A DNA stretch of 64,000 nucleotides from positions 2,418,001 through 2,482,000 of the forward strand of contig NZ_CP107853.1 of assembly GCF_036013525.1 (NCBI RefSeq), written 5' to 3'. Below, in pieces: positions 1-64,000 of the stretch (position 1 is its first letter; every line of letters starts with the position of its first letter). The notes beneath the pieces are model-generated. The model was not told the origin of the DNA. It saw only the letters and a list, made by a program, of their open reading frames with translations, and did not search any database. This DNA comes from Nonomuraea sp. NBC_00507 (GTDB lineage: Bacteria > Actinomycetota > Actinomycetes > Streptosporangiales > Streptosporangiaceae). A program made the translations under genes and the position numbers.

Positions 1-243
1 CATCCGTAGCGGCCCGGTGTCGTAGCCGGCCTGGTCGATCCTGCCGCCGGGAGACAGCCGCACGGCGCTGCGGTCATCGTCGGACAGCGCCGCGCAAACC
101 CACAGGACGCCGTCTTCCTTGGCCACTCCGGACAGCCCGGAGACGAGCCCGCCCCCGCCACGTTTCATGGTCAACTCGCCGTCGTCGGAGACGGTGAAGG
201 AGACAGGCCCTCTGTTGGAGGCGACCAGGACGCTGTTCATCAT
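1..243 (-). CDS. otsA: Trehalose-6-phosphate synthase, N-terminal part (cut by window edge)
   Basis: The first 81 residues of a glycosyltransferase family 20 enzyme that makes trehalose 6-phosphate from UDP-glucose and glucose 6-phosphate. The reading frame begins with two successive ATG codons, at 243 and 240. It shows the family N-terminus: a hydrophobic strand, the SNRGP motif near residue 10, and the glycine-rich RGGGGLVSGL loop near residues 28-37 that contacts the sugar phosphate. The rest of the gene lies left of the window. It is divergent from the sigma factor at 272, leaving only 28 bp between the starts, so the two promoters must overlap. Seen: frame and motifs. Inferred: the UDP-forming type. 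Confidence 0.85.
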   Translation of the reverse strand, partial: MMNSVLVASNRGPVSFTVSDDGELTMKRGGGGLVSGLSGVAKEDGVLWVCAALSDDDRSAVRLSPGGRIDQAGYDTGPLRM

Positions 244-271
244 GGCTCCCTTCGATCATAGGATCCCAGCT

Positions 272-826
272 ATGGCGCTTGATGAGCTAACCGAGGAACT
301 CGCCCGATCCGCCGCAGCCGGAGATCATCGCGCGCTTGGTGAGCTATTGGCCAGGATCGAGCCCGATGTGATGCGCCACTGCGCCCGGATCCTGCCCTAC
401 CACCAGGACGCGGAGGAAGCCTCCCAGGACACCCTGCTGGCCGTGGCCCGCAACATCGGCCGCTTCGAGGGGCGGGCCAGGTTCAGCACCTGGCTGCACA
501 TCGTGACCGCCAACTGCGCGCGGACCACGTACCGATCGCTCAAGCGCCGGGCGGCGGAGCAGACGTCGGAGGAACTGCCCGTGCAGAAGCCCGACGTGCG
601 GCGGGTGAGCGTGATCGCCGGCTCCCGGCTGGACCTGCTCGACGCGATGGAGGCGCTGGAAGCCGACAAGCCCGACCTGGCGCAGGCGCTGGTGTTGCGC
701 GACATCGTCCAGCTCGACTACAACGAGGTGGCCGAGCAGCTCGGCATCCCGCTGGGCACCGCCAAATCCCGCATTCACCAGGCCAGGAAATACGTGCAGG
801 GTGTGCTCGGTGAGGACTATCGCTGA
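272..826 (+). CDS. ECF-type RNA polymerase sigma factor (RpoE-like)
   Basis: A 184-residue sigma-70 family protein. Region 2 is about residues 20-95, with the acidic QDAEEASQDT helix and the FSTWL motif typical of the -10-binding helix. Region 4 is about residues 125-180, ending in a helix-turn-helix (YNEVAEQLGIPLGTAKSRIHQAR). I start it at the ATG at 272 (MALDELTEEL) because upstream codons in this frame would run into otsA on the other strand. No anti-sigma gene follows. The next gene on this strand starts more than 200 bp downstream behind a riboswitch. The target promoters cannot be told from the sequence. Confidence 0.88.
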   Translation: MALDELTEELARSAAAGDHRALGELLARIEPDVMRHCARILPYHQDAEEASQDTLLAVARNIGRFEGRARFSTWLHIVTANCARTTYRSLKRRAAEQTSEELPVQKPDVRRVSVIAGSRLDLLDAMEALEADKPDLAQALVLRDIVQLDYNEVAEQLGIPLGTAKSRIHQARKYVQGVLGEDYR

Positions 827-832
827 GACTGC

Positions 833-853
833 CCGTCTCGAATGCTGAGACGG
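833..853 (+). terminator. Hairpin after the sigma factor gene
   Basis: A 7-bp perfect stem, CCGTCTC (833-839) with GAGACGG (847-853), and a 7-nt loop, lying 6 nt after the stop codon. There is no clear T-run, so it may be a weak or factor-dependent terminator. Confidence 0.45.
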
Positions 854-907
854 ATGGTAATTCCGCCTACTTAAGCGGGTAGAGTCCCTTTCAACAACTG
901 CATATTG

Positions 908-1045
908 CTCATCCAGAGGGGCGGAGGGACCGGCCCTGCGAAGCCCCGGCAACCCTCCCGGCTTGTGACTCGCGACAGGGCGAGGCCGACCGGGACAAGG
1001 TGCCAATTCCGGTTCGCGGTCAAGGTGGCCGCGGGCGAAGATGAG
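908..1045 (+). promoter_or_regulatory. SAM-I (S-box) riboswitch
   Basis: The leader carries the SAM-I aptamer core. AGAGGGGCGGAGGGAC (915-930) is followed by CGGCCCTGCGAAGCCC and the CGGCAACC block (about 931-953), and later by the GGTGCCAATTCC block (999-1010). The closing P1 helix is visible as CTCATC (908-913) paired with GATGAG (1040-1045). The 3' strand of P1 runs directly into the GAGGGAAGG ribosome-binding site (1043-1051) of the gene starting at 1061. This suggests that SAM binding blocks translation, with no need for a terminator. Known: SAM-I aptamers shut off methionine/SAM genes when SAM is plentiful. Inferred: the translational mode. Confidence 0.9.
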
Positions 1046-1060
1046 GGAAGGCCTCGCTTC

Positions 1061-2296
1061 ATGTCGCTCGACTTTGGTCCTGCTGTCGCTCTGTCCTGCC
1101 GCGAGTGCGGCACGCGCTACCCTCTCGGCCCCAGCTTCGCGTGTCTGGAGTGTTTCGGGCCGCTCGAAGCGGCCTACGAATTCGGCGCCGTGACCCGCGC
1201 GGACATCGAGTCCGGTCCCGCCAACATCTGGCGCTACCGCTCCCTGCTGCCCGTGCCGGCCGACGTCGCCACCAAGCCCAACATGAACCCCGGCTGGACC
1301 AAGCTGGTCAAGGCGGGCAACCTCGGGCAGGCGCTCGGCCTGAAGTCCCTGTACGTGAAGGACGACTCCGGCAACCCCACCCACTCCTTCAAGGACCGGG
1401 TGGTGGCCATCGCCGTCGAGGCGGCACGTAACTTCGGTTTCCACACGCTTTCCTGCTCCTCCACGGGCAACCTCGCGGGCGCGGTCACGGCCGCCGCGGC
1501 GCGGGCCGGGCTCGACGCCTGCGTGTTCATCCCCGCCAACCTCGAAGCCGCCAAGATCGCCATGGCCCGGGTGTTCGGCGGGAAGCTGATCGGGATCGAG
1601 GGGACCTACGACGAGGTCAACAGGTTCTGCTCGGAGCTGATCGGTGACCCTCTGGGCGACAAGTGGGGGTTCGTCAACGTCAACCTGCGGCCCTACTACG
1701 CCGAGGGCTCCAAGACGCTCGCGTACGAGATCGCCGAGCAGCTCGGGTGGCGGCTGCCCGAGCAGATCATCATCCCCATCGCCTCCGGGTCGCAGCTCAC
1801 GAAGATCGACAAGGGCTTCAAGGAGCTGGTGGCGCTGGGGCTGGTCGAGGACACCCCCTACAAGATCTTCGGGGCGCAGGCGGCCGGGTGCTCGCCGGTC
1901 TCCACCGCCTACAAGGCCGGGCACGACGTCGTCCAGCCGGTCAAGCCGGACACCATCGCCAAGTCGCTGGCCATCGGCAACCCCGCCGACGGGCCATACG
2001 TGCTCGACATCGCTCGCCGCACCGGAGGGGCCGTCGAGGACGTCACGGACCCCGAGATCGTGGCCGCCATCAAGCTTCTGGCCTCGACGGAGGGTATTTT
2101 CGCCGAGACTGCGGGCGGGGTTACCGTGGGCGTGCTGAAGAAGCTCGCCGAGAGCGGGCGGCTCGATCCCGAGGCCGAGACCGTGGTGCTCAACACCGGT
2201 GACGGGCTCAAGACGCTCGACGCCATCACCGGCGACGACGCCCAGCCCACCGCCGTGATCCGGCCCTCTCTCGACGCGTTCCGCGCGGCTGTCTGA
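1061..2296 (+). CDS. metM: Threonine synthase-like PLP enzyme, probable O-phosphohomoserine-dependent homocysteine synthase (MetM-type)
   Basis: A 411-residue fold-type II PLP enzyme homologous to threonine synthase. It has an N-terminal zinc ribbon (Cys13, Cys16, Cys28, Cys31), and the PLP lysine is Lys111 in NPTHSFKDRVV. Canonical bacterial ThrC usually reads NPTGSFKDRG here, so two active-site loop positions differ. Two contexts argue for a methionine role: a SAM-I riboswitch directly upstream and a MoaD/ThiS-type sulfur carrier 23 bp downstream. From memory, a Streptomyces threonine-synthase homologue of this arrangement (MetM with carrier MetO) converts O-phosphohomoserine to homocysteine with carrier-bound sulfur. 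True ThrC is the alternative and is how automatic annotation would label it. The start at 1061 is set by the GAGGGAAGG site 9 nt upstream. Confidence 0.8.
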   Translation: MSLDFGPAVALSCRECGTRYPLGPSFACLECFGPLEAAYEFGAVTRADIESGPANIWRYRSLLPVPADVATKPNMNPGWTKLVKAGNLGQALGLKSLYVKDDSGNPTHSFKDRVVAIAVEAARNFGFHTLSCSSTGNLAGAVTAAAARAGLDACVFIPANLEAAKIAMARVFGGKLIGIEGTYDEVNRFCSELIGDPLGDKWGFVNVNLRPYYAEGSKTLAYEIAEQLGWRLPEQIIIPIASGSQLTKIDKGFKELVALGLVEDTPYKIFGAQAAGCSPVSTAYKAGHDVVQPVKPDTIAKSLAIGNPADGPYVLDIARRTGGAVEDVTDPEIVAAIKLLASTEGIFAETAGGVTVGVLKKLAESGRLDPEAETVVLNTGDGLKTLDAITGDDAQPTAVIRPSLDAFRAAV

Positions 2297-2319
2297 CAAC
2301 CAGGAAAGGCAAGATAACC

Positions 2320-2595
2320 ATGAGCGTTTCTGTGCGGATCCCCACGATCCTGCGCACGTACACCGGGGGGAACGCGGAAGTGAGTGGCGAGGGCGCGACG
2401 CTTCGTGACGTGCTCGCCAAGCTCGACTCCGACTACCCGGGGATCGGCGCGAGAATTCTTGATGAATCGGGCAAGATTCGGCGTTTCGTCAACGTTTACG
2501 TGGGAGAAGAGGACGTCCGTTTCGCCGAGGGGCTCGACACTCCCGCCCCTGAGGGCACTCAGATCTCCATCATCCCGGCGGTCGCCGGCGGTTGA
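2320..2595 (+). CDS. metO: MoaD/ThiS-family sulfur-carrier protein (MetO/CysO-like)
   Basis: A 91-residue beta-grasp protein ending in the diagnostic Gly-Gly (PAVAGG), the tail that is adenylated and thiocarboxylated to carry sulfur. Its sequence resembles mycobacterial CysO (SIPTILR start, RFVNVYV strand, EDVRF). CysO partners cysteine synthase CysM and a Mec-type peptidase. Neither is here; the partner is the riboswitch-controlled threonine-synthase-like gene 23 bp upstream. That favours sulfur delivery for homocysteine rather than cysteine or molybdopterin. It shares the SAM-regulated transcript, which ends at the terminator at 2617. The ATG at 2320 has a GGAAAGG site upstream. Confidence 0.82.
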   Translation: MSVSVRIPTILRTYTGGNAEVSGEGATLRDVLAKLDSDYPGIGARILDESGKIRRFVNVYVGEEDVRFAEGLDTPAPEGTQISIIPAVAGG

Positions 2596-2616
2596 GTGCG
2601 AGAGGTCACATCATTG

Positions 2617-2648
2617 GAAGGCGCCCCTAGTGGGCGCCTTCTCCTTTT
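2617..2648 (+). terminator. Rho-independent terminator after metM-metO
   Basis: A perfect 10-bp stem, GAAGGCGCCC (2617-2626) with GGGCGCCTTC (2632-2641), a 5-nt loop, then TCCTTTT. It closes the SAM-riboswitch operon 22 nt after the carrier-protein stop. Confidence 0.85.
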
Positions 2649-2657
2649 CCCGACTAA

Positions 2658-2669
2658 TTCAACGTTGAA
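2658..2669. promoter_or_regulatory. 12-bp perfect palindrome upstream of the cold-shock gene
   Basis: TTCAACGTTGAA at 2658-2669 is a perfect palindrome, 10 bp beyond the preceding terminator and about 170 bp before the cold-shock gene. It could be an operator; nothing identifies the regulator. The rest of this 190-bp leader shows no other clear element and may be a long 5' UTR, as is common for cold-shock genes. Confidence 0.3.
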
Positions 2670-2837
2670 CAAGGTACTCTGCGAAGAAATGCGTCGTTTG
2701 CGGATTGACTCTGTTGCCAAACCCCGTGCCACAGGTATGGTCGAGGCGATCGTCTGGCTGATTTTCAGTTAAGTCATGCGATTACGGTCTCGCGGTGGAA
2801 TGGGCGAGATCTGTAAGCCCAGTAAGAGGAGTCGGAA

Positions 2838-3038
2838 GTGGCGCAGGGCACCGTCAAGTGGTTCAACGCGGACAAGGGCTACGGCTTCATCGCGGTAGAC
2901 GGTGGTAAGGATGTATTCGTCCATTACTCAGCGATCCTGATGGACGGGTACCGAGCACTCGAACAGGGGCAGCGCGTCGAGTTCGAGATCACGCAGGGCC
3001 AGAAGGGACCGCAGGCGGAGTCTGTCCGGGCGGTCTGA
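2838..3038 (+). CDS. CspA-family cold-shock protein
   Basis: A 66-residue single cold-shock domain that binds single-stranded RNA/DNA and melts mRNA structure. Both nucleic-acid motifs are present: KGYGFI (RNP1, residues 14-19) and VFVHYS (RNP2). The start is GTG at 2838 (GTG-GCG-CAG), preceded by an AGAGGAGTCGGA purine stretch. Length and sequence match typical actinobacterial Csp proteins. From memory, the order threonine-synthase-like / MoaD-like / csp / groEL recurs in Streptomyces, so this block seems ancestral. Confidence 0.93.
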
Positions 3039-3120
3039 TTTACGTCACTGGTATGCACCCGGTGGCGGCATCGCACGGCAACGCAGTCCGGGCGAGGCGG
3101 CCTCCATTCTTTCGTCGACC

Positions 3121-3153
3121 TACGGCGAGCCGCACGGTGAGCGGCTCGCCGTA
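3121..3153 (+). terminator. Hairpin after the cold-shock gene
   Basis: A perfect 13-bp stem, TACGGCGAGCCGC (3121-3133) with GCGGCTCGCCGTA (3141-3153), and a 7-nt loop. No T-run follows, so it is an L-shaped terminator candidate typical of actinobacteria. Apart from this and the two CIRCE copies, I see no gene in 3039-3369. Confidence 0.55.
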
Positions 3154-3198
3154 CAGACGGACTGACCAGGGCGGGAACCGCAGGAGGGTAGACGTTCG

Positions 3199-3225
3199 CT
3201 TGCACTCGGCAGGGTAGAGTGCTAA
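3199..3225. promoter_or_regulatory. CIRCE operator, copy 1 (HrcA site)
   Basis: CTTGCACTC (3199-3207), 9 nt, GAGTGCTAA (3217-3225). The right arm is a perfect match to the CIRCE consensus GAGTGCTAA and the left arm is two changes from TTAGCACTC. Spacing is the canonical 9 nt. It sits about 145 bp upstream of groEL and probably overlaps the promoter core. Confidence 0.75.
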
Positions 3226-4995
<1,770 letters not shown>

Positions 4996-5017
4996 GTCCT
5001 TTCTTCGCGCGGCAACG

Positions 5018-5051
5018 AAGAGCGGCCCGGGTTTTTCGGGCCGCTCTTTTC
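5018..5051. terminator. Terminator between convergent groEL and the PEBP gene
   Basis: A 12-bp stem, AAGAGCGGCCCG (5018-5029) with CGGGCCGCTCTT (5037-5048), and a loop rich in T, followed by TT. It lies between converging genes and probably serves both strands. Confidence 0.85.
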
Positions 5052-5076
5052 GTTTTCTGGCAACGCCGGTGCTCCG

Positions 5077-5607
5077 TCAGATCCCGTAGTGGGAAATGAT
5101 GTGGCCGCGGGCCAGGGTGTTGGCGGTGATGTTGAAGCCGACCACCGCGGGGCTCGCGTCGCTGTCCACGCCCAGTTTGTCCACGCCAAGCGCGTGGACG
5201 GTGAAGACGTAGCGGTGCGGGGCGCCGGGCGGCGGGGCCGACCCGCCATACTCCTTGGCACCGTAGTCGTTGCGGGCGTGCACGGCGCCCGCGGGCAGTC
5301 CCTTGAAGTCCGGGGTGGTGCCCGCGCCCGTGGGCAGCTCGGTCGCCGAGGCCGGCAGGTCGAACAGCACCCAGTGCCAGAACCCGCTGCCTGTGGGGGC
5401 GTCCGGGTCGTAGCAGGTGACGGCGAAGCCGCGGGTCTCGGCGGGCGCGCCTGACCAGCGGAGCTGGGGCGAGAGGTTCTGGCCCTGCATGCCCCAGTCA
5501 TTGAAGACGTGCAGGTCGCTCAGCCGCTCGCCGTCCTGAATGTCGTCGCTCTCGACCACGAGCGCGGGAACCGACGGCAGGTATTCGTGTGGCAGCGGTG
5601 CTGGCAC
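5077..5607 (-). CDS. YbhB/YbcL family PEBP (Raf kinase inhibitor-like) protein
   Basis: A 176-residue phosphatidylethanolamine-binding-fold protein. The ligand-pocket signature is present: the CYDPDAPTGSGFWHWV block and the later GxxPPxGxPHRYVF block (APPPGAPHRYVFTVHAL). Bacterial members are cytoplasmic and of unsettled function. An in-frame ATG exists at 5643, but a strong AAGGAGG site (5613-5619) lies 5 nt before the GTG at 5607, so I start there (VPAPLPHEYLPS). It converges on groEL and is separated from it by a terminator. Confidence 0.85.
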   Translation of the reverse strand: MPAPLPHEYLPSVPALVVESDDIQDGERLSDLHVFNDWGMQGQNLSPQLRWSGAPAETRGFAVTCYDPDAPTGSGFWHWVLFDLPASATELPTGAGTTPDFKGLPAGAVHARNDYGAKEYGGSAPPPGAPHRYVFTVHALGVDKLGVDSDASPAVVGFNITANTLARGHIISHYGI

Positions 5608-5670
5608 GGCATCCTCCTTGGTAGAGAGCTTCCTGCCCGCCATCCTAGAAGTGGCCGTGCCCGCCGCCTG

Positions 5671-7674
5671 TCAGGCCGTCAGCTGCGCCGGCAGCGCCTT
5701 GTCGTGCAGGACCGTGAGCGAGGTGACCGCGCGGGTCAGGACCACGTAGAGCCGGGCCAGCCCGCGCGGCTCCGCAGCGACGATGTCCGCGGGCTCGACG
5801 ACGATCACATGGTCGTACTCCAGACCCTTGGCCAGGGTCGCGGGGACCACCAGCAGACGGTGCTCCTCGGTGGAGTCGGGGTCGAGCACGGCGTGCGGGA
5901 GCTCGGCCAAGGCGCTGGAGACCTCGCCGACCAGCGTGTCGGGGGCGATGACGCCGATCGAACCCTCCTTGGCGAGGGCCTCCGCGGCGACCGCGGCGAC
6001 CGAGCCGCCCCGCCGTACGGAGAGCGAGCCCAGGCCGGGGCGCAGGGACTGCGGGGCGGCCAGGTCGGGGGCGATCGAGGGGAGCAGGCGGGCCGCGTAC
6101 TCGAGGACCTCCCTCGGCACGCGGAAGCCGAGCGTCAGCTCCGTCACCTCGCCCTCGCGCTGGCCCAGGTGCTCGAGCACGGACTTCCAGGAGCTCGTCG
6201 ACCAGGGCGTCGTGCCCTGAGCCAGGTCGCCGAGCACGGTGGCCGAACCGTTGCGGCAGCGGCGGCCTAGCGCCCGCAGCTGCATTTCGGAGAGGTCCTG
6301 GGCCTCGTCGACCACCAGGTGGCCGATCGAGGGCGTGCGTTCCATCAGATCGCGCAGCTCGTCCAGGAGCGCGGCGTCCGCGGCCGACCATTTGGCGGAC
6401 TTCCAGCTCCGGTACGGTTTCCGCCAGATAAGCATTTCTTGCTCGTCAGGCGACAAATCGGATTTAGAGGCTGCCTTTGCCAGAAATTCCGGATCCGAGA
6501 GCAGGCGATAAAGGACCTGCTCCGGCGTCAATTTCGGCCAGACCGCTTCCACGAGTTGTTTGACCGGCTTCGATCTGGCCACGGCGTCCTGCACCCGGTC
6601 GTCGGGCGATTCGCCGCGCTGCTCCATGCGGACCAGGACCAGATGGGCCAGCCGCTGCGCCAATGCCGCCCGGCCGGGGAGATAGCGGGTGGTGCCGCGC
6701 AGGGACGCCACGATCTCGCGTACCTCGTAGTCGGCCACCCGGTGGCGGTAGGCGCCCTTGGTGAAGACCAAGCCCTCCTCCGGCTTCACGATGTGCAGCC
6801 AGAGGGCGCGTTCGAGCACCGCCGCCATCCTGGCGTCGCCCTTGACCGCCGCCACCATCGGGTCCTCCGGGGCCGTGTGGTCGCCCAGCAGGCCGGCCAC
6901 CGTGGTCTGGTCGACCTTGACCTCGCCCAGGGCGGGCAGCACCGAGGAGATGTAGGACAGGAACGCCCGGTTGGGGCCGACGATCATCACGCCGGACCTG
7001 GCGAGCCGCTCGCGGTGGGTGAACAGCAGGTATGCCGCCCGGTGCAGGCCCACCGCGGTCTTTCCGGTGCCCGGGGCGCCCTGCACGCACACGGTCTGGG
7101 CCAGCGTGGCGCGGACGATCTCGTCCTGGTCGGGCTGGATCGTGGCGACGATGTCGCGCATGGGGCCGGTGCGCGGGCGCTCGATCTCCTGGGTGAGGAT
7201 CTTCGACGGGCCGATCTCCACGCCGTCGCCCAGCGGCTCGTCCTCGTACGCGGTGAGCGCGCCGCCGTGGTAGCCGAAGCGGCGCCGGCGTACGACGCCC
7301 ATGGGGTCGGCGGGACTGGCCTGGTAGAAGGCGCGGGACACCGGCGCGCGCCAGTCGATGACCAGAGGCCTGCTGTGGCCGTCGTGCACGTGGCGGCGGC
7401 CCACGTAGATCGTGCCGGGAAGGTCATCACCAGCCTCGCGGTCGAGCCGACCGAAGAACAACGGCGTGTCCGGATGGTCGGCCAGGGCGGCCACCCGCTG
7501 GTCGAGGAGGGACTGCAGGATCTGCTGCGACACCCAGTCGCCGGCCGCGTCCGCGGACAGGGACTGGGCATGGGCCCGCATGGCGGCGAGCGCGGCCCTG
7601 GATTCGGCCAGGTGGGCCTGCTCGGCGGCCAGGACGTCGGCGGGTATGTCTGGGGCCAGCTGGTGTGCGGGCAT
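5671..7674 (-). CDS. HelD-like RNA polymerase recycling motor / UvrD-Rep type ATPase
   Basis: A 667-residue superfamily 1 ATPase. The N-terminal segment (residues 1-60) is a helical, coiled-coil type arm. The linker YVGRRHV..VIDWRAPVSRAFY is characteristic of HelD proteins. Walker A is GAPGTGKT (199-206) and Walker B is VVDEAQDLS. The C-terminal UvrD-like motif AKGLEYDHVIVVEP and the LYVVLTRA motif complete the motor. Known: HelD enters the RNA polymerase channels, releases nucleic acid and recycles stalled enzyme; some actinobacterial members give rifampicin tolerance. No rifamycin-associated inverted repeat is obvious upstream. A GGGAGG site precedes the ATG at 7674. Confidence 0.87.
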   Translation of the reverse strand: MPAHQLAPDIPADVLAAEQAHLAESRAALAAMRAHAQSLSADAAGDWVSQQILQSLLDQRVAALADHPDTPLFFGRLDREAGDDLPGTIYVGRRHVHDGHSRPLVIDWRAPVSRAFYQASPADPMGVVRRRRFGYHGGALTAYEDEPLGDGVEIGPSKILTQEIERPRTGPMRDIVATIQPDQDEIVRATLAQTVCVQGAPGTGKTAVGLHRAAYLLFTHRERLARSGVMIVGPNRAFLSYISSVLPALGEVKVDQTTVAGLLGDHTAPEDPMVAAVKGDARMAAVLERALWLHIVKPEEGLVFTKGAYRHRVADYEVREIVASLRGTTRYLPGRAALAQRLAHLVLVRMEQRGESPDDRVQDAVARSKPVKQLVEAVWPKLTPEQVLYRLLSDPEFLAKAASKSDLSPDEQEMLIWRKPYRSWKSAKWSAADAALLDELRDLMERTPSIGHLVVDEAQDLSEMQLRALGRRCRNGSATVLGDLAQGTTPWSTSSWKSVLEHLGQREGEVTELTLGFRVPREVLEYAARLLPSIAPDLAAPQSLRPGLGSLSVRRGGSVAAVAAEALAKEGSIGVIAPDTLVGEVSSALAELPHAVLDPDSTEEHRLLVVPATLAKGLEYDHVIVVEPADIVAAEPRGLARLYVVLTRAVTSLTVLHDKALPAQLTA

Positions 7675-7840
7675 GCGAAAGTGCCTCCCGGGTCGGTGAC
7701 GGAGGTGGTTAAGGCAGCGAATCGGCCAGTTTAATAGCGCGCGCCGCAGGCTTCCAACGCATTTACCGGCCTGTGGTACTGGGGGCCGTCCGCGTTGCGC
7801 GGGTCGGTTGCCGTGAGGGTGGGATGGGTAGAGAGGGGAG

Positions 7841-8176
7841 GTGGCGCGGGTTCAGCTCCGGTTCTCCCCGATCATCCCCACGATCGCGAGCTTCCTCCTC
7901 GCAGCGCTGTGGGGCCTGTCGGTGTTCGCGGGCTGGGGCCTGGAGGCGTTCTGCGCGGGCGGCGAGGACTCGTCCACCTGCTCTCAGCGCCTGGGCGCGG
8001 TCTCCACGGTGTCCAGCCTGTTCGCCGCGCTCGCCGCCTGCTGTACGGCCGCCGCGTGGCTGCTCCCGTGGGCGAGGCAGGACCCGCGTGCGTTCGGGCG
8101 GATCATGGGCGCCGCCGTGGTCGCGTGGATCGTCGCGGAGGGTGTGCTGTTCCTCGGCGGGATGCTGGTCCGCTAG
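7841..8176 (+). CDS. Small membrane protein of unknown function
   Basis: A 111-residue protein with three predicted membrane spans, about residues 12-32, 53-74 and 88-108, separated by an external loop holding two Cys (FCAGGEDSSTCS) that could form a disulfide. The GTG start at 7841 is preceded by a GAGAGGGGAG purine run. I do not recognise a family. It is divergent from the HelD-like gene. Compartment is inferred from hydrophobicity only. The 230 bp following (8177-8410) holds no gene that I can support. Confidence 0.6.
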   Translation: MARVQLRFSPIIPTIASFLLAALWGLSVFAGWGLEAFCAGGEDSSTCSQRLGAVSTVSSLFAALAACCTAAAWLLPWARQDPRAFGRIMGAAVVAWIVAEGVLFLGGMLVR

Positions 8177-8379
8177 GCACGCCCTCGTTAACGTAACGAA
8201 CGCGACAGAACCCTTTGGTGTGGAGCAATACGCGAATACCGAAAAAATCGGGCATATCAGGTGGATTTGCCGGATCATGAGGGTATGTCGCAGGCGGCGT
8301 GATAGGACGCTGGTGAGGGGGGTGGTTCGCTTGTCGACGGCCCGCGGAGTCTCGTGGACGTGACACCACGCTGAATACT

Positions 8380-8401
8380 CGGCCGCTCCGGCGAGCGGCC
8401 G
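8380..8401 (-). terminator. Hairpin downstream of the XPB helicase gene
   Basis: A 9-bp perfect stem, CGGCCGCTC (8380-8388) with GAGCGGCCG (8393-8401), and a CGGC tetraloop, 9 nt past the XPB stop. There is no T-run. Confidence 0.5.
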
Positions 8402-8410
8402 GGTCATTCG

Positions 8411-10063
8411 TCACACGCCGCCGAGCACGTCGTCGGCGTCGATGATCGAGTAGGCATAGCCCTGCTCGGCCAGGAAGCGCTGCCGATGCGCCGCGAACTC
8501 CTGGTCCACCGTGTCCCTGCTGACCACGGTGTAGAACCGGGCGCCCCCGCCGTCGGCCTTGGGCCGCAGCACCCGCCCGAGCCGCTGCGCCTCCTCCTGC
8601 CGGGAGCCGAACGTCCCCGAGACCTGGATCGCGATGGCCGCCTCCGGCAGGTCGATGGAGAAGTTGGCCACCTTCGACACCACCAGCACCTGGATCTCCT
8701 TGTCGCGGAAGGCCTGGTAGAGGCGCTCGCGCTCCTTGATCCTGGTCTCGCCCTTGATGACCGGCGCGTTGAGGTGCTCGCCGAGCTCGTCGAGCTGGTC
8801 GATGTATTGTCCGATGACCAGCACCTGCTCACCCAGGTGCCGCCGCACCAGCGCCTCGGTCACGTGGGTCTTGGACGGCGTGGTGGCGCAGAAGCGGTAG
8901 CGCTCCTCCGGCTCGGCCATCGCGTACGCCAGCCGCTCCTCGTCCGTCAGCGTGACGCGGACCTCGACGCAGTCGGCGGGCGCGATCCAGCCCTGGTTTT
9001 CCATCTCCTTCCAGGGCGCGTCGTAGCGCTTGGGACCGATGAGCGAGAAGACGTCGCCCTCGCGCCCGTCCTCGCGCACCAGCGTCGCGGTCAGCCCGAC
9101 CCGCCTGCGGGCCTGCAGATCGGCGGTCATGCGGAAGATCGGCGCGGGCAGCAGGTGCACCTCGTCGTAGACGACCAGGCCCCAGTCGCGCGCGTCGAAC
9201 AGCTCTAGGTGGCTGTAGACGCCCTTCCGCCTGGTGGTCATCACCTGGTAGGTGGCGATGGTGACCGGGCGGATCTCCTTCTTCGAGCCGGAGTATTCGC
9301 CGATCTCGTCCTCGGTCAGCGAGGTGCGCTTGAGCAGCTCGGTCTTCCACTGGTGGGCCGAGACGGTGTTGGTGACCAGGATCAGCGTGGTGGCCTGGGC
9401 GTGGGCCATCGCGGCCGCGCCGACGATGGTCTTGCCCGCGCCGCACGGCAGCACGACCACGCCGGAGCCGCCGTGCCAGAAGGCGTCGGCCGCCTCCTGC
9501 TGGTAGGGCCGCAGCCCCCAGCCGTCCTGCACCAGCTTGATCGGGTGCGCCTCGCCGTCGACGTAGCCGGCCAGGTCTTCCGCGGGCCAGCCCAGCTTGA
9601 GCAGCGCCTGCTTGACGTTGCCGCGGTCGCTCGGGTGCACGATGACGGAGTCGGCGCCGAGCCGATCGCCCAGCATCGGCTGGATCTTCTTGGACCGCAG
9701 CACCTCCTCCAGCACGGCGCGGTCGGTGGAGGTCAGGACCAGGCCGTTGACCGGGTCCTTCTCCAGCCGCAGCCGGCCGTAGCGGGCCATGGTCTCGGCG
9801 ACGTCGACGAGGAGCGCGTGCGGCACCGGGTAGCGGCTGAAGCTGATCAGCGCGTCGATGACCTGCTCGGCGTCATGGCCGGCGGCGCGGGCGTTCCACA
9901 GGGCCAGCGGGGTGACGCGGTAGGTGTGCACATGCTCGGGAGCACGCTCGAGCTCGGCGAACGGTGCGATCGCCTTGCGGCATTCGTCGGCCTTGTCGTG
10001 GTCGACCTCGAGCAGCAGCGTCTTGTCCGACTGGACGATGAGCGGGCCGTCGTTCACGGACAT
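8411..10063 (-). CDS. XPB/Rad25-family DNA repair helicase
   Basis: A 550-residue superfamily 2 helicase of the bacterial XPB type, as in Mycobacterium (ERCC3/Rv0861c). An N-terminal damage-recognition-like domain covers about residues 10-170. Motif I is PCGAGKT (206-212), motif II is the DEVH box (300-303), motif III is GLTATL, and motif VI is QRLGRVLRP. Known: 3'-to-5' helicase, linked in eukaryotes to nucleotide excision repair and transcription. The ATG at 10063 follows an AGGA site. The XPB-associated WYL-like gene, adjacent to XPB in mycobacteria from memory, is here 3 kb away at 13025-15364 on the same strand. Confidence 0.94.
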   Translation of the reverse strand: MSVNDGPLIVQSDKTLLLEVDHDKADECRKAIAPFAELERAPEHVHTYRVTPLALWNARAAGHDAEQVIDALISFSRYPVPHALLVDVAETMARYGRLRLEKDPVNGLVLTSTDRAVLEEVLRSKKIQPMLGDRLGADSVIVHPSDRGNVKQALLKLGWPAEDLAGYVDGEAHPIKLVQDGWGLRPYQQEAADAFWHGGSGVVVLPCGAGKTIVGAAAMAHAQATTLILVTNTVSAHQWKTELLKRTSLTEDEIGEYSGSKKEIRPVTIATYQVMTTRRKGVYSHLELFDARDWGLVVYDEVHLLPAPIFRMTADLQARRRVGLTATLVREDGREGDVFSLIGPKRYDAPWKEMENQGWIAPADCVEVRVTLTDEERLAYAMAEPEERYRFCATTPSKTHVTEALVRRHLGEQVLVIGQYIDQLDELGEHLNAPVIKGETRIKERERLYQAFRDKEIQVLVVSKVANFSIDLPEAAIAIQVSGTFGSRQEEAQRLGRVLRPKADGGGARFYTVVSRDTVDQEFAAHRQRFLAEQGYAYSIIDADDVLGGV

Positions 10064-10125
10064 CCTTCCTACGGGTGACCCTTATCCAACACACACGACG
10101 GCAGGAACAGTCCCCGATCGGGCAA

Positions 10126-10482
10126 TCAGTCGTTGAGGTATCCGCTGAGGCCGAGGAAGAGGAAGAGGGCGACCCCCAGCGCGAAGCCGAGCCCCAGCAG
10201 GACCCAGCTCCAAATCACCATGGTACGTGCGCGCTCGGGCTCACGGGACGCCCGGCTGATCGCCAGCCCGGCGAGGATCGCGCCGGGGATCCCGAAGACG
10301 TTGCAGCAGGAGACGACGGCGAGGAGGTTGAGGACGAGGGAGACGATGGCGTTGGCGCTCGGCCCCTCGCTGCGTGGGGGCGGAGGATAGCCGTATCCGT
10401 AGCCATAGCCCGGGGGAGGCTGCTCGCCGTAAGGGGCGCCATAGGGCTGATGGGGATACCCCGAAGGATCTTGCTGACTCAT
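10126..10482 (-). CDS. DUF4190-type small membrane protein
   Basis: A 118-residue protein. A proline/glycine/tyrosine-rich cytoplasmic head (residues 1-42, including a YGYGYGYP stretch) is followed by two membrane spans. The first covers a paired-cysteine helix (VVSCCNVFGIPGAILAGLAI) and the second is near residues 85-108. This is the usual DUF4190 architecture. Start is ATG 10482 (MSQQDPSGYP), with a GGAGGTGAAG site immediately upstream, in preference to an ATG 24 nt earlier. Function is unknown. Confidence 0.75.
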   Translation of the reverse strand: MSQQDPSGYPHQPYGAPYGEQPPPGYGYGYGYPPPPRSEGPSANAIVSLVLNLLAVVSCCNVFGIPGAILAGLAISRASREPERARTMVIWSWVLLGLGFALGVALFLFLGLSGYLND

Positions 10483-10560
10483 CTTCACCTCCAGACACGT
10501 CAACACTTATCACGGAATGGAGATGTGTCTGACCTCGCTTCGCGATCCTGCGATAGATCT

Positions 10561-12099
10561 TCAGGGCAGCCGGGCCCGCAGCGCCTTGCGGTCGAGCTTG
10601 AGCACGCTCGTGACCGGGATCGCCTCGACGAACCGGATCTCACGCGGGTATTTCACCCGGCCGACCCGGTCGCGGGCCCACTCGATCAGCTCCTCGGCCG
10701 TGGCCGTACCGCCCGGCCTGAGCTGAACGAACGCCACGACCTCCTCCCCGATGCGCGGCTCGGGCCGGCCGACCACCCCCGACATCACCACGTCGGGGTG
10801 CTGGTTGAGCGCGTCCTCGACGTCGCGCGGGAACACGTTGAAGCCGCCGCGGATGATCAGATCCTTCTTCCTGTCCACGATGTAGAGGTAGCCGTCGTCG
10901 TCCACGCAGCCGATGTCACCGGTCCGCAGCTCCTCGCCGACCAGCGCGGTGCCGTCGGGGTCGGGCTCGTGCTCGCCCCAGTAGCCGAGCATCAGGGACT
11001 CGCCCGACACGCAGATCTCGCCGACGTCCCCGACCTCCATGGGCTCGCCGTCGCCGTCGCGAATGGTGATCGTGTAGCCTGGCAGCGGCAGACCGACGCT
11101 GCCGATCCGGCGCCGGCCGGGCGGGTTGAACGTGGTGACGGCGCTGGTCTCGGTCAGGCCGTACCCCTCGAGAATCTGCACGCCGGGCATCCTGCGCTCG
11201 AACTCCTCCAGCAGCTCCTTGCCGAGCGGCGCGGCCCCGCAGGTGAGGTAGGACAGGTCGGGCAGCGGGTGTGACTCCAGCGGCTCGGCCAGCAGCATCT
11301 GGAGCATGGCGGGCACGACGGTGCCGTACTGGACGCGCTGCTCGGCGGCCAGCTGGAGGAACGCCTTCGGCTCGAACCAGCGCATGAGCACGGCCTGCTG
11401 CGGCTCCGTGGCGTGCATCGAGGCCACCGTGATGATCATCCCGTACGCGTGGGACAGCGGCACCGGCACGATCGCGCGGTTCTTGCCCTTCTGGTGGGAC
11501 ATGTCCCAGGCGTCCTTGCCGACCTGCCAGAGGCCGCGGTGGCTCAGCATGACGCCTTTCGCCTTGCCTGTGGTGCCGCCCGTGTACATGAGCGCGGCCA
11601 GGTCGCCGGGGTCCCTGCGGACCACCCCGTGCTCGGACGCCCGTTCCAGCTCGCCCGTCTCCACGTAGACGGGGAGGTCGACGCCGGCGGCCCGCACGGT
11701 CTCCTCCAGCTCAGGGGAGGTGACGATCGCCGCCGCGCCGCTGTCGAGGAGGATGTGCCGCAGCTCCTCGGCGCCGACCAGGAACACCACCGGAGTCACG
11801 ACCGCGCCCGCCGCCCACAGCGCCTGGTAGATCAGCGGCACCTCGGGCGAGTTGGCCATCATCACGACCACCCGGTCGCCGGGCCTGATGCCCGCCGCCG
11901 CGAACCCGCCGCACATCCGGCGCGCCCGTTCGGCGAGCGTGTGATGGCGGTGCCAGACGCCCTCGTAGAACGTCGCGTCATGATCGTCGAAGCGGTCCCA
12001 TGACTCCTCGGCCAGCTGGCCCAGCGTTTGCTCGGTCACATGCTCAACCTGATGCGACGGGGGACGCGCCGTCAACCCTCGGCCGGCTTGACTAGTCAT
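10561..12099 (-). CDS. Acyl-CoA synthetase (AMP-forming, FadD-like)
   Basis: A 512-residue ANL-superfamily ligase that activates a carboxylic acid, probably a fatty acid, to its adenylate and then to the CoA thioester. The phosphate-binding loop is YTGGTTGKAKG. The adenine motif is EGYGLTETS, the ribose aspartate lies in RTGDIGCVDDDGYLYIVDRKKDLI, and the catalytic lysine lies in the C-terminal VLKLDRKALR. Substrate cannot be read from sequence. The ATG at 12099 has a poor ribosome-binding site; a GTG at about residue 20 (VTEQTLGQL) is an alternative. It is divergent from the P-loop-like gene across an AT-rich gap. Confidence 0.88.
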   Translation of the reverse strand: MTSQAGRGLTARPPSHQVEHVTEQTLGQLAEESWDRFDDHDATFYEGVWHRHHTLAERARRMCGGFAAAGIRPGDRVVVMMANSPEVPLIYQALWAAGAVVTPVVFLVGAEELRHILLDSGAAAIVTSPELEETVRAAGVDLPVYVETGELERASEHGVVRRDPGDLAALMYTGGTTGKAKGVMLSHRGLWQVGKDAWDMSHQKGKNRAIVPVPLSHAYGMIITVASMHATEPQQAVLMRWFEPKAFLQLAAEQRVQYGTVVPAMLQMLLAEPLESHPLPDLSYLTCGAAPLGKELLEEFERRMPGVQILEGYGLTETSAVTTFNPPGRRRIGSVGLPLPGYTITIRDGDGEPMEVGDVGEICVSGESLMLGYWGEHEPDPDGTALVGEELRTGDIGCVDDDGYLYIVDRKKDLIIRGGFNVFPRDVEDALNQHPDVVMSGVVGRPEPRIGEEVVAFVQLRPGGTATAEELIEWARDRVGRVKYPREIRFVEAIPVTSVLKLDRKALRARLP

Positions 12100-12354
12100 T
12101 GTGGGCGGTGCGCGACTACGCGGTAAATAGATATAAATCTGCTTCTGCAGTCGTTCGTGTTTTCTTGTGGTCCTAGATCGTGTAAAGGTGGAAGATCTAG
12201 GGGAGAGCGAGTGGTCCTGGATGCGAGAAACGCGCAAAGTGCCTGGTCAGGCGGCATGGTAACGCAGTGCAACTCTCTCGTATAAAAAGAAGAAACTCGT
12301 TGGGTCAAGATTTTTTCTGTAGGAAATTTTCTCATTAGCACCGAGGTGACTTTC

Positions 12355-13047
12355 GTGACCGATACGCCTGAAGCGGGCGAGATCGACCTCGACTACATAA
12401 CGCACATCTCCGACCGGTTAGGGGTGAAGGTCAGACCGGTCACCCGAGACCTGACCCGGAGGGAGGCCGACACCCTCCTGCGGTCCTACTTGGAGCCGCC
12501 CTGTTTCGCCGACGCGGTTCGCCGGCTGGCCTCGCACCACCTGCTCGTCCTGGTGGGCGAGGAGGAGACGGGCAAACGCCTAGGGGGCATCGCCCTGCTG
12601 TCACGCATGTCATTGGCCGAGGGGACGATCACGGTCCTGTCGCCGGTCGGGACCGCCGCCGAGCTCCTCTCCAGGACCGAGTACGCGCCCGGCAGGGCGT
12701 ACCTGCTGCACGACTGGATCGCCGTCAGCACCGACAGGACCGAGCTGGTCAACCTGGCGCGCAAGCTGGCCGAGCTCGGCTCATACCTGGTCATCACCAG
12801 GAACGGCGCCCCCTCCCAGGCCGTCGAGGTGGAGCAGGCGTGGGGCGCGCCCGATCCCGGCGAGCTGTTCGACCTGTGCCTGAGCACGTACGACCTGCGT
12901 GCCGGGCTGGCACCCGACGTGCTCGCCCGGGCCAGGGACCGGGTGCCGACCCTGACCACGCCCGCGCAGGTCGTGCGGCTGGCCGCCGGGCTGGCGCCGG
13001 CTGAGGAGCCGGCGGCCGAAGGCGCTAGAGGCCTGCCACGCCCGTGA
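12355..13047 (+). CDS. Unrecognised protein with a P-loop-like motif
   Basis: A 230-residue protein of no family I can name. A hydrophobic strand LLVLV leads into G68-EEET-G73-K74-R75, which has Walker A spacing but Arg in place of Ser/Thr. A second hydrophobic strand ends in Asp (YLLHD, D120), possibly a Walker B. It looks like the NTPase core of a STAND-type protein without partner domains. I start at GTG 12355, with GAGGTGA 5 nt before it, rather than the GTG at 12346. The leader (12100-12354) is conspicuously AT-rich. The 3' end overlaps the XPB-associated gene by 23 bp on the opposite strand. Confidence 0.6.
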   Translation: MTDTPEAGEIDLDYITHISDRLGVKVRPVTRDLTRREADTLLRSYLEPPCFADAVRRLASHHLLVLVGEEETGKRLGGIALLSRMSLAEGTITVLSPVGTAAELLSRTEYAPGRAYLLHDWIAVSTDRTELVNLARKLAELGSYLVITRNGAPSQAVEVEQAWGAPDPGELFDLCLSTYDLRAGLAPDVLARARDRVPTLTTPAQVVRLAAGLAPAEEPAAEGARGLPRP

Positions 13048-15364
13048 TGCGGTGCAGGGCGAAGCGGTGGACGGCGGCCCTGGTCTCGTCGTACGCGGTC
13101 AGGTAGCCGCCCTCCATCCTGGCCGGCTCCAGGATGCGCGAGGTCGCGTTGCCCTGCGAGTCGAGGTAGCCGATCCACACGCGTACGCCCTGCTTGATGG
13201 CCTCCTGCAGGGCCGAGATGGTGGCGGTCGCGGGCCCGCGCGGCACCCGGCCGTTCGGGGCGTCCACGGGCTCGCGCCGCGCCAGGTGCGCCGCATCGCC
13301 TGCCCGCAAGGCGCGGACGGCCGCCGCGACCACCTCGAGGTCGATGCCGTTGGCCGCGGCCATGGTGCGGACCGGCGCCGCCGCCTCGGTGCGGCGGCTG
13401 TCGAGCTGCGAGATGATCACGTCGCCGTCGAGCGACTCGGCCACGGGCGCGTACCCCATCGCGCGCAGCGAGTCCACCAGCGCCGCCCGGGACGAGCGTG
13501 AGGCGATCACGGTCGGCGCGAGCCTGCGCAAGCGCAACGCCGCCGAGCGGCGGTCGGCGGTGATCTGGTCGAGCAGCGCGGGGTCGTCGCAGCGGATGTA
13601 CGCGCTCGCGGTGCCCACGCGGATGCGCCCGTGCCGTCGCGCCACGTCGGTCACCAGGTAGGACAGCGCCTGCGGCACCGGCGTGGCCGAGTGCCGGGCC
13701 AGCATGGCCACCAGCTCCTCGCCCCCGTGCCCGGCGTCCAGCGCCCGCCGGATGGACCCCTCGCTGAACCGGTAGACCGTGGCCCCGCCCTTCGACTCGA
13801 CGTCGGCGGTGAGCGTCATCCAGCGGTTGAGCTCGCTCGTGAGCGGCCCCGGCGCGACCGCGGTCAGGTCCGCCTGGAGCAGCACGTGATCGACGGGCTC
13901 GGGCAGCAGCGGCGCGAGCAACCCCGGGGCGTCCCCGCCCTCGATCAGCGCCCGCCCGTGCCCGGACAGCGCGCCGAGGCCGGTCACGCCGACCTGCTCG
14001 GCCTCCCGCAACGCGAACTCGATCAGCTGCTCGCGCAGCGGGCCGCGGCGGCGTGGTTGCTCCCAGGCCAGCCGTTCCAGCACGGAGTCGCGCGCGGGCG
14101 CCAGGCCCGGCGCCGCTGCCAGCACGCCCAGCGTGGCGGCCCGCACGCCGGGCGCGGACGAGCGGCGCAGGTCGGTGTGCAGGGCGTTGAGCGGCCTGTC
14201 CCGCTCGTCCCGCTCGCCCACCAATCCGGGCACCCGGTCCATCTGCAGCCATGTGGTCGCCAGCGTCACCCACCGGTCCGCGGTGCCCCTGACCCGCCAC
14301 AGGTCATAGCCGGGGGTCGGCAGCCATTCGCCGTCCACCCCGCCGCCGGCCGCGACCAGCCCGGCCGCGTGCGCCACCTCGACGACCAGGGCCGCCACCC
14401 ACTCGGGCAGGTCCAGCTCACTTGCCGTGCGCTTCAGGTCCCGCACGCCGAGCCCGCCGGTACGCAACACGCCCGGCGGCTCGATGCTCCACCGCTCGCA
14501 GAGCTCCTCGACCGACCTGACGAACGAGAACGCCTGCCCGGCCGCCGTCCGGTCGGCCAGCTGCCGGTCGCGTACGGCCCCCTCGAGCGGCGGCGGCACG
14601 GCCAGCAGGCCGCGGTGCACCCGCCCGCCACGCAGGTAGAGCCCGACCTCGCGAGGCAGCGTCACGCTCTCCTCGCCGGTCGCGGCCAGCAGGCCACGGG
14701 CCAGCAGCTCCTCGATGGGGGAGCGGGCCGTGTCACGGCGCACCTCGCGCCTGGCGTTGGGCACGCGGCCCGCAGGCGGGCCCCAGGTGAGCTGGTCGAG
14801 CGCCGCTCTGGCCCCGGGTGACACCTCCTCGACCAGCGCGGCAGGGACGGCCAGGGCGGCCGCCAGACGCTCCTTGCCCGAGCCCGCGGTGCCGGGGGCG
14901 ACGTCGTCGGCCATCTCGTCGAGCTGCTCGGGCGGATGGTGCCGGAACGCGTCCACCGCCTTGGGGCCCAGCCCGGCCGGGTCCTCCAGGACCTTGCGCA
15001 CGCCGGGGCCGAGGTCGAGCGCGTCGTCAGGACCGTAGACCAGGGCGAGGTCGCACAGCCTGTCGAGCGCGGTGGACAGGCCGGGCTCGGCGTCACCGTC
15101 CTCCAGGGCTGCGCCGACGAGCTCGCGCAGGCGTTCCTTCGGCACCGGGCCGTCCTGCACGGCCAGCGTCTCGACGACCGCGAGCGCGAAGCGGTCGAGC
15201 CGGTCGAGCGCCCTGCCGACCGCCGACGGGCTCGCCGCCCGCGACGCCAAACCTTCCAGATGAGCCGGCACCGGAGTGATCAACTCAGGGCGCGCGGAGA
15301 CGAGCGCCCGCAGCTGTTCGTCGGTACGCCCCCTGATCCACTCCGTGAACTCCATCGTTGCCAT
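13025..15364 (-). CDS. XPB-associated protein with helicase N-terminal-like and WYL-like domains
   Basis: A 779-residue protein of the family found next to bacterial XPB (mycobacterial Rv0862c type). The N-terminal two thirds is a run of winged-helix and repeat-like segments. The region near residues 480-640 matches the XPB/Ssl2 N-terminal DNA-binding domain (Helicase_C_3; note HVLLQADLTAVAPG and GRIRVGTASAYIRCDDPALL). The last 70 residues look like a WYL domain (VWIGYLDSQG..TSRILEPARMEGGYLTAY). Likely role: partner or regulator of XPB in DNA damage handling; this is inference. The start at ATG 15364 is 36 bp from the divergent gene's chosen start. Confidence 0.8.
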   Translation of the reverse strand: MATMEFTEWIRGRTDEQLRALVSARPELITPVPAHLEGLASRAASPSAVGRALDRLDRFALAVVETLAVQDGPVPKERLRELVGAALEDGDAEPGLSTALDRLCDLALVYGPDDALDLGPGVRKVLEDPAGLGPKAVDAFRHHPPEQLDEMADDVAPGTAGSGKERLAAALAVPAALVEEVSPGARAALDQLTWGPPAGRVPNARREVRRDTARSPIEELLARGLLAATGEESVTLPREVGLYLRGGRVHRGLLAVPPPLEGAVRDRQLADRTAAGQAFSFVRSVEELCERWSIEPPGVLRTGGLGVRDLKRTASELDLPEWVAALVVEVAHAAGLVAAGGGVDGEWLPTPGYDLWRVRGTADRWVTLATTWLQMDRVPGLVGERDERDRPLNALHTDLRRSSAPGVRAATLGVLAAAPGLAPARDSVLERLAWEQPRRRGPLREQLIEFALREAEQVGVTGLGALSGHGRALIEGGDAPGLLAPLLPEPVDHVLLQADLTAVAPGPLTSELNRWMTLTADVESKGGATVYRFSEGSIRRALDAGHGGEELVAMLARHSATPVPQALSYLVTDVARRHGRIRVGTASAYIRCDDPALLDQITADRRSAALRLRRLAPTVIASRSSRAALVDSLRAMGYAPVAESLDGDVIISQLDSRRTEAAAPVRTMAAANGIDLEVVAAAVRALRAGDAAHLARREPVDAPNGRVPRGPATATISALQEAIKQGVRVWIGYLDSQGNATSRILEPARMEGGYLTAYDETRAAVHRFALHRITGVAGL

Positions 15365-15400
15365 GGTATGTCCCCCCTGATTGGGGCAGCATGGCTTGAC

Positions 15401-16255
15401 GTGATAGAGCGTGCGGACCAGCTCGTGCTGAACTACGTGTCCAAGGCCGCGGACGCGGCCCACGGCGTGCTCCGGGCCGACCAGCGGCTGGACTTCGCCC
15501 GGCGGCTGCGGGCCAGGATCGAGGCCGAGCGGGCCGGTAGCCAGAACGCCCGCGAGGTGGCGAAGGTGCTGGCCAGGTTCGGCGATCCGGTGGCGCTGGT
15601 CGAGCGCGAGGCCCGCAGGCTGGCCGAGGCCGCCGCCGAGCAGGCCGGGGCTGCCGGAGCGGGCAGTGCTTCCGATACCGGTCAGCGCGGCGCCGAGGGG
15701 TCGTCGGCCACGCGGCGTTTCCCCACGATCGTCGACGACCGGGACACGCCGCCCGGCGTGCGGGCGTACCGGAGGGTCGCCGAGGAGCGGCTCGCCGGAT
15801 CGCCCGGGAGGGGCCTGCCGTTCGCGGGGCTGCGACGGGCGGCCATGGCGAGCGCGAACCCGATGGCCACCGGTGGCAGGGACGCCAGGACGATCGTCAA
15901 AGAACACCCGCGCGAGACGGCCTCGATGGTGATCCTGGTGGTGGCGGCGTTGCTGGTGCCGTTCGACCTGCCGCTGCTGGCGATCTTCCCGATCCCGCTG
16001 GTGGTATGGGCGGGCGGCGCGGTGGTGGTGCTCTTCAGTGGGAGCTGGGCGCCGCTTGACCGGTTCCTCGGGGTGGGCGCGCCGCTGCTCGGCTACTCGG
16101 TCGGCGGGGTGCTCATCGGCGGCCTGCGCGTGGGGAGCGAGCCGGGACTGAACGCGTTCCTGACGCAGTTCTGGGCGGTGAGCGGCACCATGTTCATGAT
16201 CGGTACGGGCATCGGCGTGGTGTGGCTGGCCTACCGGCTGCTCGACGTCAGCTGA
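15401..16255 (+). CDS. Membrane protein with HAAS-like helical N-terminus
   Basis: A 284-residue protein. Residues 1-70 are charged helices (RADQLVLNYVSKAADAAHGVLRADQRLDFARRLRARIEAER) resembling the HAAS/DUF1700 signalling domain that often works with PadR-type regulators. A low-complexity linker follows, then four hydrophobic spans between about residues 180 and 282. I prefer the GTG at 15401; an in-frame ATG at 15368 would leave only 3 bp between it and the divergent start. The gene ends 8 bp inside the convergent TetR gene. Function is unknown. Confidence 0.6.
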   Translation: MIERADQLVLNYVSKAADAAHGVLRADQRLDFARRLRARIEAERAGSQNAREVAKVLARFGDPVALVEREARRLAEAAAEQAGAAGAGSASDTGQRGAEGSSATRRFPTIVDDRDTPPGVRAYRRVAEERLAGSPGRGLPFAGLRRAAMASANPMATGGRDARTIVKEHPRETASMVILVVAALLVPFDLPLLAIFPIPLVVWAGGAVVVLFSGSWAPLDRFLGVGAPLLGYSVGGVLIGGLRVGSEPGLNAFLTQFWAVSGTMFMIGTGIGVVWLAYRLLDVS

Positions 16256-16865
16256 CCGGTGCCGGGCTCGGGAGCAGACCGACCGCCAGGCGTACCCAGG
16301 CCGCCACGAACTGGTCCTTTTCCGCATGGCCGGGGAGCTCGCCCACGGTCTCCTGGAACAACCGGTAATGCACGACGGCGCCGCCGAGCACCGCCGAGAT
16401 GCCCGTCCAGTCGAGTTTGGCGTCGCGGTATTCGGGCTGCGCGCGGAACCAGGTGACGATCGCGTCGAACATGGGCTGCAGCAGCCCCTCGCGGACGACG
16501 GCCACCAGCTCGGGGAACTGGCTCAGGTCGCGGAAGAACACCCGGGTCAGCTCCGACTCCTCGCGTACTTTGGCCAGCCCGGCCCGGCAGAGCAGCGACA
16601 GGCGCTCTTCCAGATCCACGGAGGCTTCCATGCCGCTCAGCTCGGCGAGGCTCTCGGCCACCTGCGTCCTGGTGCGGGCGGCGTGCTCGTTGATCGCCGC
16701 GGCGAGCACCTCGTACTTGGACTTGAAGTGGCGGTAGAGGCCACCGGCGCCAGGAGACAGCCCTGAGGCGGCCTCGATCTCGGCCACGGAAGTGGCGGAG
16801 TAGCCCCGCTCGGCGAACAGCCGCAGGGACTCATCGATGATCCGCTCACGGGTAGATCTGGTCAT
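16248..16865 (-). CDS. TetR-family transcriptional regulator
   Basis: A 205-residue repressor. The N-terminal helix-turn-helix (residues 5-52: ERIIDESLRLFAERGYSATSVAEIEAASG then GGLYRHFKSK) is classic TetR; the C-terminal domain is ligand-binding and dimerising. It follows the membrane protein gene at 16900 by 34 bp on the same strand and is probably co-transcribed with it. The ligand cannot be inferred. Confidence 0.92.
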   Translation of the reverse strand: MTRSTRERIIDESLRLFAERGYSATSVAEIEAASGLSPGAGGLYRHFKSKYEVLAAAINEHAARTRTQVAESLAELSGMEASVDLEERLSLLCRAGLAKVREESELTRVFFRDLSQFPELVAVVREGLLQPMFDAIVTWFRAQPEYRDAKLDWTGISAVLGGAVVHYRLFQETVGELPGHAEKDQFVAAWVRLAVGLLPSPAPVS

Positions 16866-16899
16866 GTCTATCCTGATACCTCCGCATCGAGAGTAGTCG

Positions 16900-17295
16900 T
16901 TACGGAGCTGCGCGCCGGATCAGGCTCGCCAGGGCGGAGCCGATGATCAACCAGACGATCGCGGCGAGTCCGTAATTGACGAGCGTCGTCCAGCGTGGCT
17001 CGGCGAGCTGGAACAGGTTGGCCAGGCCCAGGGACAGCGATGCGGCGAGCGACTCGACGAACTGGTACCAGACGTTGGCGGGGTTGGCCCGGAAGACCGT
17101 GAACAGCGCGTACAGCACGAGGGAGAGCGCCGCCACCCTGGAGGCCAGCCGCACCAGGGTGGCCAGGGACGACACGACACGCTGCCATGGGGTGACCGGT
17201 GACCCGAGGGGTCTCGCCGGCCTGTGCGGGCGGGCGGGAGCGGAGGAGGCGACGAGGCGATCTCCGGTCTGCGGCGGTTTGGGGGTGTCGGTCAC
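16900..17295 (-). CDS. Small membrane protein upstream of the TetR gene
   Basis: A 131-residue protein. A proline-rich cytoplasmic N-terminus (residues 1-35) is followed by a helix near residues 42-65 and spans near 75-95 and 105-125. I start at GTG 17295 because a GGAGAGGAGCG site lies just upstream; the upstream ATG at 17352 lacks one. No family recognised. Its place before the TetR gene makes it a possible regulatory target. Confidence 0.6.
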   Translation of the reverse strand: MTDTPKPPQTGDRLVASSAPARPHRPARPLGSPVTPWQRVVSSLATLVRLASRVAALSLVLYALFTVFRANPANVWYQFVESLAASLSLGLANLFQLAEPRWTTLVNYGLAAIVWLIIGSALASLIRRAAP

Positions 17296-17395
17296 GACCG
17301 CTCCTCTCCGATAAGTAATTCCTTTCTTCCCATTCCAACGGTCCCACAACAAGGGGCGTTATGCGGAGGAGAAGAGGGTTTGGCATCCTGCACCT

Positions 17396-18016
17396 GTGAC
17401 GACTTCGGTGGGATTCGACCTGGACATGACATTGGCCGATACGCGGACGGGCATCGCGGCGGCTTTCGACGAGCTCTCCGTGCGGTTGGGGGTGCCGATC
17501 GACAGCGCGGCCGTCGTCTCGCGGCTGGGGCCGCCGCTGGAGGTCGAGCTGGCCAACTGGCTGCCGGCTGAGGAGGTCGCCGCGGCGGCGGACCTGTATC
17601 GGGAGATCTATCCGGAAATGGGGGTTCCGGTCCACACCGCCATGGCGGGGGCGTACGACGCGATCGCCGCCGTGCGCGCGGCCGGCGGCCGGGTCATCGT
17701 GGTGACCGGTAAGAACCCGCGGGACGCCGTCGGCACGGTCGAGATGCTCGGCCTGGTCGTGGACGAGGTGGTCGGCTCGCTTTTCGGCGCGGACAAGGGA
17801 TCGGCGCTCGCGCGGTTCGGCGCGGCGGCTTATGTTGGTGACCATGTCGCGGACATCGAGGCGGCGCGCGCGGGCGGCGCCGTGAGCGTGGCCGTCGCGA
17901 CCGGTCCCTACACCGTGGGAGAGCTGCGTGAGTACGGAGCCGATGTGGCCCTGTCTGACCTGACCGAATTCGCCACGTGGTACACCGGTTGGTCCCAGCG
18001 CGACGAACTCCGGTAA
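17396..18016 (+). CDS. HAD-family hydrolase (phosphoglycolate phosphatase-like)
   Basis: A 206-residue haloacid-dehalogenase phosphatase. Motif I is FDLDMTLAD (nucleophile D8, acid/base D10). Motif II is the VVTGK strand, and motifs III/IV are the lysine region DKGSALARF and YVGDHVADIEAARAG. A cap domain of about 70 residues (20-90) makes it the Gph/PpaX type. It probably dephosphorylates a small metabolite in the cytoplasm; substrate unknown. Start is GTG at 17396. Confidence 0.87.
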   Translation: MTTSVGFDLDMTLADTRTGIAAAFDELSVRLGVPIDSAAVVSRLGPPLEVELANWLPAEEVAAAADLYREIYPEMGVPVHTAMAGAYDAIAAVRAAGGRVIVVTGKNPRDAVGTVEMLGLVVDEVVGSLFGADKGSALARFGAAAYVGDHVADIEAARAGGAVSVAVATGPYTVGELREYGADVALSDLTEFATWYTGWSQRDELR

Positions 18017-18105
18017 TTCACCGGCCTTTATGCGCTCGCTCCAGCGCTCATCGGGGCATAACCTACATCCATCCAGCTTTTCGACTGTTTGAACGAGGTC
18101 CTCCT

Positions 18106-18501
18106 GTGCCGAGTGGCAAGGTCAAGTGGTACGACGCCGACAAGGGTTTCGGCTTCCTCACCCGCGACGACGGCGGTGAGGTCTTCGTGCATTCCTCCGC
18201 GCTGCCCACCGGCGCAGGCCCGCTCAAGCCCGGCCAAAAGGTCGAGTTCGGGGTGGCCGAGGGCCGCCGCGGCCAGCAGGCGCTCTCCGTCAGGATCCTG
18301 GAGCAGCCGCCGACCCTGGCCAAGCCCAAGCCCAAGGCCAAGCGGAAGAAGCCGGACGAGATGGTCGTCATCGTCGAGGACCTGATCAAGCTGCTCGATG
18401 AGATCTCGACCTCGTATCAGCGAGGCAAGCATCCGGACGCGGCGCACGCCAAGAAGATCGCGCAGGTGCTGAGGGCCGTCGCCGACGACCTCGACGCGTA
18501 A
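18106..18501 (+). CDS. Cold-shock domain protein with basic linker and C-terminal helical extension
   Basis: A 131-residue protein. Residues 1-65 are a cold-shock domain with RNP1 KGFGFL and RNP2 VFVHSS. A lysine/proline linker follows (LAKPKPKAKRKKP), then an acidic helical tail of about 50 residues. The single-domain cold-shock protein at 2838 lacks the tail. From memory, mycobacterial CspB-like proteins of this length carry such tails. Start is GTG 18106 with GAGG upstream. It converges on the MFS gene, with a shared hairpin between. Confidence 0.88.
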   Translation: MPSGKVKWYDADKGFGFLTRDDGGEVFVHSSALPTGAGPLKPGQKVEFGVAEGRRGQQALSVRILEQPPTLAKPKPKAKRKKPDEMVVIVEDLIKLLDEISTSYQRGKHPDAAHAKKIAQVLRAVADDLDA

Positions 18502-18512
18502 GGGCCGAACCG

Positions 18513-18542
18513 AGGCCGCGGGTGGGTCACCGGCCGCGGCCT
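18513..18542. terminator. Hairpin between convergent cold-shock and MFS genes
   Basis: A perfect 9-bp stem, AGGCCGCGG (18513-18521) with CCGCGGCCT (18534-18542), and a 12-nt loop, lying in the 54-bp gap between two converging genes. Confidence 0.6.
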
Positions 18543-18555
18543 GACCGCGAGTTGC

Positions 18556-20145
18556 TCAGCCGAAGGGGTTGGTCAGCGGTTTGGTCGAGTCCAGCGTGTC
18601 GCCTCGCCGCTGATCGTGGTCATCCGTCTCCGCCGGTCGCGGGTCGTGGTCATGCGGCTGGGGCCACCGCGGGTCCTGCTCATCCGTCTCGGCCTCGGCC
18701 CGCTGCCTGGCCAGCTTGGCCTTGGTGGCGCGTACCCGCTTCCTCCTGGCGATCAGCAGCCAGCCGAGTGCGGCGGTCAGCGCGACGGCCAGAGTGATCA
18801 GCCCGGCCAGGCTGCTCTGGGCCAGCGAGAGCACCAGCCCGACCAGGCCGCCGAACACCCAGGCGAGCTGAAGCACCGCCTCGACCACGCCGAACGTGGA
18901 CGAGCGCACCTCCTCGCCGATCTCCCGCTGCACGATCGCGTCGAGCGCGAGCTTGCCCAATTCCTGTGCGAACGCCGTGACGAAGGAGATCGCCAGCGCG
19001 GCCCACAGCCCGAAGAAGATCGCGGTCACGATGGTCGTCGCGACGGTCACGGCCAGCGTGACCAGCACGATCAGCTGAGGGGCGTGGTTACGCGTCCAGT
19101 TGGCCACGGCCGCGCCCACCAGGCCGCCCAGCCCGGCCGCCGCCGCCAGCAGCGCGATCGTCTTGGGGATGTCGAAGAACGGATCCTGCGCCCACGCCTG
19201 GTTCACCGCCAGCCACGGCACCGCCTTGTCCTGCACCAGGAACAGCAGGAAGAACAGCAGGAAGCCGGAGAAGACGCGGATGGCCACGTTCGCCCAGACC
19301 GCTTCGGCGACCGCGGGGCCGACGTTGAACAGGGTGCGCCAGCGGGACGGCTGGGCCCCCTCTTCCTCCAGGTCAGGGGAGTCGACGTGGCGCGGCAGGC
19401 GTACGGCGACGACGCCGAGCAGCAGGAAGGCCACCATCGCGATGCGCAGCACCGCCGCGCTGCCCAGCCACGCGGTCATGCCCGCCCCGATGGGCACCGC
19501 GGCCCCCGCCGCGACCAGCGTGAACAGCGCCACCCGCGCGTTCGCCGACACCAGCGTGATGTCGGCGGGCAGCACGTTCGGCATGATCGCTGCCCGTGAC
19601 ACGTTGTACGCCTTCGACAACACCAGCACGCCCAGCGCGCCGATGAACAACGTCGGCAGGTCACCGGGACCGACCGCGGCGGCCATCGCGAAGCACAGCA
19701 GGCCCCGCCCGAACAACGTGCCCGCCATCACATAACGCCGCCCCGACCTGAACCTGTCGAGTATCGGCCCCACGAACGGCGCCAGCAGCGCGAACGGCAA
19801 CATCGTGATGACCAGGTAGAGCGCGACCGAGCCGCGGGCCTCGCCGACGGGCACGCCGAAGAACACCGTGCTCGCCAGCGCCACCGTCACCAGCGCGTCA
19901 CTGGCGCTGTTGCCGGCCGACAGCTCGATCAGCCGGCCGAGCCCGGTGCGGCCCGCGCCGTTGGCGTAGGTGAGCCGGCGCGTCGCTTTGCCGACTTTTT
20001 GCGCACCCTTGGCAGTGGCCTTGCCGGCCCGCGCGGTGCCGCTGGCCGTGGCTTTTCCGGCGCGCGCGGTCACGCGACCCGCGTCGGCGACTCCACGCCC
20101 TACGCGTCGCGTGATCTGACGAGCCCGCTCCCAGCCACCCTCCAC
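18556..20145 (-). CDS. MFS transporter with repetitive basic N-terminus
   Basis: A 529-residue protein with about 12 membrane spans between residues 75 and 470. It has the RFRSGRRYV loop-2/3-like basic motif. The N-terminal 60 residues are soluble and repetitive (ARAGKATA and GKAT units, rich in Lys, Ala and Gly). The C-terminal 60 residues are hydrophilic and His/Asp-rich. From memory, mycobacteria keep an MFS gene of this type near cspB, matching the neighbours here. Substrate unknown. Confidence 0.8.
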   Translation of the reverse strand: MEGGWERARQITRRVGRGVADAGRVTARAGKATASGTARAGKATAKGAQKVGKATRRLTYANGAGRTGLGRLIELSAGNSASDALVTVALASTVFFGVPVGEARGSVALYLVITMLPFALLAPFVGPILDRFRSGRRYVMAGTLFGRGLLCFAMAAAVGPGDLPTLFIGALGVLVLSKAYNVSRAAIMPNVLPADITLVSANARVALFTLVAAGAAVPIGAGMTAWLGSAAVLRIAMVAFLLLGVVAVRLPRHVDSPDLEEEGAQPSRWRTLFNVGPAVAEAVWANVAIRVFSGFLLFFLLFLVQDKAVPWLAVNQAWAQDPFFDIPKTIALLAAAAGLGGLVGAAVANWTRNHAPQLIVLVTLAVTVATTIVTAIFFGLWAALAISFVTAFAQELGKLALDAIVQREIGEEVRSSTFGVVEAVLQLAWVFGGLVGLVLSLAQSSLAGLITLAVALTAALGWLLIARRKRVRATKAKLARQRAEAETDEQDPRWPQPHDHDPRPAETDDHDQRRGDTLDSTKPLTNPFG

Positions 20146-20271
20146 GCCTACAAGTCTTACCCGATTAGTCCACCGAGTCGGCGGAGGATCCCCCGTTGTG
20201 TGCCCGTCCAGGTCCGGTCATGGGTGAGAATGAAGTGTGAGCGAACAGCACCTTTCGCCGGAGGCGGCCCA

Positions 20272-21078
20272 ATGAGCCGCACCAGGGCCCGCGTCTCCGC
20301 TCCCGACGAGGCCTGTGCGGCCGCGGTCGACTTGGCGCGCGCCGCGGCTGAGGAGCTCGCGCGCCCGGGCCGGCCCGGCGAGCACCTCGGCTTCGAGAGC
20401 GAGGGCGACCGGATCGTCACCCACTATTTCGCCTGCCTCGACCGGGCTTATCACGGTTGGCGCTGGGCCGTCACGGTCACGCGTGCCTCGCGCGCCAAGA
20501 AGGTCACGGTGAGCGAGGTCGTTCTGCTGCCCGGCTCGGGAGCGCTGCTCGCCCCCGAATGGCTGCCGTGGAGCGAGCGCCTGCGTCCCGGCGACCTCGG
20601 CGTGGGTGACCTGCTGCCGACCCCGGAAGACGACGACAGACTCGCGCCCGGTTTCACCGAAGCCGGCGGCGACGCCGACCACCAGGCGGTTTTCGAGTAC
20701 GGCCTGGGCCGAGCCCGTGTGCTCTCGGCCATTGGCAAGGACCGGGCAGCCAGACGCTGGCACTCGGGCGAGCACGGGCCGCACACACCGATCGCACACG
20801 CCGCTCCCGCGCAGTGCTCCACCTGCGGGTTTTACTGGCTGCTCGCGGGTTCGCTGCGGCAGATGTTCGGGGTCTGCACCAATGAGTACGCGCCGGACGA
20901 CGGCAAGGTGGTCGCCGCCGACCACGGCTGCGGCGCCCATTCCGAGGCCGCGGTCCTGCCGCCGCCTGTGGAGCAGGCCATCCCGATCCTTGACGACCTG
21001 GGATATGACCTGATGGAGGAGGAGGAAGCGGCGGGTTCGGTCGACGAGTCGGCCTCCGAGGAGCTCGGCCACTCCTGA
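20272..21078 (+). CDS. DUF3027 protein, possibly with a cut-off or read-through tail
   Basis: A 268-residue cytoplasmic protein of the actinobacterial DUF3027 family. A metal-binding cluster is suggested by CSTCGFY, followed by VCTNEYAPDDGKVVAADHGCGAHSE (Cys, Cys, His). ATG 20272 has GGAGG upstream. The body ends at TGA 21076-21078, but the same frame stays open afterwards to TGA 21253-21255. That stretch encodes a Pro/Gly hexapeptide repeat whose repeat-to-repeat changes are mostly at third codon positions. The tail may be read through or recently lost. Molecular function of the family is unknown. Confidence 0.8.
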   Translation: MSRTRARVSAPDEACAAAVDLARAAAEELARPGRPGEHLGFESEGDRIVTHYFACLDRAYHGWRWAVTVTRASRAKKVTVSEVVLLPGSGALLAPEWLPWSERLRPGDLGVGDLLPTPEDDDRLAPGFTEAGGDADHQAVFEYGLGRARVLSAIGKDRAARRWHSGEHGPHTPIAHAAPAQCSTCGFYWLLAGSLRQMFGVCTNEYAPDDGKVVAADHGCGAHSEAAVLPPPVEQAIPILDDLGYDLMEEEEAAGSVDESASEELGHS

Positions 21079-21113
21079 CCCGCCCACTGCACCCATGGCC
21101 CGGACCGCCTCGG

Positions 21114-21221
21114 CCCACCTCCGATCGGCGGCTCACCTCCGGTCGGCGGTTCGCCTTCGGCCGGTGGTCCGCCTTCCATCGGCGGTCCGCCTTCGGCTGG
21201 CGGTTCGCGTTTGGTCGGCGG
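21114..21221 (+). repeat. Six tandem 18-bp repeats encoding a PPxxGG-type hexapeptide in the DUF3027 frame
   Basis: Six exact-length 18-bp units start at 21114, 21132, 21150, 21168, 21186 and 21204; the consensus is TCCGCCTTCGGTCGGCGG. In the frame of the upstream DUF3027 gene the codons give P/S-P-x-x-Gly-Gly in each unit. The Gly-Gly codons vary only at third positions (GGC/GGT). The remaining 409-bp gap between DUF3027 and the next gene (21079-21487) holds no other feature that I can support. Confidence 0.8.
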
Positions 21222-21487
21222 CTTGCCGTGTGTCTACGGTTGGCCGGCGACCTGAAGCGGCCGCTTTTTGGCGGTGGCGCGCCCGGGTGGCTGGCGGTGC
21301 GTGCCGGTCGGCGGTGCGCGCCCGGGGCCGGTGGCGATGCGGGTCACCGGTGCGTACGGGCGGGCGTCGTGCGGCTTGGCTGGGCAGCCCTGGACGTCCC
21401 GGCTTGGGCGGGGCGAAACGGAGATCGTTGTCGGCCAGGGCCGCTAACCTACCCTGGCCCCCTACTCCTCAACACTGGACGTGATCG

Positions 21488-24400
21488 ATGACCGACACCT
21501 TTGGCTGTGACCGGATGCGAGCCGCCGTCCTGGCCGCATGGACGGCCTCGCCGGCCAGGTTCCGCGAGGACGCCAACGCCGAGGAGGACTTCGCGCTCGG
21601 CGGCTACCGCGATCGGCTGATCGTCGAGCTCGCCCAGAACGCCGCCGACGCGGCGCTGCGGGCGGGTGTGCCAGGGGTGTTGCGGCTGACGCTGCGCGGT
21701 GACGTGCTCACGGCCGCCAACACCGGCGCCCCGCTCGACGCCACCGGCGTGCAGAGCCTGTCCACGCTGCGTGCCTCGGGCAAGCGGGACGAGAGCGGCG
21801 CGGCGGGGCGGTTCGGCGTCGGGTTCGCGGCGGTGGTCTCGGTCAGCGACGCGCCGTCCATCGGCTCGCGTGAGAGCGGCGCCGTGCGCTGGTCGCGTAC
21901 GGAGACCGCCGCCCTGGTCGGCGAGATCCACGCGCTGGCGGGCGAGCTCGCCGACCGGTCCGGGCACGTGCCGCTGCTCAGGCTGCCGTTCGACGAGCCG
22001 CCCATGGTCGACATTCCCGAGGGGTTCGACACGCTCGTCCGCCTGCCGCTGCGTGACCAGGGCGCTGTCGAGGCGGTCCGGCGCATGCTGGCCGAGACCA
22101 GCCCCGCGTTGCTGCTCGGCATGCCCGCGCTGGAGGCCATCGAGATCGACCTCGACGGCTCGGTCCGCAGCGTGGGCGCCGAGGGCTGGCATGTGGTGTC
22201 GGTGTCGGGCGAGTTCACCCCTGACGAGGTGAGCAGGCTGTTCGCCGACCGGCCCACGGAGGAGCGCGCCCGCCCCTTCTGGTCGCTGCGCTGGGCGGTG
22301 CCCGTCACCGGCACGGGGGAGCCCGGGCCGCTACCCGGCACGGTGCCGCCCGTCGTCCACGCGCCCACGCCCAGTGACGAGCCGCTCGACCTGCCCGCGT
22401 TGCTGATCGCGTCGTTCCCGATGGCCACCGACCGGCGGCACGTCGCCAGGGGGCCGCTGACCGACTTCCTCGTCGAACGCGCCGCGGACACCTACGTCAA
22501 GCTTCTGCGCGAGCTGCCGCGCACGCCCAAACTGCTGGACCTGGTGCCCTCCCTCATGGGCAAGGGCGAGCTCGACGCCAGGATCCGCCGGGCCGTGCTG
22601 GCCCGGGTGCCCGGCACGCCCCTGTTGCCTGCCTTGTCCGCTCCCGCGCCGGTCGTGCAGACTCCGTCGTTCGCCGACGCCGAGGTCTACGAGCCGGACG
22701 CCCAGTGGCAGGTCGAGCACCCGGCACCGGAGCCCGGGGCCGACGGGTGGGTGGTCTCCGGCCGTGAGGCGGCCGTGCTCACGTCGGGGTCGGGGGAGTT
22801 GCTGGAGACGGTCGCCGACTTCATACCCGGTTTGCTGCCCGGGGGATGGCCGCCGCGGCATCCCGCGATCACGGCGCTCGGCGTGCGCAAGGTCGAGCTG
22901 TCCGACGTGGTGGACCTGCTGTCCGGCGAGGTCGTGGAGGCACGGGAGCCGTCGTGGTGGCGCTCGCTGTATGAGGTGCTGCCCGCCGACGACCCCGAGT
23001 CGCTCGGCGCCCTGCCGGTGCCGCTGGCGGACGGGCGGCTCGTGCGCGGGCCGCGCGGCACGCTGATCCTCACCGACGGCGGGGCCGAGCTGGACCTGAC
23101 CCCGCTCGGGCTGCGCATCGTGCACCCGGACGCCGCCCATCCCGCGCTGCTCAGGCTGGGCGCCGCCGAGGCCACACCGCGCACCGTCCTCGAGGACCCG
23201 CTGACCAAGGCCGCCGTCGCACAGTCGCTCGACAGCCCGGAGCCGGAGCCCGTGGCGAGGGCGGTGTTGTCCCTCGTGGACGCGGCCGGGCTGGCGCCCG
23301 GCGAGGCGCCGTGGCTGGCCGAGCTGGCCCTGCCGGGCACCGACGGCGAGCTCTACCCGGCCGGGGAGCTCATGCTGGCCGACGGGGCGCTGGCGGGGGT
23401 CCTGGAGTCCGGCACGCACCTCGGAGTGGCCGCGGCCGAGCTGGAGGAGACCTACGGCGCCCGGGTGCTGGCCGCGGCAGGGGTGCTCGACGGGTTCGCG
23501 ATGGTGCAGGACGAGGACGTGCTGCTCGACCCCGACGAGTGTGACCACGATCTCGACGGCGAGGACGAGTGGCTCGAGCACGTGCTCGATCTGCTGCCCG
23601 AGCTGGACGTGCCGCCCCTGGTGCCCGAGTTCACGGCCGTGCGGGACCTGGAGCTGGTGGCCGACTGGCGGGCCGCGCTGGAGCTGCTCACCACGCCGCC
23701 GCTGCGGGCCGCCCTGCATCCGCTGCGGATCGAGGGTGTGGAGGTGCCGTCCTACACCGCGTGGTGGCTGGCCAACCATCCGGTGCTGGGCGGGCGCAAG
23801 CCGCGGGAGCTGCGGCTGCCCGGAGCCGACCCGCTCCTCCAGGGCCTCTACGCCGACGCGCCCCCCGGGTTCGACGAGGGCGCGCTGTCGATGCTGGGAG
23901 TCCGTACGACCCTGACCGAGCTGCTGGCCTCCCACGGCGGGCCGGAGGAGCTCCTGGACCTGATGGCCGACGAGTCGATGGAGGTGGACCGGGCCCAGCT
24001 GCGTGCGCTGTGGGTCGCCCTGGCCGCCGTGGATCCCTCGCGGGTGGCTCCGCCGTCCCGGGTGCGGGCCGTGCTCCGCGGGACGATCGTGGTGGCGGCG
24101 GCCGAGGACGTGGTCGTCGTGGAGGCGCCTGACCTGCTCCAGCTCGTCGTGGACCGGCCTTTGGTGCTGGCCCCTTACGATCTGGCCGAGTCCCTGTCCG
24201 AGCTGCTCGACCTGCCGCTGGCCGGGGAGCTGACCTCGGGGGAGGTCACCTCGCAGGGGGAGACACGGGAGGTGCCCGCCGAGGTGCGATCCCTGCTGCC
24301 GACGGCGCCCTCGACGTATGTGGCGCACGAGAAACTGCTGGTGGACGGGGTGGAGTGCGCGTGGCGCTACTTCGAGGGCGCCGTCCACTGCACGGGGGTC

Positions 24401-24523
24401 GACGGGCTGGCCCGCGGGCTGGCCTGGGCCACGGGCCAGTGGAACGATCGGCTCGCGGTGGCGGCCCTGCTCCGCGACCCCGAGTCGGTGCCGCTCCTCC
24501 TGGCCGAGGCCGACCTGTCCTGA
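21488..24523 (+). CDS. Sacsin/Hsp90-like GHKL ATPase protein
   Basis: A 1011-residue protein. The N-terminal domain has Bergerat-fold ATP motifs: the N-box E47-LAQN51-AADA, a DxGxP-like turn (ANTGAPLD), and the lid glycine motif GRFGVGF (107-113). This is as in Hsp90 and the sacsin N-terminal repeat. The remaining 800 residues have no named domain that I recognise; they are Leu- and acid-rich with no membrane span. It may be a chaperone-like or signalling ATPase. Such genes are usually labelled 'molecular chaperone Hsp90', though the C-terminal Hsp90 dimer domain is not evident. ATG 21488. Confidence 0.78.
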   Translation: MTDTFGCDRMRAAVLAAWTASPARFREDANAEEDFALGGYRDRLIVELAQNAADAALRAGVPGVLRLTLRGDVLTAANTGAPLDATGVQSLSTLRASGKRDESGAAGRFGVGFAAVVSVSDAPSIGSRESGAVRWSRTETAALVGEIHALAGELADRSGHVPLLRLPFDEPPMVDIPEGFDTLVRLPLRDQGAVEAVRRMLAETSPALLLGMPALEAIEIDLDGSVRSVGAEGWHVVSVSGEFTPDEVSRLFADRPTEERARPFWSLRWAVPVTGTGEPGPLPGTVPPVVHAPTPSDEPLDLPALLIASFPMATDRRHVARGPLTDFLVERAADTYVKLLRELPRTPKLLDLVPSLMGKGELDARIRRAVLARVPGTPLLPALSAPAPVVQTPSFADAEVYEPDAQWQVEHPAPEPGADGWVVSGREAAVLTSGSGELLETVADFIPGLLPGGWPPRHPAITALGVRKVELSDVVDLLSGEVVEAREPSWWRSLYEVLPADDPESLGALPVPLADGRLVRGPRGTLILTDGGAELDLTPLGLRIVHPDAAHPALLRLGAAEATPRTVLEDPLTKAAVAQSLDSPEPEPVARAVLSLVDAAGLAPGEAPWLAELALPGTDGELYPAGELMLADGALAGVLESGTHLGVAAAELEETYGARVLAAAGVLDGFAMVQDEDVLLDPDECDHDLDGEDEWLEHVLDLLPELDVPPLVPEFTAVRDLELVADWRAALELLTTPPLRAALHPLRIEGVEVPSYTAWWLANHPVLGGRKPRELRLPGADPLLQGLYADAPPGFDEGALSMLGVRTTLTELLASHGGPEELLDLMADESMEVDRAQLRALWVALAAVDPSRVAPPSRVRAVLRGTIVVAAAEDVVVVEAPDLLQLVVDRPLVLAPYDLAESLSELLDLPLAGELTSGEVTSQGETREVPAEVRSLLPTAPSTYVAHEKLLVDGVECAWRYFEGAVHCTGVDGLARGLAWATGQWNDRLAVAALLRDPESVPLLLAEADLS

Positions 24524-24685
24524 CGGCCGGCCACCTGTCCGCGCCCTGGCGGTCCGCCTGCCCCACCGGCCGCGCCGGGTTCGGCGCGCGCCGGCGTGGC
24601 GAGCGTCCCATGGCGCACCGCGTTGGCGAGATGTGGTGCGGTGGGGCGCGTGGGACATCCTGCGTGCCGTACCGGGGGCGGTGGG

Positions 24686-26164
24686 TCAGGCGGGGCAGGT
24701 GGTGCTCTGGGTGGGGAGCTTGTCCTCCAGCAGGTACGCGTCCACCGCCTTCATCACGCACCCGCTCCCGCTCAGGTAAGCCCCATGCCCCTCGCCCTCG
24801 TACGTGACCAGGACACCGGTCTTGAGCTGCCGGGTGAGGGTTTCGGCCCACTGGTACGGGGTGGCGGGGTCACCCTTGCCGCCGATCACCACGATCGGCG
24901 CCGAGCCGGTCGCGTCAATGCGCTTGGCCGCGTCGTCCCCCGGCACCGGCCAGTGGGCGCAGACGCCGCTCGACGCCTCCGTCGCCAGAATCGGGAAGAC
25001 CTCCTTGATCCGCTCGTTGATCTGGGCGGTCTCGGCGGCGGTGGGGCGTTCGGCGGTGTCGGCGCAGTTGATGGCCTGCAGGCTCGTCATCGCCGTCGTG
25101 TACGTCCCGTCCGCCTTGCGGCCGGTGTAGGAGTCGGCCAGGGTGAGCAGCGCGGTGCCGTTCCCCTTGATGGCGGCCACGGCGGCCTGCTCGAGCATCG
25201 GCCAGGTGGCCTTGGCATACAGGGGTGTGATGACGGCGAGCTGGGCCAGCCCATACGTGAGCTCCCGGCCTCCCACTTTGAGCGGCTGGTCCTTCAGCCT
25301 GTCGAGCAGCTGCTCGACCGTCTTCTCGACGGCGGCCGGGTCGGCGCCCAGCTCGCAGCTCTGTGCCACGCAGTCCTGGGCGAACGCCTCGAAGGCCTGG
25401 TCGAAGCCGGTCGCCTGGGTGACCGCGCGCTCCTCGAAGGTGACCGTGGGGTCGAAGGCGCTGTCGAGGACGAAGCGGCCGACGTTCTTGGGGAAGTGGG
25501 TGGCGTACACGGCGCCGAGGTGCGTGCCGTAGGAGAGGCCGAAGTAGTTGAGCCGGACGTCCCCCAGCGCGGCCCTGAGCAGGTCGAGGTCCTTGGCGGC
25601 TTGTACGGTGCCGACGTGCGGCAGGATCTTGCCGGAGTCCTTCTGGCAGGCCGCCGCGAACTCCTTGGCCAGCCGGTCGGCGTCGGCGTCGTTCTCGGCC
25701 TCCAGGAGTTTCTCGACCTGGCCGCCGCATTTGACCCCGGAGCTGCGCTCGACGCCGCGCGGATCGAAGCTGACCAGGTCGTACCGGGTGCCCAGACTGC
25801 CGAACGCCCTGGCGGCCATGGCCAGCGTGTCCACGCCCGACCCGCCGGGCCCGCCGAAGTTGAAGACGAGTGAGCCGAGGCGGTCGTCGCCGGTGGCCTT
25901 GACCCGGATGAGGGCGAGGTCGATCTTCTCGCCGTCGGGCTTGGCGTGGTCGAGCGGCACCTGGATCGTGCCGCACTCGACTCCGGGGCCGGGGGCGGCC
26001 GGCCTGCCGTCGGCGCCGGTCAGGTCGGTGCATCGGGTCCACGCGACCGTGCCCGCATTCGTGGGGGTGCCCGTGGCGGTGGAGGTGTCCGCCGGCTTAT
26101 TTCCGATGCCGCAGCCTGCGAGGACCGCGGCCGCCAAGAGGAATGTCGCGATGGGCTTCTTCAT
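24686..26164 (-). CDS. Secreted lipoprotein alpha/beta-hydrolase (tripeptidyl aminopeptidase type)
   Basis: A 492-residue exported hydrolase. The signal peptide ends in the lipobox LAGC (Cys18), so it is probably lipid-anchored outside the membrane. The oxyanion strand is VFNFGGPGGSG. The serine nucleophile lies in GLSYGTH. A C-terminal TAP-like domain carries the catalytic His in EGHGAY and late cysteines that may form disulfides. The family (SlpD/E, Tap) removes N-terminal peptides or hydrolyses esters. The start at ATG 26164 fits the signal peptide; an ATG 12 nt upstream is possible. Confidence 0.87.
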   Translation of the reverse strand: MKKPIATFLLAAAVLAGCGIGNKPADTSTATGTPTNAGTVAWTRCTDLTGADGRPAAPGPGVECGTIQVPLDHAKPDGEKIDLALIRVKATGDDRLGSLVFNFGGPGGSGVDTLAMAARAFGSLGTRYDLVSFDPRGVERSSGVKCGGQVEKLLEAENDADADRLAKEFAAACQKDSGKILPHVGTVQAAKDLDLLRAALGDVRLNYFGLSYGTHLGAVYATHFPKNVGRFVLDSAFDPTVTFEERAVTQATGFDQAFEAFAQDCVAQSCELGADPAAVEKTVEQLLDRLKDQPLKVGGRELTYGLAQLAVITPLYAKATWPMLEQAAVAAIKGNGTALLTLADSYTGRKADGTYTTAMTSLQAINCADTAERPTAAETAQINERIKEVFPILATEASSGVCAHWPVPGDDAAKRIDATGSAPIVVIGGKGDPATPYQWAETLTRQLKTGVLVTYEGEGHGAYLSGSGCVMKAVDAYLLEDKLPTQSTTCPA

Positions 26165-26280
26165 GCTGACAAGCATGGTCGTACAGGGATATGTCGATGT
26201 AGTGGGTGGTAACACCGCTTGAGGGTGACTTCGGGGAAGTGCCGGAGATGACGAATGTCAGCTTCGACGGCGTACGCGCG

Positions 26281-26490
26281 TCAGGTCCTGGGGCGGCGTA
26301 CCAGCCACATGCCGAGGAAGCCGAAGCCGACCCCAGTCGCGCAGGTCCAGATCCACCACTCGTTCTCCGGAGCGGGGCGGAAGATGAGCAGAACCACCAG
26401 GGCGACGGCCCAAAGAGCGGTGCCCACGGCGATGGTTGCCACGTCGTTGGTCTTGATCGGCTCGGGGTTGGGGTGCCACTGCTGCTTCAC
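26281..26490 (-). CDS. DUF2530 small membrane protein
   Basis: A 69-residue protein with two membrane spans, about residues 17-38 and 47-63, the IKTNDVATIAVGTALWAV motif typical of DUF2530, and a basic end (VRRPRT). It is divergent from the purine permease, 80 bp away. This pairing looks familiar in Streptomyces, from memory. Function is unknown. Confidence 0.8.
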   Translation of the reverse strand: MKQQWHPNPEPIKTNDVATIAVGTALWAVALVVLLIFRPAPENEWWIWTCATGVGFGFLGMWLVRRPRT

Positions 26491-26570
26491 GGATCCAGCC
26501 TAGCTTCAATCGGGTCTCGATCTCATTACTGCCACTTTTCGCAGTTCACGCATGCTGTCACTCTTCGCGC

Positions 26571-28013
26571 GTGAGCGACACACGTAACGCAATAGATCGA
26601 TTCTTCGCAATCTCCGCACGAGGGTCGACATTCTCCCGTGAGATCCGGGGCGGCCTGGCCACGTTCTTCACCATGGCGTACATCGTGGTGCTGAACCCCA
26701 TCATCATCGGCCGCGGCGAGGACGTGACCGGCCAGTACATCGGCGACGGTGCGACGCCCAACGTGGCGCTCGTCGCCGCCGGCACCGCGTTCGTGGCCGG
26801 CGTGATGACGATCCTCATGGGGGTCATCGGCAAAGTGCCCTTCGCCATGGCCGCGGGGCTGGGCCTGAACGCCTTCGTCACCTTCAGCATCGCGTCGGTG
26901 ATGACCTGGGAGGAGGCTATGGGCCTGGTCTTCCTCGAAGGCGTGATCATCGCCATCCTGGTGCTGACCGGGCTCAGGACGGCCGTCTTCCACGCCATCC
27001 CGGCCCAGCTCAAGACCGCCATCAGCGTCGGCATCGGGCTGTTCATCGCGCTGATCGGCTTCGTGGACGCGGGCTTCGTGCGCCGCGTGCCCGCCGGGCC
27101 GCCGCTGGAGATGGGCATCGCGGGCAGCCTGACCTCGTGGCCGATCTTCGTGTTCATCATCGGGCTGCTGGCCACGGCCGCGATGGTGGCGCGCAAGGTC
27201 AAGGGCGCCATCCTCATCGGCATCATCGGCACCACCATCCTGGCGATCATCGTCGAGCTGCTCGCCAAGGCCGGCACCTTCTCAGCGAAGAACCCCGGCG
27301 GCTGGCAGCTGAACAGCCCCGTCGTCCCGGAGCAGATCTTCGGATTCCACAACCCGCTCGTGTTGTTCACCGAGTTCGACCCGTTCGGCGGTTTCATCCG
27401 CGTCGATGTGCTGCTGGCCGCGTTGCTGGTGTTCACGCTGCTCATCACGGACTTCTTCGACACCATGGGCACGATCGTGGGCGTCGGCCGGCAGGCGAAC
27501 CTGGTCCAGGAGGACGGGACGCTGCCGCGTACCAAGGAGATCCTGCTCGTCGACTCGCTCGGCGCGGCGGCCGGCGGCGCGGGATCGGTCTCCTCGAACA
27601 CCACCTACATCGAGTCGGCGGCCGGCGTCGGCGAGGGCGCTCGCACTGGCCTCGCCAGCGTCGTCACGGGACTGTTGTTCCTGGTGGCGATCTTCTTCGC
27701 GCCGCTCGTCCAGATCGTCCCGTACGAGGCCGCCGCTCCCGCGCTGGTCCTGGTCGGCTTCCTGATGATGACCGCGGTGCGCGACATCGACTGGAGCGAC
27801 TACGAGATCTCGATTCCGGCATTCCTCACCATCGTGATCATGCCGTTCACCTACTCGATCTCGAACGGCATCGGCGCCGGTTTCATCGCCTACGTGCTGA
27901 TCAAGGTCGTCCGCGGCAGGGCGCGGGAGATCCACCCGCTGCTGTGGGGCGTCGCCATCCTCTTCGCGCTCTACTTCGCGATCGGCCCGATCCGGGCGCT
28001 GCTGGGAATCTGA
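26571..28013 (+). CDS. NCS2-family purine permease (AzgA-like, hypoxanthine/guanine/adenine)
   Basis: A 480-residue transporter with about 13 membrane segments. It carries AzgA-subfamily signatures: EIRGGLATFFTMAYIVVLNP near the start, GLGLNAF, the FDTMGT motif (DFFDTMGTIVGVGRQ), and SSNTTYIESAAGVGEGARTG. These proteins import purine bases by proton symport. Start is GTG 26571. It is followed by a hairpin terminator, then a MarR-MFS operon on the same strand. No purine riboswitch is seen in the short leader. Confidence 0.93.
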   Translation: MSDTRNAIDRFFAISARGSTFSREIRGGLATFFTMAYIVVLNPIIIGRGEDVTGQYIGDGATPNVALVAAGTAFVAGVMTILMGVIGKVPFAMAAGLGLNAFVTFSIASVMTWEEAMGLVFLEGVIIAILVLTGLRTAVFHAIPAQLKTAISVGIGLFIALIGFVDAGFVRRVPAGPPLEMGIAGSLTSWPIFVFIIGLLATAAMVARKVKGAILIGIIGTTILAIIVELLAKAGTFSAKNPGGWQLNSPVVPEQIFGFHNPLVLFTEFDPFGGFIRVDVLLAALLVFTLLITDFFDTMGTIVGVGRQANLVQEDGTLPRTKEILLVDSLGAAAGGAGSVSSNTTYIESAAGVGEGARTGLASVVTGLLFLVAIFFAPLVQIVPYEAAAPALVLVGFLMMTAVRDIDWSDYEISIPAFLTIVIMPFTYSISNGIGAGFIAYVLIKVVRGRAREIHPLLWGVAILFALYFAIGPIRALLGI

Positions 28014-28031
28014 GTACGAAAGCATGCCCTG

Positions 28032-28055
28032 GCCGTCCCGCGCGAGCGGGGCGGC
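28032..28055 (+). terminator. Terminator after the purine permease gene
   Basis: A 10-bp stem, GCCGTCCCGC (28032-28041) with GCGGGGCGGC (28046-28055) including one wobble pair, and a GCGA tetraloop, 18 nt after the stop. Confidence 0.6.
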
Positions 28056-28090
28056 TTCCGGGTATCAAGAGGTGAGACGACCCTAACTGA

Positions 28091-28119
28091 TTGGGAAATA
28101 TCTTGCTGTGCTCTATAGT
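28091..28119 (+). promoter_or_regulatory. Sigma-70-type promoter of the marR-MFS operon
   Basis: TTGGGA (28091-28096), a 17-bp spacer, and TATAGT (28114-28119) place the transcription start near 28126, about 12 nt before the marR start. This is one of the clearest promoters in the window. Confidence 0.6.
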
Positions 28120-28145
28120 TAGCAAAGGTAATGACTCATGCTAAC
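28118..28145. promoter_or_regulatory. MarR-type operator overlapping the marR start codon
   Basis: The inverted repeat GTTAGCA (28118-28124) / TGCTAAC (28139-28145) has perfect 7-bp arms whose centres are 21 bp apart, two helical turns. It begins at the end of the -10 box and runs over the ATG at 28138, ideal for autorepression. Confidence 0.65.
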
Positions 28146-28590
28146 CAACACCCAGCACAAGATGGATCTGCGCAGCGACGCAGGCCTGGCTTCGGCCTTG
28201 CGCGTTTCACTGGCAAGGCTGACCAGGCGCCTACGACGACAGGCGGCGGCGCACCCGCTGACGCCCACACAGTTCGCGACGCTCGCGGCCGTGGAACGCC
28301 ATTCCGGGATAACCCCCGGCGAATTGGCCGAGCTCGAGAAGGTGCAGCCGCCCTCGATGACGCGCGTGATCGCCGCGCTCGAGGAGCGCGGCCTGCTCGC
28401 CCGCACCCCGCATCCGACCGACCGGCGTCAGGTGACCGTGACCGTGACCGAGGCCGCCGAGAAGCTGCTGAAGGAGGAGCGGCGCCGCAAGGAGGCGTGG
28501 CTGACGCAGCGGCTGAAGGAGCTCTCGCCGGAGGAGAGGTCGATCCTCAGGCAGGCCGCGCCGATTCTGGAGAAGCTCAGCAAGATATAG
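28138..28590 (+). CDS. MarR-family transcriptional regulator
   Basis: A 150-residue winged-helix repressor. The HTH is around residues 45-75 (LTPTQFATLAAVERHSGITPGELAELEKVQPPSMTRVIAAL). The wing is HPTDRRQVTVTVTEAA, the DRR signature of MarR proteins. It lies 23 bp before an MFS exporter gene and is probably its regulator. An operator spans its own start codon. The ATG at 28162 is an alternative start, but only 28138 has an AAAGG site upstream. Confidence 0.93.
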   Translation: MLTNTQHKMDLRSDAGLASALRVSLARLTRRLRRQAAAHPLTPTQFATLAAVERHSGITPGELAELEKVQPPSMTRVIAALEERGLLARTPHPTDRRQVTVTVTEAAEKLLKEERRRKEAWLTQRLKELSPEERSILRQAAPILEKLSKI

Positions 28591-28613
28591 AGCCTGAGCA
28601 ACGCAAGACCGGG

Positions 28614-29840
28614 ATGTTCCGGTCGCTCAGGATTCACAATTACCGCATGTTCGCCGCCGGCGGCACCGTCTCCAACGTCGGCACCTGGCTGCAGCGCACC
28701 GCCCAGGACTGGCTGGTGCTCGATCTGACCCACGGCAGCGCGGCGGCGCTCGGCACGGCGACCGCGCTGCAGTTCCTCCCGATGTTGCTGTTCGGGATGT
28801 TCGGCGGAGTCCTCGCCGACCGTTACCCCAAGCGCCCCATCCTCATCACCGCGCAGACGCTCATGGCCGCGCTGGCGCTCACCATCGGCGTCCTGACGAT
28901 GACGGGCACAGCCCAGGTGTGGCACGTCTACGTGATGGCGTTCGTGCTCGGCATGATCTCCTGCGTGGAGGTGCCGACCCGGCAGGCGTTCGTGGTCGAG
29001 ATGGTCGGCCGCCGGGACCTGCCGAACGCGATCGCGCTCAACAGCTCCATCTTCAACCTCGCCCGCGTGGTCGGCCCGGCGCTGGCCGGCGTGCTGATCT
29101 ACGTGTTCGGCGGCACGGGGCCGCTCTTCCTGATCAACGCGCTCACGTTCGGCGGCGTCATCTCGAGCCTGATCTTCATGAGGAAGGCCGAGCTCAACCC
29201 GACCGATCCGGTGCCGAGAGCGAAGGGACAGCTCAGAGAGGGACTGAAGTACGTCATCCGGCGCGAGGAGCTGCTCATGCCGGTGCTGCTGATCGGGTTC
29301 GTGTCGATGTTCTCGCAGTCGTTCTCGATGTCGATCGCGCTCATGGCCCGCGAGGTGTTCAAGGCGGGCGCGTCCTCGTTCGGACTGGCCTCCAGCATGT
29401 TCGCGGTGGGCGCGCTGGGCGGTGCCCTGCTCGCGGCGCGCCGGGCCAGGCTGTCGAAGAAGGTGTTGTTCGCCGGGGCGATCGGGTTCGGGCTGTTCCA
29501 GATCGCCACCGGGCTGGCGCCCTTCTACCCGGCCTACCTGCTGCTGCTGATCCCGACCGGGATCGCGCTGATCACGATCAACACGGCCGCGAACGCCAGC
29601 GTCCAGCTCGCCACGTCCCCCGAGATGCGGGGCCGAGTCATGGGGATCTACATGCTGGTGTTCACCGGTGGCGCGCCGCTCGGCGCCCCGCTCATCGGCT
29701 GGCTGTCCGAGCTGGGCGGGCCGCGGGCGGGCGTGATCCTGTCCGGCGTGCTGGTGCTGGCCGGCACCGGGCTGGCGGTGCTCATGACACGACTGATCGG
29801 CCGCCGGGTCGGGAGGAAGCCCGTTCTCGCCATGGCGTGA
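28614..29840 (+). CDS. MFS exporter (EntS-like) regulated by MarR
   Basis: A 408-residue drug or siderophore exporter with 12 predicted membrane spans. Family signatures: RSLRIHNYRMFAAGGTVSNVGTWLQRTAQDWLV at the start, the loop motif GGVLADRYPKRPILI, and EMRGRVMGIYML late. It is co-transcribed with marR, 23 bp upstream. No start codon exists between the marR stop and ATG 28614. Substrate unknown. Confidence 0.9.
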   Translation: MFRSLRIHNYRMFAAGGTVSNVGTWLQRTAQDWLVLDLTHGSAAALGTATALQFLPMLLFGMFGGVLADRYPKRPILITAQTLMAALALTIGVLTMTGTAQVWHVYVMAFVLGMISCVEVPTRQAFVVEMVGRRDLPNAIALNSSIFNLARVVGPALAGVLIYVFGGTGPLFLINALTFGGVISSLIFMRKAELNPTDPVPRAKGQLREGLKYVIRREELLMPVLLIGFVSMFSQSFSMSIALMAREVFKAGASSFGLASSMFAVGALGGALLAARRARLSKKVLFAGAIGFGLFQIATGLAPFYPAYLLLLIPTGIALITINTAANASVQLATSPEMRGRVMGIYMLVFTGGAPLGAPLIGWLSELGGPRAGVILSGVLVLAGTGLAVLMTRLIGRRVGRKPVLAMA

Positions 29841-29852
29841 TAATCGGTTTGT

Positions 29853-30410
29853 ATGAGGCTTTTCGCGGCCGTGGTGCCGCCCGACAAGGTGCTGGACGAG
29901 ATTTCGCGCGCGATCGCGCCGCACGTCGGGCAGGTGCCGGGGCTGCGCTGGCCGGACCGGGCCACCTGGCACATCACGCTGGGCTTCTTCGGCGAGGTGC
30001 CCGAGGAGGTGCTACCCGAGCTGGAGGTGCGGCTGGCCCGGGCCGTCCACCGCCACTCGGCGCTGGACCTCGCCTTCGAGGGCTTCGGCGCCTTCTCCTC
30101 CGCGCGCCGGGGCAGGGTCTTCTGGATCGGCGTCGTCGGCGACTCCATGACCAGGCTCGCCGACTCGGTCAAGGCAGGCGCCCGCCGCGCCGGAGCCACG
30201 CAGACCGACGAGAAACGTTTCCACCCGCACCTCACGCTGGCCCGCGCCAAGACGGAGACGGACCTCCGCCCGCTGGTCGAGTCGCTGTCCGGGTTCAGCG
30301 GCTCCCCGTGGCGGGCGGAGCACGTCCGTCTCGTCCGCAGCTATCCAGGACCCCAGGTGAGGTACGAGTCACTCGCCGAATGGGCGCTCGCACCCGCTGA
30401 GCGAGGCTAG
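29853..30410 (+). CDS. thpR: RNA 2',3'-cyclic phosphodiesterase (2H superfamily)
   Basis: A 185-residue 2H phosphoesterase with both catalytic HxTx motifs: HITL at residues 40-43 and HLTL at 126-129. It opens 2',3'-cyclic phosphates on RNA ends to 2'-phosphates. Length and N-terminus (MRLFAAVVPPDKV) match LigT/ThpR. It lies 12 bp after the MFS gene on the same strand and may share its transcript. Confidence 0.92.
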   Translation: MRLFAAVVPPDKVLDEISRAIAPHVGQVPGLRWPDRATWHITLGFFGEVPEEVLPELEVRLARAVHRHSALDLAFEGFGAFSSARRGRVFWIGVVGDSMTRLADSVKAGARRAGATQTDEKRFHPHLTLARAKTETDLRPLVESLSGFSGSPWRAEHVRLVRSYPGPQVRYESLAEWALAPAERG

Positions 30411-30420
30411 GCTCCAGGTC

Positions 30421-30504
30421 GTGGATCGTCCTCGCCCCTGGCTGCTGCCCGTCGTGCTCGGCCTGCTCCTGCTGATCGTGGTCATCGGCGCGCTGCTGAG
30501 CTGA
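30421..30504 (+). CDS. Possible 27-residue single-span membrane peptide
   Basis: GTG 30421 opens a 27-codon frame. Its basic start is MDRPRP, followed by one uninterrupted hydrophobic helix (about residues 7-26) and TGA. It begins 10 nt after the thpR stop. The composition is what a small membrane protein would have, but the ribosome-binding site is weak and the call rests on hydrophobicity alone. Confidence 0.35.
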   Translation: MDRPRPWLLPVVLGLLLLIVVIGALLS

Positions 30505-30519
30505 CAGGCGCGGCCCGGC

Positions 30520-31488
30520 CTACCAGGCGTAGTCCTCCGGGGCCGTCTTGTGGCCGGGGAAGATCTCGTCCAGGCGGGCCAGGGCGGCCTCGTCCAGCTC
30601 GATCTCCAGGGTCCGCATGCTGCCGTCAAGCTGCTCCAGCGTGCGCGGGCCGATGATCGGCGCGGTGACCGCCCGCTGCTTGAGCAGCCAGGCCAGGGCC
30701 ACGTAAGCCGGCTCCTCGCCCAGCTCGTCGCAGAGCTTCTCGTACTGCTCGATCTTGTCGCGGTGCTTCTCGAGCTGCACGACCATGTGGTCGGCGGCCG
30801 AGCGGCCCTTGTCGATCTTACGGAGCACGCCGCCGAGCAGGCCGCCGGCCAGCGGGCTCCACGGGATCACGCCGAGGCCGTAGTCCTCGCACGCGGGCAG
30901 CACTTCCAACTCGACCGCGCGGGTGAGCAAGTTGTAGTGGGACTGCTCGCTGATGAATCCGTTGAAGTTACGCTTGGCCGCCGTCTCCTGCGCCTTGGCG
31001 AGGTGCCAGCCGGCGAAGTTCGACGAACCGACATAGATGATCTTGCCCTGCTGGCGCAGGATCTCCATGGCCTCCCAGAACTCCTCGAACGGGGTGTCCC
31101 GGTCGACGTGGTGGGCCTGGTAGATGTCGATGTAGTCGGTCTGCAGCCGCTTCAGCGAGGCATCGCAGGCCTTGCGGATGTTGAGCGCGGACAACTTCTT
31201 GTCGTTGGGCCAGTCGCTCATCGCGCCGTTCAGCTTGGTCGCGATAACAGTCTTCTCCCGGCGGCCGCCGCCCTGGGCGAACCACCGGCCGATGATCTGC
31301 TCGGTGACGCCCTCGCCCATCTTCCAGCCGTAGACGTTGGCGGTGTCGAAGAAGTTGATGCCCAGTTCCAGGGCCCTGTCCATGATCGCGAAGGAGTCTT
31401 CCTCCGAGGTCTGCGGGCCGAAGTTCATGGTGCCGAGGCAGAGCGGGCTGACCTGTAGGCCACTGCGTCCGAGGTTGACGTATTCCAT
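30520..31488 (-). CDS. Aldo/keto reductase
   Basis: A 322-residue NADPH-dependent (beta/alpha)8 oxidoreductase. The catalytic tetrad regions are visible: FDTANVYG (Asp, Tyr), VIATKLNG (Lys) and YQAHHVD (His). The C-terminal cofactor region is APIIGPRTLEQLDG. It resembles the AKR11/YghZ-like stress reductases that act on carbonyls and aldehydes. ATG 31488. Its promoter region is shared with the divergent MATE gene and contains a MerR-type palindrome (31506-31523), suggesting induction by electrophile or redox stress. Confidence 0.93.
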   Translation of the reverse strand: MEYVNLGRSGLQVSPLCLGTMNFGPQTSEEDSFAIMDRALELGINFFDTANVYGWKMGEGVTEQIIGRWFAQGGGRREKTVIATKLNGAMSDWPNDKKLSALNIRKACDASLKRLQTDYIDIYQAHHVDRDTPFEEFWEAMEILRQQGKIIYVGSSNFAGWHLAKAQETAAKRNFNGFISEQSHYNLLTRAVELEVLPACEDYGLGVIPWSPLAGGLLGGVLRKIDKGRSAADHMVVQLEKHRDKIEQYEKLCDELGEEPAYVALAWLLKQRAVTAPIIGPRTLEQLDGSMRTLEIELDEAALARLDEIFPGHKTAPEDYAW

Positions 31489-31505
31489 GGTTCCAACCCT
31501 AAAGA

Positions 31506-31523
31506 CCTGGAGTGCGCTCCAGG
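31506..31523. promoter_or_regulatory. MerR-family operator between the aldo/keto reductase and MATE genes
   Basis: CCTGGAGTGCGCTCCAGG is an 18-bp palindrome (7-bp perfect arms, TGCG centre) in the 50-bp divergent gap. The pattern (CCTGGAGT..CTCCAGG between an over-spaced -35 and a TAGGGT -10 at 31527) is that of MerR activator sites. No merR gene lies in the window, so the regulator acts from elsewhere. Confidence 0.65.
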
Positions 31524-31538
31524 CCATAGGGTGTTCAG

Positions 31539-32837
31539 GTGATCGTTCTGCTTCGTGCCGCGGTTCCGCTGTTCGTCGCGATGGTCACGGGCACGGTGGG
31601 GTCGCTGGTGGTCACGTCCGTGCTGGGCAGACACGACACCGTCACGCTCGCCGCGTTCGCCGTCATGACCGCCGTGCTCAATCCCGCGACCGCCGCCATC
31701 CAGGGCGCGTTACGCGGGCTCGGGCCGTTCGTGGCCCCGCATCGAGAGGATCCCGCGGCGGCCGTGCCGATCGTGCGGGACGCGCGCTGGCTCAGCCTCG
31801 CCACCGGAGCCGTCGGGGCTGTGGCGGTGCTGTGCGTGCCGCTGCTGGCGGGCGCCACCGGGGTGCCCGGCGAGGTGGTGAACGAGCTGGGACTGCTGCC
31901 GTACTTCCTGGCGGGCTATCTGCTGGTCTTCGCCTCCACCGGGGGCACGAGCACCATACTGATCGCGCTCGGGCGCAACCCTCAGGTGTTGTGGGCGAGC
32001 TTGACCGCCGCGGGGCTGCTGAGCGTGCTGGCCGCCGCGCTGGTGCCGCCGCTCGGGCTGACCGGAGTCGGTCTGGCCTGGCTGATCTCGGGGACGGTGG
32101 CGGCGCTCGTGGCGACCTTCAACCTGCGTCAGGCGTTCGGGCAGGGCATCGGGCAGTCGCGCCCCAGGGTCGGGGAGATCGTCCGGCTGGCGCGGGTGAG
32201 CATTCCGCTGGCGGCGACCGTACTGATCAAATTCGGGGTGCTCGGTGTCGTCACCTTCGCCGCGAGCACCACCGGCACGCGCGACACCGCCGCCCACGCG
32301 GTCCTGACCACGCTCACCGCCATCATGCTGGTGGCGTCGGTCGCCGTCGCCCAGGCGTCGGTGCCCGACGTGGCCCGCGCCCGCGACGCCGCCGAGGCCC
32401 GGTGTGCCGGCCGGACCGCCATCCTGCTCGCGATGATGGGTGCGGGTGCAGGGGCGCTGCTGTTACTGGTGTTCGGCGCGCAGATCATGACGGTGTTCAG
32501 CGACGACCAGGCGGTCCGTGAGCGGGCGCTGGCGCTGCTGCCGGTGATGCTGCTGTCGTCGTTGTTCGACGCCGCGCAGGCGGTCAAGGGCACCGGGCTC
32601 ACCGCGCTCAAGCGGTCGAGCGCGAGCCTGTGGTACTTCGCCGTCTGCTACGGCGTGCTGCTCGCGGTCGCCGTGCCGGTGGCCAGGACCTGGGGGATCA
32701 CCGGGTTGTGGGTGGCGATGGCGGCGGCCAACGGGCTGCTGGTGGTGCTCCAGAGCCTCGGCTTCCACCGCCACAGCGCCCGGATCGGTCAGCAGCCCGG
32801 CAGTGATGTCGCGCCACGCCAGGTGCGCAAGGTGTAG
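31539..32837 (+). CDS. MATE-family multidrug/toxin exporter
   Basis: A 432-residue transporter of 12 membrane spans in two homologous halves (second half from about residue 225). MATE features are the N-terminal VPLFVAMVTGTVGSLVVTSVLG helix and the VLNPATAAIQGALRGLGPFVA segment. Start is GTG 31539. It is divergent from an aldo/keto reductase, with a MerR-type operator between, so both may answer the same chemical stress. Confidence 0.87.
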   Translation: MIVLLRAAVPLFVAMVTGTVGSLVVTSVLGRHDTVTLAAFAVMTAVLNPATAAIQGALRGLGPFVAPHREDPAAAVPIVRDARWLSLATGAVGAVAVLCVPLLAGATGVPGEVVNELGLLPYFLAGYLLVFASTGGTSTILIALGRNPQVLWASLTAAGLLSVLAAALVPPLGLTGVGLAWLISGTVAALVATFNLRQAFGQGIGQSRPRVGEIVRLARVSIPLAATVLIKFGVLGVVTFAASTTGTRDTAAHAVLTTLTAIMLVASVAVAQASVPDVARARDAAEARCAGRTAILLAMMGAGAGALLLLVFGAQIMTVFSDDQAVRERALALLPVMLLSSLFDAAQAVKGTGLTALKRSSASLWYFAVCYGVLLAVAVPVARTWGITGLWVAMAAANGLLVVLQSLGFHRHSARIGQQPGSDVAPRQVRKV

Positions 32838-32894
32838 CCGGCGAGCTCACGCACGCGGCGGTGCGCGTCCGCGTTGGAAGGCGGCACGTGAGGC

Positions 32895-33911
32895 ATGATG
32901 ACTGGCGTGGGGGATGTCGTGATCAGGGTGCTGGCCGTCGCTGCGGCGACTTGCTGTCTTGCCGCCGTGCCCGCCCATGCGGCGGACGACGGGACGGAGA
33001 AGCTCTTCACCTTCAAGGACCCGGGGATCACGGAGTCCAGCGGCCTGGCGGTGTCCCCGACGCACGACGGCGTCTACTACACCCATAACGACAGCGCCGC
33101 CGCTCCGACCTTCTACGCCGTCGACGCGAACGGCCGGACCCGTGCCACTTACCAGGTTCGCGGCGCACAGGCCCGGGACTGGGAGGCCATGGCCGCGACC
33201 AAGGACCCGGCGACCGGCCGCGGCGTGCTCTGGTTCGCCGACATCGGCGACAACTTGGACGGGGCCTGGCCGGACATCTCCATCTACAAGGTGATGGAGC
33301 CTCGCACGCTCGGCGACGCCACCCTGCCCGCCACCCGCTACCGCTTCCGGTACGCGGACGGCGCCCGCAACGCCGAAGGCATGATGATCAACCCGAAGAC
33401 CGGCCGCCTCTACGTGGTGTCCAAGGAGTTCGCGGGATCCGTCTACGTCGCCCCCAAGAAGCTCCGCGCCGACCGCACGAACATCCTCCGCAAGGTCGCG
33501 GGCGCCCCCATCATGGCGACGGACGCGGCCTACGCCCCCGACGGCTCCTCCTACGTCATCCGCACTTATTTCTCCGCCACCCTCTACAAGCCCTCCGGCG
33601 AGTCGATCTCCAGGGTGACGATGCCGGAGCTGAAGCAGGCCGAGTCCATCACCTACACCTCGGACGGCACCGCCCTGCTCACCGGCACGGAGGGCCCGAA
33701 GAGCCCGGTCTACCGGGTCCCGCTCCCGGCCCGCGCCAAGCCCACGGCCACACCCAGCCCGGCCAATGCCGAGACCACGCCGGAGCCGTCGCCCCAGGCC
33801 GCCGCCGACAGTGGCGGGGGAGGGCTGACGGCCAAGGACGTCCTCATCTGGCTGGCCGCGGCGGCGATGGCAACAGGGGTGATCACCTTCATCGCCCGCC
33901 GCACCCGGTGA
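32895..33911 (+). CDS. Secreted, membrane-anchored beta-propeller-like protein
   Basis: A 338-residue exported protein. The signal peptide covers residues 1-29 (cleavage after AHA). A beta-rich extracellular domain spans about 30-275 with repeated YxxxDGxxY-type strands (GVYYTHNDSAAAPTFYAVDANG, LYVVSKEF, AYAPDGSSYVIRTYF). A Pro/Thr/Ser linker follows (KPTATPSPANAETTPEP), then a C-terminal span near 312-332 and a basic RRTR end. ATG codons at 32895 and 32898 are both possible. It resembles WD40/NHL-type surface proteins; no catalytic residues are evident. In 33912-34127 I see no gene. Confidence 0.78.
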   Translation: MMTGVGDVVIRVLAVAAATCCLAAVPAHAADDGTEKLFTFKDPGITESSGLAVSPTHDGVYYTHNDSAAAPTFYAVDANGRTRATYQVRGAQARDWEAMAATKDPATGRGVLWFADIGDNLDGAWPDISIYKVMEPRTLGDATLPATRYRFRYADGARNAEGMMINPKTGRLYVVSKEFAGSVYVAPKKLRADRTNILRKVAGAPIMATDAAYAPDGSSYVIRTYFSATLYKPSGESISRVTMPELKQAESITYTSDGTALLTGTEGPKSPVYRVPLPARAKPTATPSPANAETTPEPSPQAAADSGGGGLTAKDVLIWLAAAAMATGVITFIARRTR

Positions 33912-34127
33912 CGTCACGGACGGGTCACCTTTTGTTGCCCGCCGCACCCCGTGATCGCTTCGCCTTGGCACTCGGCCACGTATGCGCCGTTGCGGCGGCG
34001 CGCTGGTGAAGCTGGTAAGCGTCTCCCTGGAGGGCCGGTCTACCTGGAAGAGAGCACGGTCGCCGACAGCGCGGCGACAGCAAGGACGATCCGGATGAGC
34101 GGGATGTCCGCGGCTATAGTCCGCGGT

Positions 34128-34414
34128 CATGACGGAGCTCGAAAGGCTGTTCGCGCTCGTACCGCCGCCCCGCGGCGCCGGTGGATACCGATGCTGACTG
34201 GACGCGGGTGGAGGATGCGCTCGGGCTGATCCTTCCCCGCGAGTTCACCGAGATCGCCCGGCGGTACGGGCGCGGCGCGTTCTGCGATGAGTTCTCCTGT
34301 TGCGCCTCAGAGGAAATGATCAAGAAAAACCCCGGGCGGCTGGAGGATCAGGGTATGCGTCGTGGCGTAATGCGGATGTTGGGTCTGGTGTACGGAGCGC
34401 CGTTCTCCCGGTGA
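34128..34414 (+). pseudogene. Broken SMI1/KNR4-family gene
   Basis: ATG 34128 reads MTELERLFALVPPP and then meets a stop at 34194. Skipping one C in the CCCC run at 34167-34170 would read on as PPPAAPVD and join the frame DTDADWTRVEDALGLILPREFTEIARRYGRGAFCDEF. That is the start of an SMI1/KNR4 immunity-type protein. After that the sequence loses similarity and stops at 34412-34414, far short of the usual 150 or more residues. So there is at least one frameshift and a truncated 3' end. The single-C shift could be a sequencing error; the truncation is harder to explain that way. Confidence 0.5.
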
Positions 34415-34426
34415 GCAGTGGGATTG

Positions 34427-34960
34427 TCAGCGCGGTGCGTGGTACACGACCCTGTCGAGGGTGTCATCGGCGTAGGCGGCTGAGTTGGTCAGGTGGCCGT
34501 CGTAGGGGCCGACCTTGGTCACCGTGCGACCGTCTCTGAACACGATTTGCAGGCCGTGCTCGGGCTCCCAGTCGCATTCGCACTCCAGCGACACGTAGAC
34601 GTGCCGGTCGCCGTGCGGATCGCGGGAGACCATAGGTTCGTTCCCGAACCGGATGTGGTCGAGCACCTGGTGTGGGCCTTCGATCTCGACGTACCAGTCG
34701 TCGCCGGCGGCCAGGATGTCGTCGGTGACGTCGCGGTAGTAGGCGAAGATCGACGGTGCCGCCGCGGTCAGCGCCGAGTTGTCGAGCGCCAGGAATGCGC
34801 GGATCGCGGCGTGGAAGTCCTCAGGCGAGGAGTCATCGACATAGCCGTCGACGATGATGCGGCGTGGCGCACCGCCCAGTACCGGCACGGGAATAGGTTC
34901 GCTCTTATACCAGCCCAGGTCGTTGTCCTCGAGGAGTAGGCCGAGGCCGGGGATCTGCAT
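34427..34960 (-). CDS. DUF6985-like protein (possible immunity-type protein)
   Basis: A 177-residue acidic cytoplasmic protein, intact. It has a VEIEGPHQVLDHIRFGNEPMVSR core and a VYVSLECECDWEPEHGLQIVFRDGRTVTKVGPYDGHLTN C-terminal block, which I associate with DUF6985. Such proteins often sit among SMI1/KNR4 and other toxin-immunity genes, as here next to an SMI1 remnant. No toxin gene is visible. Start is ATG 34960. Confidence 0.6.
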   Translation of the reverse strand: MQIPGLGLLLEDNDLGWYKSEPIPVPVLGGAPRRIIVDGYVDDSSPEDFHAAIRAFLALDNSALTAAAPSIFAYYRDVTDDILAAGDDWYVEIEGPHQVLDHIRFGNEPMVSRDPHGDRHVYVSLECECDWEPEHGLQIVFRDGRTVTKVGPYDGHLTNSAAYADDTLDRVVYHAPR

Positions 34961-35060
34961 GCTGCCAGAGTACGTGGAGCCGATCTAGTCTCCAGCGCTG
35001 CCGGGCCCCGGGCGTTCAGGTGGCGAGCCCTTCGGGCACCTGGGCAAGCCATAGACCAGC

Positions 35061-35303
35061 ATGCGCATCGTCGGCGAGTCGCTGGTCCGTCGGGGCCTGC
35101 TCGTCCAGCCGGCCCGCGCGGTCCGGACGCGTCGACTCGCCCCGATCCTGCTGTATGTGTTGTTCGTGATCGGCGTGGCCCGCTGGATCAACGGGATCGT
35201 CAACCACCTGCCGTCCGGCGGCAGCACCTACAGGCACGACTACATGTCGTCGTCCGGCGACAGTTCGTCCGGTGGTGGCTGCGGCGGCGGCACCTCACCT
35301 CTA
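35061..35303 (+). pseudogene. Remnant of a TIGR04222-type membrane protein
   Basis: This stretch reads MRIVGESLVRRGLLVQP, a basic segment, one hydrophobic span (APILLYVLFVIGVARWINGIV) and then a Ser/Gly/Cys-rich end (SSGDSSSGGGCGGG). TIGR04222 proteins end in just such a Gly-Cys tail after several spans. Here the N-terminal domain and most spans are missing. The reading frame runs on only by chance into unrelated sequence. In the 34961-35345 gap nothing else is supported. Confidence 0.45.
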
Positions 35304-35345
35304 GCTGATCAAGATCGTTGTCCTGGAGATGACCATGCCGCTACC

Positions 35346-35720
35346 TCATCGGAAGTTGCGCATGGTCGTGGTGAACATATCGCCGCGCAAGGCTTGCTCG
35401 ACGACGGTGATGGCGCGGGCCAGGCGGACCAGCCGTGGCCCCTCCTCGCGATAGACATCGAGCACCGCCTCGACAGCATGAGGAGGAAGATGACCTTTGA
35501 GATCCACCGCGGCGCTTCGGTATCCCGCCCTAGCGGCTTCGACTGCCGCGTTCACGTGGTGAAGAGCCATCCTGGCCAGCGCGATTGGATGGCGTTTCAA
35601 AACTTCGTAGGCCCGGTAGTCGGGGGGCACGGCGTCGAGCAACCAGGTCACGGCCGAGGTCTCCCAGTCGGGGACGCTGGGGGGCCTGACCTCAGGTGGC
35701 CACTCTGGCGGAAGGTACAT
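35346..35720 (-). CDS. Conserved actinobacterial protein of unknown function
   Basis: A 124-residue protein starting MYLPPEWPPEVRPPSVPDWE. Its helical body (HPIALARMALHHVNAAVEAARAGYRSAAVDLKGHLPPHAVEAVLDVYREEGPRLVRLARAITVVEQAL) is familiar from hypothetical proteins of Streptomyces and relatives. I prefer the ATG at 35720, with GGTGA upstream, to the one at 35735. A degraded second copy of its 5' end lies immediately upstream (35767-35853). Function unknown. Confidence 0.6.
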   Translation of the reverse strand: MYLPPEWPPEVRPPSVPDWETSAVTWLLDAVPPDYRAYEVLKRHPIALARMALHHVNAAVEAARAGYRSAAVDLKGHLPPHAVEAVLDVYREEGPRLVRLARAITVVEQALRGDMFTTTMRNFR

Positions 35721-35766
35721 GAAGTCACCGTTCATACGTTCGACCTAAGCCTGGGTCAGCTACTGC

Positions 35767-35853
35767 TCACTGCCAACACGCTGGATGCGAGGTCTGCCAG
35801 TCCGGAACGGCGGGTGGCCGGACCTCGGCGGACCTCCCCGGCGGGAGGTGCAC
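35767..35853 (-). pseudogene. Degraded partial duplicate of the gene at 35346
   Basis: On the minus strand a GTG at 35853 opens a 28-codon frame reading MHLPPGRSAEVRPPAVPDWQ followed by TS. This aligns with MYLPPEWPPEVRPPSVPDWETS of the gene 47 bp downstream, then diverges into a stop at 35767. It is a truncated tandem paralogue. Confidence 0.6.
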
Positions 35854-35923
35854 AGCTGCATCGTACTCATGTTCGATTCGTCCGGATATGGCGGGGACGG
35901 CCGGTTAGTCGGAAAATCGTCAT

Positions 35924-37126
35924 GTGACGGAGAAGATCGGGATCGTGGGCGCGGGCATCGTCGGGTTGGCGGTGGCGCGCGAGCTCGCCATCACCAGGGG
36001 CGCCGAGGTGACGGTGCTGGAGAAGGAGAGCCACGTCGCCGCCCATCAGACCGGCCATAACAGCGGCGTCGTGCATGCGGGCATCTATTACCCGCCGGGT
36101 TCGCTCAAGGCCAGGCTGTGCCGGGAGGGTGTGGCGCTGCTCAAGGACTACTGCGCCGCGAACGGGCTGCCGTACGACGAGGTCGGCAAGCTGGTGATCG
36201 CCAGCACCGGCGCCGAGCGCACGCGGCTGCACGCGCTGGCCGAGCGCGCCCGCGCCAACGGGGTGCCGGGCATCGCCGAGCTGGACGCGCTGGCGCTGCG
36301 CGAGATCGAGCCGCACGCGGTCGGCGTGGGGGCGATCCACTCGCCGCACACCGCGATCTGCGACTTCGCCGCGGTCGCCCGCCGGCTCGCGCTGGACGTG
36401 GTGGATCTGGGCGGTTCCGTACGGCTCTCGCACCCGGTACGGGCGATCAGGGAGCGTTCAGCAGGCGTGCAGGTGCTGGCGGGACGGCGGCGGTTCACCT
36501 TCGACCGGCTGGTGGTGTGCGGAGGGCTGGGGACGGATTCGGTGGCCAGGATGGCCGGGCATCCGGGGGATGTCAGGATCGTCCCGTTCCGCGGGGAGTT
36601 CTATGCGCTGCGGGGTGCGGCCAAGGATCTCGTTCGCGGGTTGATCTATCCGGTGCCCGATCCGCGGTATCCGTTCCTGGGGGTCCACCTGACCAGGCAG
36701 ACGGACGGTGGCGTGCTGGTGGGGCCGAATGCGGTGCTTGCACTCGCCTACGAAGGCTATGGACGCGGCTACGGATGGCGGAATATCGGAGATTTCCGGC
36801 AAATTCTTGGCTGGCCGGGCACCATGCGCCTCGCCCGTCGCCACTGGCGCACCGGGCTCAAAGAGATCCGCGGATCGCTCATCAAGAGCGCCTTCCTCAA
36901 AGGCGCGCAGCGTTACGTTCCCGAGCTGACCGCCGCCGACCTCACTCGGGCCCGTAGCGGCGTCCGCGCTCAGGCCGTGGCCAGGGACGGGACCATGGTC
37001 GACGACTTCGTCGTCGACGTGCACGACAATGTGGTTTTGGTGCGCAACGCGCCCTCCCCGGCCGCCACGTCCAGCCTGGCCATCGCCAGGCACATTGCCG
37101 GAATTGTCCCAGCACTCGTCCAATGA
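35924..37126 (+). CDS. lhgO: L-2-hydroxyglutarate oxidase
   Basis: A 400-residue FAD-dependent oxidoreductase that oxidises L-2-hydroxyglutarate to 2-oxoglutarate, a metabolite-repair step at the membrane. The dinucleotide-binding motif is GIVGAGIVGLAVARE (residues 5-19). The HQTGHNSGVVHAGIYYPPGSLKA block and the PFRGEFYAL strand are LhgO signatures; a late FVVDV..VLVRNAPSPAATSSLAI segment completes the FAD domain. Start is GTG 35924. The next gene, a response regulator, starts 17 bp after its stop. Confidence 0.93.
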   Translation: MTEKIGIVGAGIVGLAVARELAITRGAEVTVLEKESHVAAHQTGHNSGVVHAGIYYPPGSLKARLCREGVALLKDYCAANGLPYDEVGKLVIASTGAERTRLHALAERARANGVPGIAELDALALREIEPHAVGVGAIHSPHTAICDFAAVARRLALDVVDLGGSVRLSHPVRAIRERSAGVQVLAGRRRFTFDRLVVCGGLGTDSVARMAGHPGDVRIVPFRGEFYALRGAAKDLVRGLIYPVPDPRYPFLGVHLTRQTDGGVLVGPNAVLALAYEGYGRGYGWRNIGDFRQILGWPGTMRLARRHWRTGLKEIRGSLIKSAFLKGAQRYVPELTAADLTRARSGVRAQAVARDGTMVDDFVVDVHDNVVLVRNAPSPAATSSLAIARHIAGIVPALVQ

Positions 37127-37143
37127 GGGCATCCTTGGATGTG

Positions 37144-37836
37144 ATGGAATCACGCCTGCTAATCGTCGAGGACGATCCGAACATCCTCGAGCTCCTCGCC
37201 GCGAGCCTGAGGTTCGCGGGATTCGACGTGACCACGGCCAAGAGCGGCCTCGACGCCGTCGCCGCCGTGCAACGGCACCGCCCTGACCTCGTCGTGCTCG
37301 ATGTCATGCTGCCCGACCTGGACGGTTTCGAGATCGTCAGGCGGATGCGCGGCGGCGGAGTGCACACGCCGGTGGTGTTCCTGACCGCCCGTGACGAGAC
37401 CGAGGACAAGATCCGCGGGCTCACGATCGGCGGCGACGACTACGTCACCAAGCCGTTCAGCTTGGAGGAGGTGGTCGCCAGGATCCACGCGGTGCTCCGC
37501 AGGACGGCCGGCGAGCAGCAGGCGGCGCCGCCGCGGCTGACGTTCGCCGACATCGAGCTGGACGAGGAGAGCCACGAGGTGTGGCGCGGGGGCAACGCGG
37601 TGGCGTTGTCACCGACCGAGTTCAAGCTGCTGCGATACTTCATGACGAACGCAGGGCGGGTTCTGTCCAAGCCGCAGATCCTCGACCACGTGTGGGACTA
37701 CGACTTCAGGGGCGAGGTGGGCATCGTGGAGTCGTACGTCTCCGTCCTGCGCCGGAAGATCGACAACCGCAGCCCCCGGCTCATCCACACCCTGCGTGGT
37801 GTCGGATACGTCCTTCGCCTGCCGCCGAGTCCCTGA
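37144..37836 (+). CDS. OmpR-family response regulator (MprA-like), partner of the following kinase
   Basis: A 230-residue two-domain regulator. The receiver domain (residues 1-118) has acidic pocket E9-D10-D11, phospho-acceptor D53 (VVLDVMLPD) and a conserved Lys in DDYVTKPFSLEE. The C-terminal winged helix (about 130-228) is of the PhoB/OmpR type (LSPTEFKLLRYFMTNAGRVLSKPQILDHVW). ATG 37144 is used. Its stop overlaps the kinase start by one base (TGATG), so the pair is translationally coupled. Confidence 0.95.
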   Translation: MESRLLIVEDDPNILELLAASLRFAGFDVTTAKSGLDAVAAVQRHRPDLVVLDVMLPDLDGFEIVRRMRGGGVHTPVVFLTARDETEDKIRGLTIGGDDYVTKPFSLEEVVARIHAVLRRTAGEQQAAPPRLTFADIELDEESHEVWRGGNAVALSPTEFKLLRYFMTNAGRVLSKPQILDHVWDYDFRGEVGIVESYVSVLRRKIDNRSPRLIHTLRGVGYVLRLPPSP

Positions 37837-39248
37837 TGCGCGGCATGCCGCTGAGGATCAAGCTGATCGCGTCGATGCTGGCGCTGCTGGGCTTCGGCCT
37901 GACCTTCATCGGCCTGGTGAGCGTCTCGGTCCTGCACGGCTACCTCATCGACCGGGTGGACGGCCAGCTCCAGCTCCTCAGCGTGCGCATGTACAAGAAG
38001 GTCATCGCGATCGGCAAGAAGGACCTGGAGATCTCCGACCGGCCCATCCTCATCGAGTCCGACGCGATCGTCCTGGTCAAGGAGCCCGGCGGCGAGTTCG
38101 TGCCCATGCTCACCGACCGTGACGTCGACCTGAAGCCCAAGCCGGTCCTGTCGCCCATCCCGGACCACGAGCCCTACACCACGTCCGCCGTCAGGGGCGG
38201 CGGGGAGTGGCGGGTGATGGAGAGCATGATCGACGGGCGCACCCTCGTGGTCGCGGTGGACCTGGAGGAGGTCGACGCGATCACCCGGCGTCTGGTGCTC
38301 ATCGAGCTGCTGGGCGGCGGCGGCATCCTGCTCATCCTGGCCGTCGTGGGCGTCACGATCGTACGACGCAGCATGCGCCCGCTCGGCCAGATCCAGCACA
38401 CGGCCGAGGCCATCGCGGGCGGCCAGCTCGGCCGTCGGGTGCCTGACGCCGATCCCCGTACCGAGGTCGGCCGGCTGGCCAAGTCGCTGAACGGCATGCT
38501 GGCTCAGATCGAGACGGCTTTCGCCGCCAGGTCGGCCTCCGAGGCGGCGGCCCGGCGCTCCGAGGACCGCATGCGCCAGTTCGTCGGCGACGCCTCGCAC
38601 GAGCTGCGCACCCCGCTGACCTCCATCCGGGGCTTCGCCGAGTACGCCAGGCAGAACCCCGGCGCCGACCCCGCCGAGCTGATGCAGCGCGTGGAGAAGG
38701 CCGCCGGGCGGATGAGCCTCCTGGTGGACGACCTGCTCCTGCTGGCCAGGGTGGACCAGCAGCGGCCGCTGCAGATGCGGCCCGTGGACATGCTGGCGCT
38801 GGCCGCGGACGCCGTACAGGATGCCAGGATCCTCGCGCCCGACCGGCTGATCAAGCTGGACGTCGTCGGAGGCGCGGCCCTGATCGTCTCCGGCGACGAG
38901 GTACGCCTGCGCCAGGTCATCAGCAACCTCGTCACCAACGCGATCGTGCACACAGAGGGCGGCTCGCCGGTCATCGTCAGAGTCGGGGCCGGCACGGACA
39001 AGGTCTTTCTCGAGGTCGTCGACAGCGGGCCCGGCCTCACCCCCGAGCAGGTCGAGCACGTCTTCGAACGCTTCTACCGCGCCGACTCCGCCCGATCCCG
39101 CCGCCGCTCGGCCGAGGATCGGGGCAGCGGGCTGGGCCTGGCCATCGTGCGGGCGCTCGTGCGGGCACACGGCGGGACGGTCACCGTCGACAGCTCGCCG
39201 GAGCACGGCTCCACCTTCCGCGTGGAACTCCCACTCGCCTTGGAGTGA
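37836..39248 (+). CDS. Sensor histidine kinase (MprB/TcrY-like)
   Basis: A 470-residue membrane kinase. TM1 is about residues 10-32, an extracellular sensor of about 120 residues follows, and TM2 is about 154-177. HAMP covers roughly 178-232. The phosphorylated His255 is in DASHELRTPLTS. The ATPase domain has N-box VISNLVTNAIVH, G1 DSGPGL and G2 GSGLGLAIV. It autophosphorylates and passes phosphate to the regulator encoded just upstream (ATG shares a base with its TGA). The signal is unknown; the sensor loop is rich in charged residues and prolines. Confidence 0.95.
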   Translation: MRGMPLRIKLIASMLALLGFGLTFIGLVSVSVLHGYLIDRVDGQLQLLSVRMYKKVIAIGKKDLEISDRPILIESDAIVLVKEPGGEFVPMLTDRDVDLKPKPVLSPIPDHEPYTTSAVRGGGEWRVMESMIDGRTLVVAVDLEEVDAITRRLVLIELLGGGGILLILAVVGVTIVRRSMRPLGQIQHTAEAIAGGQLGRRVPDADPRTEVGRLAKSLNGMLAQIETAFAARSASEAAARRSEDRMRQFVGDASHELRTPLTSIRGFAEYARQNPGADPAELMQRVEKAAGRMSLLVDDLLLLARVDQQRPLQMRPVDMLALAADAVQDARILAPDRLIKLDVVGGAALIVSGDEVRLRQVISNLVTNAIVHTEGGSPVIVRVGAGTDKVFLEVVDSGPGLTPEQVEHVFERFYRADSARSRRRSAEDRGSGLGLAIVRALVRAHGGTVTVDSSPEHGSTFRVELPLALE

Positions 39249-39250
39249 CT

Positions 39251-39269
39251 CTTCAGCTAACCCTCAGGT
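39251..39269 (+). promoter_or_regulatory. Probable response-regulator binding box (direct repeat)
   Basis: CTTCAGCT (39251-39258), AAC, CCTCAGGT (39262-39269) is a direct repeat with 11-bp phasing, one helical turn. This suits a tandem OmpR/PhoB-family dimer and resembles the YTCAG repeats reported for mycobacterial MprA. It sits 20 bp before the second response regulator gene. Confidence 0.5.
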
Positions 39270-39289
39270 GGCTGCGTCACGCTAAGTAG

Positions 39290-39979
39290 GTGATGAATCC
39301 CGAGCTCCGCGAAGCGCTGATCATGGTGGTGGACGACGAGCCCAGCATCAGGGACCTGCTGTCCGCCAGCCTGCGCTATTCGGGGTTCGAGGTCCTGACC
39401 GCCGCCGACGGGCAGGAGGCCGTGGAGGTGGCCGAGCGGGCCTCGCCCGATCTCGTGGTGCTCGACGTGATGCTGCCCGACCTGGACGGGTTGGAAGTGG
39501 CCAAGAGGATCGACGCGCCCGTGTTGTTCCTGACCGCCCGTGACGCCACCGAGGACAAGATCGCCGGGCTGCGGGTGGGGGACGACTATGTGACGAAGCC
39601 GTTCAGCCTGGAAGAGGTGCAGGCCAGGATCCGGGCGGTGCTGCGGCGCACCCGTGCGGAGGGCACGCCCGCCAGCAAGCTGAAGGTGGCCGACCTGGAG
39701 CTGGACGAGGACGCCGGCGAGGTGTGGCGGGCCGGGCGCCAGATCCGGTTGTCGCCGACCGAGTTCAAGCTGCTGCACTACTTCATGGTCAACGCCGGGC
39801 GGGTGCTGTCGAAGGCACAGATCCTCGACCACGTGTGGAACTACGACTTCGGCGGCACCTCAGGGGTCGTCGAGTCGTACGTCTCCTACCTCAGACGCAA
39901 GGTCGACGACGTTGAGCCACGGCTCATCCACACCCTGCGCAGCGTCGGTTACGTGCTGCGGGAGCCGCCCTCGAGCTAG
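39290..39979 (+). CDS. Second OmpR-family response regulator, without its own kinase
   Basis: A 229-residue paralogue of the regulator at 37144. The receiver has phospho-acceptor D59 (VVLDVMLPD), and the winged-helix C-terminus is nearly colinear with its neighbour (LSPTEFKLLHYFMVNAGRVLSKAQILDHVW). The alpha3/beta4 loop is shorter (RIDAPVLFLTARD) and the LRVGDDYVTKP loop lacks one residue. No kinase follows. It may be phosphorylated by the kinase upstream or be transcriptionally controlled by the first regulator through the repeat at 39251. The start is GTG 39290; ATG 39293 is equally possible. Confidence 0.92.
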   Translation: MMNPELREALIMVVDDEPSIRDLLSASLRYSGFEVLTAADGQEAVEVAERASPDLVVLDVMLPDLDGLEVAKRIDAPVLFLTARDATEDKIAGLRVGDDYVTKPFSLEEVQARIRAVLRRTRAEGTPASKLKVADLELDEDAGEVWRAGRQIRLSPTEFKLLHYFMVNAGRVLSKAQILDHVWNYDFGGTSGVVESYVSYLRRKVDDVEPRLIHTLRSVGYVLREPPSS

Positions 39980-40054
39980 CCCCGAATGCCCATGAAATGC
40001 CATGGAAGGGCGGCGCGACCCCGATCGTGCGAAGAACAGGGCTAACGTGGGCTT

Positions 40055-41797
40055 ATGGACCTGCTGGGCGCGTTGGAGTCGCTGCGCCGGCCGCTCGATC
40101 GTGACCTGTTCCCGCTGACGATCGGCGAGACGGCGGCGGACCGGCGTGCGCTGCGGGAGCTGACCGGCCAGCTCGACGACTACCTGCTGCCCCGGTTGCG
40201 CGCCCTGGACGCGCCGCTCCTGGCCGTCGTCGGCGGGTCCACGGGAGCGGGCAAGTCCACGCTGGTCAACTCGCTGGTCGGGGCCGACGTGGCCGAGCCG
40301 GGGGTGCTGCGGCCCACCACCCTGGTGCCCACGCTCGTGGCCAGCCCGGCCGACCGCGCCTGGTTCATGGGCCAGAACGTGCTGCCCGGCCTGTCCCGCG
40401 CCACCGGCTCCGGACCTGGCGCGCTACGCGTGGTGTCGTCGACCGCTCTGGGCGACGGCTTGGCGTTGCTCGACGCACCCGACATCGACTCGGTGGTGAC
40501 CTCGAACCGGGAACTCGCCGCCCAGCTCCTGGCCGCCGCTGATTTGTGGCTGTTCGTCACGACCGCCGCCCGGTACGCCGACGAGGTGCCGTGGAGCTTT
40601 CTGCGTTCGGCCCGGGAACGCAGCACCGCACTGGCGGTCGTCCTCGATCGCGTGCCGCCGGACGCCATCGAGCCGGTCGCCCGCGACCTTTCCCGCCTCC
40701 TCACCGAGAACGGCCTCGACGGCACCCGCCTGTTCACCGTCCCCGAAGCGGCTCTGCCTTCCGAGAAGGCGCGGCTGCCGGTCGCGTCGGTCCAGCCCAT
40801 CGCCTCGTGGCTGACTGGGCTGGCCGCCGACGCCGCGGCACGAGCCCGCGTCGTACGTCAGACGCTGTCGGGAGCGCTCGACAGCCTCGACACCCGGGTG
40901 CCCGCGCTGGCTGCGGCCGTCTCGCGCCAGCAGGCCGCCTTCGACGGGCTGCGTTCCATCGTGTCGGGCGCGTACGCCGGCGGGATGGCCGACTTCGACG
41001 AAGGCATGCGGGACGGATCGCTCCTGCGGGGGGAGGTCCTGGCCCGCTGGCAGGACTTCATCGGCACCGGCGACCTCATGCGCTCCCTGGAGAGCCGCGT
41101 GGGCTGGCTCCGCGACCGTATCGTCGGCTTCTTCACGGGGCGAGTGCCGGAGGTCCAGCTCAGGGATGCCCTGGAGAGCGGTGTCGAGACCCTGCTCCGG
41201 GGCGCCGCCGACGGGGCCGCCGAGCGCGCGCTGGAGGGCTGGTCGGCCGCCCCCGGTGGGCCCGGCCTGCTCGAACGGCTCGGCGCCATCGAGTCCGCCC
41301 GGCTCGGCCGCGCCTCGCCCGGCCTCGGCAAGCAGGCCGAGGCGGTGGTGCGGGGGTGGCAGGAGTACGTCCTGGACCTGGTGCGGGCCGAAGGCGCCGA
41401 GAAGCGGACCACGGCGCGAGTGGCGTCGTTCGGGGTGAACGGGGCGGGGCTGCTGCTCATGCTGGCCGTGTTCGCGTCCACGGGTGGGCTGACCGGGATC
41501 GAGGTGGGGATCGCGGGCGGGACGAGTGTGCTGTCGCAGAAGCTGCTGGAGGCGGTGTTCGGGGACCAGGCGGTGCGGACGCTGACGGCTCGGGCGCGGG
41601 AAGATCTACGTGAGCGGGTGCGCGGGCTGCTCGATGCGGAGGCCGCCCGGTTCAACGTCCTCCTGGAGGACGTTGAGCCGCCGCGAGACACGGCGGACGC
41701 GCTGCTCGCGGCCTTGCGATCGGTACGCGCCCACCGCGCCGACCTCCCGACGGCCGCAACAGCCGAGGGTGGCGTGACGCCGGAGGAGGGGCGGTGA
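40055..41797 (+). CDS. Dynamin-like GTPase, first of a pair
   Basis: A 580-residue large GTPase. The P-loop is GSTGAGKS (61-68), with a switch threonine in RPTTLV and the G3 motif LLDAPDID. The canonical N/TKxD is not obvious (VVLDRVP occupies the place). A long helical middle part (residues 260-430) is followed by a hydrophobic, membrane-active stretch (GAGLLLMLAVFASTGGLTGIEVGIAGG, about 464-492). This is bacterial dynamin layout. Its last 4 bp overlap the second GTPase gene (GTGA). Bacterial dynamin pairs remodel membranes; in Streptomyces a pair works in sporulation septa. Any such role here is inferred. Confidence 0.82.
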   Translation: MDLLGALESLRRPLDRDLFPLTIGETAADRRALRELTGQLDDYLLPRLRALDAPLLAVVGGSTGAGKSTLVNSLVGADVAEPGVLRPTTLVPTLVASPADRAWFMGQNVLPGLSRATGSGPGALRVVSSTALGDGLALLDAPDIDSVVTSNRELAAQLLAAADLWLFVTTAARYADEVPWSFLRSARERSTALAVVLDRVPPDAIEPVARDLSRLLTENGLDGTRLFTVPEAALPSEKARLPVASVQPIASWLTGLAADAAARARVVRQTLSGALDSLDTRVPALAAAVSRQQAAFDGLRSIVSGAYAGGMADFDEGMRDGSLLRGEVLARWQDFIGTGDLMRSLESRVGWLRDRIVGFFTGRVPEVQLRDALESGVETLLRGAADGAAERALEGWSAAPGGPGLLERLGAIESARLGRASPGLGKQAEAVVRGWQEYVLDLVRAEGAEKRTTARVASFGVNGAGLLLMLAVFASTGGLTGIEVGIAGGTSVLSQKLLEAVFGDQAVRTLTARAREDLRERVRGLLDAEAARFNVLLEDVEPPRDTADALLAALRSVRAHRADLPTAATAEGGVTPEEGR

Positions 41798-43581
41798 AGC
41801 TGCTGCGCCGTAAGGAAGGCCCGTCACTCGACTCCAGGCTGGCCGCCCTGCTGGAGGCGGCCTCGCTGGGCGAGGGGCGGCTGGCCGAGCAGGCGGTGTC
41901 GAGCGCGCGGGCGGTCGCGGAACGAGCCGGTGTACGTCGCAGCCTGTCCCTCGACCACACCGTGGCCGCCCTGGCCGGCGCGACCGGCAGCGGGAAGTCG
42001 TCACTTTACAACGCCCTGGCCGGCGAGGACCTGGCGGCCGTCGGCGTCACCCGGCCCACGACCTCAACGGCCCAGGCGGCGCTCTGGGACGGGCAAGGCT
42101 CCGGCCCGCTGCTGGACTGGCTCGAGATCCCGCAACGCCACGCCGCCGCCTCCGCCACCACGCCCGACATGTCCGGCCTCGTCCTCCTGGATCTTCCGGA
42201 CCACGACTCCATCCGCCTCTCCCACCGCCTGGAAGTGGACCGCCTCGTCGAGATGGTCGATCTGCTGGTGTGGGTGGTGGATCCGCAGAAGTACGCCGAC
42301 GCCGCACTCCACGAGCGCTACCTGCGCCCGCTGGCCGGTCACCGGGACGTGACGGTGGTGGTGCTCAACCAGGTGGATCGCCTGCCCCCGCAGGCCGTCG
42401 ACCGCTGCGTACGCGACCTGCGCCGACTGCTGGACGACGACGGGTTGGAAGGTGTGCCGGTGCTCGCCGTCTCGGCCCGTACCGGCACCGGCCTGGCCGA
42501 GCTCCGCTCCCTCCTCGCAGACCGGGTCGCCCACCGCAGAGCCTGGTCCGCCCGCCTGGCCGCGGACATCACGACCGCCGCCGATCACCTCACGACCGGG
42601 TCTGCCGCATCGGGCGCAGATGCGGCAGAAGCCGTGGTGTCCGGTGCTGTCGGCGGAGGCGGGGTATTCGGCAAGGCCGGTGAGGGCGCGGCGTCTCGTG
42701 CCGATGCGGGGGCTCGCTCGGAGGGCGGCCGTGCGAAGAACGGGCGCGCCAAGCGGACGGCAGGATGGGGGCGGGCGCTCACGGCCGCGCTCTCCCAGGC
42801 AGCCGGGGTGCCGCTGGTCGTGGAGGCCGTGGCCAAGGGCCACCGGCATCGGGCCATCGTCGCCACCGGGTGGCCGGTGACCCGATGGGCCCGGCGCTTC
42901 CGGCCGGATCCGCTTCGCAGGCTGCGCATCGGCAGCATCGCCCCGTCGCGCGGGCCGGCCGGCCGGGCATCGAAGGAGCTGGCGGGGAGGCAGGCAGGGC
43001 AGGTCGTCGGGCGTACCTCCGTGCCGGCTGCGTCCGCCGTGCAGAGGGCGCAGGTCGAGACGGCGATCAGGGACGTCGGCGAATCGGCGGTGGAGGGGCT
43101 GCGGGGGCCGTGGGCCGCGGCGGTGCGGCAGGCGGCGCGGTCCCGTTCCGAGGACCTGGCGGACGCGGTGGATCGGGCGGTGGCCATGGCATCCATCGAC
43201 GCCACCCGACGCCCACGGTGGTGGCGGGCGGTGAACGTGCTGCAGTGGCTGGTGTTCGCCGGTATGGCGGCCGGTGCTCTGTGGCTGGGCGTGTTGTTCG
43301 GGATGGACTACCTACGCCTGCCCCAGCCGCCGCTCCCCACGGTCGGCGATGTGCCGTGGCCGACGGTCCTGCTGGTGGGCGGGGCGCTGACAGGTGTGGT
43401 GATCGCGATGTTGTCGCGGCTGGCCGCCTGGGCGGGTGGCAGGCGCCGCGCTCGGCGTACGGCCAGGGCGCTGCATGCGGCCATCGGCCAGGTCGCCAAG
43501 GAGCACGTGCTGGACCCCGTGGAGGAGGAACTGGACAGGTACGCCCGATTCACCGACGCACTCAACCGCGCCCGCGCCTGA
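41794..43581 (+). CDS. Dynamin-like/YfjP-type GTPase with C-terminal membrane anchor, second of a pair
   Basis: A 595-residue GTPase. G1 is GATGSGKS (62-69), G2 region RPTTST, G3 DLPDHDS, G4 NQVD, and G5-like SARTG, all canonical. A low-complexity Gly/Ala-rich insert lies near residues 265-325. Two membrane spans lie near 477-500 and 522-545 (WLVFAGMAAGALWLGVLFG; VLLVGGALTGVVIAML), with a coiled C-terminus. GTG 41794 overlaps the stop of the first GTPase gene by 4 bp, so the two proteins are made together and probably form a complex at the membrane. The 3' end overlaps the convergent MFS gene by 20 bp. Confidence 0.85.
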   Translation: MKLLRRKEGPSLDSRLAALLEAASLGEGRLAEQAVSSARAVAERAGVRRSLSLDHTVAALAGATGSGKSSLYNALAGEDLAAVGVTRPTTSTAQAALWDGQGSGPLLDWLEIPQRHAAASATTPDMSGLVLLDLPDHDSIRLSHRLEVDRLVEMVDLLVWVVDPQKYADAALHERYLRPLAGHRDVTVVVLNQVDRLPPQAVDRCVRDLRRLLDDDGLEGVPVLAVSARTGTGLAELRSLLADRVAHRRAWSARLAADITTAADHLTTGSAASGADAAEAVVSGAVGGGGVFGKAGEGAASRADAGARSEGGRAKNGRAKRTAGWGRALTAALSQAAGVPLVVEAVAKGHRHRAIVATGWPVTRWARRFRPDPLRRLRIGSIAPSRGPAGRASKELAGRQAGQVVGRTSVPAASAVQRAQVETAIRDVGESAVEGLRGPWAAAVRQAARSRSEDLADAVDRAVAMASIDATRRPRWWRAVNVLQWLVFAGMAAGALWLGVLFGMDYLRLPQPPLPTVGDVPWPTVLLVGGALTGVVIAMLSRLAAWAGGRRRARRTARALHAAIGQVAKEHVLDPVEEELDRYARFTDALNRARA

Positions 43582-44725
43582 GCAGCACTGTGGCGAACCC
43601 TGCGCCGAGCAATGCGGATGCCGAGGCAACCAGGAACGGCGCCGAGGCGCCGAACCGTTCCCCGACCACCCCGGCCACCCCCGATCCGATCGCACCCCCC
43701 ATCCCCAAGGCGGTGGACACCCATCCGAACGCCTCCCCCTGCGCCCCCGGCGCGAACTCGTCCACCAGCAGCGACGACGTCGTCAGCGCCGGGCTGAACA
43801 TCATCCCGCTCACACACAGCACCACCCAGAACACCGGCAGAGCACCGATCAGCATCAGCGGAGCCAGTACGACCCCGAGCCCCAGCATCAGCGCAACCAG
43901 TCGCACCTCGACCGCCGACGTCCAGGAACGAGCACCATAGGCGACCGCCCCCGCGATCCCGCCTAAGGAGAGCGCCGCCACCAGCACCCCAGCCGCGGCC
44001 GGAACGTCCCGGGCGGCGGCCAGCGCGGGCACTCCGACCTGCAGCGCCCCCAAGACCCCGCCGTGCATCAGTGCCACGGCCAGCAGCACCGGCATCCGCC
44101 GGTCGGCGAACACCCGTCCCCGCTCCCGCGCCCCAGCGGCCTGACCTGCGCGAAGGGCCCGTGAGAAGGCCAGCGTCGCGGCCCCGGCGGCTACCGTGAC
44201 CACGCCGAGCGCCAGCGAGGAGGACGCCACCGCGATCATCAGCCCGAACAGCAGCGGCCCGACGAGCATGGCCAGCTCCTGCACCAGGAACACGAGGCTG
44301 TAGGCGACGGTGCGCCCTTCGTCCGCGACACGACGGCCCCACTCGAACCGCATGGTCACCGAAATCGGCGGCAACCCGGCCCCCGCGACCAGGCCCAGTC
44401 CGGCGAACGTCCACACGGGCCACCCGGCCACCGCACCGGCGACGAGTGCGATGAGCCCGGCGACGTGCATGAACGCCGCTCCCGCCAGCACCAGCCGCGA
44501 CCCGCGCCGGTCGATGAGACGGCCCTGGAAGGGCCTGGCCACGCCCGCGCCCACGGAGAAGGCGGCAGCGCAGAGGCCCGCGACCGCCAGCGACCCGGTC
44601 GCCGACTCGACGACCAGCACCATCCCCACCGGCGCGACCTGCTGCGTGAGCTGGGCGAGGAAGCCGAGCACGGCCTGCGCGGGCACGCCGGGCATGCCGA
44701 GCAGCTTTCGGTACGGGACGGTCAT
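43562..44725 (-). CDS. MFS transporter
   Basis: A 387-residue protein with 12 predicted membrane spans and the MFS loop-2/3 pattern GRLIDRRGSRLVLAG. It is compact, with no soluble domains. The gene ends 20 bp inside the convergent dynamin-like gene. The IS element at 44776 lies just upstream of its start, so its promoter may have been altered by the insertion. Substrate unknown. Confidence 0.87.
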   Translation of the reverse strand: MTVPYRKLLGMPGVPAQAVLGFLAQLTQQVAPVGMVLVVESATGSLAVAGLCAAAFSVGAGVARPFQGRLIDRRGSRLVLAGAAFMHVAGLIALVAGAVAGWPVWTFAGLGLVAGAGLPPISVTMRFEWGRRVADEGRTVAYSLVFLVQELAMLVGPLLFGLMIAVASSSLALGVVTVAAGAATLAFSRALRAGQAAGARERGRVFADRRMPVLLAVALMHGGVLGALQVGVPALAAARDVPAAAGVLVAALSLGGIAGAVAYGARSWTSAVEVRLVALMLGLGVVLAPLMLIGALPVFWVVLCVSGMMFSPALTTSSLLVDEFAPGAQGEAFGWVSTALGMGGAIGSGVAGVVGERFGASAPFLVASASALLGAGFATVLLRRGRG

Positions 44726-44885
44726 GCGGACGAGGCTAGCCCCATGATCAGGACGAGGGGCAGCCGTTGACCTTGTTACCGAAGGTCCGCAGAAGGCCTC
44801 AGCCTTCAGGCCGGGGATGGATGCGGTCCCCTCTGGGGGATGGCCGGCCGTGGGCGGGGCATCTCGGAGCGCGGGACCGGGGACC

Positions 44886-45270
44886 TTAGGTGGGGCGGTG
44901 CTGCTGTTCGATGTACGCCTTGATGATCGATAGTGGGGCTCCGCCGCAGGAGGCGGCGAAGTTGCTGGGTGACCAGAAGGGGCCGTGCATGATGGCGCGG
45001 TTGAGGCGGTCGCTGAATTCCTTGCGGAGGTAGTGCGAGGAGACGCCCTTCAATGAGTTGACGAGTGTGCTGCGGCGACCTTGGGCAGTTAGTTGACGGG
45101 TCGTCCTCGCCGTTGCGCTCGCGTAGCTCGGCCTCGAAGCCGTCTCACACTTCGATCATGATGTCCTCACAGCTCCGCGGCTCCGCGTCGTTGAGGACGT
45201 TCCTGTGGTACGTCCGACGAAGACCAGATGGGCCTGCATCGTGGGTAACCGGCTGCTTACCGTGTGGATA
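44886..45270 (-). pseudogene. tnpA: Degraded Y1 (HUH) transposase gene tnpA
   Basis: Read on the minus strand the C-terminal half is a clean TnpA match (TLVNSLKGVSSHYLRKEFSDRLNRA, MHGPFWSPSNFAASCGGAPLSIIKAYIEQQ, stop at 44886). Upstream pieces are in broken frames. HLVFV is followed by a frameshift into YHRNVLNDAEPRSCEDIMIEV. Then an in-frame TGA occupies the place of Cys (45145-45147), followed by DGFEAELRERNGEDD. A deletion at about 45080-45100 removes the His-hydrophobic-His catalytic motif. It cannot make an active transposase. Confidence 0.85.
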
Positions 45271-45349
45271 TTCCGTCTGCAGGCTGAGAGACGGGATGAT
45301 GTGTTCGAGTCTTGGGGCGGAAGTGGCTGCTGGGGGAGGTGTTGCTACG

Positions 45350-46684
45350 GTGTTGACGGGTCGGAAGTACCGCCTGGAGTTCGACTTCGGGCAGCGGCTG
45401 TTCGCTGAGCGGCTGGGCGCGATCTGCCGCAGTGTGTGGAACACCGGGTTGGAGCAGCGCCGCGCCTATCGGCGCCGGGGCGCGTTCATCGGCTATGAGG
45501 AGCAGTGCCGCCAGCTCGCCGAGGCGAAGAGGGACCCGGACTGTGCCTGGTTGGCCGAGGCTCCCGCGCAGGTGATCCAGCAGACGCTGAAGGATCTGGA
45601 CCGCGCGTGCCGCGCGCATGGCACGTGGAAGGTTCACTGGAAGGCCAAGGCGAAGTGGCGGCCGTCGTTTCGGTTCCCCACCGCCAAGCACATCCCGGTC
45701 GAGCGGATCGGCCGCAAGTGGGGGCGGGTGTTCCTGCCCAAGTTCGGGTGGGCGCGCTTTCGCCTGTCGCGCCCGCTTGGGGGAAGCGTCAAGTCCGCGA
45801 CCGTGTCCCGGGACGGCAAGCACTGGTTCATCAGCTTCCTCATCGACGATGGGATCAGCGAGCGGGAGGAGCACGCCTGCCCGGCATGGGTGGGTGTGGA
45901 TCGGGGGGTGGTCACGGCCGCTGTGACGTCGGATGGGGAGTTCTTCGACCGCCGCCACGCCGGAACCGACGGTGTGTCCTCCAGGCAACTGCCACCGGAC
46001 AGGAAAGGAGACCGCCAGGACGACCTGGGGTATCTCACGCCCGGCGAAGCGGAACGGTATCTGCGGCTGCAACGCCGGCTCGCCCGCGCGAAGAAGGGAT
46101 CGAAGCGGCGCAAGACGGTCGTGGCCGCGATGGGTGAGATCATGCGGCGGGTGCGGTGGCGGCGCGCCGACTTCAACGCGCAGGCCGCGCACCGGCTCAC
46201 CCGGTCCTACGGGCATGTGGTCATCGAAGAGCTGAACACCAAGGGCATGAGCGCGGCCGCCAAGCCGAAACCCGACCCCGGCCTGCCGGGCCGGTTCCTG
46301 CGCAACGGCGCGGCGGCGAAATCCGGGCTCAACAAGGCGATTCTCGACAAGGGCTGGTACGGCCTGGAAGTCGCCCTGCGCTCCAAGGCCCGCTACACCG
46401 GCAGCGCCATCCATAAGATCAACCCCGCGTACACGTCCCAGACGTGCCCGAACCCTGCCTGCGGGACAGTGGACGAGAAGAGCCGCAAGAGCCAAGCGAT
46501 CTTCTCCTGCGCTTCTTGCGGGCACACCGAGCACGCCGACATCGTCGGGGCGAAGAACATCAAAACCAAAGGACAGGCGGCCGGGCTGGTCGTCTCAGGG
46601 CGTGGAGACCCACCCGGGTCCGCGAAACGCCAAGCACCCCGTTCCACAGCACCGGCCGCGCAAGCGGCACAAGCTGCCGCATAG
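45350..46684 (+). CDS. tnpB: TnpB, RNA-guided nuclease of the IS200/IS605 family
   Basis: A 444-residue TnpB with an intact RuvC-like site: Asp in WVGVDRGVV, Glu in VVIEELN, and Asp in HADIVGAKNI. The zinc ribbon CPNPAC...CASC lies between the last two. The N-terminal domain (residues 1-190) has the TnpB start RKYRLEFDFGQRLFAERLGAICRSVWN. I use GTG 45350, with GGAGG 10 nt upstream; longer upstream extensions of this frame lie in tnpA debris. Known: TnpB cuts DNA next to a TAM under guidance of an RNA from the element's right end. The tail after the zinc ribbon (about 55 residues) is Ala-rich and also encodes that RNA region. Confidence 0.93.
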   Translation: MLTGRKYRLEFDFGQRLFAERLGAICRSVWNTGLEQRRAYRRRGAFIGYEEQCRQLAEAKRDPDCAWLAEAPAQVIQQTLKDLDRACRAHGTWKVHWKAKAKWRPSFRFPTAKHIPVERIGRKWGRVFLPKFGWARFRLSRPLGGSVKSATVSRDGKHWFISFLIDDGISEREEHACPAWVGVDRGVVTAAVTSDGEFFDRRHAGTDGVSSRQLPPDRKGDRQDDLGYLTPGEAERYLRLQRRLARAKKGSKRRKTVVAAMGEIMRRVRWRRADFNAQAAHRLTRSYGHVVIEELNTKGMSAAAKPKPDPGLPGRFLRNGAAAKSGLNKAILDKGWYGLEVALRSKARYTGSAIHKINPAYTSQTCPNPACGTVDEKSRKSQAIFSCASCGHTEHADIVGAKNIKTKGQAAGLVVSGRGDPPGSAKRQAPRSTAPAAQAAQAAA

Positions 46685-46727
46685 CGGCACGGGAATCCCC
46701 GTCCCTTCAGGGCGAGGAGCAGGTCAA
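46600..46727 (+). ncRNA. Probable omega RNA region at the right end of the IS element
   Basis: In TnpB elements the guide RNA overlaps the 3' end of tnpB and the right end, and its guide is the flank just outside. Here the structured GGGAATCCC and CCC-TTCA-GGG segments precede the right boundary. The guide would begin at about 46728 (CTTGTCGATGAACC...). Inferred by position and family knowledge only; the 5' end is unknown. Confidence 0.35.
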
Positions 46728-47001
46728 GCTTGTCGATGAACCTCTGCGGCATCGGTGGTGATGCCGCGCTCCTTCAGCATCGCCTGCACCTCGGCGACGG
46801 TCTTGTTGTAGTAAGGGACGCAGTGCATGGGCTCGCCCTTGGCGTCCCACGAGGTGGTGCTCTGACAGTGCTCGCCCGGCCGCGCCTTTCTGCCGACGTC
46901 GATGTTGGCCGTGCCCTTGAAGCCGACGGGGATCTTTACCTGACGTCCGAGACCGGGTCGGCGGCGAATCGGGCGACGATGTGGTCGAGCTCCTGGTTCA
47001 T
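46724..47001 (-). pseudogene. Internally deleted partner gene of a sigma factor
   Basis: ATG 47001 starts MNQELDHIVARFAADPVSDVR, then a stop. In a shifted frame right behind it comes the 3' end of a protein (VKIPVGFKGTANIDVGRKARP, then EHCQSTTSWDAKGEPMHCVPYYNKTVAEVQAMLKERGI), which stops at 46724 inside the IS right end. Both halves look like pieces of one sigma-associated envelope protein joined by a deletion at about 46937. Its ATG overlaps the stop of the sigma remnant (ATGA), the usual arrangement of such pairs. Confidence 0.5.
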
Positions 47002-47243
47002 GAGCGGCCCTCCGCGAGGGAAACGGCTCGCGAGCCGTAGGTGGTCAGGTCGATGTCGAGGTCGTTGAGCTCCTTGGCCAGCCGCTTGTGGGCGCGGTGC
47101 AGCCGGAGCCTGGCGGCGCCGTACAGCCAGAGCCGGGCGCCGTCGCCCGCAGGGACATCGTTCAGGCGGCGCCAGGCGGTGGTGAACGTCTCCGCGATCA
47201 CGTCCGCGCCGAGGAGATGTCCGGATAAGGCGGGGTGTTTCAT
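46998..47243 (-). pseudogene. Remnant of an ECF sigma factor (region 2 fragment)
   Basis: An 81-codon frame. LLGADVIAETFTTAWRRLNDVPAGDGARLWLYGAARLRL matches sigma-70 region 2 of ECF factors (AEDV.AETFTTAWRRL..WLYG). It then jumps to RAHKRLAKELNDLDIDL and ends, with no region 4 and no start of region 2. The first ATG (47243) overlaps the LysR stop (ATGA), so the fragment may still be translated. Compare the intact pair at 53087-54243. Confidence 0.6.
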
Positions 47244-48142
47244 CCCGATCCGAGTGACGCCGCCACCGCGCGGAGGGCGGACAACAGGGGCCGTACGACG
47301 GGATGGGAGTCCGCTCCCCTGCGTACGGCGGCGAAGACCCGGCGCTCCGGCCCCGGCGTCTGACGCACCACGACACCGGGCAGCACCATGTCGCGCAGGG
47401 CCAGCCGCGGCACCAGCGCCACCCCCGCGCCCGCGCCGACCAGGGCGACCACGGCGCGGAAGTCGTCGGAGCAGTGCGTGACGTTCGGCGTGAAACCCGC
47501 CTGCTGGCACGCGAACGTGATCACGTCGTGCACAGGATTGCCCGGATAGGGCCCGATCCAGGTCTCGGCGGCCAAGGACACCAGCGTTGCCGACTCGGCC
47601 AGGGGATGGTCGCGTGGGAGCACCAGGTCGAACGGCTCGGCGTACAGCGGAAGGCGGGACAGACGGCGGTCGGAGGCGTCGGGCGCGCCGCGGTACTCGA
47701 CCGCGATCGCCAGGTCGGCCTCGGAGTCCAGCAGCATGGACAGGCTCTGGTCGCCTTCGGCGTCGAGCACGCGTACCTGGATGCCGGGGGCGGTGTCGCG
47801 TAGCACGGTGATGGCGGGGGAGAGCACGGCGCTGATCGCGGTGGCGAAGCAGGCCACGGTGACCTCGCCGACTTCGCCCGCCGAGTAAGCGGCCACCTCC
47901 GCCTCGGCGCGTTCGAGCTGAGCGAGGACCTCGTTGGCGTGGGCGAGCATGATCTTGCCCACGGCGGTGAGGTGCACACCGCGCCCGTCCCGCGTGAACA
48001 GGCGGTGCCCCACCTCGTGCTCCAGCGCGACGAGTTGCTGGGACACGGCGGACGGGGTGAGGTGCAGGGCGGCCGCCGCGGCGGTGACCGTGCCGTGGTC
48101 GGCCACCGCCCGCAGCGTGCGGAGCCGCCGCGTATCTATCAC
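47240..48142 (-). CDS. LysR-family transcriptional regulator
   Basis: A 300-residue LysR protein. The winged-helix N-terminus (residues 3-62: DTRRLRTLRAVADHGTVTAAAAALHLTPSAVSQQLVALE) is textbook. The effector-binding domain covers about 90-295. I start at GTG 48142 (MIDTRRLRTL), the normal LysR beginning. It follows kbl on the same strand after a 92-bp gap and may form the end of the tdh-kbl unit or be separate. Its stop overlaps the sigma-factor remnant. Ligand unknown. Confidence 0.92.
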   Translation of the reverse strand: MIDTRRLRTLRAVADHGTVTAAAAALHLTPSAVSQQLVALEHEVGHRLFTRDGRGVHLTAVGKIMLAHANEVLAQLERAEAEVAAYSAGEVGEVTVACFATAISAVLSPAITVLRDTAPGIQVRVLDAEGDQSLSMLLDSEADLAIAVEYRGAPDASDRRLSRLPLYAEPFDLVLPRDHPLAESATLVSLAAETWIGPYPGNPVHDVITFACQQAGFTPNVTHCSDDFRAVVALVGAGAGVALVPRLALRDMVLPGVVVRQTPGPERRVFAAVRRGADSHPVVRPLLSALRAVAASLGSG

Positions 48143-48234
48143 GCAGCGGAGAATACTCACCTGCAAGCCCTGATCGCGCACACAGGCGAACGGTGAGTGC
48201 TCCCCATGCTGGGAAGCGAAGCGGGATCGGGTGA

Positions 48235-49403
<1,169 letters not shown>

Positions 49404-49404
<1 letters not shown>

Positions 49405-50504
49405 CAACGACTCCTGCTTATGGTCGCGGCCGCTTCGGCCTCCGTTGGCTCGTTCCTTGCTCTCTCCGGCCGAGCTCCTCCGCTCCAGTCCAAGATGACC
49501 TTGCCCGTGCGACCGCTGGCGGCCGTGTCGAAGGCGGCGTCGAAGTCTTCGTACGAGAACCGGTCCGTGATCACGGGAGTCAGGTCGAGGCCCTTCTCCA
49601 GCAGGACCGACATGTTGTACCAGGTCTCGAACATCTCCCGGCCATAGACCCCCTTGATCGTGATCATCGACGTCACGATGGTGGCCCAGTCGACGGCGAA
49701 CTCCTCGGCCGGCAGCCCGAGCATGGCGATCTTCCCGCCGTGTGTCATGTGGGCGATCATGTCGCGGACCGCCGCCGGGTTGCCGGACATCTCCAGACCC
49801 ACGTCGAAGCCCTCGCGCATGTGCAGCTGCCGCATGCCCTCCTCGATGGAGGACCTGGTGACGTTCAGCGCGAGGGAAACGCCGAGTTTGCCCGCCAGAT
49901 CCAGGCGCTCGTCGCTGACATCGGTGATCATCACGTTGCGCGCGCCCACGTGCGTGGCCACGGCCGCCGCCATCAGCCCGATCGGCCCGGCCCCGGTGAT
50001 CAGCACGTCCTCGCCGACCAGGGGGAAGGAGAGGGCGGTGTGGACGGCGTTGCCGAACGGGTCGAAGATGGCCGCCACGTCGGGGTGGACGGGGACCCGG
50101 TGCACCCAGACGTTGGAGGCGGGCAGCGTGACGTACTCGGCGAAGGCGCCGTTCCTGTTGACGCCGAGGCCGACCGTGTTGCGGCACAGGTGCCGGCGCC
50201 CCGCCATGCAGTTACGGCACTTGCCGCAGACCAGGTGCCCTTCGCCGCTGACGAGATCGCCGACCGCGATGTCCTCGGCGCCCGGCGCCACCTCCACCAC
50301 GTGGCCGGAGAACTCATGCCCGACGATGAGGGGGAGCTTCAGGGTGTGCCGGGCCCAGTCATCAAATTTCCGGATATGCAGGTCGGTGCCGCAGATCCCG
50401 GTCCGCAGGACCCGGATCTTCACCTCACCCGGTCCCACCTCCGGCTCGGGCACGTCGACAAGCCACAGGCCAGGCTCGGCCTTCTCCTTGACCAGCGCTT
50501 TCAT
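49404..50504 (-). CDS. tdh: L-threonine 3-dehydrogenase
   Basis: A 366-residue zinc-dependent medium-chain dehydrogenase, NAD-linked: threonine to 2-amino-3-ketobutyrate. Catalytic zinc ligands lie in GICGTDLH and GHEFSGHV. The structural zinc loop has four Cys ([15 protein letters not shown]). The Rossmann motif is GAGPIGLMA. The normal enzyme ends near GKVILDW; here about 25 extra residues follow ([19 protein letters not shown]...), a low-complexity tail. Co-translated with kbl. Confidence 0.96.
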
Positions 50505-50520
50505 GGCTCCCCATTCCCCC

Positions 50521-50533
50521 TAGGTCGAACCTA
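50521..50533. promoter_or_regulatory. Palindrome in front of tdh
   Basis: TAGGT-CGA-ACCTA (50521-50533), a perfect 5-3-5 inverted repeat 17 bp upstream of the tdh ATG. It overlaps a possible -10 (TAGGTT on the minus strand). Candidate operator for the threonine operon. The remaining divergent gap up to 50744 holds an AT-rich stretch (about 50655-50680) but no element I can name. Confidence 0.4.
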
Positions 50534-50744
50534 ACGCACTGTGCCCTCTCAACTCCGAGCATGTCCATCGAGGGATTCTTAAGTGCCCCCACAGCTCTGC
50601 TTTACGCCGCAGCAACCCGGGCCGTGTGTGCTCAAAACTGCTCTATCTCCTCTGGTTATTTGCATAAATACGTACTAGCCTCCACCTCGACTCGTACGGA
50701 CTGGGCTCTAGGAGCGCGTCGGGGCTGATTCGGAGGGGACAATC

Positions 50745-51914
50745 GTGGAAGACCTGCGTATCGGAGTCATCGGCCTCGGCCTGCGGGCGAGCCTCGCCTT
50801 GGCCGCGCATCGGCCGGGCAAGGGCTCGATCGTGACCGCCTTGTGCGACTCCGACCCGGCGGTGCTCAAGAGGCAGGCGGGGAGATTCGAGGCCAAGTTC
50901 CTGGCCGGCGACTACCGGGAGTTACTCGACCGCCGCGACCTCGACGCGGTCATCGTCAACACCCCCGACGACACCCACGAGCGCATCGCCATCGACTGCC
51001 TCCAGGCCGGCAAAGCCGTCTACCTGGAGAAGCCGATGGCGATCACCGTGGAGGGCTGCGACAACATCCTGCACGCCGCCCGCGAGACCGGCACGCGCCT
51101 GTATGTGGGGCACAACATGCGACATATGGGCGTGGTCCGGCTCATGCGCGACATCATCCTCAAGGGCGTCATCGGCGAGCCGAAGACCGTCTGGGTGCGC
51201 CACTTCGTCTCGTACGGCGGGGACTTCTACTTCAAGGATTGGCACGCGGACCGCACCCGCACCACGGGTCTCCTGCTGCAGAAGGCGGCGCACGACCTCG
51301 ACGTGATCCACTGGCTCGCGGGCGGCTACACCACCCGGGTGAACGCGCTGGGCGACCTCATGCTCTACGGCGACCTGCCGCGCCGCGCACCCGGCACCCC
51401 GCGCCCCGACGGCTGGCTCCAGGAGTACGACTGGCCGCCGACCGCGCGCCGCGACCTGCACCACGTCGTCGACGTCGAGGACGTGTCGGTGATGAACATG
51501 CGCCTGGACAATGGCGTCATCGCCGCCTACCAGCAGTGCCACTTCTCGCCCGACTACGTGCGCAACTACACGGTCATCGGTACGGAGGGGCGGCTGGAGA
51601 ACTTCGGCGACGGGCCCGGTGACACGGTCAAGGTGTGGAACACCGGGCCCACGGGCTACAGGGATGACTGCGACATCACGTACAAGGTGCCTCCGGCCAC
51701 GGGGTCGCACGGGGGCGCGGACGTCGAGATCGTGGCGGAGTTCTGCAGGTTCGCCCGGGACGGGGGAGTGACGGACACCTCTCCGGTGGCGGCCAGGATG
51801 AGCGTGGCGGCCGGTTATATGGCCACGATGTCGTTGCGGGATGGGGGGATGCCGTACGACGTGCCGTCCCTGGATCCGGAGCTGGCCGCCTACTTCGATG
51901 CCGGGCAGGGTTGA
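50745..51914 (+). CDS. Gfo/Idh/MocA-family oxidoreductase
   Basis: A 389-residue NAD(P)-dependent oxidoreductase, probably acting on a sugar or inositol derivative. The Rossmann domain (residues 1-130) starts IGVIGLGLRASLALA. The family lysine lies in VYLEKPMAI (EKP motif). The C-terminal alpha/beta domain has H-x3-H-like features (KAAHDLDVIHWLAGG). Start is GTG 50745 with GGAGGGG upstream. Substrate cannot be told; it is divergent from tdh. Confidence 0.92.
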   Translation: MEDLRIGVIGLGLRASLALAAHRPGKGSIVTALCDSDPAVLKRQAGRFEAKFLAGDYRELLDRRDLDAVIVNTPDDTHERIAIDCLQAGKAVYLEKPMAITVEGCDNILHAARETGTRLYVGHNMRHMGVVRLMRDIILKGVIGEPKTVWVRHFVSYGGDFYFKDWHADRTRTTGLLLQKAAHDLDVIHWLAGGYTTRVNALGDLMLYGDLPRRAPGTPRPDGWLQEYDWPPTARRDLHHVVDVEDVSVMNMRLDNGVIAAYQQCHFSPDYVRNYTVIGTEGRLENFGDGPGDTVKVWNTGPTGYRDDCDITYKVPPATGSHGGADVEIVAEFCRFARDGGVTDTSPVAARMSVAAGYMATMSLRDGGMPYDVPSLDPELAAYFDAGQG

Positions 51915-51959
51915 CCGGGATACGCTGGGGGGAGAGATATCTCGGGAAGGGGCCGGGCG

Positions 51960-52337
51960 ATGACCACCTTCGAGGATCTGCCCCCTGGGTCACGGGAGTA
52001 CGCCGAGACCGTCCTTCCGGTGTCCCTCTGTGACCTCCGGGGCCCTGCCCGCGGCATCTTGTCACTGCCGCGACGGGTGGCCTGGTCGGGCCGGACGGAC
52101 TACGACTTGTCGGTCTATGAGCAGCGTCTCGAGGCATACGCCCGCGTGCTGGAGGCGGGGACGCGGGACGACATCATTGGGCTGCTCAACCACACGCTCC
52201 TGATCGGCCACTGGTTCGATCTGTGGTGGCGGCTCGACCCAATCTACCGGGCGGTGTGGGAGATCACGTTTCCCGAGCTCGGCGCCATCTCCGAACTCGC
52301 CGAGATCCGCCGCATTCCGGGTCTTATGGCCTCCTGA
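51960..52337 (+). CDS. Small unknown protein paired with an AbiEii-type nucleotidyltransferase
   Basis: A 125-residue soluble protein. It has no recognisable helix-turn-helix; the C-terminal half is rich in Trp, Leu and Ile (HTLLIGHWFDLWWRLDPIYRAVWEITFPELGAI). It ends 2 bp before the next start. In AbiE toxin-antitoxin systems the first gene is a winged-helix AbiEi antitoxin; this protein is not of that type as far as I can see. It is therefore a candidate novel antitoxin or partner. ATG 51960 follows a GGAAGGGG site. Confidence 0.6.
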   Translation: MTTFEDLPPGSREYAETVLPVSLCDLRGPARGILSLPRRVAWSGRTDYDLSVYEQRLEAYARVLEAGTRDDIIGLLNHTLLIGHWFDLWWRLDPIYRAVWEITFPELGAISELAEIRRIPGLMAS

Positions 52338-52339
52338 GA

Positions 52340-53074
52340 ATGCGGATCCCCGACTGGCACGCCCGGGCCATTGAAGACGTGGTGCCTTTCCTGAACCGCC
52401 ATGGACTACTCCTGGTCGGTGGATACAGCATGCAGGCACACGGCATCGTCGATCGCCCATCCGCCGATCTCGACTTCGCCTACGCGGTGTCTGACGTGCC
52501 GTGCGCGCGGCTGGCGGGCATGCTCGCGACGGAATACGAGCAGCACGGCTATACGGCGAAGGTGTCGCCTGGCCCGCTGATCTCGCGGCTGGAGGTCGGC
52601 GCCGGTTGGTTCCCCGAGGGCGAGACACTTGACGTCGACGTCATCCAGCGCCCTAGCCACACGCTGGACCTCGCGGGGGCGCCGGTGGAGATCGAGATCA
52701 GGCCCGGCAGTCGCGTCCAGACGGTCTCGCGCGAAGACGCCGTTGGGCAGAAGATGGTGGCGGTCCTGTCCCGGTTCGCCCCGCGCGACTACATCGACAT
52801 CCACGGCGTCGCCGACACTTACTCCTTCGCGGAGCTGGAGGCTCTCGGTGCCGCACGCCTCAAAGATCGCGACACGACCGAGTTGCTGGACCTCCTGGCC
52901 ACGATCAGGTTGCCACGTGCGGCGCGGCTCGCGACCGCTGACCTTGAACCCTACGGACTCGGGGAGCCCGAGGCTACGGAGCTGCGGGTGTGGATCGCCG
53001 CCTGGCGGGACGACCTTGGGCGTCGCCTGGTTATGTCGCAGTCGCGGGAACCCGATAAATCGACCGGACAGTAG
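52340..53074 (+). CDS. AbiEii/AbiGii-type nucleotidyltransferase (probable toxin)
   Basis: A 244-residue DNA-polymerase-beta-fold nucleotidyltransferase. The signature GG (27-28), then D43-L-D45 (LVGGYSMQAHGIVDRPSADLDF) and a third acidic strand (LDVDV, D98/D100) form the catalytic triad. AbiEii toxins transfer nucleotides, for example onto tRNA 3' ends, and block growth until countered by the partner. The ATG at 52340 lies 2 bp after the partner's stop, so they are coupled. All catalytic residues are present. It could alternatively be a harmless minimal nucleotidyltransferase. Confidence 0.78.
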   Translation: MRIPDWHARAIEDVVPFLNRHGLLLVGGYSMQAHGIVDRPSADLDFAYAVSDVPCARLAGMLATEYEQHGYTAKVSPGPLISRLEVGAGWFPEGETLDVDVIQRPSHTLDLAGAPVEIEIRPGSRVQTVSREDAVGQKMVAVLSRFAPRDYIDIHGVADTYSFAELEALGAARLKDRDTTELLDLLATIRLPRAARLATADLEPYGLGEPEATELRVWIAAWRDDLGRRLVMSQSREPDKSTGQ

Positions 53075-53086
53075 ATATGTGTGGAC

Positions 53087-53674
53087 ATGTCATTACGGGC
53101 CCGGATACGGGGCGGGGATAAAGCCGCGTTCGGTGAGCTCTTCGACGAGTGCGCGAAAGCCGTCTACAACCACGCCATCCGCTTGACCGCCAACTGGTCC
53201 ATGGCCGAGGACGTGACGGCGCTGACGTTCCTGGAAGCGTGGCGGCTGCGAGGCAAGATCGACGCCGAGGGCGGCTCGCTGCGGCCCTGGCTGCTCGGCA
53301 TCGCCACCAACGTCGCCCGCAACATGCGCCGGGCCGCCCGTCGGCATGACGACGCGCTGGCCCGGCTGCCCAGGGGCGAGGGAGTGCCGGACTTCGCCGA
53401 GGAGGTCGTAAGCCGCATCGACGACGCCGAACGGCTGGCGGCGGTGCGGCAGGCGTACGGCAAGCTTCGCCGCGCGGAGCAGGACGTGTTCGCGCTCTGC
53501 GTGTGGGCGGGGCTCGACTACGCGCAGGCTGCCGAGGCACTCGGCATCCCGGTAGGCACGGTCAGGTCCAGGCTCTCACGGGCCCGCAAGAAACTCGCCG
53601 GCGCCGGGGAACCGCCTCCGGCGAGGGGACAGGTAGTAGGTGACGGAGGCCCCGAGAAGGAGGAGATCCGATGA
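53087..53674 (+). CDS. ECF-type RNA polymerase sigma factor
   Basis: A 195-residue sigma factor. Region 2 is about residues 14-80 (AFGELFDECAKAVYNHAIRLTANWSMAEDVTALTFLEAWRLRGK). Region 4 is about 120-175 (LDYAQAAEALGIPVGTVRSRLSRARKKLAG). The stop overlaps the next start by ATGA, so sigma and its membrane partner are made together. ATG 53087 is preferred to GTG 53081. It is a close functional parallel to the wrecked pair at 46724-47243. Confidence 0.9.
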   Translation: MSLRARIRGGDKAAFGELFDECAKAVYNHAIRLTANWSMAEDVTALTFLEAWRLRGKIDAEGGSLRPWLLGIATNVARNMRRAARRHDDALARLPRGEGVPDFAEEVVSRIDDAERLAAVRQAYGKLRRAEQDVFALCVWAGLDYAQAAEALGIPVGTVRSRLSRARKKLAGAGEPPPARGQVVGDGGPEKEEIR

Positions 53675-54243
53675 ACTGGCCGGCCGAGCGCGATCTTCCC
53701 GAGGGCCGTCACCGACTGCTCAAGGAGTTCGTGATGACCGAGATCGACAAGGCACCGCGGAAGCGCCGCGCCGTCCTGGCAGCCCCTGCCCTGGCCCTGG
53801 CGGCCGCCGCCGCGGTGGCCGTACCGCTGCTCTTCGGCGGCCCCCCTGCGTACGCGGTGACCAAGGGTTCCGATGGGCTGATCCACATCACCATCAACGA
53901 GGCCAAGGACCCGAAGGGCCTCCAGGCGGAGCTGCAGAGCTTGGGGGCGAACGTGGTCGTGGACTACATCCCCATGGGCAAGAAGTGCAGCCCGCAGCCC
54001 CGCGCGGCCGGCTTCTTGGACAAGGAGGAAGCGGATCTTGCCGTCTGGCCCGCGCCGGAGGAGCACTTCGGCAGCTTCACCATCGACCCCAGCGTGATCG
54101 GCCCGGGCCAGACGGGGGTTCTGGAGTTCAGCTCGTCGGAGAACAACGGCGGGGTGATCGCCGGCATCTGGGCCAGAGTGGCCGAGGGGCCGATCGCGGA
54201 GTGCGTCCTGGTGGACACCACGGAGGCACCGCTGTCGCACTGA
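53671..54243 (+). CDS. Sigma-factor-coupled membrane protein (possible anti-sigma or sensor)
   Basis: A 190-residue protein. The cytoplasmic N-terminus is MNWPAERDLPEGRHRLLKEFVMTEI, the DLPxGRHRLLKE motif seen in proteins encoded after ECF sigma genes. One membrane span lies near residues 36-56, followed by an extracytoplasmic domain of 130 residues with two Cys. It has no zinc anti-sigma HxxxCxxC motif, so sigma control, if any, is of another type. ATGA overlap with the sigma gene. Confidence 0.7.
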   Translation: MNWPAERDLPEGRHRLLKEFVMTEIDKAPRKRRAVLAAPALALAAAAAVAVPLLFGGPPAYAVTKGSDGLIHITINEAKDPKGLQAELQSLGANVVVDYIPMGKKCSPQPRAAGFLDKEEADLAVWPAPEEHFGSFTIDPSVIGPGQTGVLEFSSSENNGGVIAGIWARVAEGPIAECVLVDTTEAPLSH

Positions 54244-54255
54244 CCAGGCGAAAGG

Positions 54256-54297
54256 ACGGCGCCTGCCGCACGAGCGTGTGCGGCGGGCGCCGTTGTC
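54256..54297 (+). terminator. Terminator after the sigma/membrane-partner operon
   Basis: A 16-bp stem, 54256-54271 with 54278-54293, one wobble pair and a 6-nt loop, followed by TGTCGTT. Confidence 0.75.
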
Positions 54298-54336
54298 GTT
54301 AGTGGTCGACCGACCAACCGCCCGACCGAGAACGCG

Positions 54337-54372
54337 GTCTGGCACGCGCACCATGCGCGTGCCAGACGCTCT
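54337..54372. terminator. Second hairpin between convergent operons
   Basis: A perfect 14-bp stem, GTCTGGCACGCGCA (54337-54350) with TGCGCGTGCCAGAC (54354-54367), and a CCA loop, then GCTCTTTC. It probably ends the SPFH-NfeD transcript from the right and backs up the terminator at 54256. Confidence 0.7.
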
Positions 54373-54384
54373 TTCATCCGAACC

Positions 54385-55461
54385 TCAGCGCTCGGTCTCC
54401 TTCTTCTCCCGCTCCAGGTCGGGGAACGGGGAAGGTTCCTGGACGCCCTGGGTGAGCTGGCGCGGCCCGTTCGGGCTCTCCGCCTCCTGAGCGTCGGCGA
54501 CCGCCTCAGCCGCGGCCTCCGCCGCCCTGGCGGCCTCCTCCTCGGCGGCCGAGCTCTCCGGGGCCTCCTCCCGCGTGGCCGCTGACTGCGGCAGCGCCTC
54601 GGTGAACGCCTTCGAGACACCCTGCAGCGCCGAGGTGACCTCGCTCGGGATCACCCAGAACGTGTTGCCCGGACCCTGCGCCAGCTGCGGCAGCATCTGC
54701 AGGTATTGGTACGCCAGCAGCTTCGGGTCCGGGTCGTTGCGGTGCACGGCCTGGAAGACTTGGTCGATGGCGCGCGACTGGCCCTCGGCCTCCAGGATGG
54801 CCGCGGTGCGGCCGCCTTCGGCGCGAAGGATGCGGCTCTGCTTGTCGCCCTCCGCCGTGAGGATCTGCGACTGGCGCTGGCCTTCGGCGTTGAGGATCGC
54901 GGCCCGCTTGTCACGCTCGGCCCGCATCTGCTTCTCCATCGCGTCCTTGATGGTCTTGGGCGGGTCGATGGCCTTGATCTCGACCCGGTTGACGCGCAGC
55001 CCCCACTTGCCGGTGGCCTCGTCGAGGACGCCGCGAAGCTGGCTGTTGATGGTGTCGCGCGAGGTCAGGGTCTTCTCCAGGTCCATGGAGCCGACGACGT
55101 TACGCAGCGTGGTGACGGTGAGCTGCTCGACACCCTGAATGTAGTTGGCGATCTCGTACGCCGCCGCCCGCGGGTCGGTGATCTGGAAGTAGAGGACCGT
55201 GTCGATCTCGACGACCAGGTTGTCCTCGGTGATGACCGGCTGCGGACGGAAGGACACGACCTGCTCACGTAGATCGAGCTTGGGATAGACGCGGTCGATG
55301 TACGGGATCACGAAGTTGAGGCCGGGCTTGAGCGTGCGATGGTAACGGCCGAGGCGCTCGACGTTGGCCGCCCGGGCCTGTGGGACGATCCGCACGGCTT
55401 TGAGCACGGTGACCACGGCGAAGAGGATGACGAACAGTCCGACCAGCAAGAGCGCATCCAT
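54385..55461 (-). CDS. SPFH/Band 7 (stomatin-like, QmcA-type) membrane scaffold protein
   Basis: A 358-residue protein. One N-terminal span (residues 4-25) is followed by an SPFH domain (about 25-185; RIVPQARAANVERLGRYHRTLKPGLNFVIPYID). A coiled coil comes next with the DKRAAILNAEGQRQSQILTAEGDKQSRILRAEG repeats, then an acidic low-complexity tail. Such proteins form membrane microdomain scaffolds and often associate with proteases. The neighbouring NfeD gene, 3 bp upstream in the operon, is the usual partner. Confidence 0.95.
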   Translation of the reverse strand: MDALLLVGLFVILFAVVTVLKAVRIVPQARAANVERLGRYHRTLKPGLNFVIPYIDRVYPKLDLREQVVSFRPQPVITEDNLVVEIDTVLYFQITDPRAAAYEIANYIQGVEQLTVTTLRNVVGSMDLEKTLTSRDTINSQLRGVLDEATGKWGLRVNRVEIKAIDPPKTIKDAMEKQMRAERDKRAAILNAEGQRQSQILTAEGDKQSRILRAEGGRTAAILEAEGQSRAIDQVFQAVHRNDPDPKLLAYQYLQMLPQLAQGPGNTFWVIPSEVTSALQGVSKAFTEALPQSAATREEAPESSAAEEEAARAAEAAAEAVADAQEAESPNGPRQLTQGVQEPSPFPDLEREKKETER

Positions 55462-55464
55462 GGC

Positions 55465-55896
55465 TCACTCCCGGGGATATACGAGGGCTGTCGCGCCCTC
55501 GATCTCGATGATGTCGACGGTCGCCCCCGCGGGAATCACCAGGGTTTCGTCGTAGGCACGCGCCGACCATTCCTCGCCCCCGACGCGTACCCGTCCGTCG
55601 CGGCCGGTTACCTCCGACACGACGTAGGCGGGTTTGCCGACGAGTGCTTCGACGCCGAACCGCTGCAGCTGAGGCTGCCTGATATGACGCATCGCCAGCG
55701 GCCTGATCACGATCAGACCGGCTGCTGACGAGGCCGCGAAGAACAGTAACTGCAGGGGAACGGGCAATCCGATGGCGGCGGTCGCGGCGGTGAGGAGAGC
55801 CGCGGCGCCGAGGAGTCCCAGCGCGGCCGTGAAGGTGAACAACTCGGCCACGCCGAGCACGACCGCGAGGATTACCCAGATGATCCATTCATCCAT
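55465..55896 (-). CDS. NfeD-family membrane protein
   Basis: A 143-residue protein with membrane spans near residues 5-22, 24-43 and 47-67 and a C-terminal OB-fold domain (about 80-140; GKPAYVVSEVTGRDGRVRVGGEEWSARAYDE..IPAGATVDIIEIEGATALVYP). The OB fold binds its SPFH partner, encoded immediately downstream with a 3-bp gap. Together they make a membrane-organising complex. Confidence 0.93.
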   Translation of the reverse strand: MDEWIIWVILAVVLGVAELFTFTAALGLLGAAALLTAATAAIGLPVPLQLLFFAASSAAGLIVIRPLAMRHIRQPQLQRFGVEALVGKPAYVVSEVTGRDGRVRVGGEEWSARAYDETLVIPAGATVDIIEIEGATALVYPRE

Positions 55897-55967
55897 GTCG
55901 GCCCTCCTCTTGGGACAACGGGCCTGAGTGCGTGGGTGGTTCCCCCTCCTCTACCGTAATCCTGGTT

Positions 55968-57146
55968 TCAGCGCTGCGGCACCCACCCACCTGCGTCATC
56001 GGTGGCATGCAGCGCGCTGCCTTGTATCCATTTCTCCCACGGGAGTTGCCAGAAACCCCATCCGTTGTTCCATACGAGCTCGCGGTCGGTGCCGGTGATC
56101 GTGACCGGATCGCCGCGCAGGGAGGTGGCGTAGAACCAGGCGGCCTGGTCGGGCCGCGCATTGATGCAGCCGTGGCTGACGTTTTCCCGGCCCTGGGCCC
56201 ACACATTGTTCTTGGCGTGCACGTATTCGCCGCTGTTGGAAATGCGCACGGCGTGGTCGATCATCAGATCGTAAAAACCGGGCTCGCCTTTTCGCCGGCC
56301 GGGGGAGACCATGCGGACCGGGCTGTCTTTGTCCATGGTCAGGTGCACGCCGCTGGTCGTGGTGTATTCGGGGGTGGTCGCCACGCCGGCGCTGATGGCC
56401 ATGCGCTGCGCGGGCGCGCCGTCGCGCTCGACGACCATCTGGTGCGTCCTGGTGTCGATCACACTGGCCTGCTCGCGGGCGACGGTGAAGGCGAAGGTGG
56501 AGTCGGTGGCGCCGTAGACGCCGCCGGGCAGGCGCAGGCCGGCCAGGTGGGCGGTGACGGTGACCCGCTGCCTGGGGTCCCAGAAGCGGCGGGTGCGGTA
56601 GATCACCTGAGTGTCGCTGGTCCACCGCCAGGCGCCTTCGACCGGCTGCTCGCTCTTGACCTCCAGCGCCCGCTCGACGGCCGCCTTGTCCGTCACGGGC
56701 GTGTCGAAGTCGATGATGATCGGCATGCCGGTGCCGACGATCTCGCCGGGCAGGGGCGTGGTGGCGACGATCCCGAACGTGCGCTCGGCCGGGCGGGTGT
56801 GGATGCGGCCCACCGCCACCGTGGCGGGGCCGCGCGGGCCCGCGGCCGTGGCGGTCACCGTGTATTCGGCCGCGGGCTTGAGCGTCCAGTCGGAGCGCCA
56901 GGTCGTGCGGGAACCGTCGAGCCTGCCCGGCACGGGCTCCCCGCCCTCATAGACCTGGACGTTGCTGAGCGTGCCACCGGACGCGCTGATCAGCAGGCCG
57001 CGATCGGGCCGCGCCCGCTTGCTGTCGAGCGCCGGTGAGATGTGCACGACCGGCGCCGAGACCGGCGCCTCCGCCGTCACGGGACTGCAGCCGCAGATCA
57101 GGAGGAAGGCGACACACATCATCGCGCGAGCTCCGGCACGCCGCAT
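55968..57146 (-). CDS. L,D-transpeptidase lipoprotein with Ig-like domains
   Basis: A 392-residue envelope enzyme that makes 3-3 crosslinks in peptidoglycan. The signal peptide ends in ICGC, a probable lipobox (Cys20). Ig-like domains of the actinobacterial type lie at about 40-140 and 140-235. The YkuD catalytic domain (about 240-370) ends in the active-site motif SHGCINARP, with the catalytic His in the upstream strand (EYVHAKNNVW region). A Trp-rich tail (WNNGWGFWQLPWEKW) is typical of this subclass. ATG 57146 is chosen for its fit to the signal peptide. Confidence 0.93.
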   Translation of the reverse strand: MRRAGARAMMCVAFLLICGCSPVTAEAPVSAPVVHISPALDSKRARPDRGLLISASGGTLSNVQVYEGGEPVPGRLDGSRTTWRSDWTLKPAAEYTVTATAAGPRGPATVAVGRIHTRPAERTFGIVATTPLPGEIVGTGMPIIIDFDTPVTDKAAVERALEVKSEQPVEGAWRWTSDTQVIYRTRRFWDPRQRVTVTAHLAGLRLPGGVYGATDSTFAFTVAREQASVIDTRTHQMVVERDGAPAQRMAISAGVATTPEYTTTSGVHLTMDKDSPVRMVSPGRRKGEPGFYDLMIDHAVRISNSGEYVHAKNNVWAQGRENVSHGCINARPDQAAWFYATSLRGDPVTITGTDRELVWNNGWGFWQLPWEKWIQGSALHATDDAGGWVPQR

Positions 57147-57226
57147 GGGGTGAATCCTGCTTTCTGATGGAGCGGGGAAGCGCTCCAAGAGTAGCGTTCA
57201 GTCCGCGAGCAAGCACGCTGAGTCAC

Positions 57227-58330
57227 CTATACGACAGTTCCTGAAACCTCCCCCAATGTCAGGTCGCCGGCCGTGGCCCGGATGGTCACCGTGTCGCCAT
57301 CCTGCAGGAACGCGCGGACTTCGCCGCTCGCCAGCTTGATCGGATCGGTCCCGTTCCAGGTCAGCTCGATGAGCGAGCCGCGATCGCCGCGCTCGGGGCC
57401 CGAGATCGTGCCGCTGGCGAACAGGTCGCCGGTGCGCAACGAAGCCCCGTTCACGGTCATGTGGGCGAGCATCTGGTCGGGTGTCCAATACATGCTCGCG
57501 TACGGCGGTCGCGACACGACCTCCCCGTTGAGCAGGACCTCGACGGAGATGTCCAGCCCCCAGTCGCCTTGCCTGCGCAGGTACGCGGCCGGCTCGGGGT
57601 TCTGCGGCCGCCCGGGGATCCTGGGCAGCGCCTCCAGCGGGGTGACCCATGGCGAGATCGACGTGGCGAACGACTTGGCCAGGAACGGGCCGAGCGGCCG
57701 GTATTCCCACGCCTGCACGTCCCGCGCGCTCCAGTCGTTGACCAGCGTCACTCCGAACACATGGTCCTCGAACGCCCCGGCAGGCGTGCCGAGCTCGGTC
57801 GGCACGCCGACCACGAACCCCAGCTCCGCCTCGAAGTCGAGCTTCTCGCACGGACCGAACTTGCCCGGCCCGAGCTGCCCCTGCGGCCGCTTGACCGGCG
57901 TGCCGGATACCACGACCGTGCCCGACCTGCCGTGGTATCCGATGGGCAGGTGCCGCCAGTTCGGCAGCAGCGGCTCGGTGTCGGGACGGAAGATCCTGCC
58001 GACGTTGCTCGCGTGGTCGATCGAGCAGTAGAAGTCGACGTAGTCGGCCACCTCGAACGGCATGTGCAGCCGCACCTGCTCCAGCGGAATCAGGTGCGGC
58101 TCGGTCACCGCCAGGTCGCCGGTGAGCTTGTTCCTGATCAGCGTCCGGGTGTCGTGCCAGGCCGCGCGGCCCCTGGCCAAGAACGGATTGAGCGACGGGG
58201 CGGCGAACACCTCGTCGTGCAGCGCGGCGGTCAGGTCGAGCACCCGGTCGCCGTACCGCACTCCCACCCGGGGCGACTCTCCAGGCGAGGAGAAGACCCC
58301 GAAGGGCAGATTGTCCACACCCCAACTCAC
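57227..58330 (-). CDS. fahA: Fumarylacetoacetase
   Basis: A 367-residue metal-dependent hydrolase cleaving fumarylacetoacetate to fumarate and acetoacetate, the last step of tyrosine/homogentisate breakdown. Metal and catalytic segments: DFYCSIDHASNVG, IGYHGRSGTVVVSGT, DFEAELGFVVG and VNDWSARDVQAWEY, all FAH hallmarks. Start is GTG 58330, which overlaps the stop of the preceding gene (GTGA) and has GAGGAGG just before it. Third gene of the hmgA operon. Confidence 0.96.
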   Translation of the reverse strand: MSWGVDNLPFGVFSSPGESPRVGVRYGDRVLDLTAALHDEVFAAPSLNPFLARGRAAWHDTRTLIRNKLTGDLAVTEPHLIPLEQVRLHMPFEVADYVDFYCSIDHASNVGRIFRPDTEPLLPNWRHLPIGYHGRSGTVVVSGTPVKRPQGQLGPGKFGPCEKLDFEAELGFVVGVPTELGTPAGAFEDHVFGVTLVNDWSARDVQAWEYRPLGPFLAKSFATSISPWVTPLEALPRIPGRPQNPEPAAYLRRQGDWGLDISVEVLLNGEVVSRPPYASMYWTPDQMLAHMTVNGASLRTGDLFASGTISGPERGDRGSLIELTWNGTDPIKLASGEVRAFLQDGDTVTIRATAGDLTLGEVSGTVV

Positions 58331-59094
58331 GCATCCTCCTCGATCAGTCCAAGTGCGCGCAGGTCCTCGAGGGGCGTGCTGGTGCTGCACGAGCCGTAGC
58401 TCACCAGCAGCCGCCGCGCCCGCTTCGCGGTCTCCTCCGGTACGTCCTGCGCCAGCCGTACGAGATGCCCCACGTCGGTGGCGCGCAGCACGGGCGCCGG
58501 ATCGCGCCCTTCGACGGCCTCGCACACCGCCAGCGTCAGGTTGAGGAACCCGTGCCGATCCACGCCGAGCGACGGGTCGAAGTGGCGTACGGCGTGGTGC
58601 AGCCCGGCCGTGGCCTTGAACGGCACGTCGTGGTCCACGCAGAACCTGATGAACATCGCGAGCTGCTCCACCGCCGGGAAGGCGTCGGCTACCTGGCCGC
58701 CGCAGCGCACCTTCAGCCCTGTGCCGTCGGGCACGGTGATGGCCAGCTTGCCCGGGGTGACCTCGGCGAAGAGCCGCACCCCTTCGGGCAGCCCGAGCCG
58801 GTCGGCCAGCGCCGCGACCGACGTATCGCGGGGCAGCGGCATCTCGACGATGTCCACCGGCAGGTCGTCGAAGGCGGGCACCTCGGGCGTATCCACGATC
58901 AGCCCGATCCGCCGCGGCCGGAAGTCCTTGCCGCGCAGCCGGTCCAACCGGCTGGCCGGGCACAGGAAGCGGTGCGTGAGCACCGGGTTGCCGCGCTCCT
59001 GGTCCCGCCGGTGGCGGGCGAGCGCCTCGTCCATGTGCAGGGACGTCGGCGGGAACAGGCCCGCGTCGTCCACCAATGCCGTGTAGAGAATCAT
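58327..59094 (-). CDS. Unknown protein encoded between hmgA and fahA
   Basis: A 255-residue soluble protein, no named domain. It starts MILYTALVDDAGLFPPTSLHMDEAL, a motif I have seen only in unannotated actinobacterial proteins. Later strands (RRIGLIVDTPEV, LFAEVTPGKLAIT, LKVRCGGQVADAFP, FKATAGLHHAVRH) suggest a (beta/alpha)8-barrel-like enzyme with conserved Asp, Glu, Lys and His. It overlaps hmgA by ATGA and fahA by GTGA, so it must be made with them. The pathway between the two enzymes needs maleylacetoacetate isomerase, which is otherwise missing here; that is one possible role. ATG 59103 is an alternative start. Confidence 0.7.
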   Translation of the reverse strand: MILYTALVDDAGLFPPTSLHMDEALARHRRDQERGNPVLTHRFLCPASRLDRLRGKDFRPRRIGLIVDTPEVPAFDDLPVDIVEMPLPRDTSVAALADRLGLPEGVRLFAEVTPGKLAITVPDGTGLKVRCGGQVADAFPAVEQLAMFIRFCVDHDVPFKATAGLHHAVRHFDPSLGVDRHGFLNLTLAVCEAVEGRDPAPVLRATDVGHLVRLAQDVPEETAKRARRLLVSYGSCSTSTPLEDLRALGLIEEDA

Positions 59095-60260
59095 CGTGCC
59101 CATGTCCACGCGTAGCCGGGATCTTCGCAGGACAGCGCGCCCTGGCCGAGGTCGAGCGGGCGGAAGGTGTCCACCATCACCGCCATCTCGCTCGTGGTCG
59201 TGACACCCCGGGCGACCGCGTCGATCACCGCCTCCACCGCGCCCGGCTGCGGCCCGTGCGTGAACCCGGCCGGATGCAGCGAGATCGACCCGACATCGAT
59301 GCCCGAGCCCGCGCGCGCGGAGTAGTCGCCGCCCACGTAGAACATGAACTCGTCGGAGTCCACGTTGTGGTGGTTGTACGGGATCGGGATGGCCTCGGGG
59401 TGGTAGTCGAGCGGCCGCGGGCAGAACGAGCACACCACGAACCCGGGCCCCTCGAACGTCTGGTGCACCGGCGGCGGCGCGTGCGTCTTCTTCACGATCG
59501 GCTCGAAGTCGTTGATGTTGAACGCGAACGGATAGAGGTAGCCGTCCCAGCCCACCACGTCGAACGGGTGATTCCGGTAGACGAGCCTGGTCAGCCCGCC
59601 GCGCGTGCGCACCAGCACCGGCACCTCCTCGCCGTCCACGAGGAGTGGCGCGATGGGTGCGCGCAGGTCGCGCTCGCAGTATGGTGCGTGCTCCAGGAAC
59701 TGCCCGTACTGCGACAGGTATCGCTTGGGCGGCCTGATGTGCCCGGACGCCTCGATGGCCAGCACGTTGACCGGGCCCCTCGGCACCCACCGGTGAATCG
59801 TCCCGGTCGGGATGACGACGTAGTCGCCCTCCCCGGCCTCGATCACGCCGTAGGTGGACTCGAAAGTCACCTCGCCCCGCTGGACGTACACGCATTCGTC
59901 GCCCATCGAGTTGCGGTAGAGCTCGCTCGGCCGGTCGCTGGTGGCGTACGACAATCGGACGTCGCCGTTGCCCGCCAGCAGCATGCGGCCCGTGACCAGG
60001 TCGCCGGCGCTGGAAAGCTCCTGGGTGCGGAAATGGCGTGGCGAGAGCGGCAGATTGGGCTCGAGTCGCGTTTCCGTGCCGGGTTCGGCCGCCTCCGCCT
60101 TGACGATCGCGGTCGGCAGGTGGCGGTGGTAGAGCAGCGAGGAGTCGGACGAGAAGCCCTCCTCGCCCATCAGCTCCTCGGCGTAGAGACCGCCGTCCGG
60201 CCGCCTGAACTGCACGTGCCGCTTACGCGGCACCTCCCCAACGACGCGGTAGTACGGCAT
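59091..60260 (-). CDS. hmgA: Homogentisate 1,2-dioxygenase
   Basis: A 389-residue cupin-fold, Fe(II)-dependent ring-cleaving dioxygenase that opens homogentisate to maleylacetoacetate. Iron-ligand region: YNHHNVDSDEFMFYVGGDYS and the later HPAGFTHGPQPG; the YVVIPTGTIHRW cupin strand is also present. ATG 60260 has GGGAGGGG upstream. It heads a three-gene, overlapping operon. A palindrome beside its -10 box probably binds the IclR protein encoded just upstream on the same strand. Confidence 0.95.
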   Translation of the reverse strand: MPYYRVVGEVPRKRHVQFRRPDGGLYAEELMGEEGFSSDSSLLYHRHLPTAIVKAEAAEPGTETRLEPNLPLSPRHFRTQELSSAGDLVTGRMLLAGNGDVRLSYATSDRPSELYRNSMGDECVYVQRGEVTFESTYGVIEAGEGDYVVIPTGTIHRWVPRGPVNVLAIEASGHIRPPKRYLSQYGQFLEHAPYCERDLRAPIAPLLVDGEEVPVLVRTRGGLTRLVYRNHPFDVVGWDGYLYPFAFNINDFEPIVKKTHAPPPVHQTFEGPGFVVCSFCPRPLDYHPEAIPIPYNHHNVDSDEFMFYVGGDYSARAGSGIDVGSISLHPAGFTHGPQPGAVEAVIDAVARGVTTTSEMAVMVDTFRPLDLGQGALSCEDPGYAWTWAR

Positions 60261-60277
60261 CGGCCCCTCCCTTGCCT

Positions 60278-60310
60278 GTCCGCTTATCGGACGAAGGTGT
60301 CCTTTATATG
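60278..60310 (-). promoter_or_regulatory. hmgA promoter with IclR-type palindrome
   Basis: The minus strand carries a TATAAA -10-like box at about 60303-60308. Just downstream of it lies the inverted repeat GTCCG-CTTAT-CGGAC (60278-60292), near the expected transcription start. That placement suggests repression, with the IclR gene at 60341 the obvious candidate. Confidence 0.5.
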
Positions 60311-60340
60311 TGACTACCGTCCGCCATGGGTAGGGAGATG

Positions 60341-60970
60341 TCAACCCAGTGCCGCGGACAGCTCGGCGGCGGCGGCCACCACCCGCGGGCCGGTCGACTC
60401 CTCCAGCGGTCCGAACGTCACCACCCCCACAGAGGCCTCCAGCCACGGCAAGCCGGTTACCGGGGCGGCAAGGCCCCGCGCACCCTCCTGCAACTGCCCT
60501 TCCGTGACGAAGTAGTCGTCGCGTCCCTCACGCAGCGCCAGGATCGCCTGGCCCGCCGCGCCTTTCGCGAGCGGATGGCGCGCGCCCTCCCGGTAAGCCA
60601 CGTGCATATCGGTCCAGGAAGGCTCGACCACCGCGACGGCGAGCCCGTCGTCGCCCTCGGCCACGGTCAGGTGCGCGGTCGCGCCCACCTCCTCGGCCAG
60701 CCGCCGCAACGTCGGCAGCGCGGCCGCCCGCAGGAGCGGCTGCACGGCCTGGGCCAGCACGAGCACCCCGAACCCGAGATGCACCCGTCCCTCGGCGTCC
60801 CGGCGCACGAACCCCTCGTTCATCAGCGTCGTCAGCAGCCGGTAGACCACAGGACGGCTCAGCGACAACTCGCCGCTCAACTCGGTCGGCGTGCGTCCGC
60901 CCTTGCCGTCGGCAAGCAGTCGGAGCAGGCGCAGCCCGCGCTCGAGGGTCTGAGCGGATTCAGCGGCCAT
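60341..60970 (-). CDS. IclR-family transcriptional regulator (likely HmgR-type)
   Basis: A 209-residue regulator. The winged-helix N-terminus (residues 5-65: AQTLERGLRLLRLLAD..LTELSGELSLSRPVVYRLLTTL type) is followed by a GAF-like ligand domain (AHLTVAEGDDGLAVAV..HPLAKGAAGQAIL). It lies 80 bp upstream of hmgA on the same strand. By analogy with known HmgR proteins it would release the operon when homogentisate is present. Confidence 0.9.
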   Translation of the reverse strand: MAAESAQTLERGLRLLRLLADGKGGRTPTELSGELSLSRPVVYRLLTTLMNEGFVRRDAEGRVHLGFGVLVLAQAVQPLLRAAALPTLRRLAEEVGATAHLTVAEGDDGLAVAVVEPSWTDMHVAYREGARHPLAKGAAGQAILALREGRDDYFVTEGQLQEGARGLAAPVTGLPWLEASVGVVTFGPLEESTGPRVVAAAAELSAALG

Positions 60971-61041
60971 GCGACTGATTATCTGTGACGCTGCGCAGTC
61001 CGGGGGGTACGTAGGGGGATAGGCACAGCCAGGGGGTAACG

Positions 61042-61680
61042 ATGCGGCAAAGGTGGGTGTTCGTGCTCGCCGGCATGGCCGTGTGCGTGCTGACCGCCGC
61101 AGTGCCGTCGATCTCCACCATGTCGATCAACACCATGGCGCTCATATCCCAGCAGACCCCCACGGATCCACCTGAACGCCATCTGGTCGAGGACACCATT
61201 TACGTCACCGAGGGCATCGAGGTCACCAGCCGGCTGCTCCCCACGGCCAAGGGCCTGGCGTTCCGCGCGAAATACCTCGCCGTCGGGGTTCAGCTCGACC
61301 AGGGCGGCCGGCTGTCCGGCACGCCGCGGCGCTCCGGCACGTACGTCGTCCCCGTCCAGCTGTGCGCCGGGCAGACGTGCCGGGAGCAGGAGGTCACCCT
61401 CGTGGTGCTCCGCAACGTGCCGTGGGTGCCGCGCCAGCTGACCTTCCCCGGCAAGGTCGGCGTCCCGCTGGACGGCGAGATCGGCATCAGCGGCGGCCCG
61501 CCCGGCGTCCTGCCCACCTTCTCCGTGAACGACCACGCCAGGTTGCCCAGGGGCGTGAGCATCGGTCCTGACGGCCACGTGGGCGGCGTGCCCGCCACGC
61601 CGGGCATCTCCGAGATCCCGGTGCGGATCTGCGTGGCGGGCAACTGCGCGGGCGTCGTCGTACGGCTGATCATCGTCTGA
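61042..61680 (+). CDS. Exported protein with two putative Ig-like modules
   Basis: A 212-residue secreted protein. The signal peptide covers about residues 1-36. Two similar beta-rich modules follow, each ending in a Cys-x4/5-Cys strand pair: VPVQLCAGQTCREQEVTLVVL and IPVRICVAGNCAGVVVRLIIV. The phrases GRLSGTPRRSGTYVVPVQLC and GHVGGVPATPGISEIPVRIC show the internal repeat and resemble putative-Ig (He_PIG) domains. Function unknown; probably a surface or matrix protein. Confidence 0.72.
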   Translation: MRQRWVFVLAGMAVCVLTAAVPSISTMSINTMALISQQTPTDPPERHLVEDTIYVTEGIEVTSRLLPTAKGLAFRAKYLAVGVQLDQGGRLSGTPRRSGTYVVPVQLCAGQTCREQEVTLVVLRNVPWVPRQLTFPGKVGVPLDGEIGISGGPPGVLPTFSVNDHARLPRGVSIGPDGHVGGVPATPGISEIPVRICVAGNCAGVVVRLIIV

Positions 61681-61790
61681 TGCCGGGTAGGGCGCACCCC
61701 ACCTGAACTGGGGGGACGGCGGGCATGACCGGTGCGGCCCCGCGGCGGAGACTTCGAGGTGCACGTCCCGCACCTATGGAGGTATCCGTC

Positions 61791-62270
61791 ATGAACACTG
61801 TCACCGGCCTGCGCAGAAGCGACCCCACGCCGGCCGGACCACCGCCCGTCGTGCACGCGGCCGCCATGCTCTGGTTGTCGGCGGTCGCGCTCGGCGCGTT
61901 CGAGGCCGCCCTGATGGTCACCCGAGAGCTGCTCGAAGGCACGTCCGCCCTGGCCGAGCTGCTGCCGGGCGTCGGATTCCGGCTGGCGGTCTTCGCCGGC
62001 GCGATCGTCCTGGCGCTGCGGCTGCGGCGCGGCCAGAACTGGGCGCGGTGGACGCTCGCCGGCACGCTGGGCGTGTTCGGCACGTTGTCGCTGGTGATCG
62101 AGCCCGCCCGGTGGCTGCTGGAGGGCGGGTCGATCGCCGAGGCCGCCGCCGGCCTGGACGCCGCGGGCTGGGCCTTCGCGGCCAGCCGGATTCTGCACGT
62201 GGCGGCCGTGCTCGGGGCGATGGCGCTGATGTTCCAGCCCCGGGCCAACGCCTACTTCGGGTCCGACTGA
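61791..62270 (+). CDS. Four-span membrane protein of unknown function
   Basis: A 159-residue protein with spans near residues 21-42, 53-73, 80-100 and 127-147. The start is fixed by a strong GGAGGT site 7 nt before ATG 61791. An upstream in-frame ATG lacks one. Its 3' end overlaps the convergent MFS gene by 19 bp. No family recognised. Confidence 0.68.
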   Translation: MNTVTGLRRSDPTPAGPPPVVHAAAMLWLSAVALGAFEAALMVTRELLEGTSALAELLPGVGFRLAVFAGAIVLALRLRRGQNWARWTLAGTLGVFGTLSLVIEPARWLLEGGSIAEAAAGLDAAGWAFAASRILHVAAVLGAMALMFQPRANAYFGSD

Positions 62271-63514
62271 ACCGGCTCGAGCCGCGGGCGAGCGTCGGCG
62301 CGCAGGTTACGCACCCCCGGCGCCAGCAGCGCCCCCAGCGTGCTGACCGCGATGAGGACGGCGCAGCCGAGCAGCGACTCCTCCGTGCCGAACACCTCGG
62401 CCGCCGGTCCTGCCAGCATCAGCCCGATCGGCCCGAACATCAGCGACCCGAGCATGTCGTACGAGCTGACCCGCGACAGCGACTCGGCCGGGACCTCCCG
62501 CTGCATCGTGGTCTGCCACAACACGCCGAACACGTCGAAGCAGACCCCGAGCACGAAGGCGCCGGCCACGATCGCCCAGATCGGCGCGTCGACCCCGAGC
62601 AGCACGTAGGGCAGCGCGGTCGGCAGGCAGAGCAGCACCGCCACCAGGATCGGCCGGCTCGGCCGCAGCCGGATCGACACCAGCACCCCGGCGATCATGC
62701 CGATGGCCTCGCCCGCGAGGAACGCCGTCCAGACCGCCGGGCCGCCCATACTCTCCTTGGCCCACAGCGGCCCGAGCACCCCGTGCCCGGCCTGGATGGC
62801 CATGACCAGCAGCGAGAACTGCGCGACCACCACCCAGATCCACTGCCGCGAGCGGAACTCCCGCCAACCGTCGCGCAGGTCCGCCAGCACCGAGTGCCGC
62901 TCACCCGCGGGTCGCGCGCCGGGCTCCAGCCGCAGCAGCGCGATCAGCACGCCTGCCACCGCGAACATGGCGCCGCTGGCCGTCAGCGCCCAGCCACCGC
63001 CGAAGAACACCACCGTGCCGCCGCCCAGCACCGTCCCGGCCACCCGGGCGGCGTTCTGGCCCAGGCCGAGCAGCGCGTTGCCGGTCTGCAGCCGGTCCTT
63101 CGGCACCACCTCGGGGATGATCCCGCTCAGCGCGGGGAACGTGACCGCCGTGGCCGTCCCGCCCAGCGCCGCCGCCGTGACCAGCGCCGGCAGCGGGGTC
63201 CAGCCGACCAGCAGCATGGCCCCCAGCGCGAAGAACGCCGCCGCCATCATGAACTCGCCCGTCATCATGACCCGCTGCCGCGGCAGCCGGTCCGCGATCA
63301 CGCCACCCACCAGCATGAACACGATCATGGGGAGCGACTCGGCGGTGAGCACGATCGACAGGGTCGTGGCGTCCGCGCCGGGCAGGTTCAGGATGCCGAA
63401 CGCCAGGGCCACGGGTGCGAACGCGCTGCCCAGGACGGAGATCGTCCTGGCGGTCAGGAGCAGCGTGAACCGGCGATCCCGGAGCAGGCCGAGATCGCGT
63501 CCATAACCCAGCAC
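62252..63514 (-). CDS. MFS transporter (EntS-like exporter)
   Basis: A 420-residue, 12-span major facilitator of the same broad group as the protein at 28614. The N-terminal LLRDRRFTLLLTARTISVLGSAFAPVALAFGIL, the loop motif GGVIADRLPRQRVMM, and the TTMQREVPAESLSRVSSYD motif are typical. Start GTG 63514 has an AGGGGG site upstream. Substrate unknown. Confidence 0.88.
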   Translation of the reverse strand: MLGYGRDLGLLRDRRFTLLLTARTISVLGSAFAPVALAFGILNLPGADATTLSIVLTAESLPMIVFMLVGGVIADRLPRQRVMMTGEFMMAAAFFALGAMLLVGWTPLPALVTAAALGGTATAVTFPALSGIIPEVVPKDRLQTGNALLGLGQNAARVAGTVLGGGTVVFFGGGWALTASGAMFAVAGVLIALLRLEPGARPAGERHSVLADLRDGWREFRSRQWIWVVVAQFSLLVMAIQAGHGVLGPLWAKESMGGPAVWTAFLAGEAIGMIAGVLVSIRLRPSRPILVAVLLCLPTALPYVLLGVDAPIWAIVAGAFVLGVCFDVFGVLWQTTMQREVPAESLSRVSSYDMLGSLMFGPIGLMLAGPAAEVFGTEESLLGCAVLIAVSTLGALLAPGVRNLRADARPRLEPVQSDPK

Positions 63515-63562
63515 CTGCGTGAACCCCCTAGGAGACCGGCAAACTCCCCCATTTTGCCGTAC

Positions 63563-63583
63563 TTCTTGTCACCCCGTAACAAG
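63563..63583. promoter_or_regulatory. Inverted repeat between the MFS and MMPL genes
   Basis: TCTTGT (63563-63568), 9 nt, ACAAGA (63578-63583) lies in the AT-richer divergent gap. It is a possible operator for one or both flanking transporter genes. Confidence 0.3.
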
Positions 63584-63670
63584 ACAGAAAGAGGAATGTG
63601 CAGGGGTTTGGCAAGAATCCGGCCCTCCTTCTCCCGTAATTTGCTAGGTCCCTGAACGAGGGGACTCGGC

Positions 63671-63733
63671 ATGCAGGAGACGGTGATCGCCCAGGTGGCG
63701 GGGCGGGCGTACCTGGAAGGCGCCCTTGTTTGA
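63671..63733 (+). CDS. Possible 20-codon leader peptide overlapping the MMPL start
   Basis: ATG 63671, preceded by GAGGGG, reads MQETVIAQVAGRAYLEGALV and stops at 63733, 8 bp inside the MMPL gene, which would start at TTG 63726. It may be a leader that couples translation. Alternatively the TTG assignment is wrong. Confidence 0.3.
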   Translation: MQETVIAQVAGRAYLEGALV

Positions 63734-64000
63734 ATCCGCTGGCCGCCTGGTCTATCGCGGCAGGTGGACGCTGCTGGTGCTGAGCCTGGCGGCGGCCGTC
63801 CTGGCCGCGCCTCTGGGGCTGGAGCTGTTCGGGCGGATGGCCGACGGCGGCTTCGAGGACCCGCGGGCGGACTCCACGACCGCCGCCCGCTGGACCGGTG
63901 ACTGGTACGGCCACGCCTCCGACGTGGTCGTTCTCTACCGGCACCCGACAGTCAAGGCGCGGGATCCCCGGTACAAGAAGGCGGTGCACGATTCGCTGCG
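63726..64000 (+). CDS. MMPL/RND-family transporter, N-terminal part (cut by window edge)
   Basis: The first 91 codons of an MMPL-type lipid transporter. A cytoplasmic start (LFESAGRLVYRGRW) is followed by the first membrane span (TLLVLSLAAAVLAAPLGLELFGRM). The start of the periplasmic domain follows, with the family's GGFEDPRADS segment and VVVLYRHP strand. The start TTG 63726 has GGAAGG upstream and is followed at once by the typical MMPL beginning. The rest lies outside the window. Confidence 0.8.
   Translation, partial: MFESAGRLVYRGRWTLLVLSLAAAVLAAPLGLELFGRMADGGFEDPRADSTTAARWTGDWYGHASDVVVLYRHPTVKARDPRYKKAVHDSL

Follow-up and report, generated by a model that had tools for sequence, protein, structure and literature searches.

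The locus in the 64-kb window (the whole stretch of DNA analysed here) is very probably the metM–metO pair of Nonomuraea, placed under a SAM-I riboswitch and serving methionine rather than threonine synthesis. This judgement covers the homocysteine function, with an enzyme chemistry that we infer, and repression of translation by SAM; a candidate pseudoknot between the aptamer and the metM start region is judged separately below. The initial annotation had proposed a methionine module of this kind, and its interpretation is supported by the SAM-I match, a separate thrC–thrB pair, the lack of MetX and MetA matches in the genome, and a negative association between MetM and MetX among class members. 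The features are listed here by their positions in the window, all on the + strand:

906..1047, +, SAM-I riboswitch aptamer RF00162 (full model 1–108, 69.5 bits against a gathering score of 44.4)
908..913, +, P1 5' strand CUCAUC (Rfam alignment; partner 1040–1045)
978..987, +, P3-extension 3' strand GGGCGAGGCC, the proposed pseudoknot strand (complementary to 1050–1059; pairing compared among relatives)
1040..1045, +, P1 3' strand GAUGAG, merging into the Shine-Dalgarno region (Rfam alignment and sequence)
1043..1051, +, Shine-Dalgarno region GAGGGAAGG (sequence reading; 9 nt 5' of the ATG)
1050..1059, +, Shine-Dalgarno-to-start spacer GGCCUCGCUU, proposed to pair with 978–987 and, in a local hairpin, with GAAGAUGAGG
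1061..2296, +, metM, ThrC-like PLP enzyme of 411 aa, a proposed O-phosphohomoserine-dependent homocysteine synthase (TIGR00260, PF00291)
2320..2595, +, metO, ThiS/MoaD-like sulfur-carrier protein of 91 aa with a GG end (PF02597)
2616..2642, +, terminator-like hairpin 3' of metO (-21.7 kcal/mol, z -4.55)

Both proteins are as first described, namely a ThrC homologue with an altered PLP-lysine loop and a Gly-Gly-ended MoaD/ThiS protein. The metM protein starts at the ATG at 1061 and carries the loop NPTHSFKDR, in place of the NPTGSFKDRG found in both other ThrC-like proteins of the genome, and the histidine form recurs in 97 of 105 parsed metM-type proteins, with NPTGSFKDR in two and other letters in six (the window is included in this count, and five of the 110 proteins were not parsed). 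It scored 227.8 bits with PF00291 and 266 bits with the TIGR00260 thrC model, and because this exceeds the thrC cut-off of 167.1 routine annotation would label it a threonine synthase, as had been anticipated. The metO protein, encoded after a gap of 23 nt, matched PF02597 with 56.8 bits (the best NCBIfam model was SAMP1 at 55.9 bits, slightly below the cut-off of 60), ends in AVAGG and is 54% identical to the CysO-like protein of the same genome. The terminator reported behind metO was recovered as a very stable hairpin, although with a weak T tail, and it received no score in the terminator scan.

The aptamer and P1 helix that had been read by eye were confirmed by the Rfam alignment, and RF00162 is the sole gathering-level Rfam match in the window (E 3.7e-14). 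Like other SAM-I riboswitches, this one has the full aptamer with P1–P4 and the core, and the Nonomuraea leader differs by the candidate extra pseudoknot and a very short expression platform. P4 is present in the Rfam alignment, with 11 bp in the predicted fold, and the leader was not assigned to SAM-IV (RF00634), since P4 is present and RF00162 was the clan match kept. There are only 13 nt from the end of the aptamer to the ATG, and the terminator scan of the window found no terminator-like site between the two. The P1 3' strand continues directly into a purine-rich Shine-Dalgarno near the start, both in the window (GAGGGAAGG, which we take to act in this way) and in the listed leaders of Streptosporangiaceae and Streptomyces; certain leaders from family f8 (L190, L191 and L194) have a GGAGG just 3' of P1 instead.

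In the host genome (12.9 Mb in two contigs), whose metM protein is a 100% match to that of Nonomuraea sp. G32, PF00291 matched 22 places, 21 of them above the cut-off (one of these only together with its frame neighbour). A check for a second thrC, as the initial annotation had suggested, found two further ThrC-like genes, L010 and L011, encoding proteins 36% and 34% identical to the window protein and both above the thrC cut-off; L010 lies 25 nt from thrB (TIGR00191, 211 bits). The thrB-linked ThrC is thus elsewhere in the genome, and metM is neither the sole nor the thrB-linked threonine synthase. The accompanying check for an absence of metX and metB gave a divided answer. MetX was not found in the genome (the best profile match reached 26 bits and spanned 49 of 351 positions) and neither was MetA in the profile search, but metB-like enzymes are present, with 11 places matched by PF01053 (Cys/Met PLP enzymes), of which four are full-length and one, L016, is above a cystathionine gamma-synthase cut-off (672 versus 513 bits). 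Because L016 lies some 1.6 kb downstream of the cystathionine beta-synthase L004 (642 bits), its position suggests reverse transsulfuration. The genome has two SAM-I riboswitches, one at metM and the other at a GNAT gene.

In the pathway that we propose, MetM would take O-phosphohomoserine from the threonine branch and receive sulfur from MetO, which would carry it as a thiocarboxylate at its Gly-Gly end and is probably loaded by the MoeZ of this genome (the one full-length member, at 729.6 bits, among three ThiF family matches). The product would be homocysteine, for methionine and SAM, and the riboswitch would close the loop with SAM repressing translation. A comparable arrangement is the mycobacterial cysteine route, in which CysM and CysO act with a JAMM protease. 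Both systems pair a PLP enzyme with a Gly-Gly sulfur carrier, whereas MetM is ThrC-like rather than cysteine-synthase-like and is SAM-controlled. The single Prok-JAB match in the genome (PF14464, the JAMM family searched) is in a row with the CysO-like protein and a cysteine synthase (cysM).

We compared the distribution of the enzymes in 394 genomes of the class Actinomycetes, accepting MetM at E up to 1e-90 and MetX at E up to 1e-50 (the latter threshold was chosen because the curated TIGR01392 cut-off was reached in none of the 394 genomes, nor in the control genomes). MetM was found in 249 and MetX in 242 of these, with MetM only in 141, MetX only in 134, both in 108 and neither in 11 (Fisher p 1.4e-24, a value that ignores kinship), and the three genomes of the genus to which the window belongs have MetM only. 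This supports the view that MetM and MetX are in large part alternatives to one another across the class, although the 108 genomes with both count against full replacement. It is this association, and the lack of MetX and MetA matches in the host genome, that lead us to regard MetM as standing in for the acyl-homoserine route.

The neighbourhood is also conserved. Among the best 80 of 586 relatives metO is next to metM in all 80, while 78 also have a cold-shock gene and 75 have groEL there (some contigs end early), and in a second set of 29 relatives metO is beside metM in 27 (the exceptions are L048 and L060). The SAM-I core pattern was found upstream in 75 of the best 80 and in 11 of the 29; all five misses among the former are RF00162-positive, and RF00162 matched 13 of 15 leaders from the second set (with no match in L052 and L054; the pattern-negative L057, L060, L061 and L063 lay outside the Rfam check). 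A further 60 metM leaders picked over 17 families (the window's own family contributed 21) were RF00162-positive without exception, and for this reason we do not regard the association between riboswitch and metM as chance. Streptomyces relatives among the matches listed are 77–80% identical and have the metO–csp–groEL neighbourhood in common, and the 11 genomes of family f3 (taken for Streptomyces) that have a match at E up to 1e-60 have one each. These single matches and the common gene order indicate that the window metM is an orthologue of Streptomyces metM, with S. albulus itself compared by description.

The pathway that the initial annotation named from Streptomyces is a published one, and the abstract of Hasebe et al. 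2024 reportedly agrees with this account of MetM and MetO. The recognition of Streptomyces MetM as a homocysteine synthase is credited to Hasebe et al. 2024 in a further paper, which also treats metO as the S. albulus gene for the sulfur carrier and places a SAM riboswitch upstream of S. albulus metM (PMC12172450). The Nonomuraea locus shares with that description the ThrC-like enzyme, the adjoining sulfur carrier and the SAM riboswitch upstream; it differs in coming from another family and in being known here from sequence alone, and we found no description of a P3–spacer pairing for the S. albulus system. In S. lividans, RF00162 has also been listed ahead of two genes labelled as a ‘threonine biosynthesis’ unit, as one of 22 elements, 21 of them with RNA-seq support (PMC8079986), and we take this unit to be the metM–metO orthologue. 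An earlier survey, from 2005, had detected no conserved RNA structure in the regions that precede methionine or threonine operons in actinobacteria (PMC1262725).

Two other functions for the locus need to be weighed against homocysteine synthesis by MetM. An ordinary threonine synthase, with a riboswitch that is incidental or that balances flux into the threonine branch, is what a TIGR00260 score far above the cut-off would imply, and a Microcystis homologue annotated as ThrC is described as producing threonine in vitro (PMC12172450). We nevertheless rejected this as the metM function, and consider it extremely unlikely, given the MetX pattern and a second thrC that lies beside thrB; the adjacency of metO and the presence of SAM-I in all 60 sampled actinomycete leaders also argue against it. 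A plant-like cystathionine gamma-synthase using O-phosphohomoserine, with MetM as an auxiliary, has a candidate in L016 and would suit a genome in which no homoserine acyltransferase (MetX or MetA) was found, and this gene may leave room for another homocysteine route. We think it an improbable main route to methionine all the same, as the adjacent cystathionine beta-synthase suggests that L016 works in the reverse pathway, and neither of the two SAM-I riboswitches is at L016.

Assuming that metM is the SAM-controlled homocysteine synthase, the leader offers a possible mechanism for its control. The P3-extension strand GGGCGAGGCC (978–987) is complementary to the spacer GGCCUCGCUU (1050–1059), which ends 1 nt before the ATG at 1061. 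In SAM-I riboswitches the binding of SAM stabilises P1, and a paired Shine-Dalgarno or spacer blocks the initiation of translation. With SAM bound, P1 would form and sequester the first part of the Shine-Dalgarno region, and the spacer GGCCUCGC would pair with GCGAGGCC in the P3 extension to give a pseudoknot that clamps the Shine-Dalgarno-to-start region (off). Without SAM, GAUGAGG would pair locally with CCUCG, leaving the Shine-Dalgarno purines in the loop and metM translated (on). We infer the P3–spacer pairing itself, the order of the RNA states and the identity of the on-state. Actinomycete metM leaders would then have a distinct SAM-I architecture, in which the P3 arm reaches past P1 to the Shine-Dalgarno-to-start spacer, P1 and a SAM-IV-like pseudoknot hold the ribosome-binding site between them, and a local spacer hairpin presents the Shine-Dalgarno at low SAM; judging from the sequence comparisons below, we put this at slightly under an even chance.

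We parsed 141 leaders, made up of the window, those of the best 80 of 586 relatives and the 60 picked over 17 families, and sorted them into 66 genus-level groups (19 genera and 47 genus codes, so that one genus may count twice). It should be noted that shared ancestry inflates all of the co-occurrence and permutation figures given for the P3–spacer match. An uninterrupted helix of at least six Watson-Crick pairs was found in 101 of the 141 leaders and in 40 of the 66 groups. All 33 Streptomyces and all 13 Nonomuraea leaders have it, and it is absent or short in the remaining 26 groups; in Sphaerisporangium, for example, the spacer is kept and most of the P3 strand is lost. When spacers were swapped between groups (one leader per group, 66 groups), own pairs scored 5.88 versus 5.31 (sd 0.12) for swapped spacers and 4.66 for shuffled P3 inserts, and none of 5000 swaps reached the own score (P 0.0024 in the 37 Streptosporangiaceae-type groups and P 0.0046 in the other 29). 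The 60-leader set alone, with 47 genus codes, gave 5.60 versus 4.97 (0 of 5000), with P 0.051 for the window's own family (17 codes) and P 0.0008 for the 30 codes outside it, and a test with one leader for each of the 17 families gave P 0.045. The motifs GAGG in P3 and CCUC in the spacer occur together in 33 groups, with P3 alone in one, the spacer alone in 15 and neither in 17 (Fisher p 3e-6), and the corresponding counts in the 47 genus codes are 19, one, 11 and 16 (p 1.4e-4).

A plain MAFFT alignment was dropped for this helix, since P3 varies in length and the GAGG strands of different clades do not line up; we therefore used motif-anchored columns, with GAGG as the anchor in P3 and CCUC as that in the spacer, each set blind to the other. 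This covered 90 leaders in 33 groups, with 51 of the 141 omitted for want of both anchors and the four anchored pairs themselves outside the test. At the second position beyond the anchor we found C-G in 53 leaders, U-G in 26, G-C in eight and mismatches in three, a match that none of 4000 permutations reached; the other six flanking columns were not significant singly (P 0.10 to 1.0), and the sum over five columns gave P 0.0008. The eight G-C leaders (L148, L149, L150, L152, L154, L157, L158 and L161) come from six genus codes, and the exchange from C-G to G-C may be a single event. A matching change in strand and spacer also separates L155 and L156, which are from one genus, with one base inserted in L156.

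These figures have to be set against a simpler possibility, that P1 and the local spacer hairpins repress translation by themselves and the P3–spacer match is a by-product of the use of CUCG in both the P3 inner stem and the spacer. The spacer CCUC persists without the P3 motif in 15 of the 66 groups, as might be expected from this, although the converse, GAGG in P3 without CCUC in the spacer, is seen in one of 66 groups and one of 47 genus codes, and own pairs beat swapped pairs across genera, if more weakly across families. Within family f8 the one leader with both motifs, L194, is also at odds with a by-product, and the other five f8 leaders fetched have no such helix. The G-C leaders are more awkward for the pseudoknot, since predicted folds pair the P3 base inside P3 in six of the eight and the spacer base locally in seven of the eight (in L150, L152 and L158 within a CGCC-GGCG hairpin over the start codon); local structures could explain either side of the exchange, going by these folds, but they do not obviously account for the two sides at once. 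We rejected the argument that the exchanged position has no partner inside P3 or the spacer hairpin, because the predicted folds pair it in most G-C leaders, and for the same reason lowered our estimate for the pseudoknot from a little better than even to the level given above and raised that for a by-product somewhat, to a sizeable minority chance. The energies are not decisive and we do not use them as proof of the pseudoknot: excluding any pseudoknot penalty or SAM energy, P1 with the pseudoknot ranged from 7.7 kcal/mol better to 3.4 worse than P1 alone in 21 chosen leaders and was 3.0 kcal/mol better in the window, a small gain beside the -11.5 kcal/mol of the competing local hairpin GAAGAUGAGG-loop-CCUCGCUUC in Nonomuraea. 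Transcription attenuation, as in many SAM-I riboswitches, is very unlikely here and was rejected for the window leader, where the 13 nt before the ATG leave no room, no terminator-like site was found and P1 merges into the Shine-Dalgarno region. A hairpin and U run can be read in the sequence between aptamer and start in L055 and L056, which are outside the class, and on account of these a change of expression platform may have taken place inside the phylum.

The proposed P3–spacer pseudoknot can be compared with known riboswitches. In SAM-IV, PK-2 joins a strand within P3 to the 3' end and there is no P4 (PMC6890682), and the metM leader has a similar candidate pairing of a strand within P3 to a segment 3' of P1; however, SAM-IV has P5 before the PK-2 strand, whereas the metM leader has P4 and the segment is the Shine-Dalgarno-to-start spacer. 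The absence of an additional pseudoknot is among the SAM-I traits listed in PMC7270179, which also describes a translational SAM-I riboswitch in Xanthomonas with a separate SD/AUG hairpin and tRNA sensing; the likeness to metM lies in action mainly at translation, with that hairpin and tRNA sensing being Xanthomonas features. SAM-I/SAM-IV variants reported in 2010 have no P2 internal loop (PMC2864571). We recognised no description of the P3–spacer pairing among the top-ranked open-licence papers listed, which is weak evidence of novelty. The gene pair, the pathway and the presence of the riboswitch are already known, and the candidate pseudoknot is possibly the new part.

The locus is a case in which annotation by the curated NCBI threonine-synthase model TIGR00260 misreads methionine synthesis, a point made concrete by the way MetM takes the place of MetX across the class. 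If the P3–spacer pseudoknot is real, it would link SAM-I structurally to SAM-IV, and would mean that a SAM-I aptamer can repress translation with almost no added sequence in organisms that include Streptomyces, where it might also provide a compact SAM-responsive control element.

In one relative's leader, L181, the P3 insert and the spacer separating the Shine-Dalgarno sequence from the start codon hold a complementary pair (UGCGUACGA with UCGUACGUG) other than that of the proposed pseudoknot between the P3-extension strand and the spacer, and it is possible that the pairing has been re-invented there. A different start-codon hairpin is possible in L150, L152 and L158, where a GGCG directly 3' of the start codon is complementary to a CGCC in the spacer. 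In two metM leaders from outside the Actinomycetes, L055 and L056, hairpins with U runs could be read between the aptamer and the start codon, and this arrangement suggests transcription attenuation rather than translation control.

The genome of the window's own strain holds a single SAM-I match (L015) besides the metM leader, and a third ThrC-like gene (L011):

G000:C1:502843-502933, minus strand, SAM-I match at L015 (62.5 bits)
G000:C1:7892946-7893959, plus strand, ThrC-like gene L011 (TIGR00260, 288.5 bits)

At L015, P1 again continues into GGAGG, and the gene immediately 3' encodes a GNAT acetyltransferase (PF13302), followed by a flavin-reductase-like gene. L011 lies apart from thrB and, by eye, adjoins an ORF resembling a regulator. 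We also note two inverted repeats resembling CIRCE operators, read upstream of groEL in the window (3199–3261).

Among 108 loci, including the window, the sulfur carrier MetO ends in GG in 78, in GGC in 21 and in other short extensions in nine (loci flagged for their MetO ends include L098, L099, L113, L131 and L140). The extended forms, whether GGC or other short additions, would need to be trimmed ahead of thiocarboxylation, perhaps by a JAMM protease.
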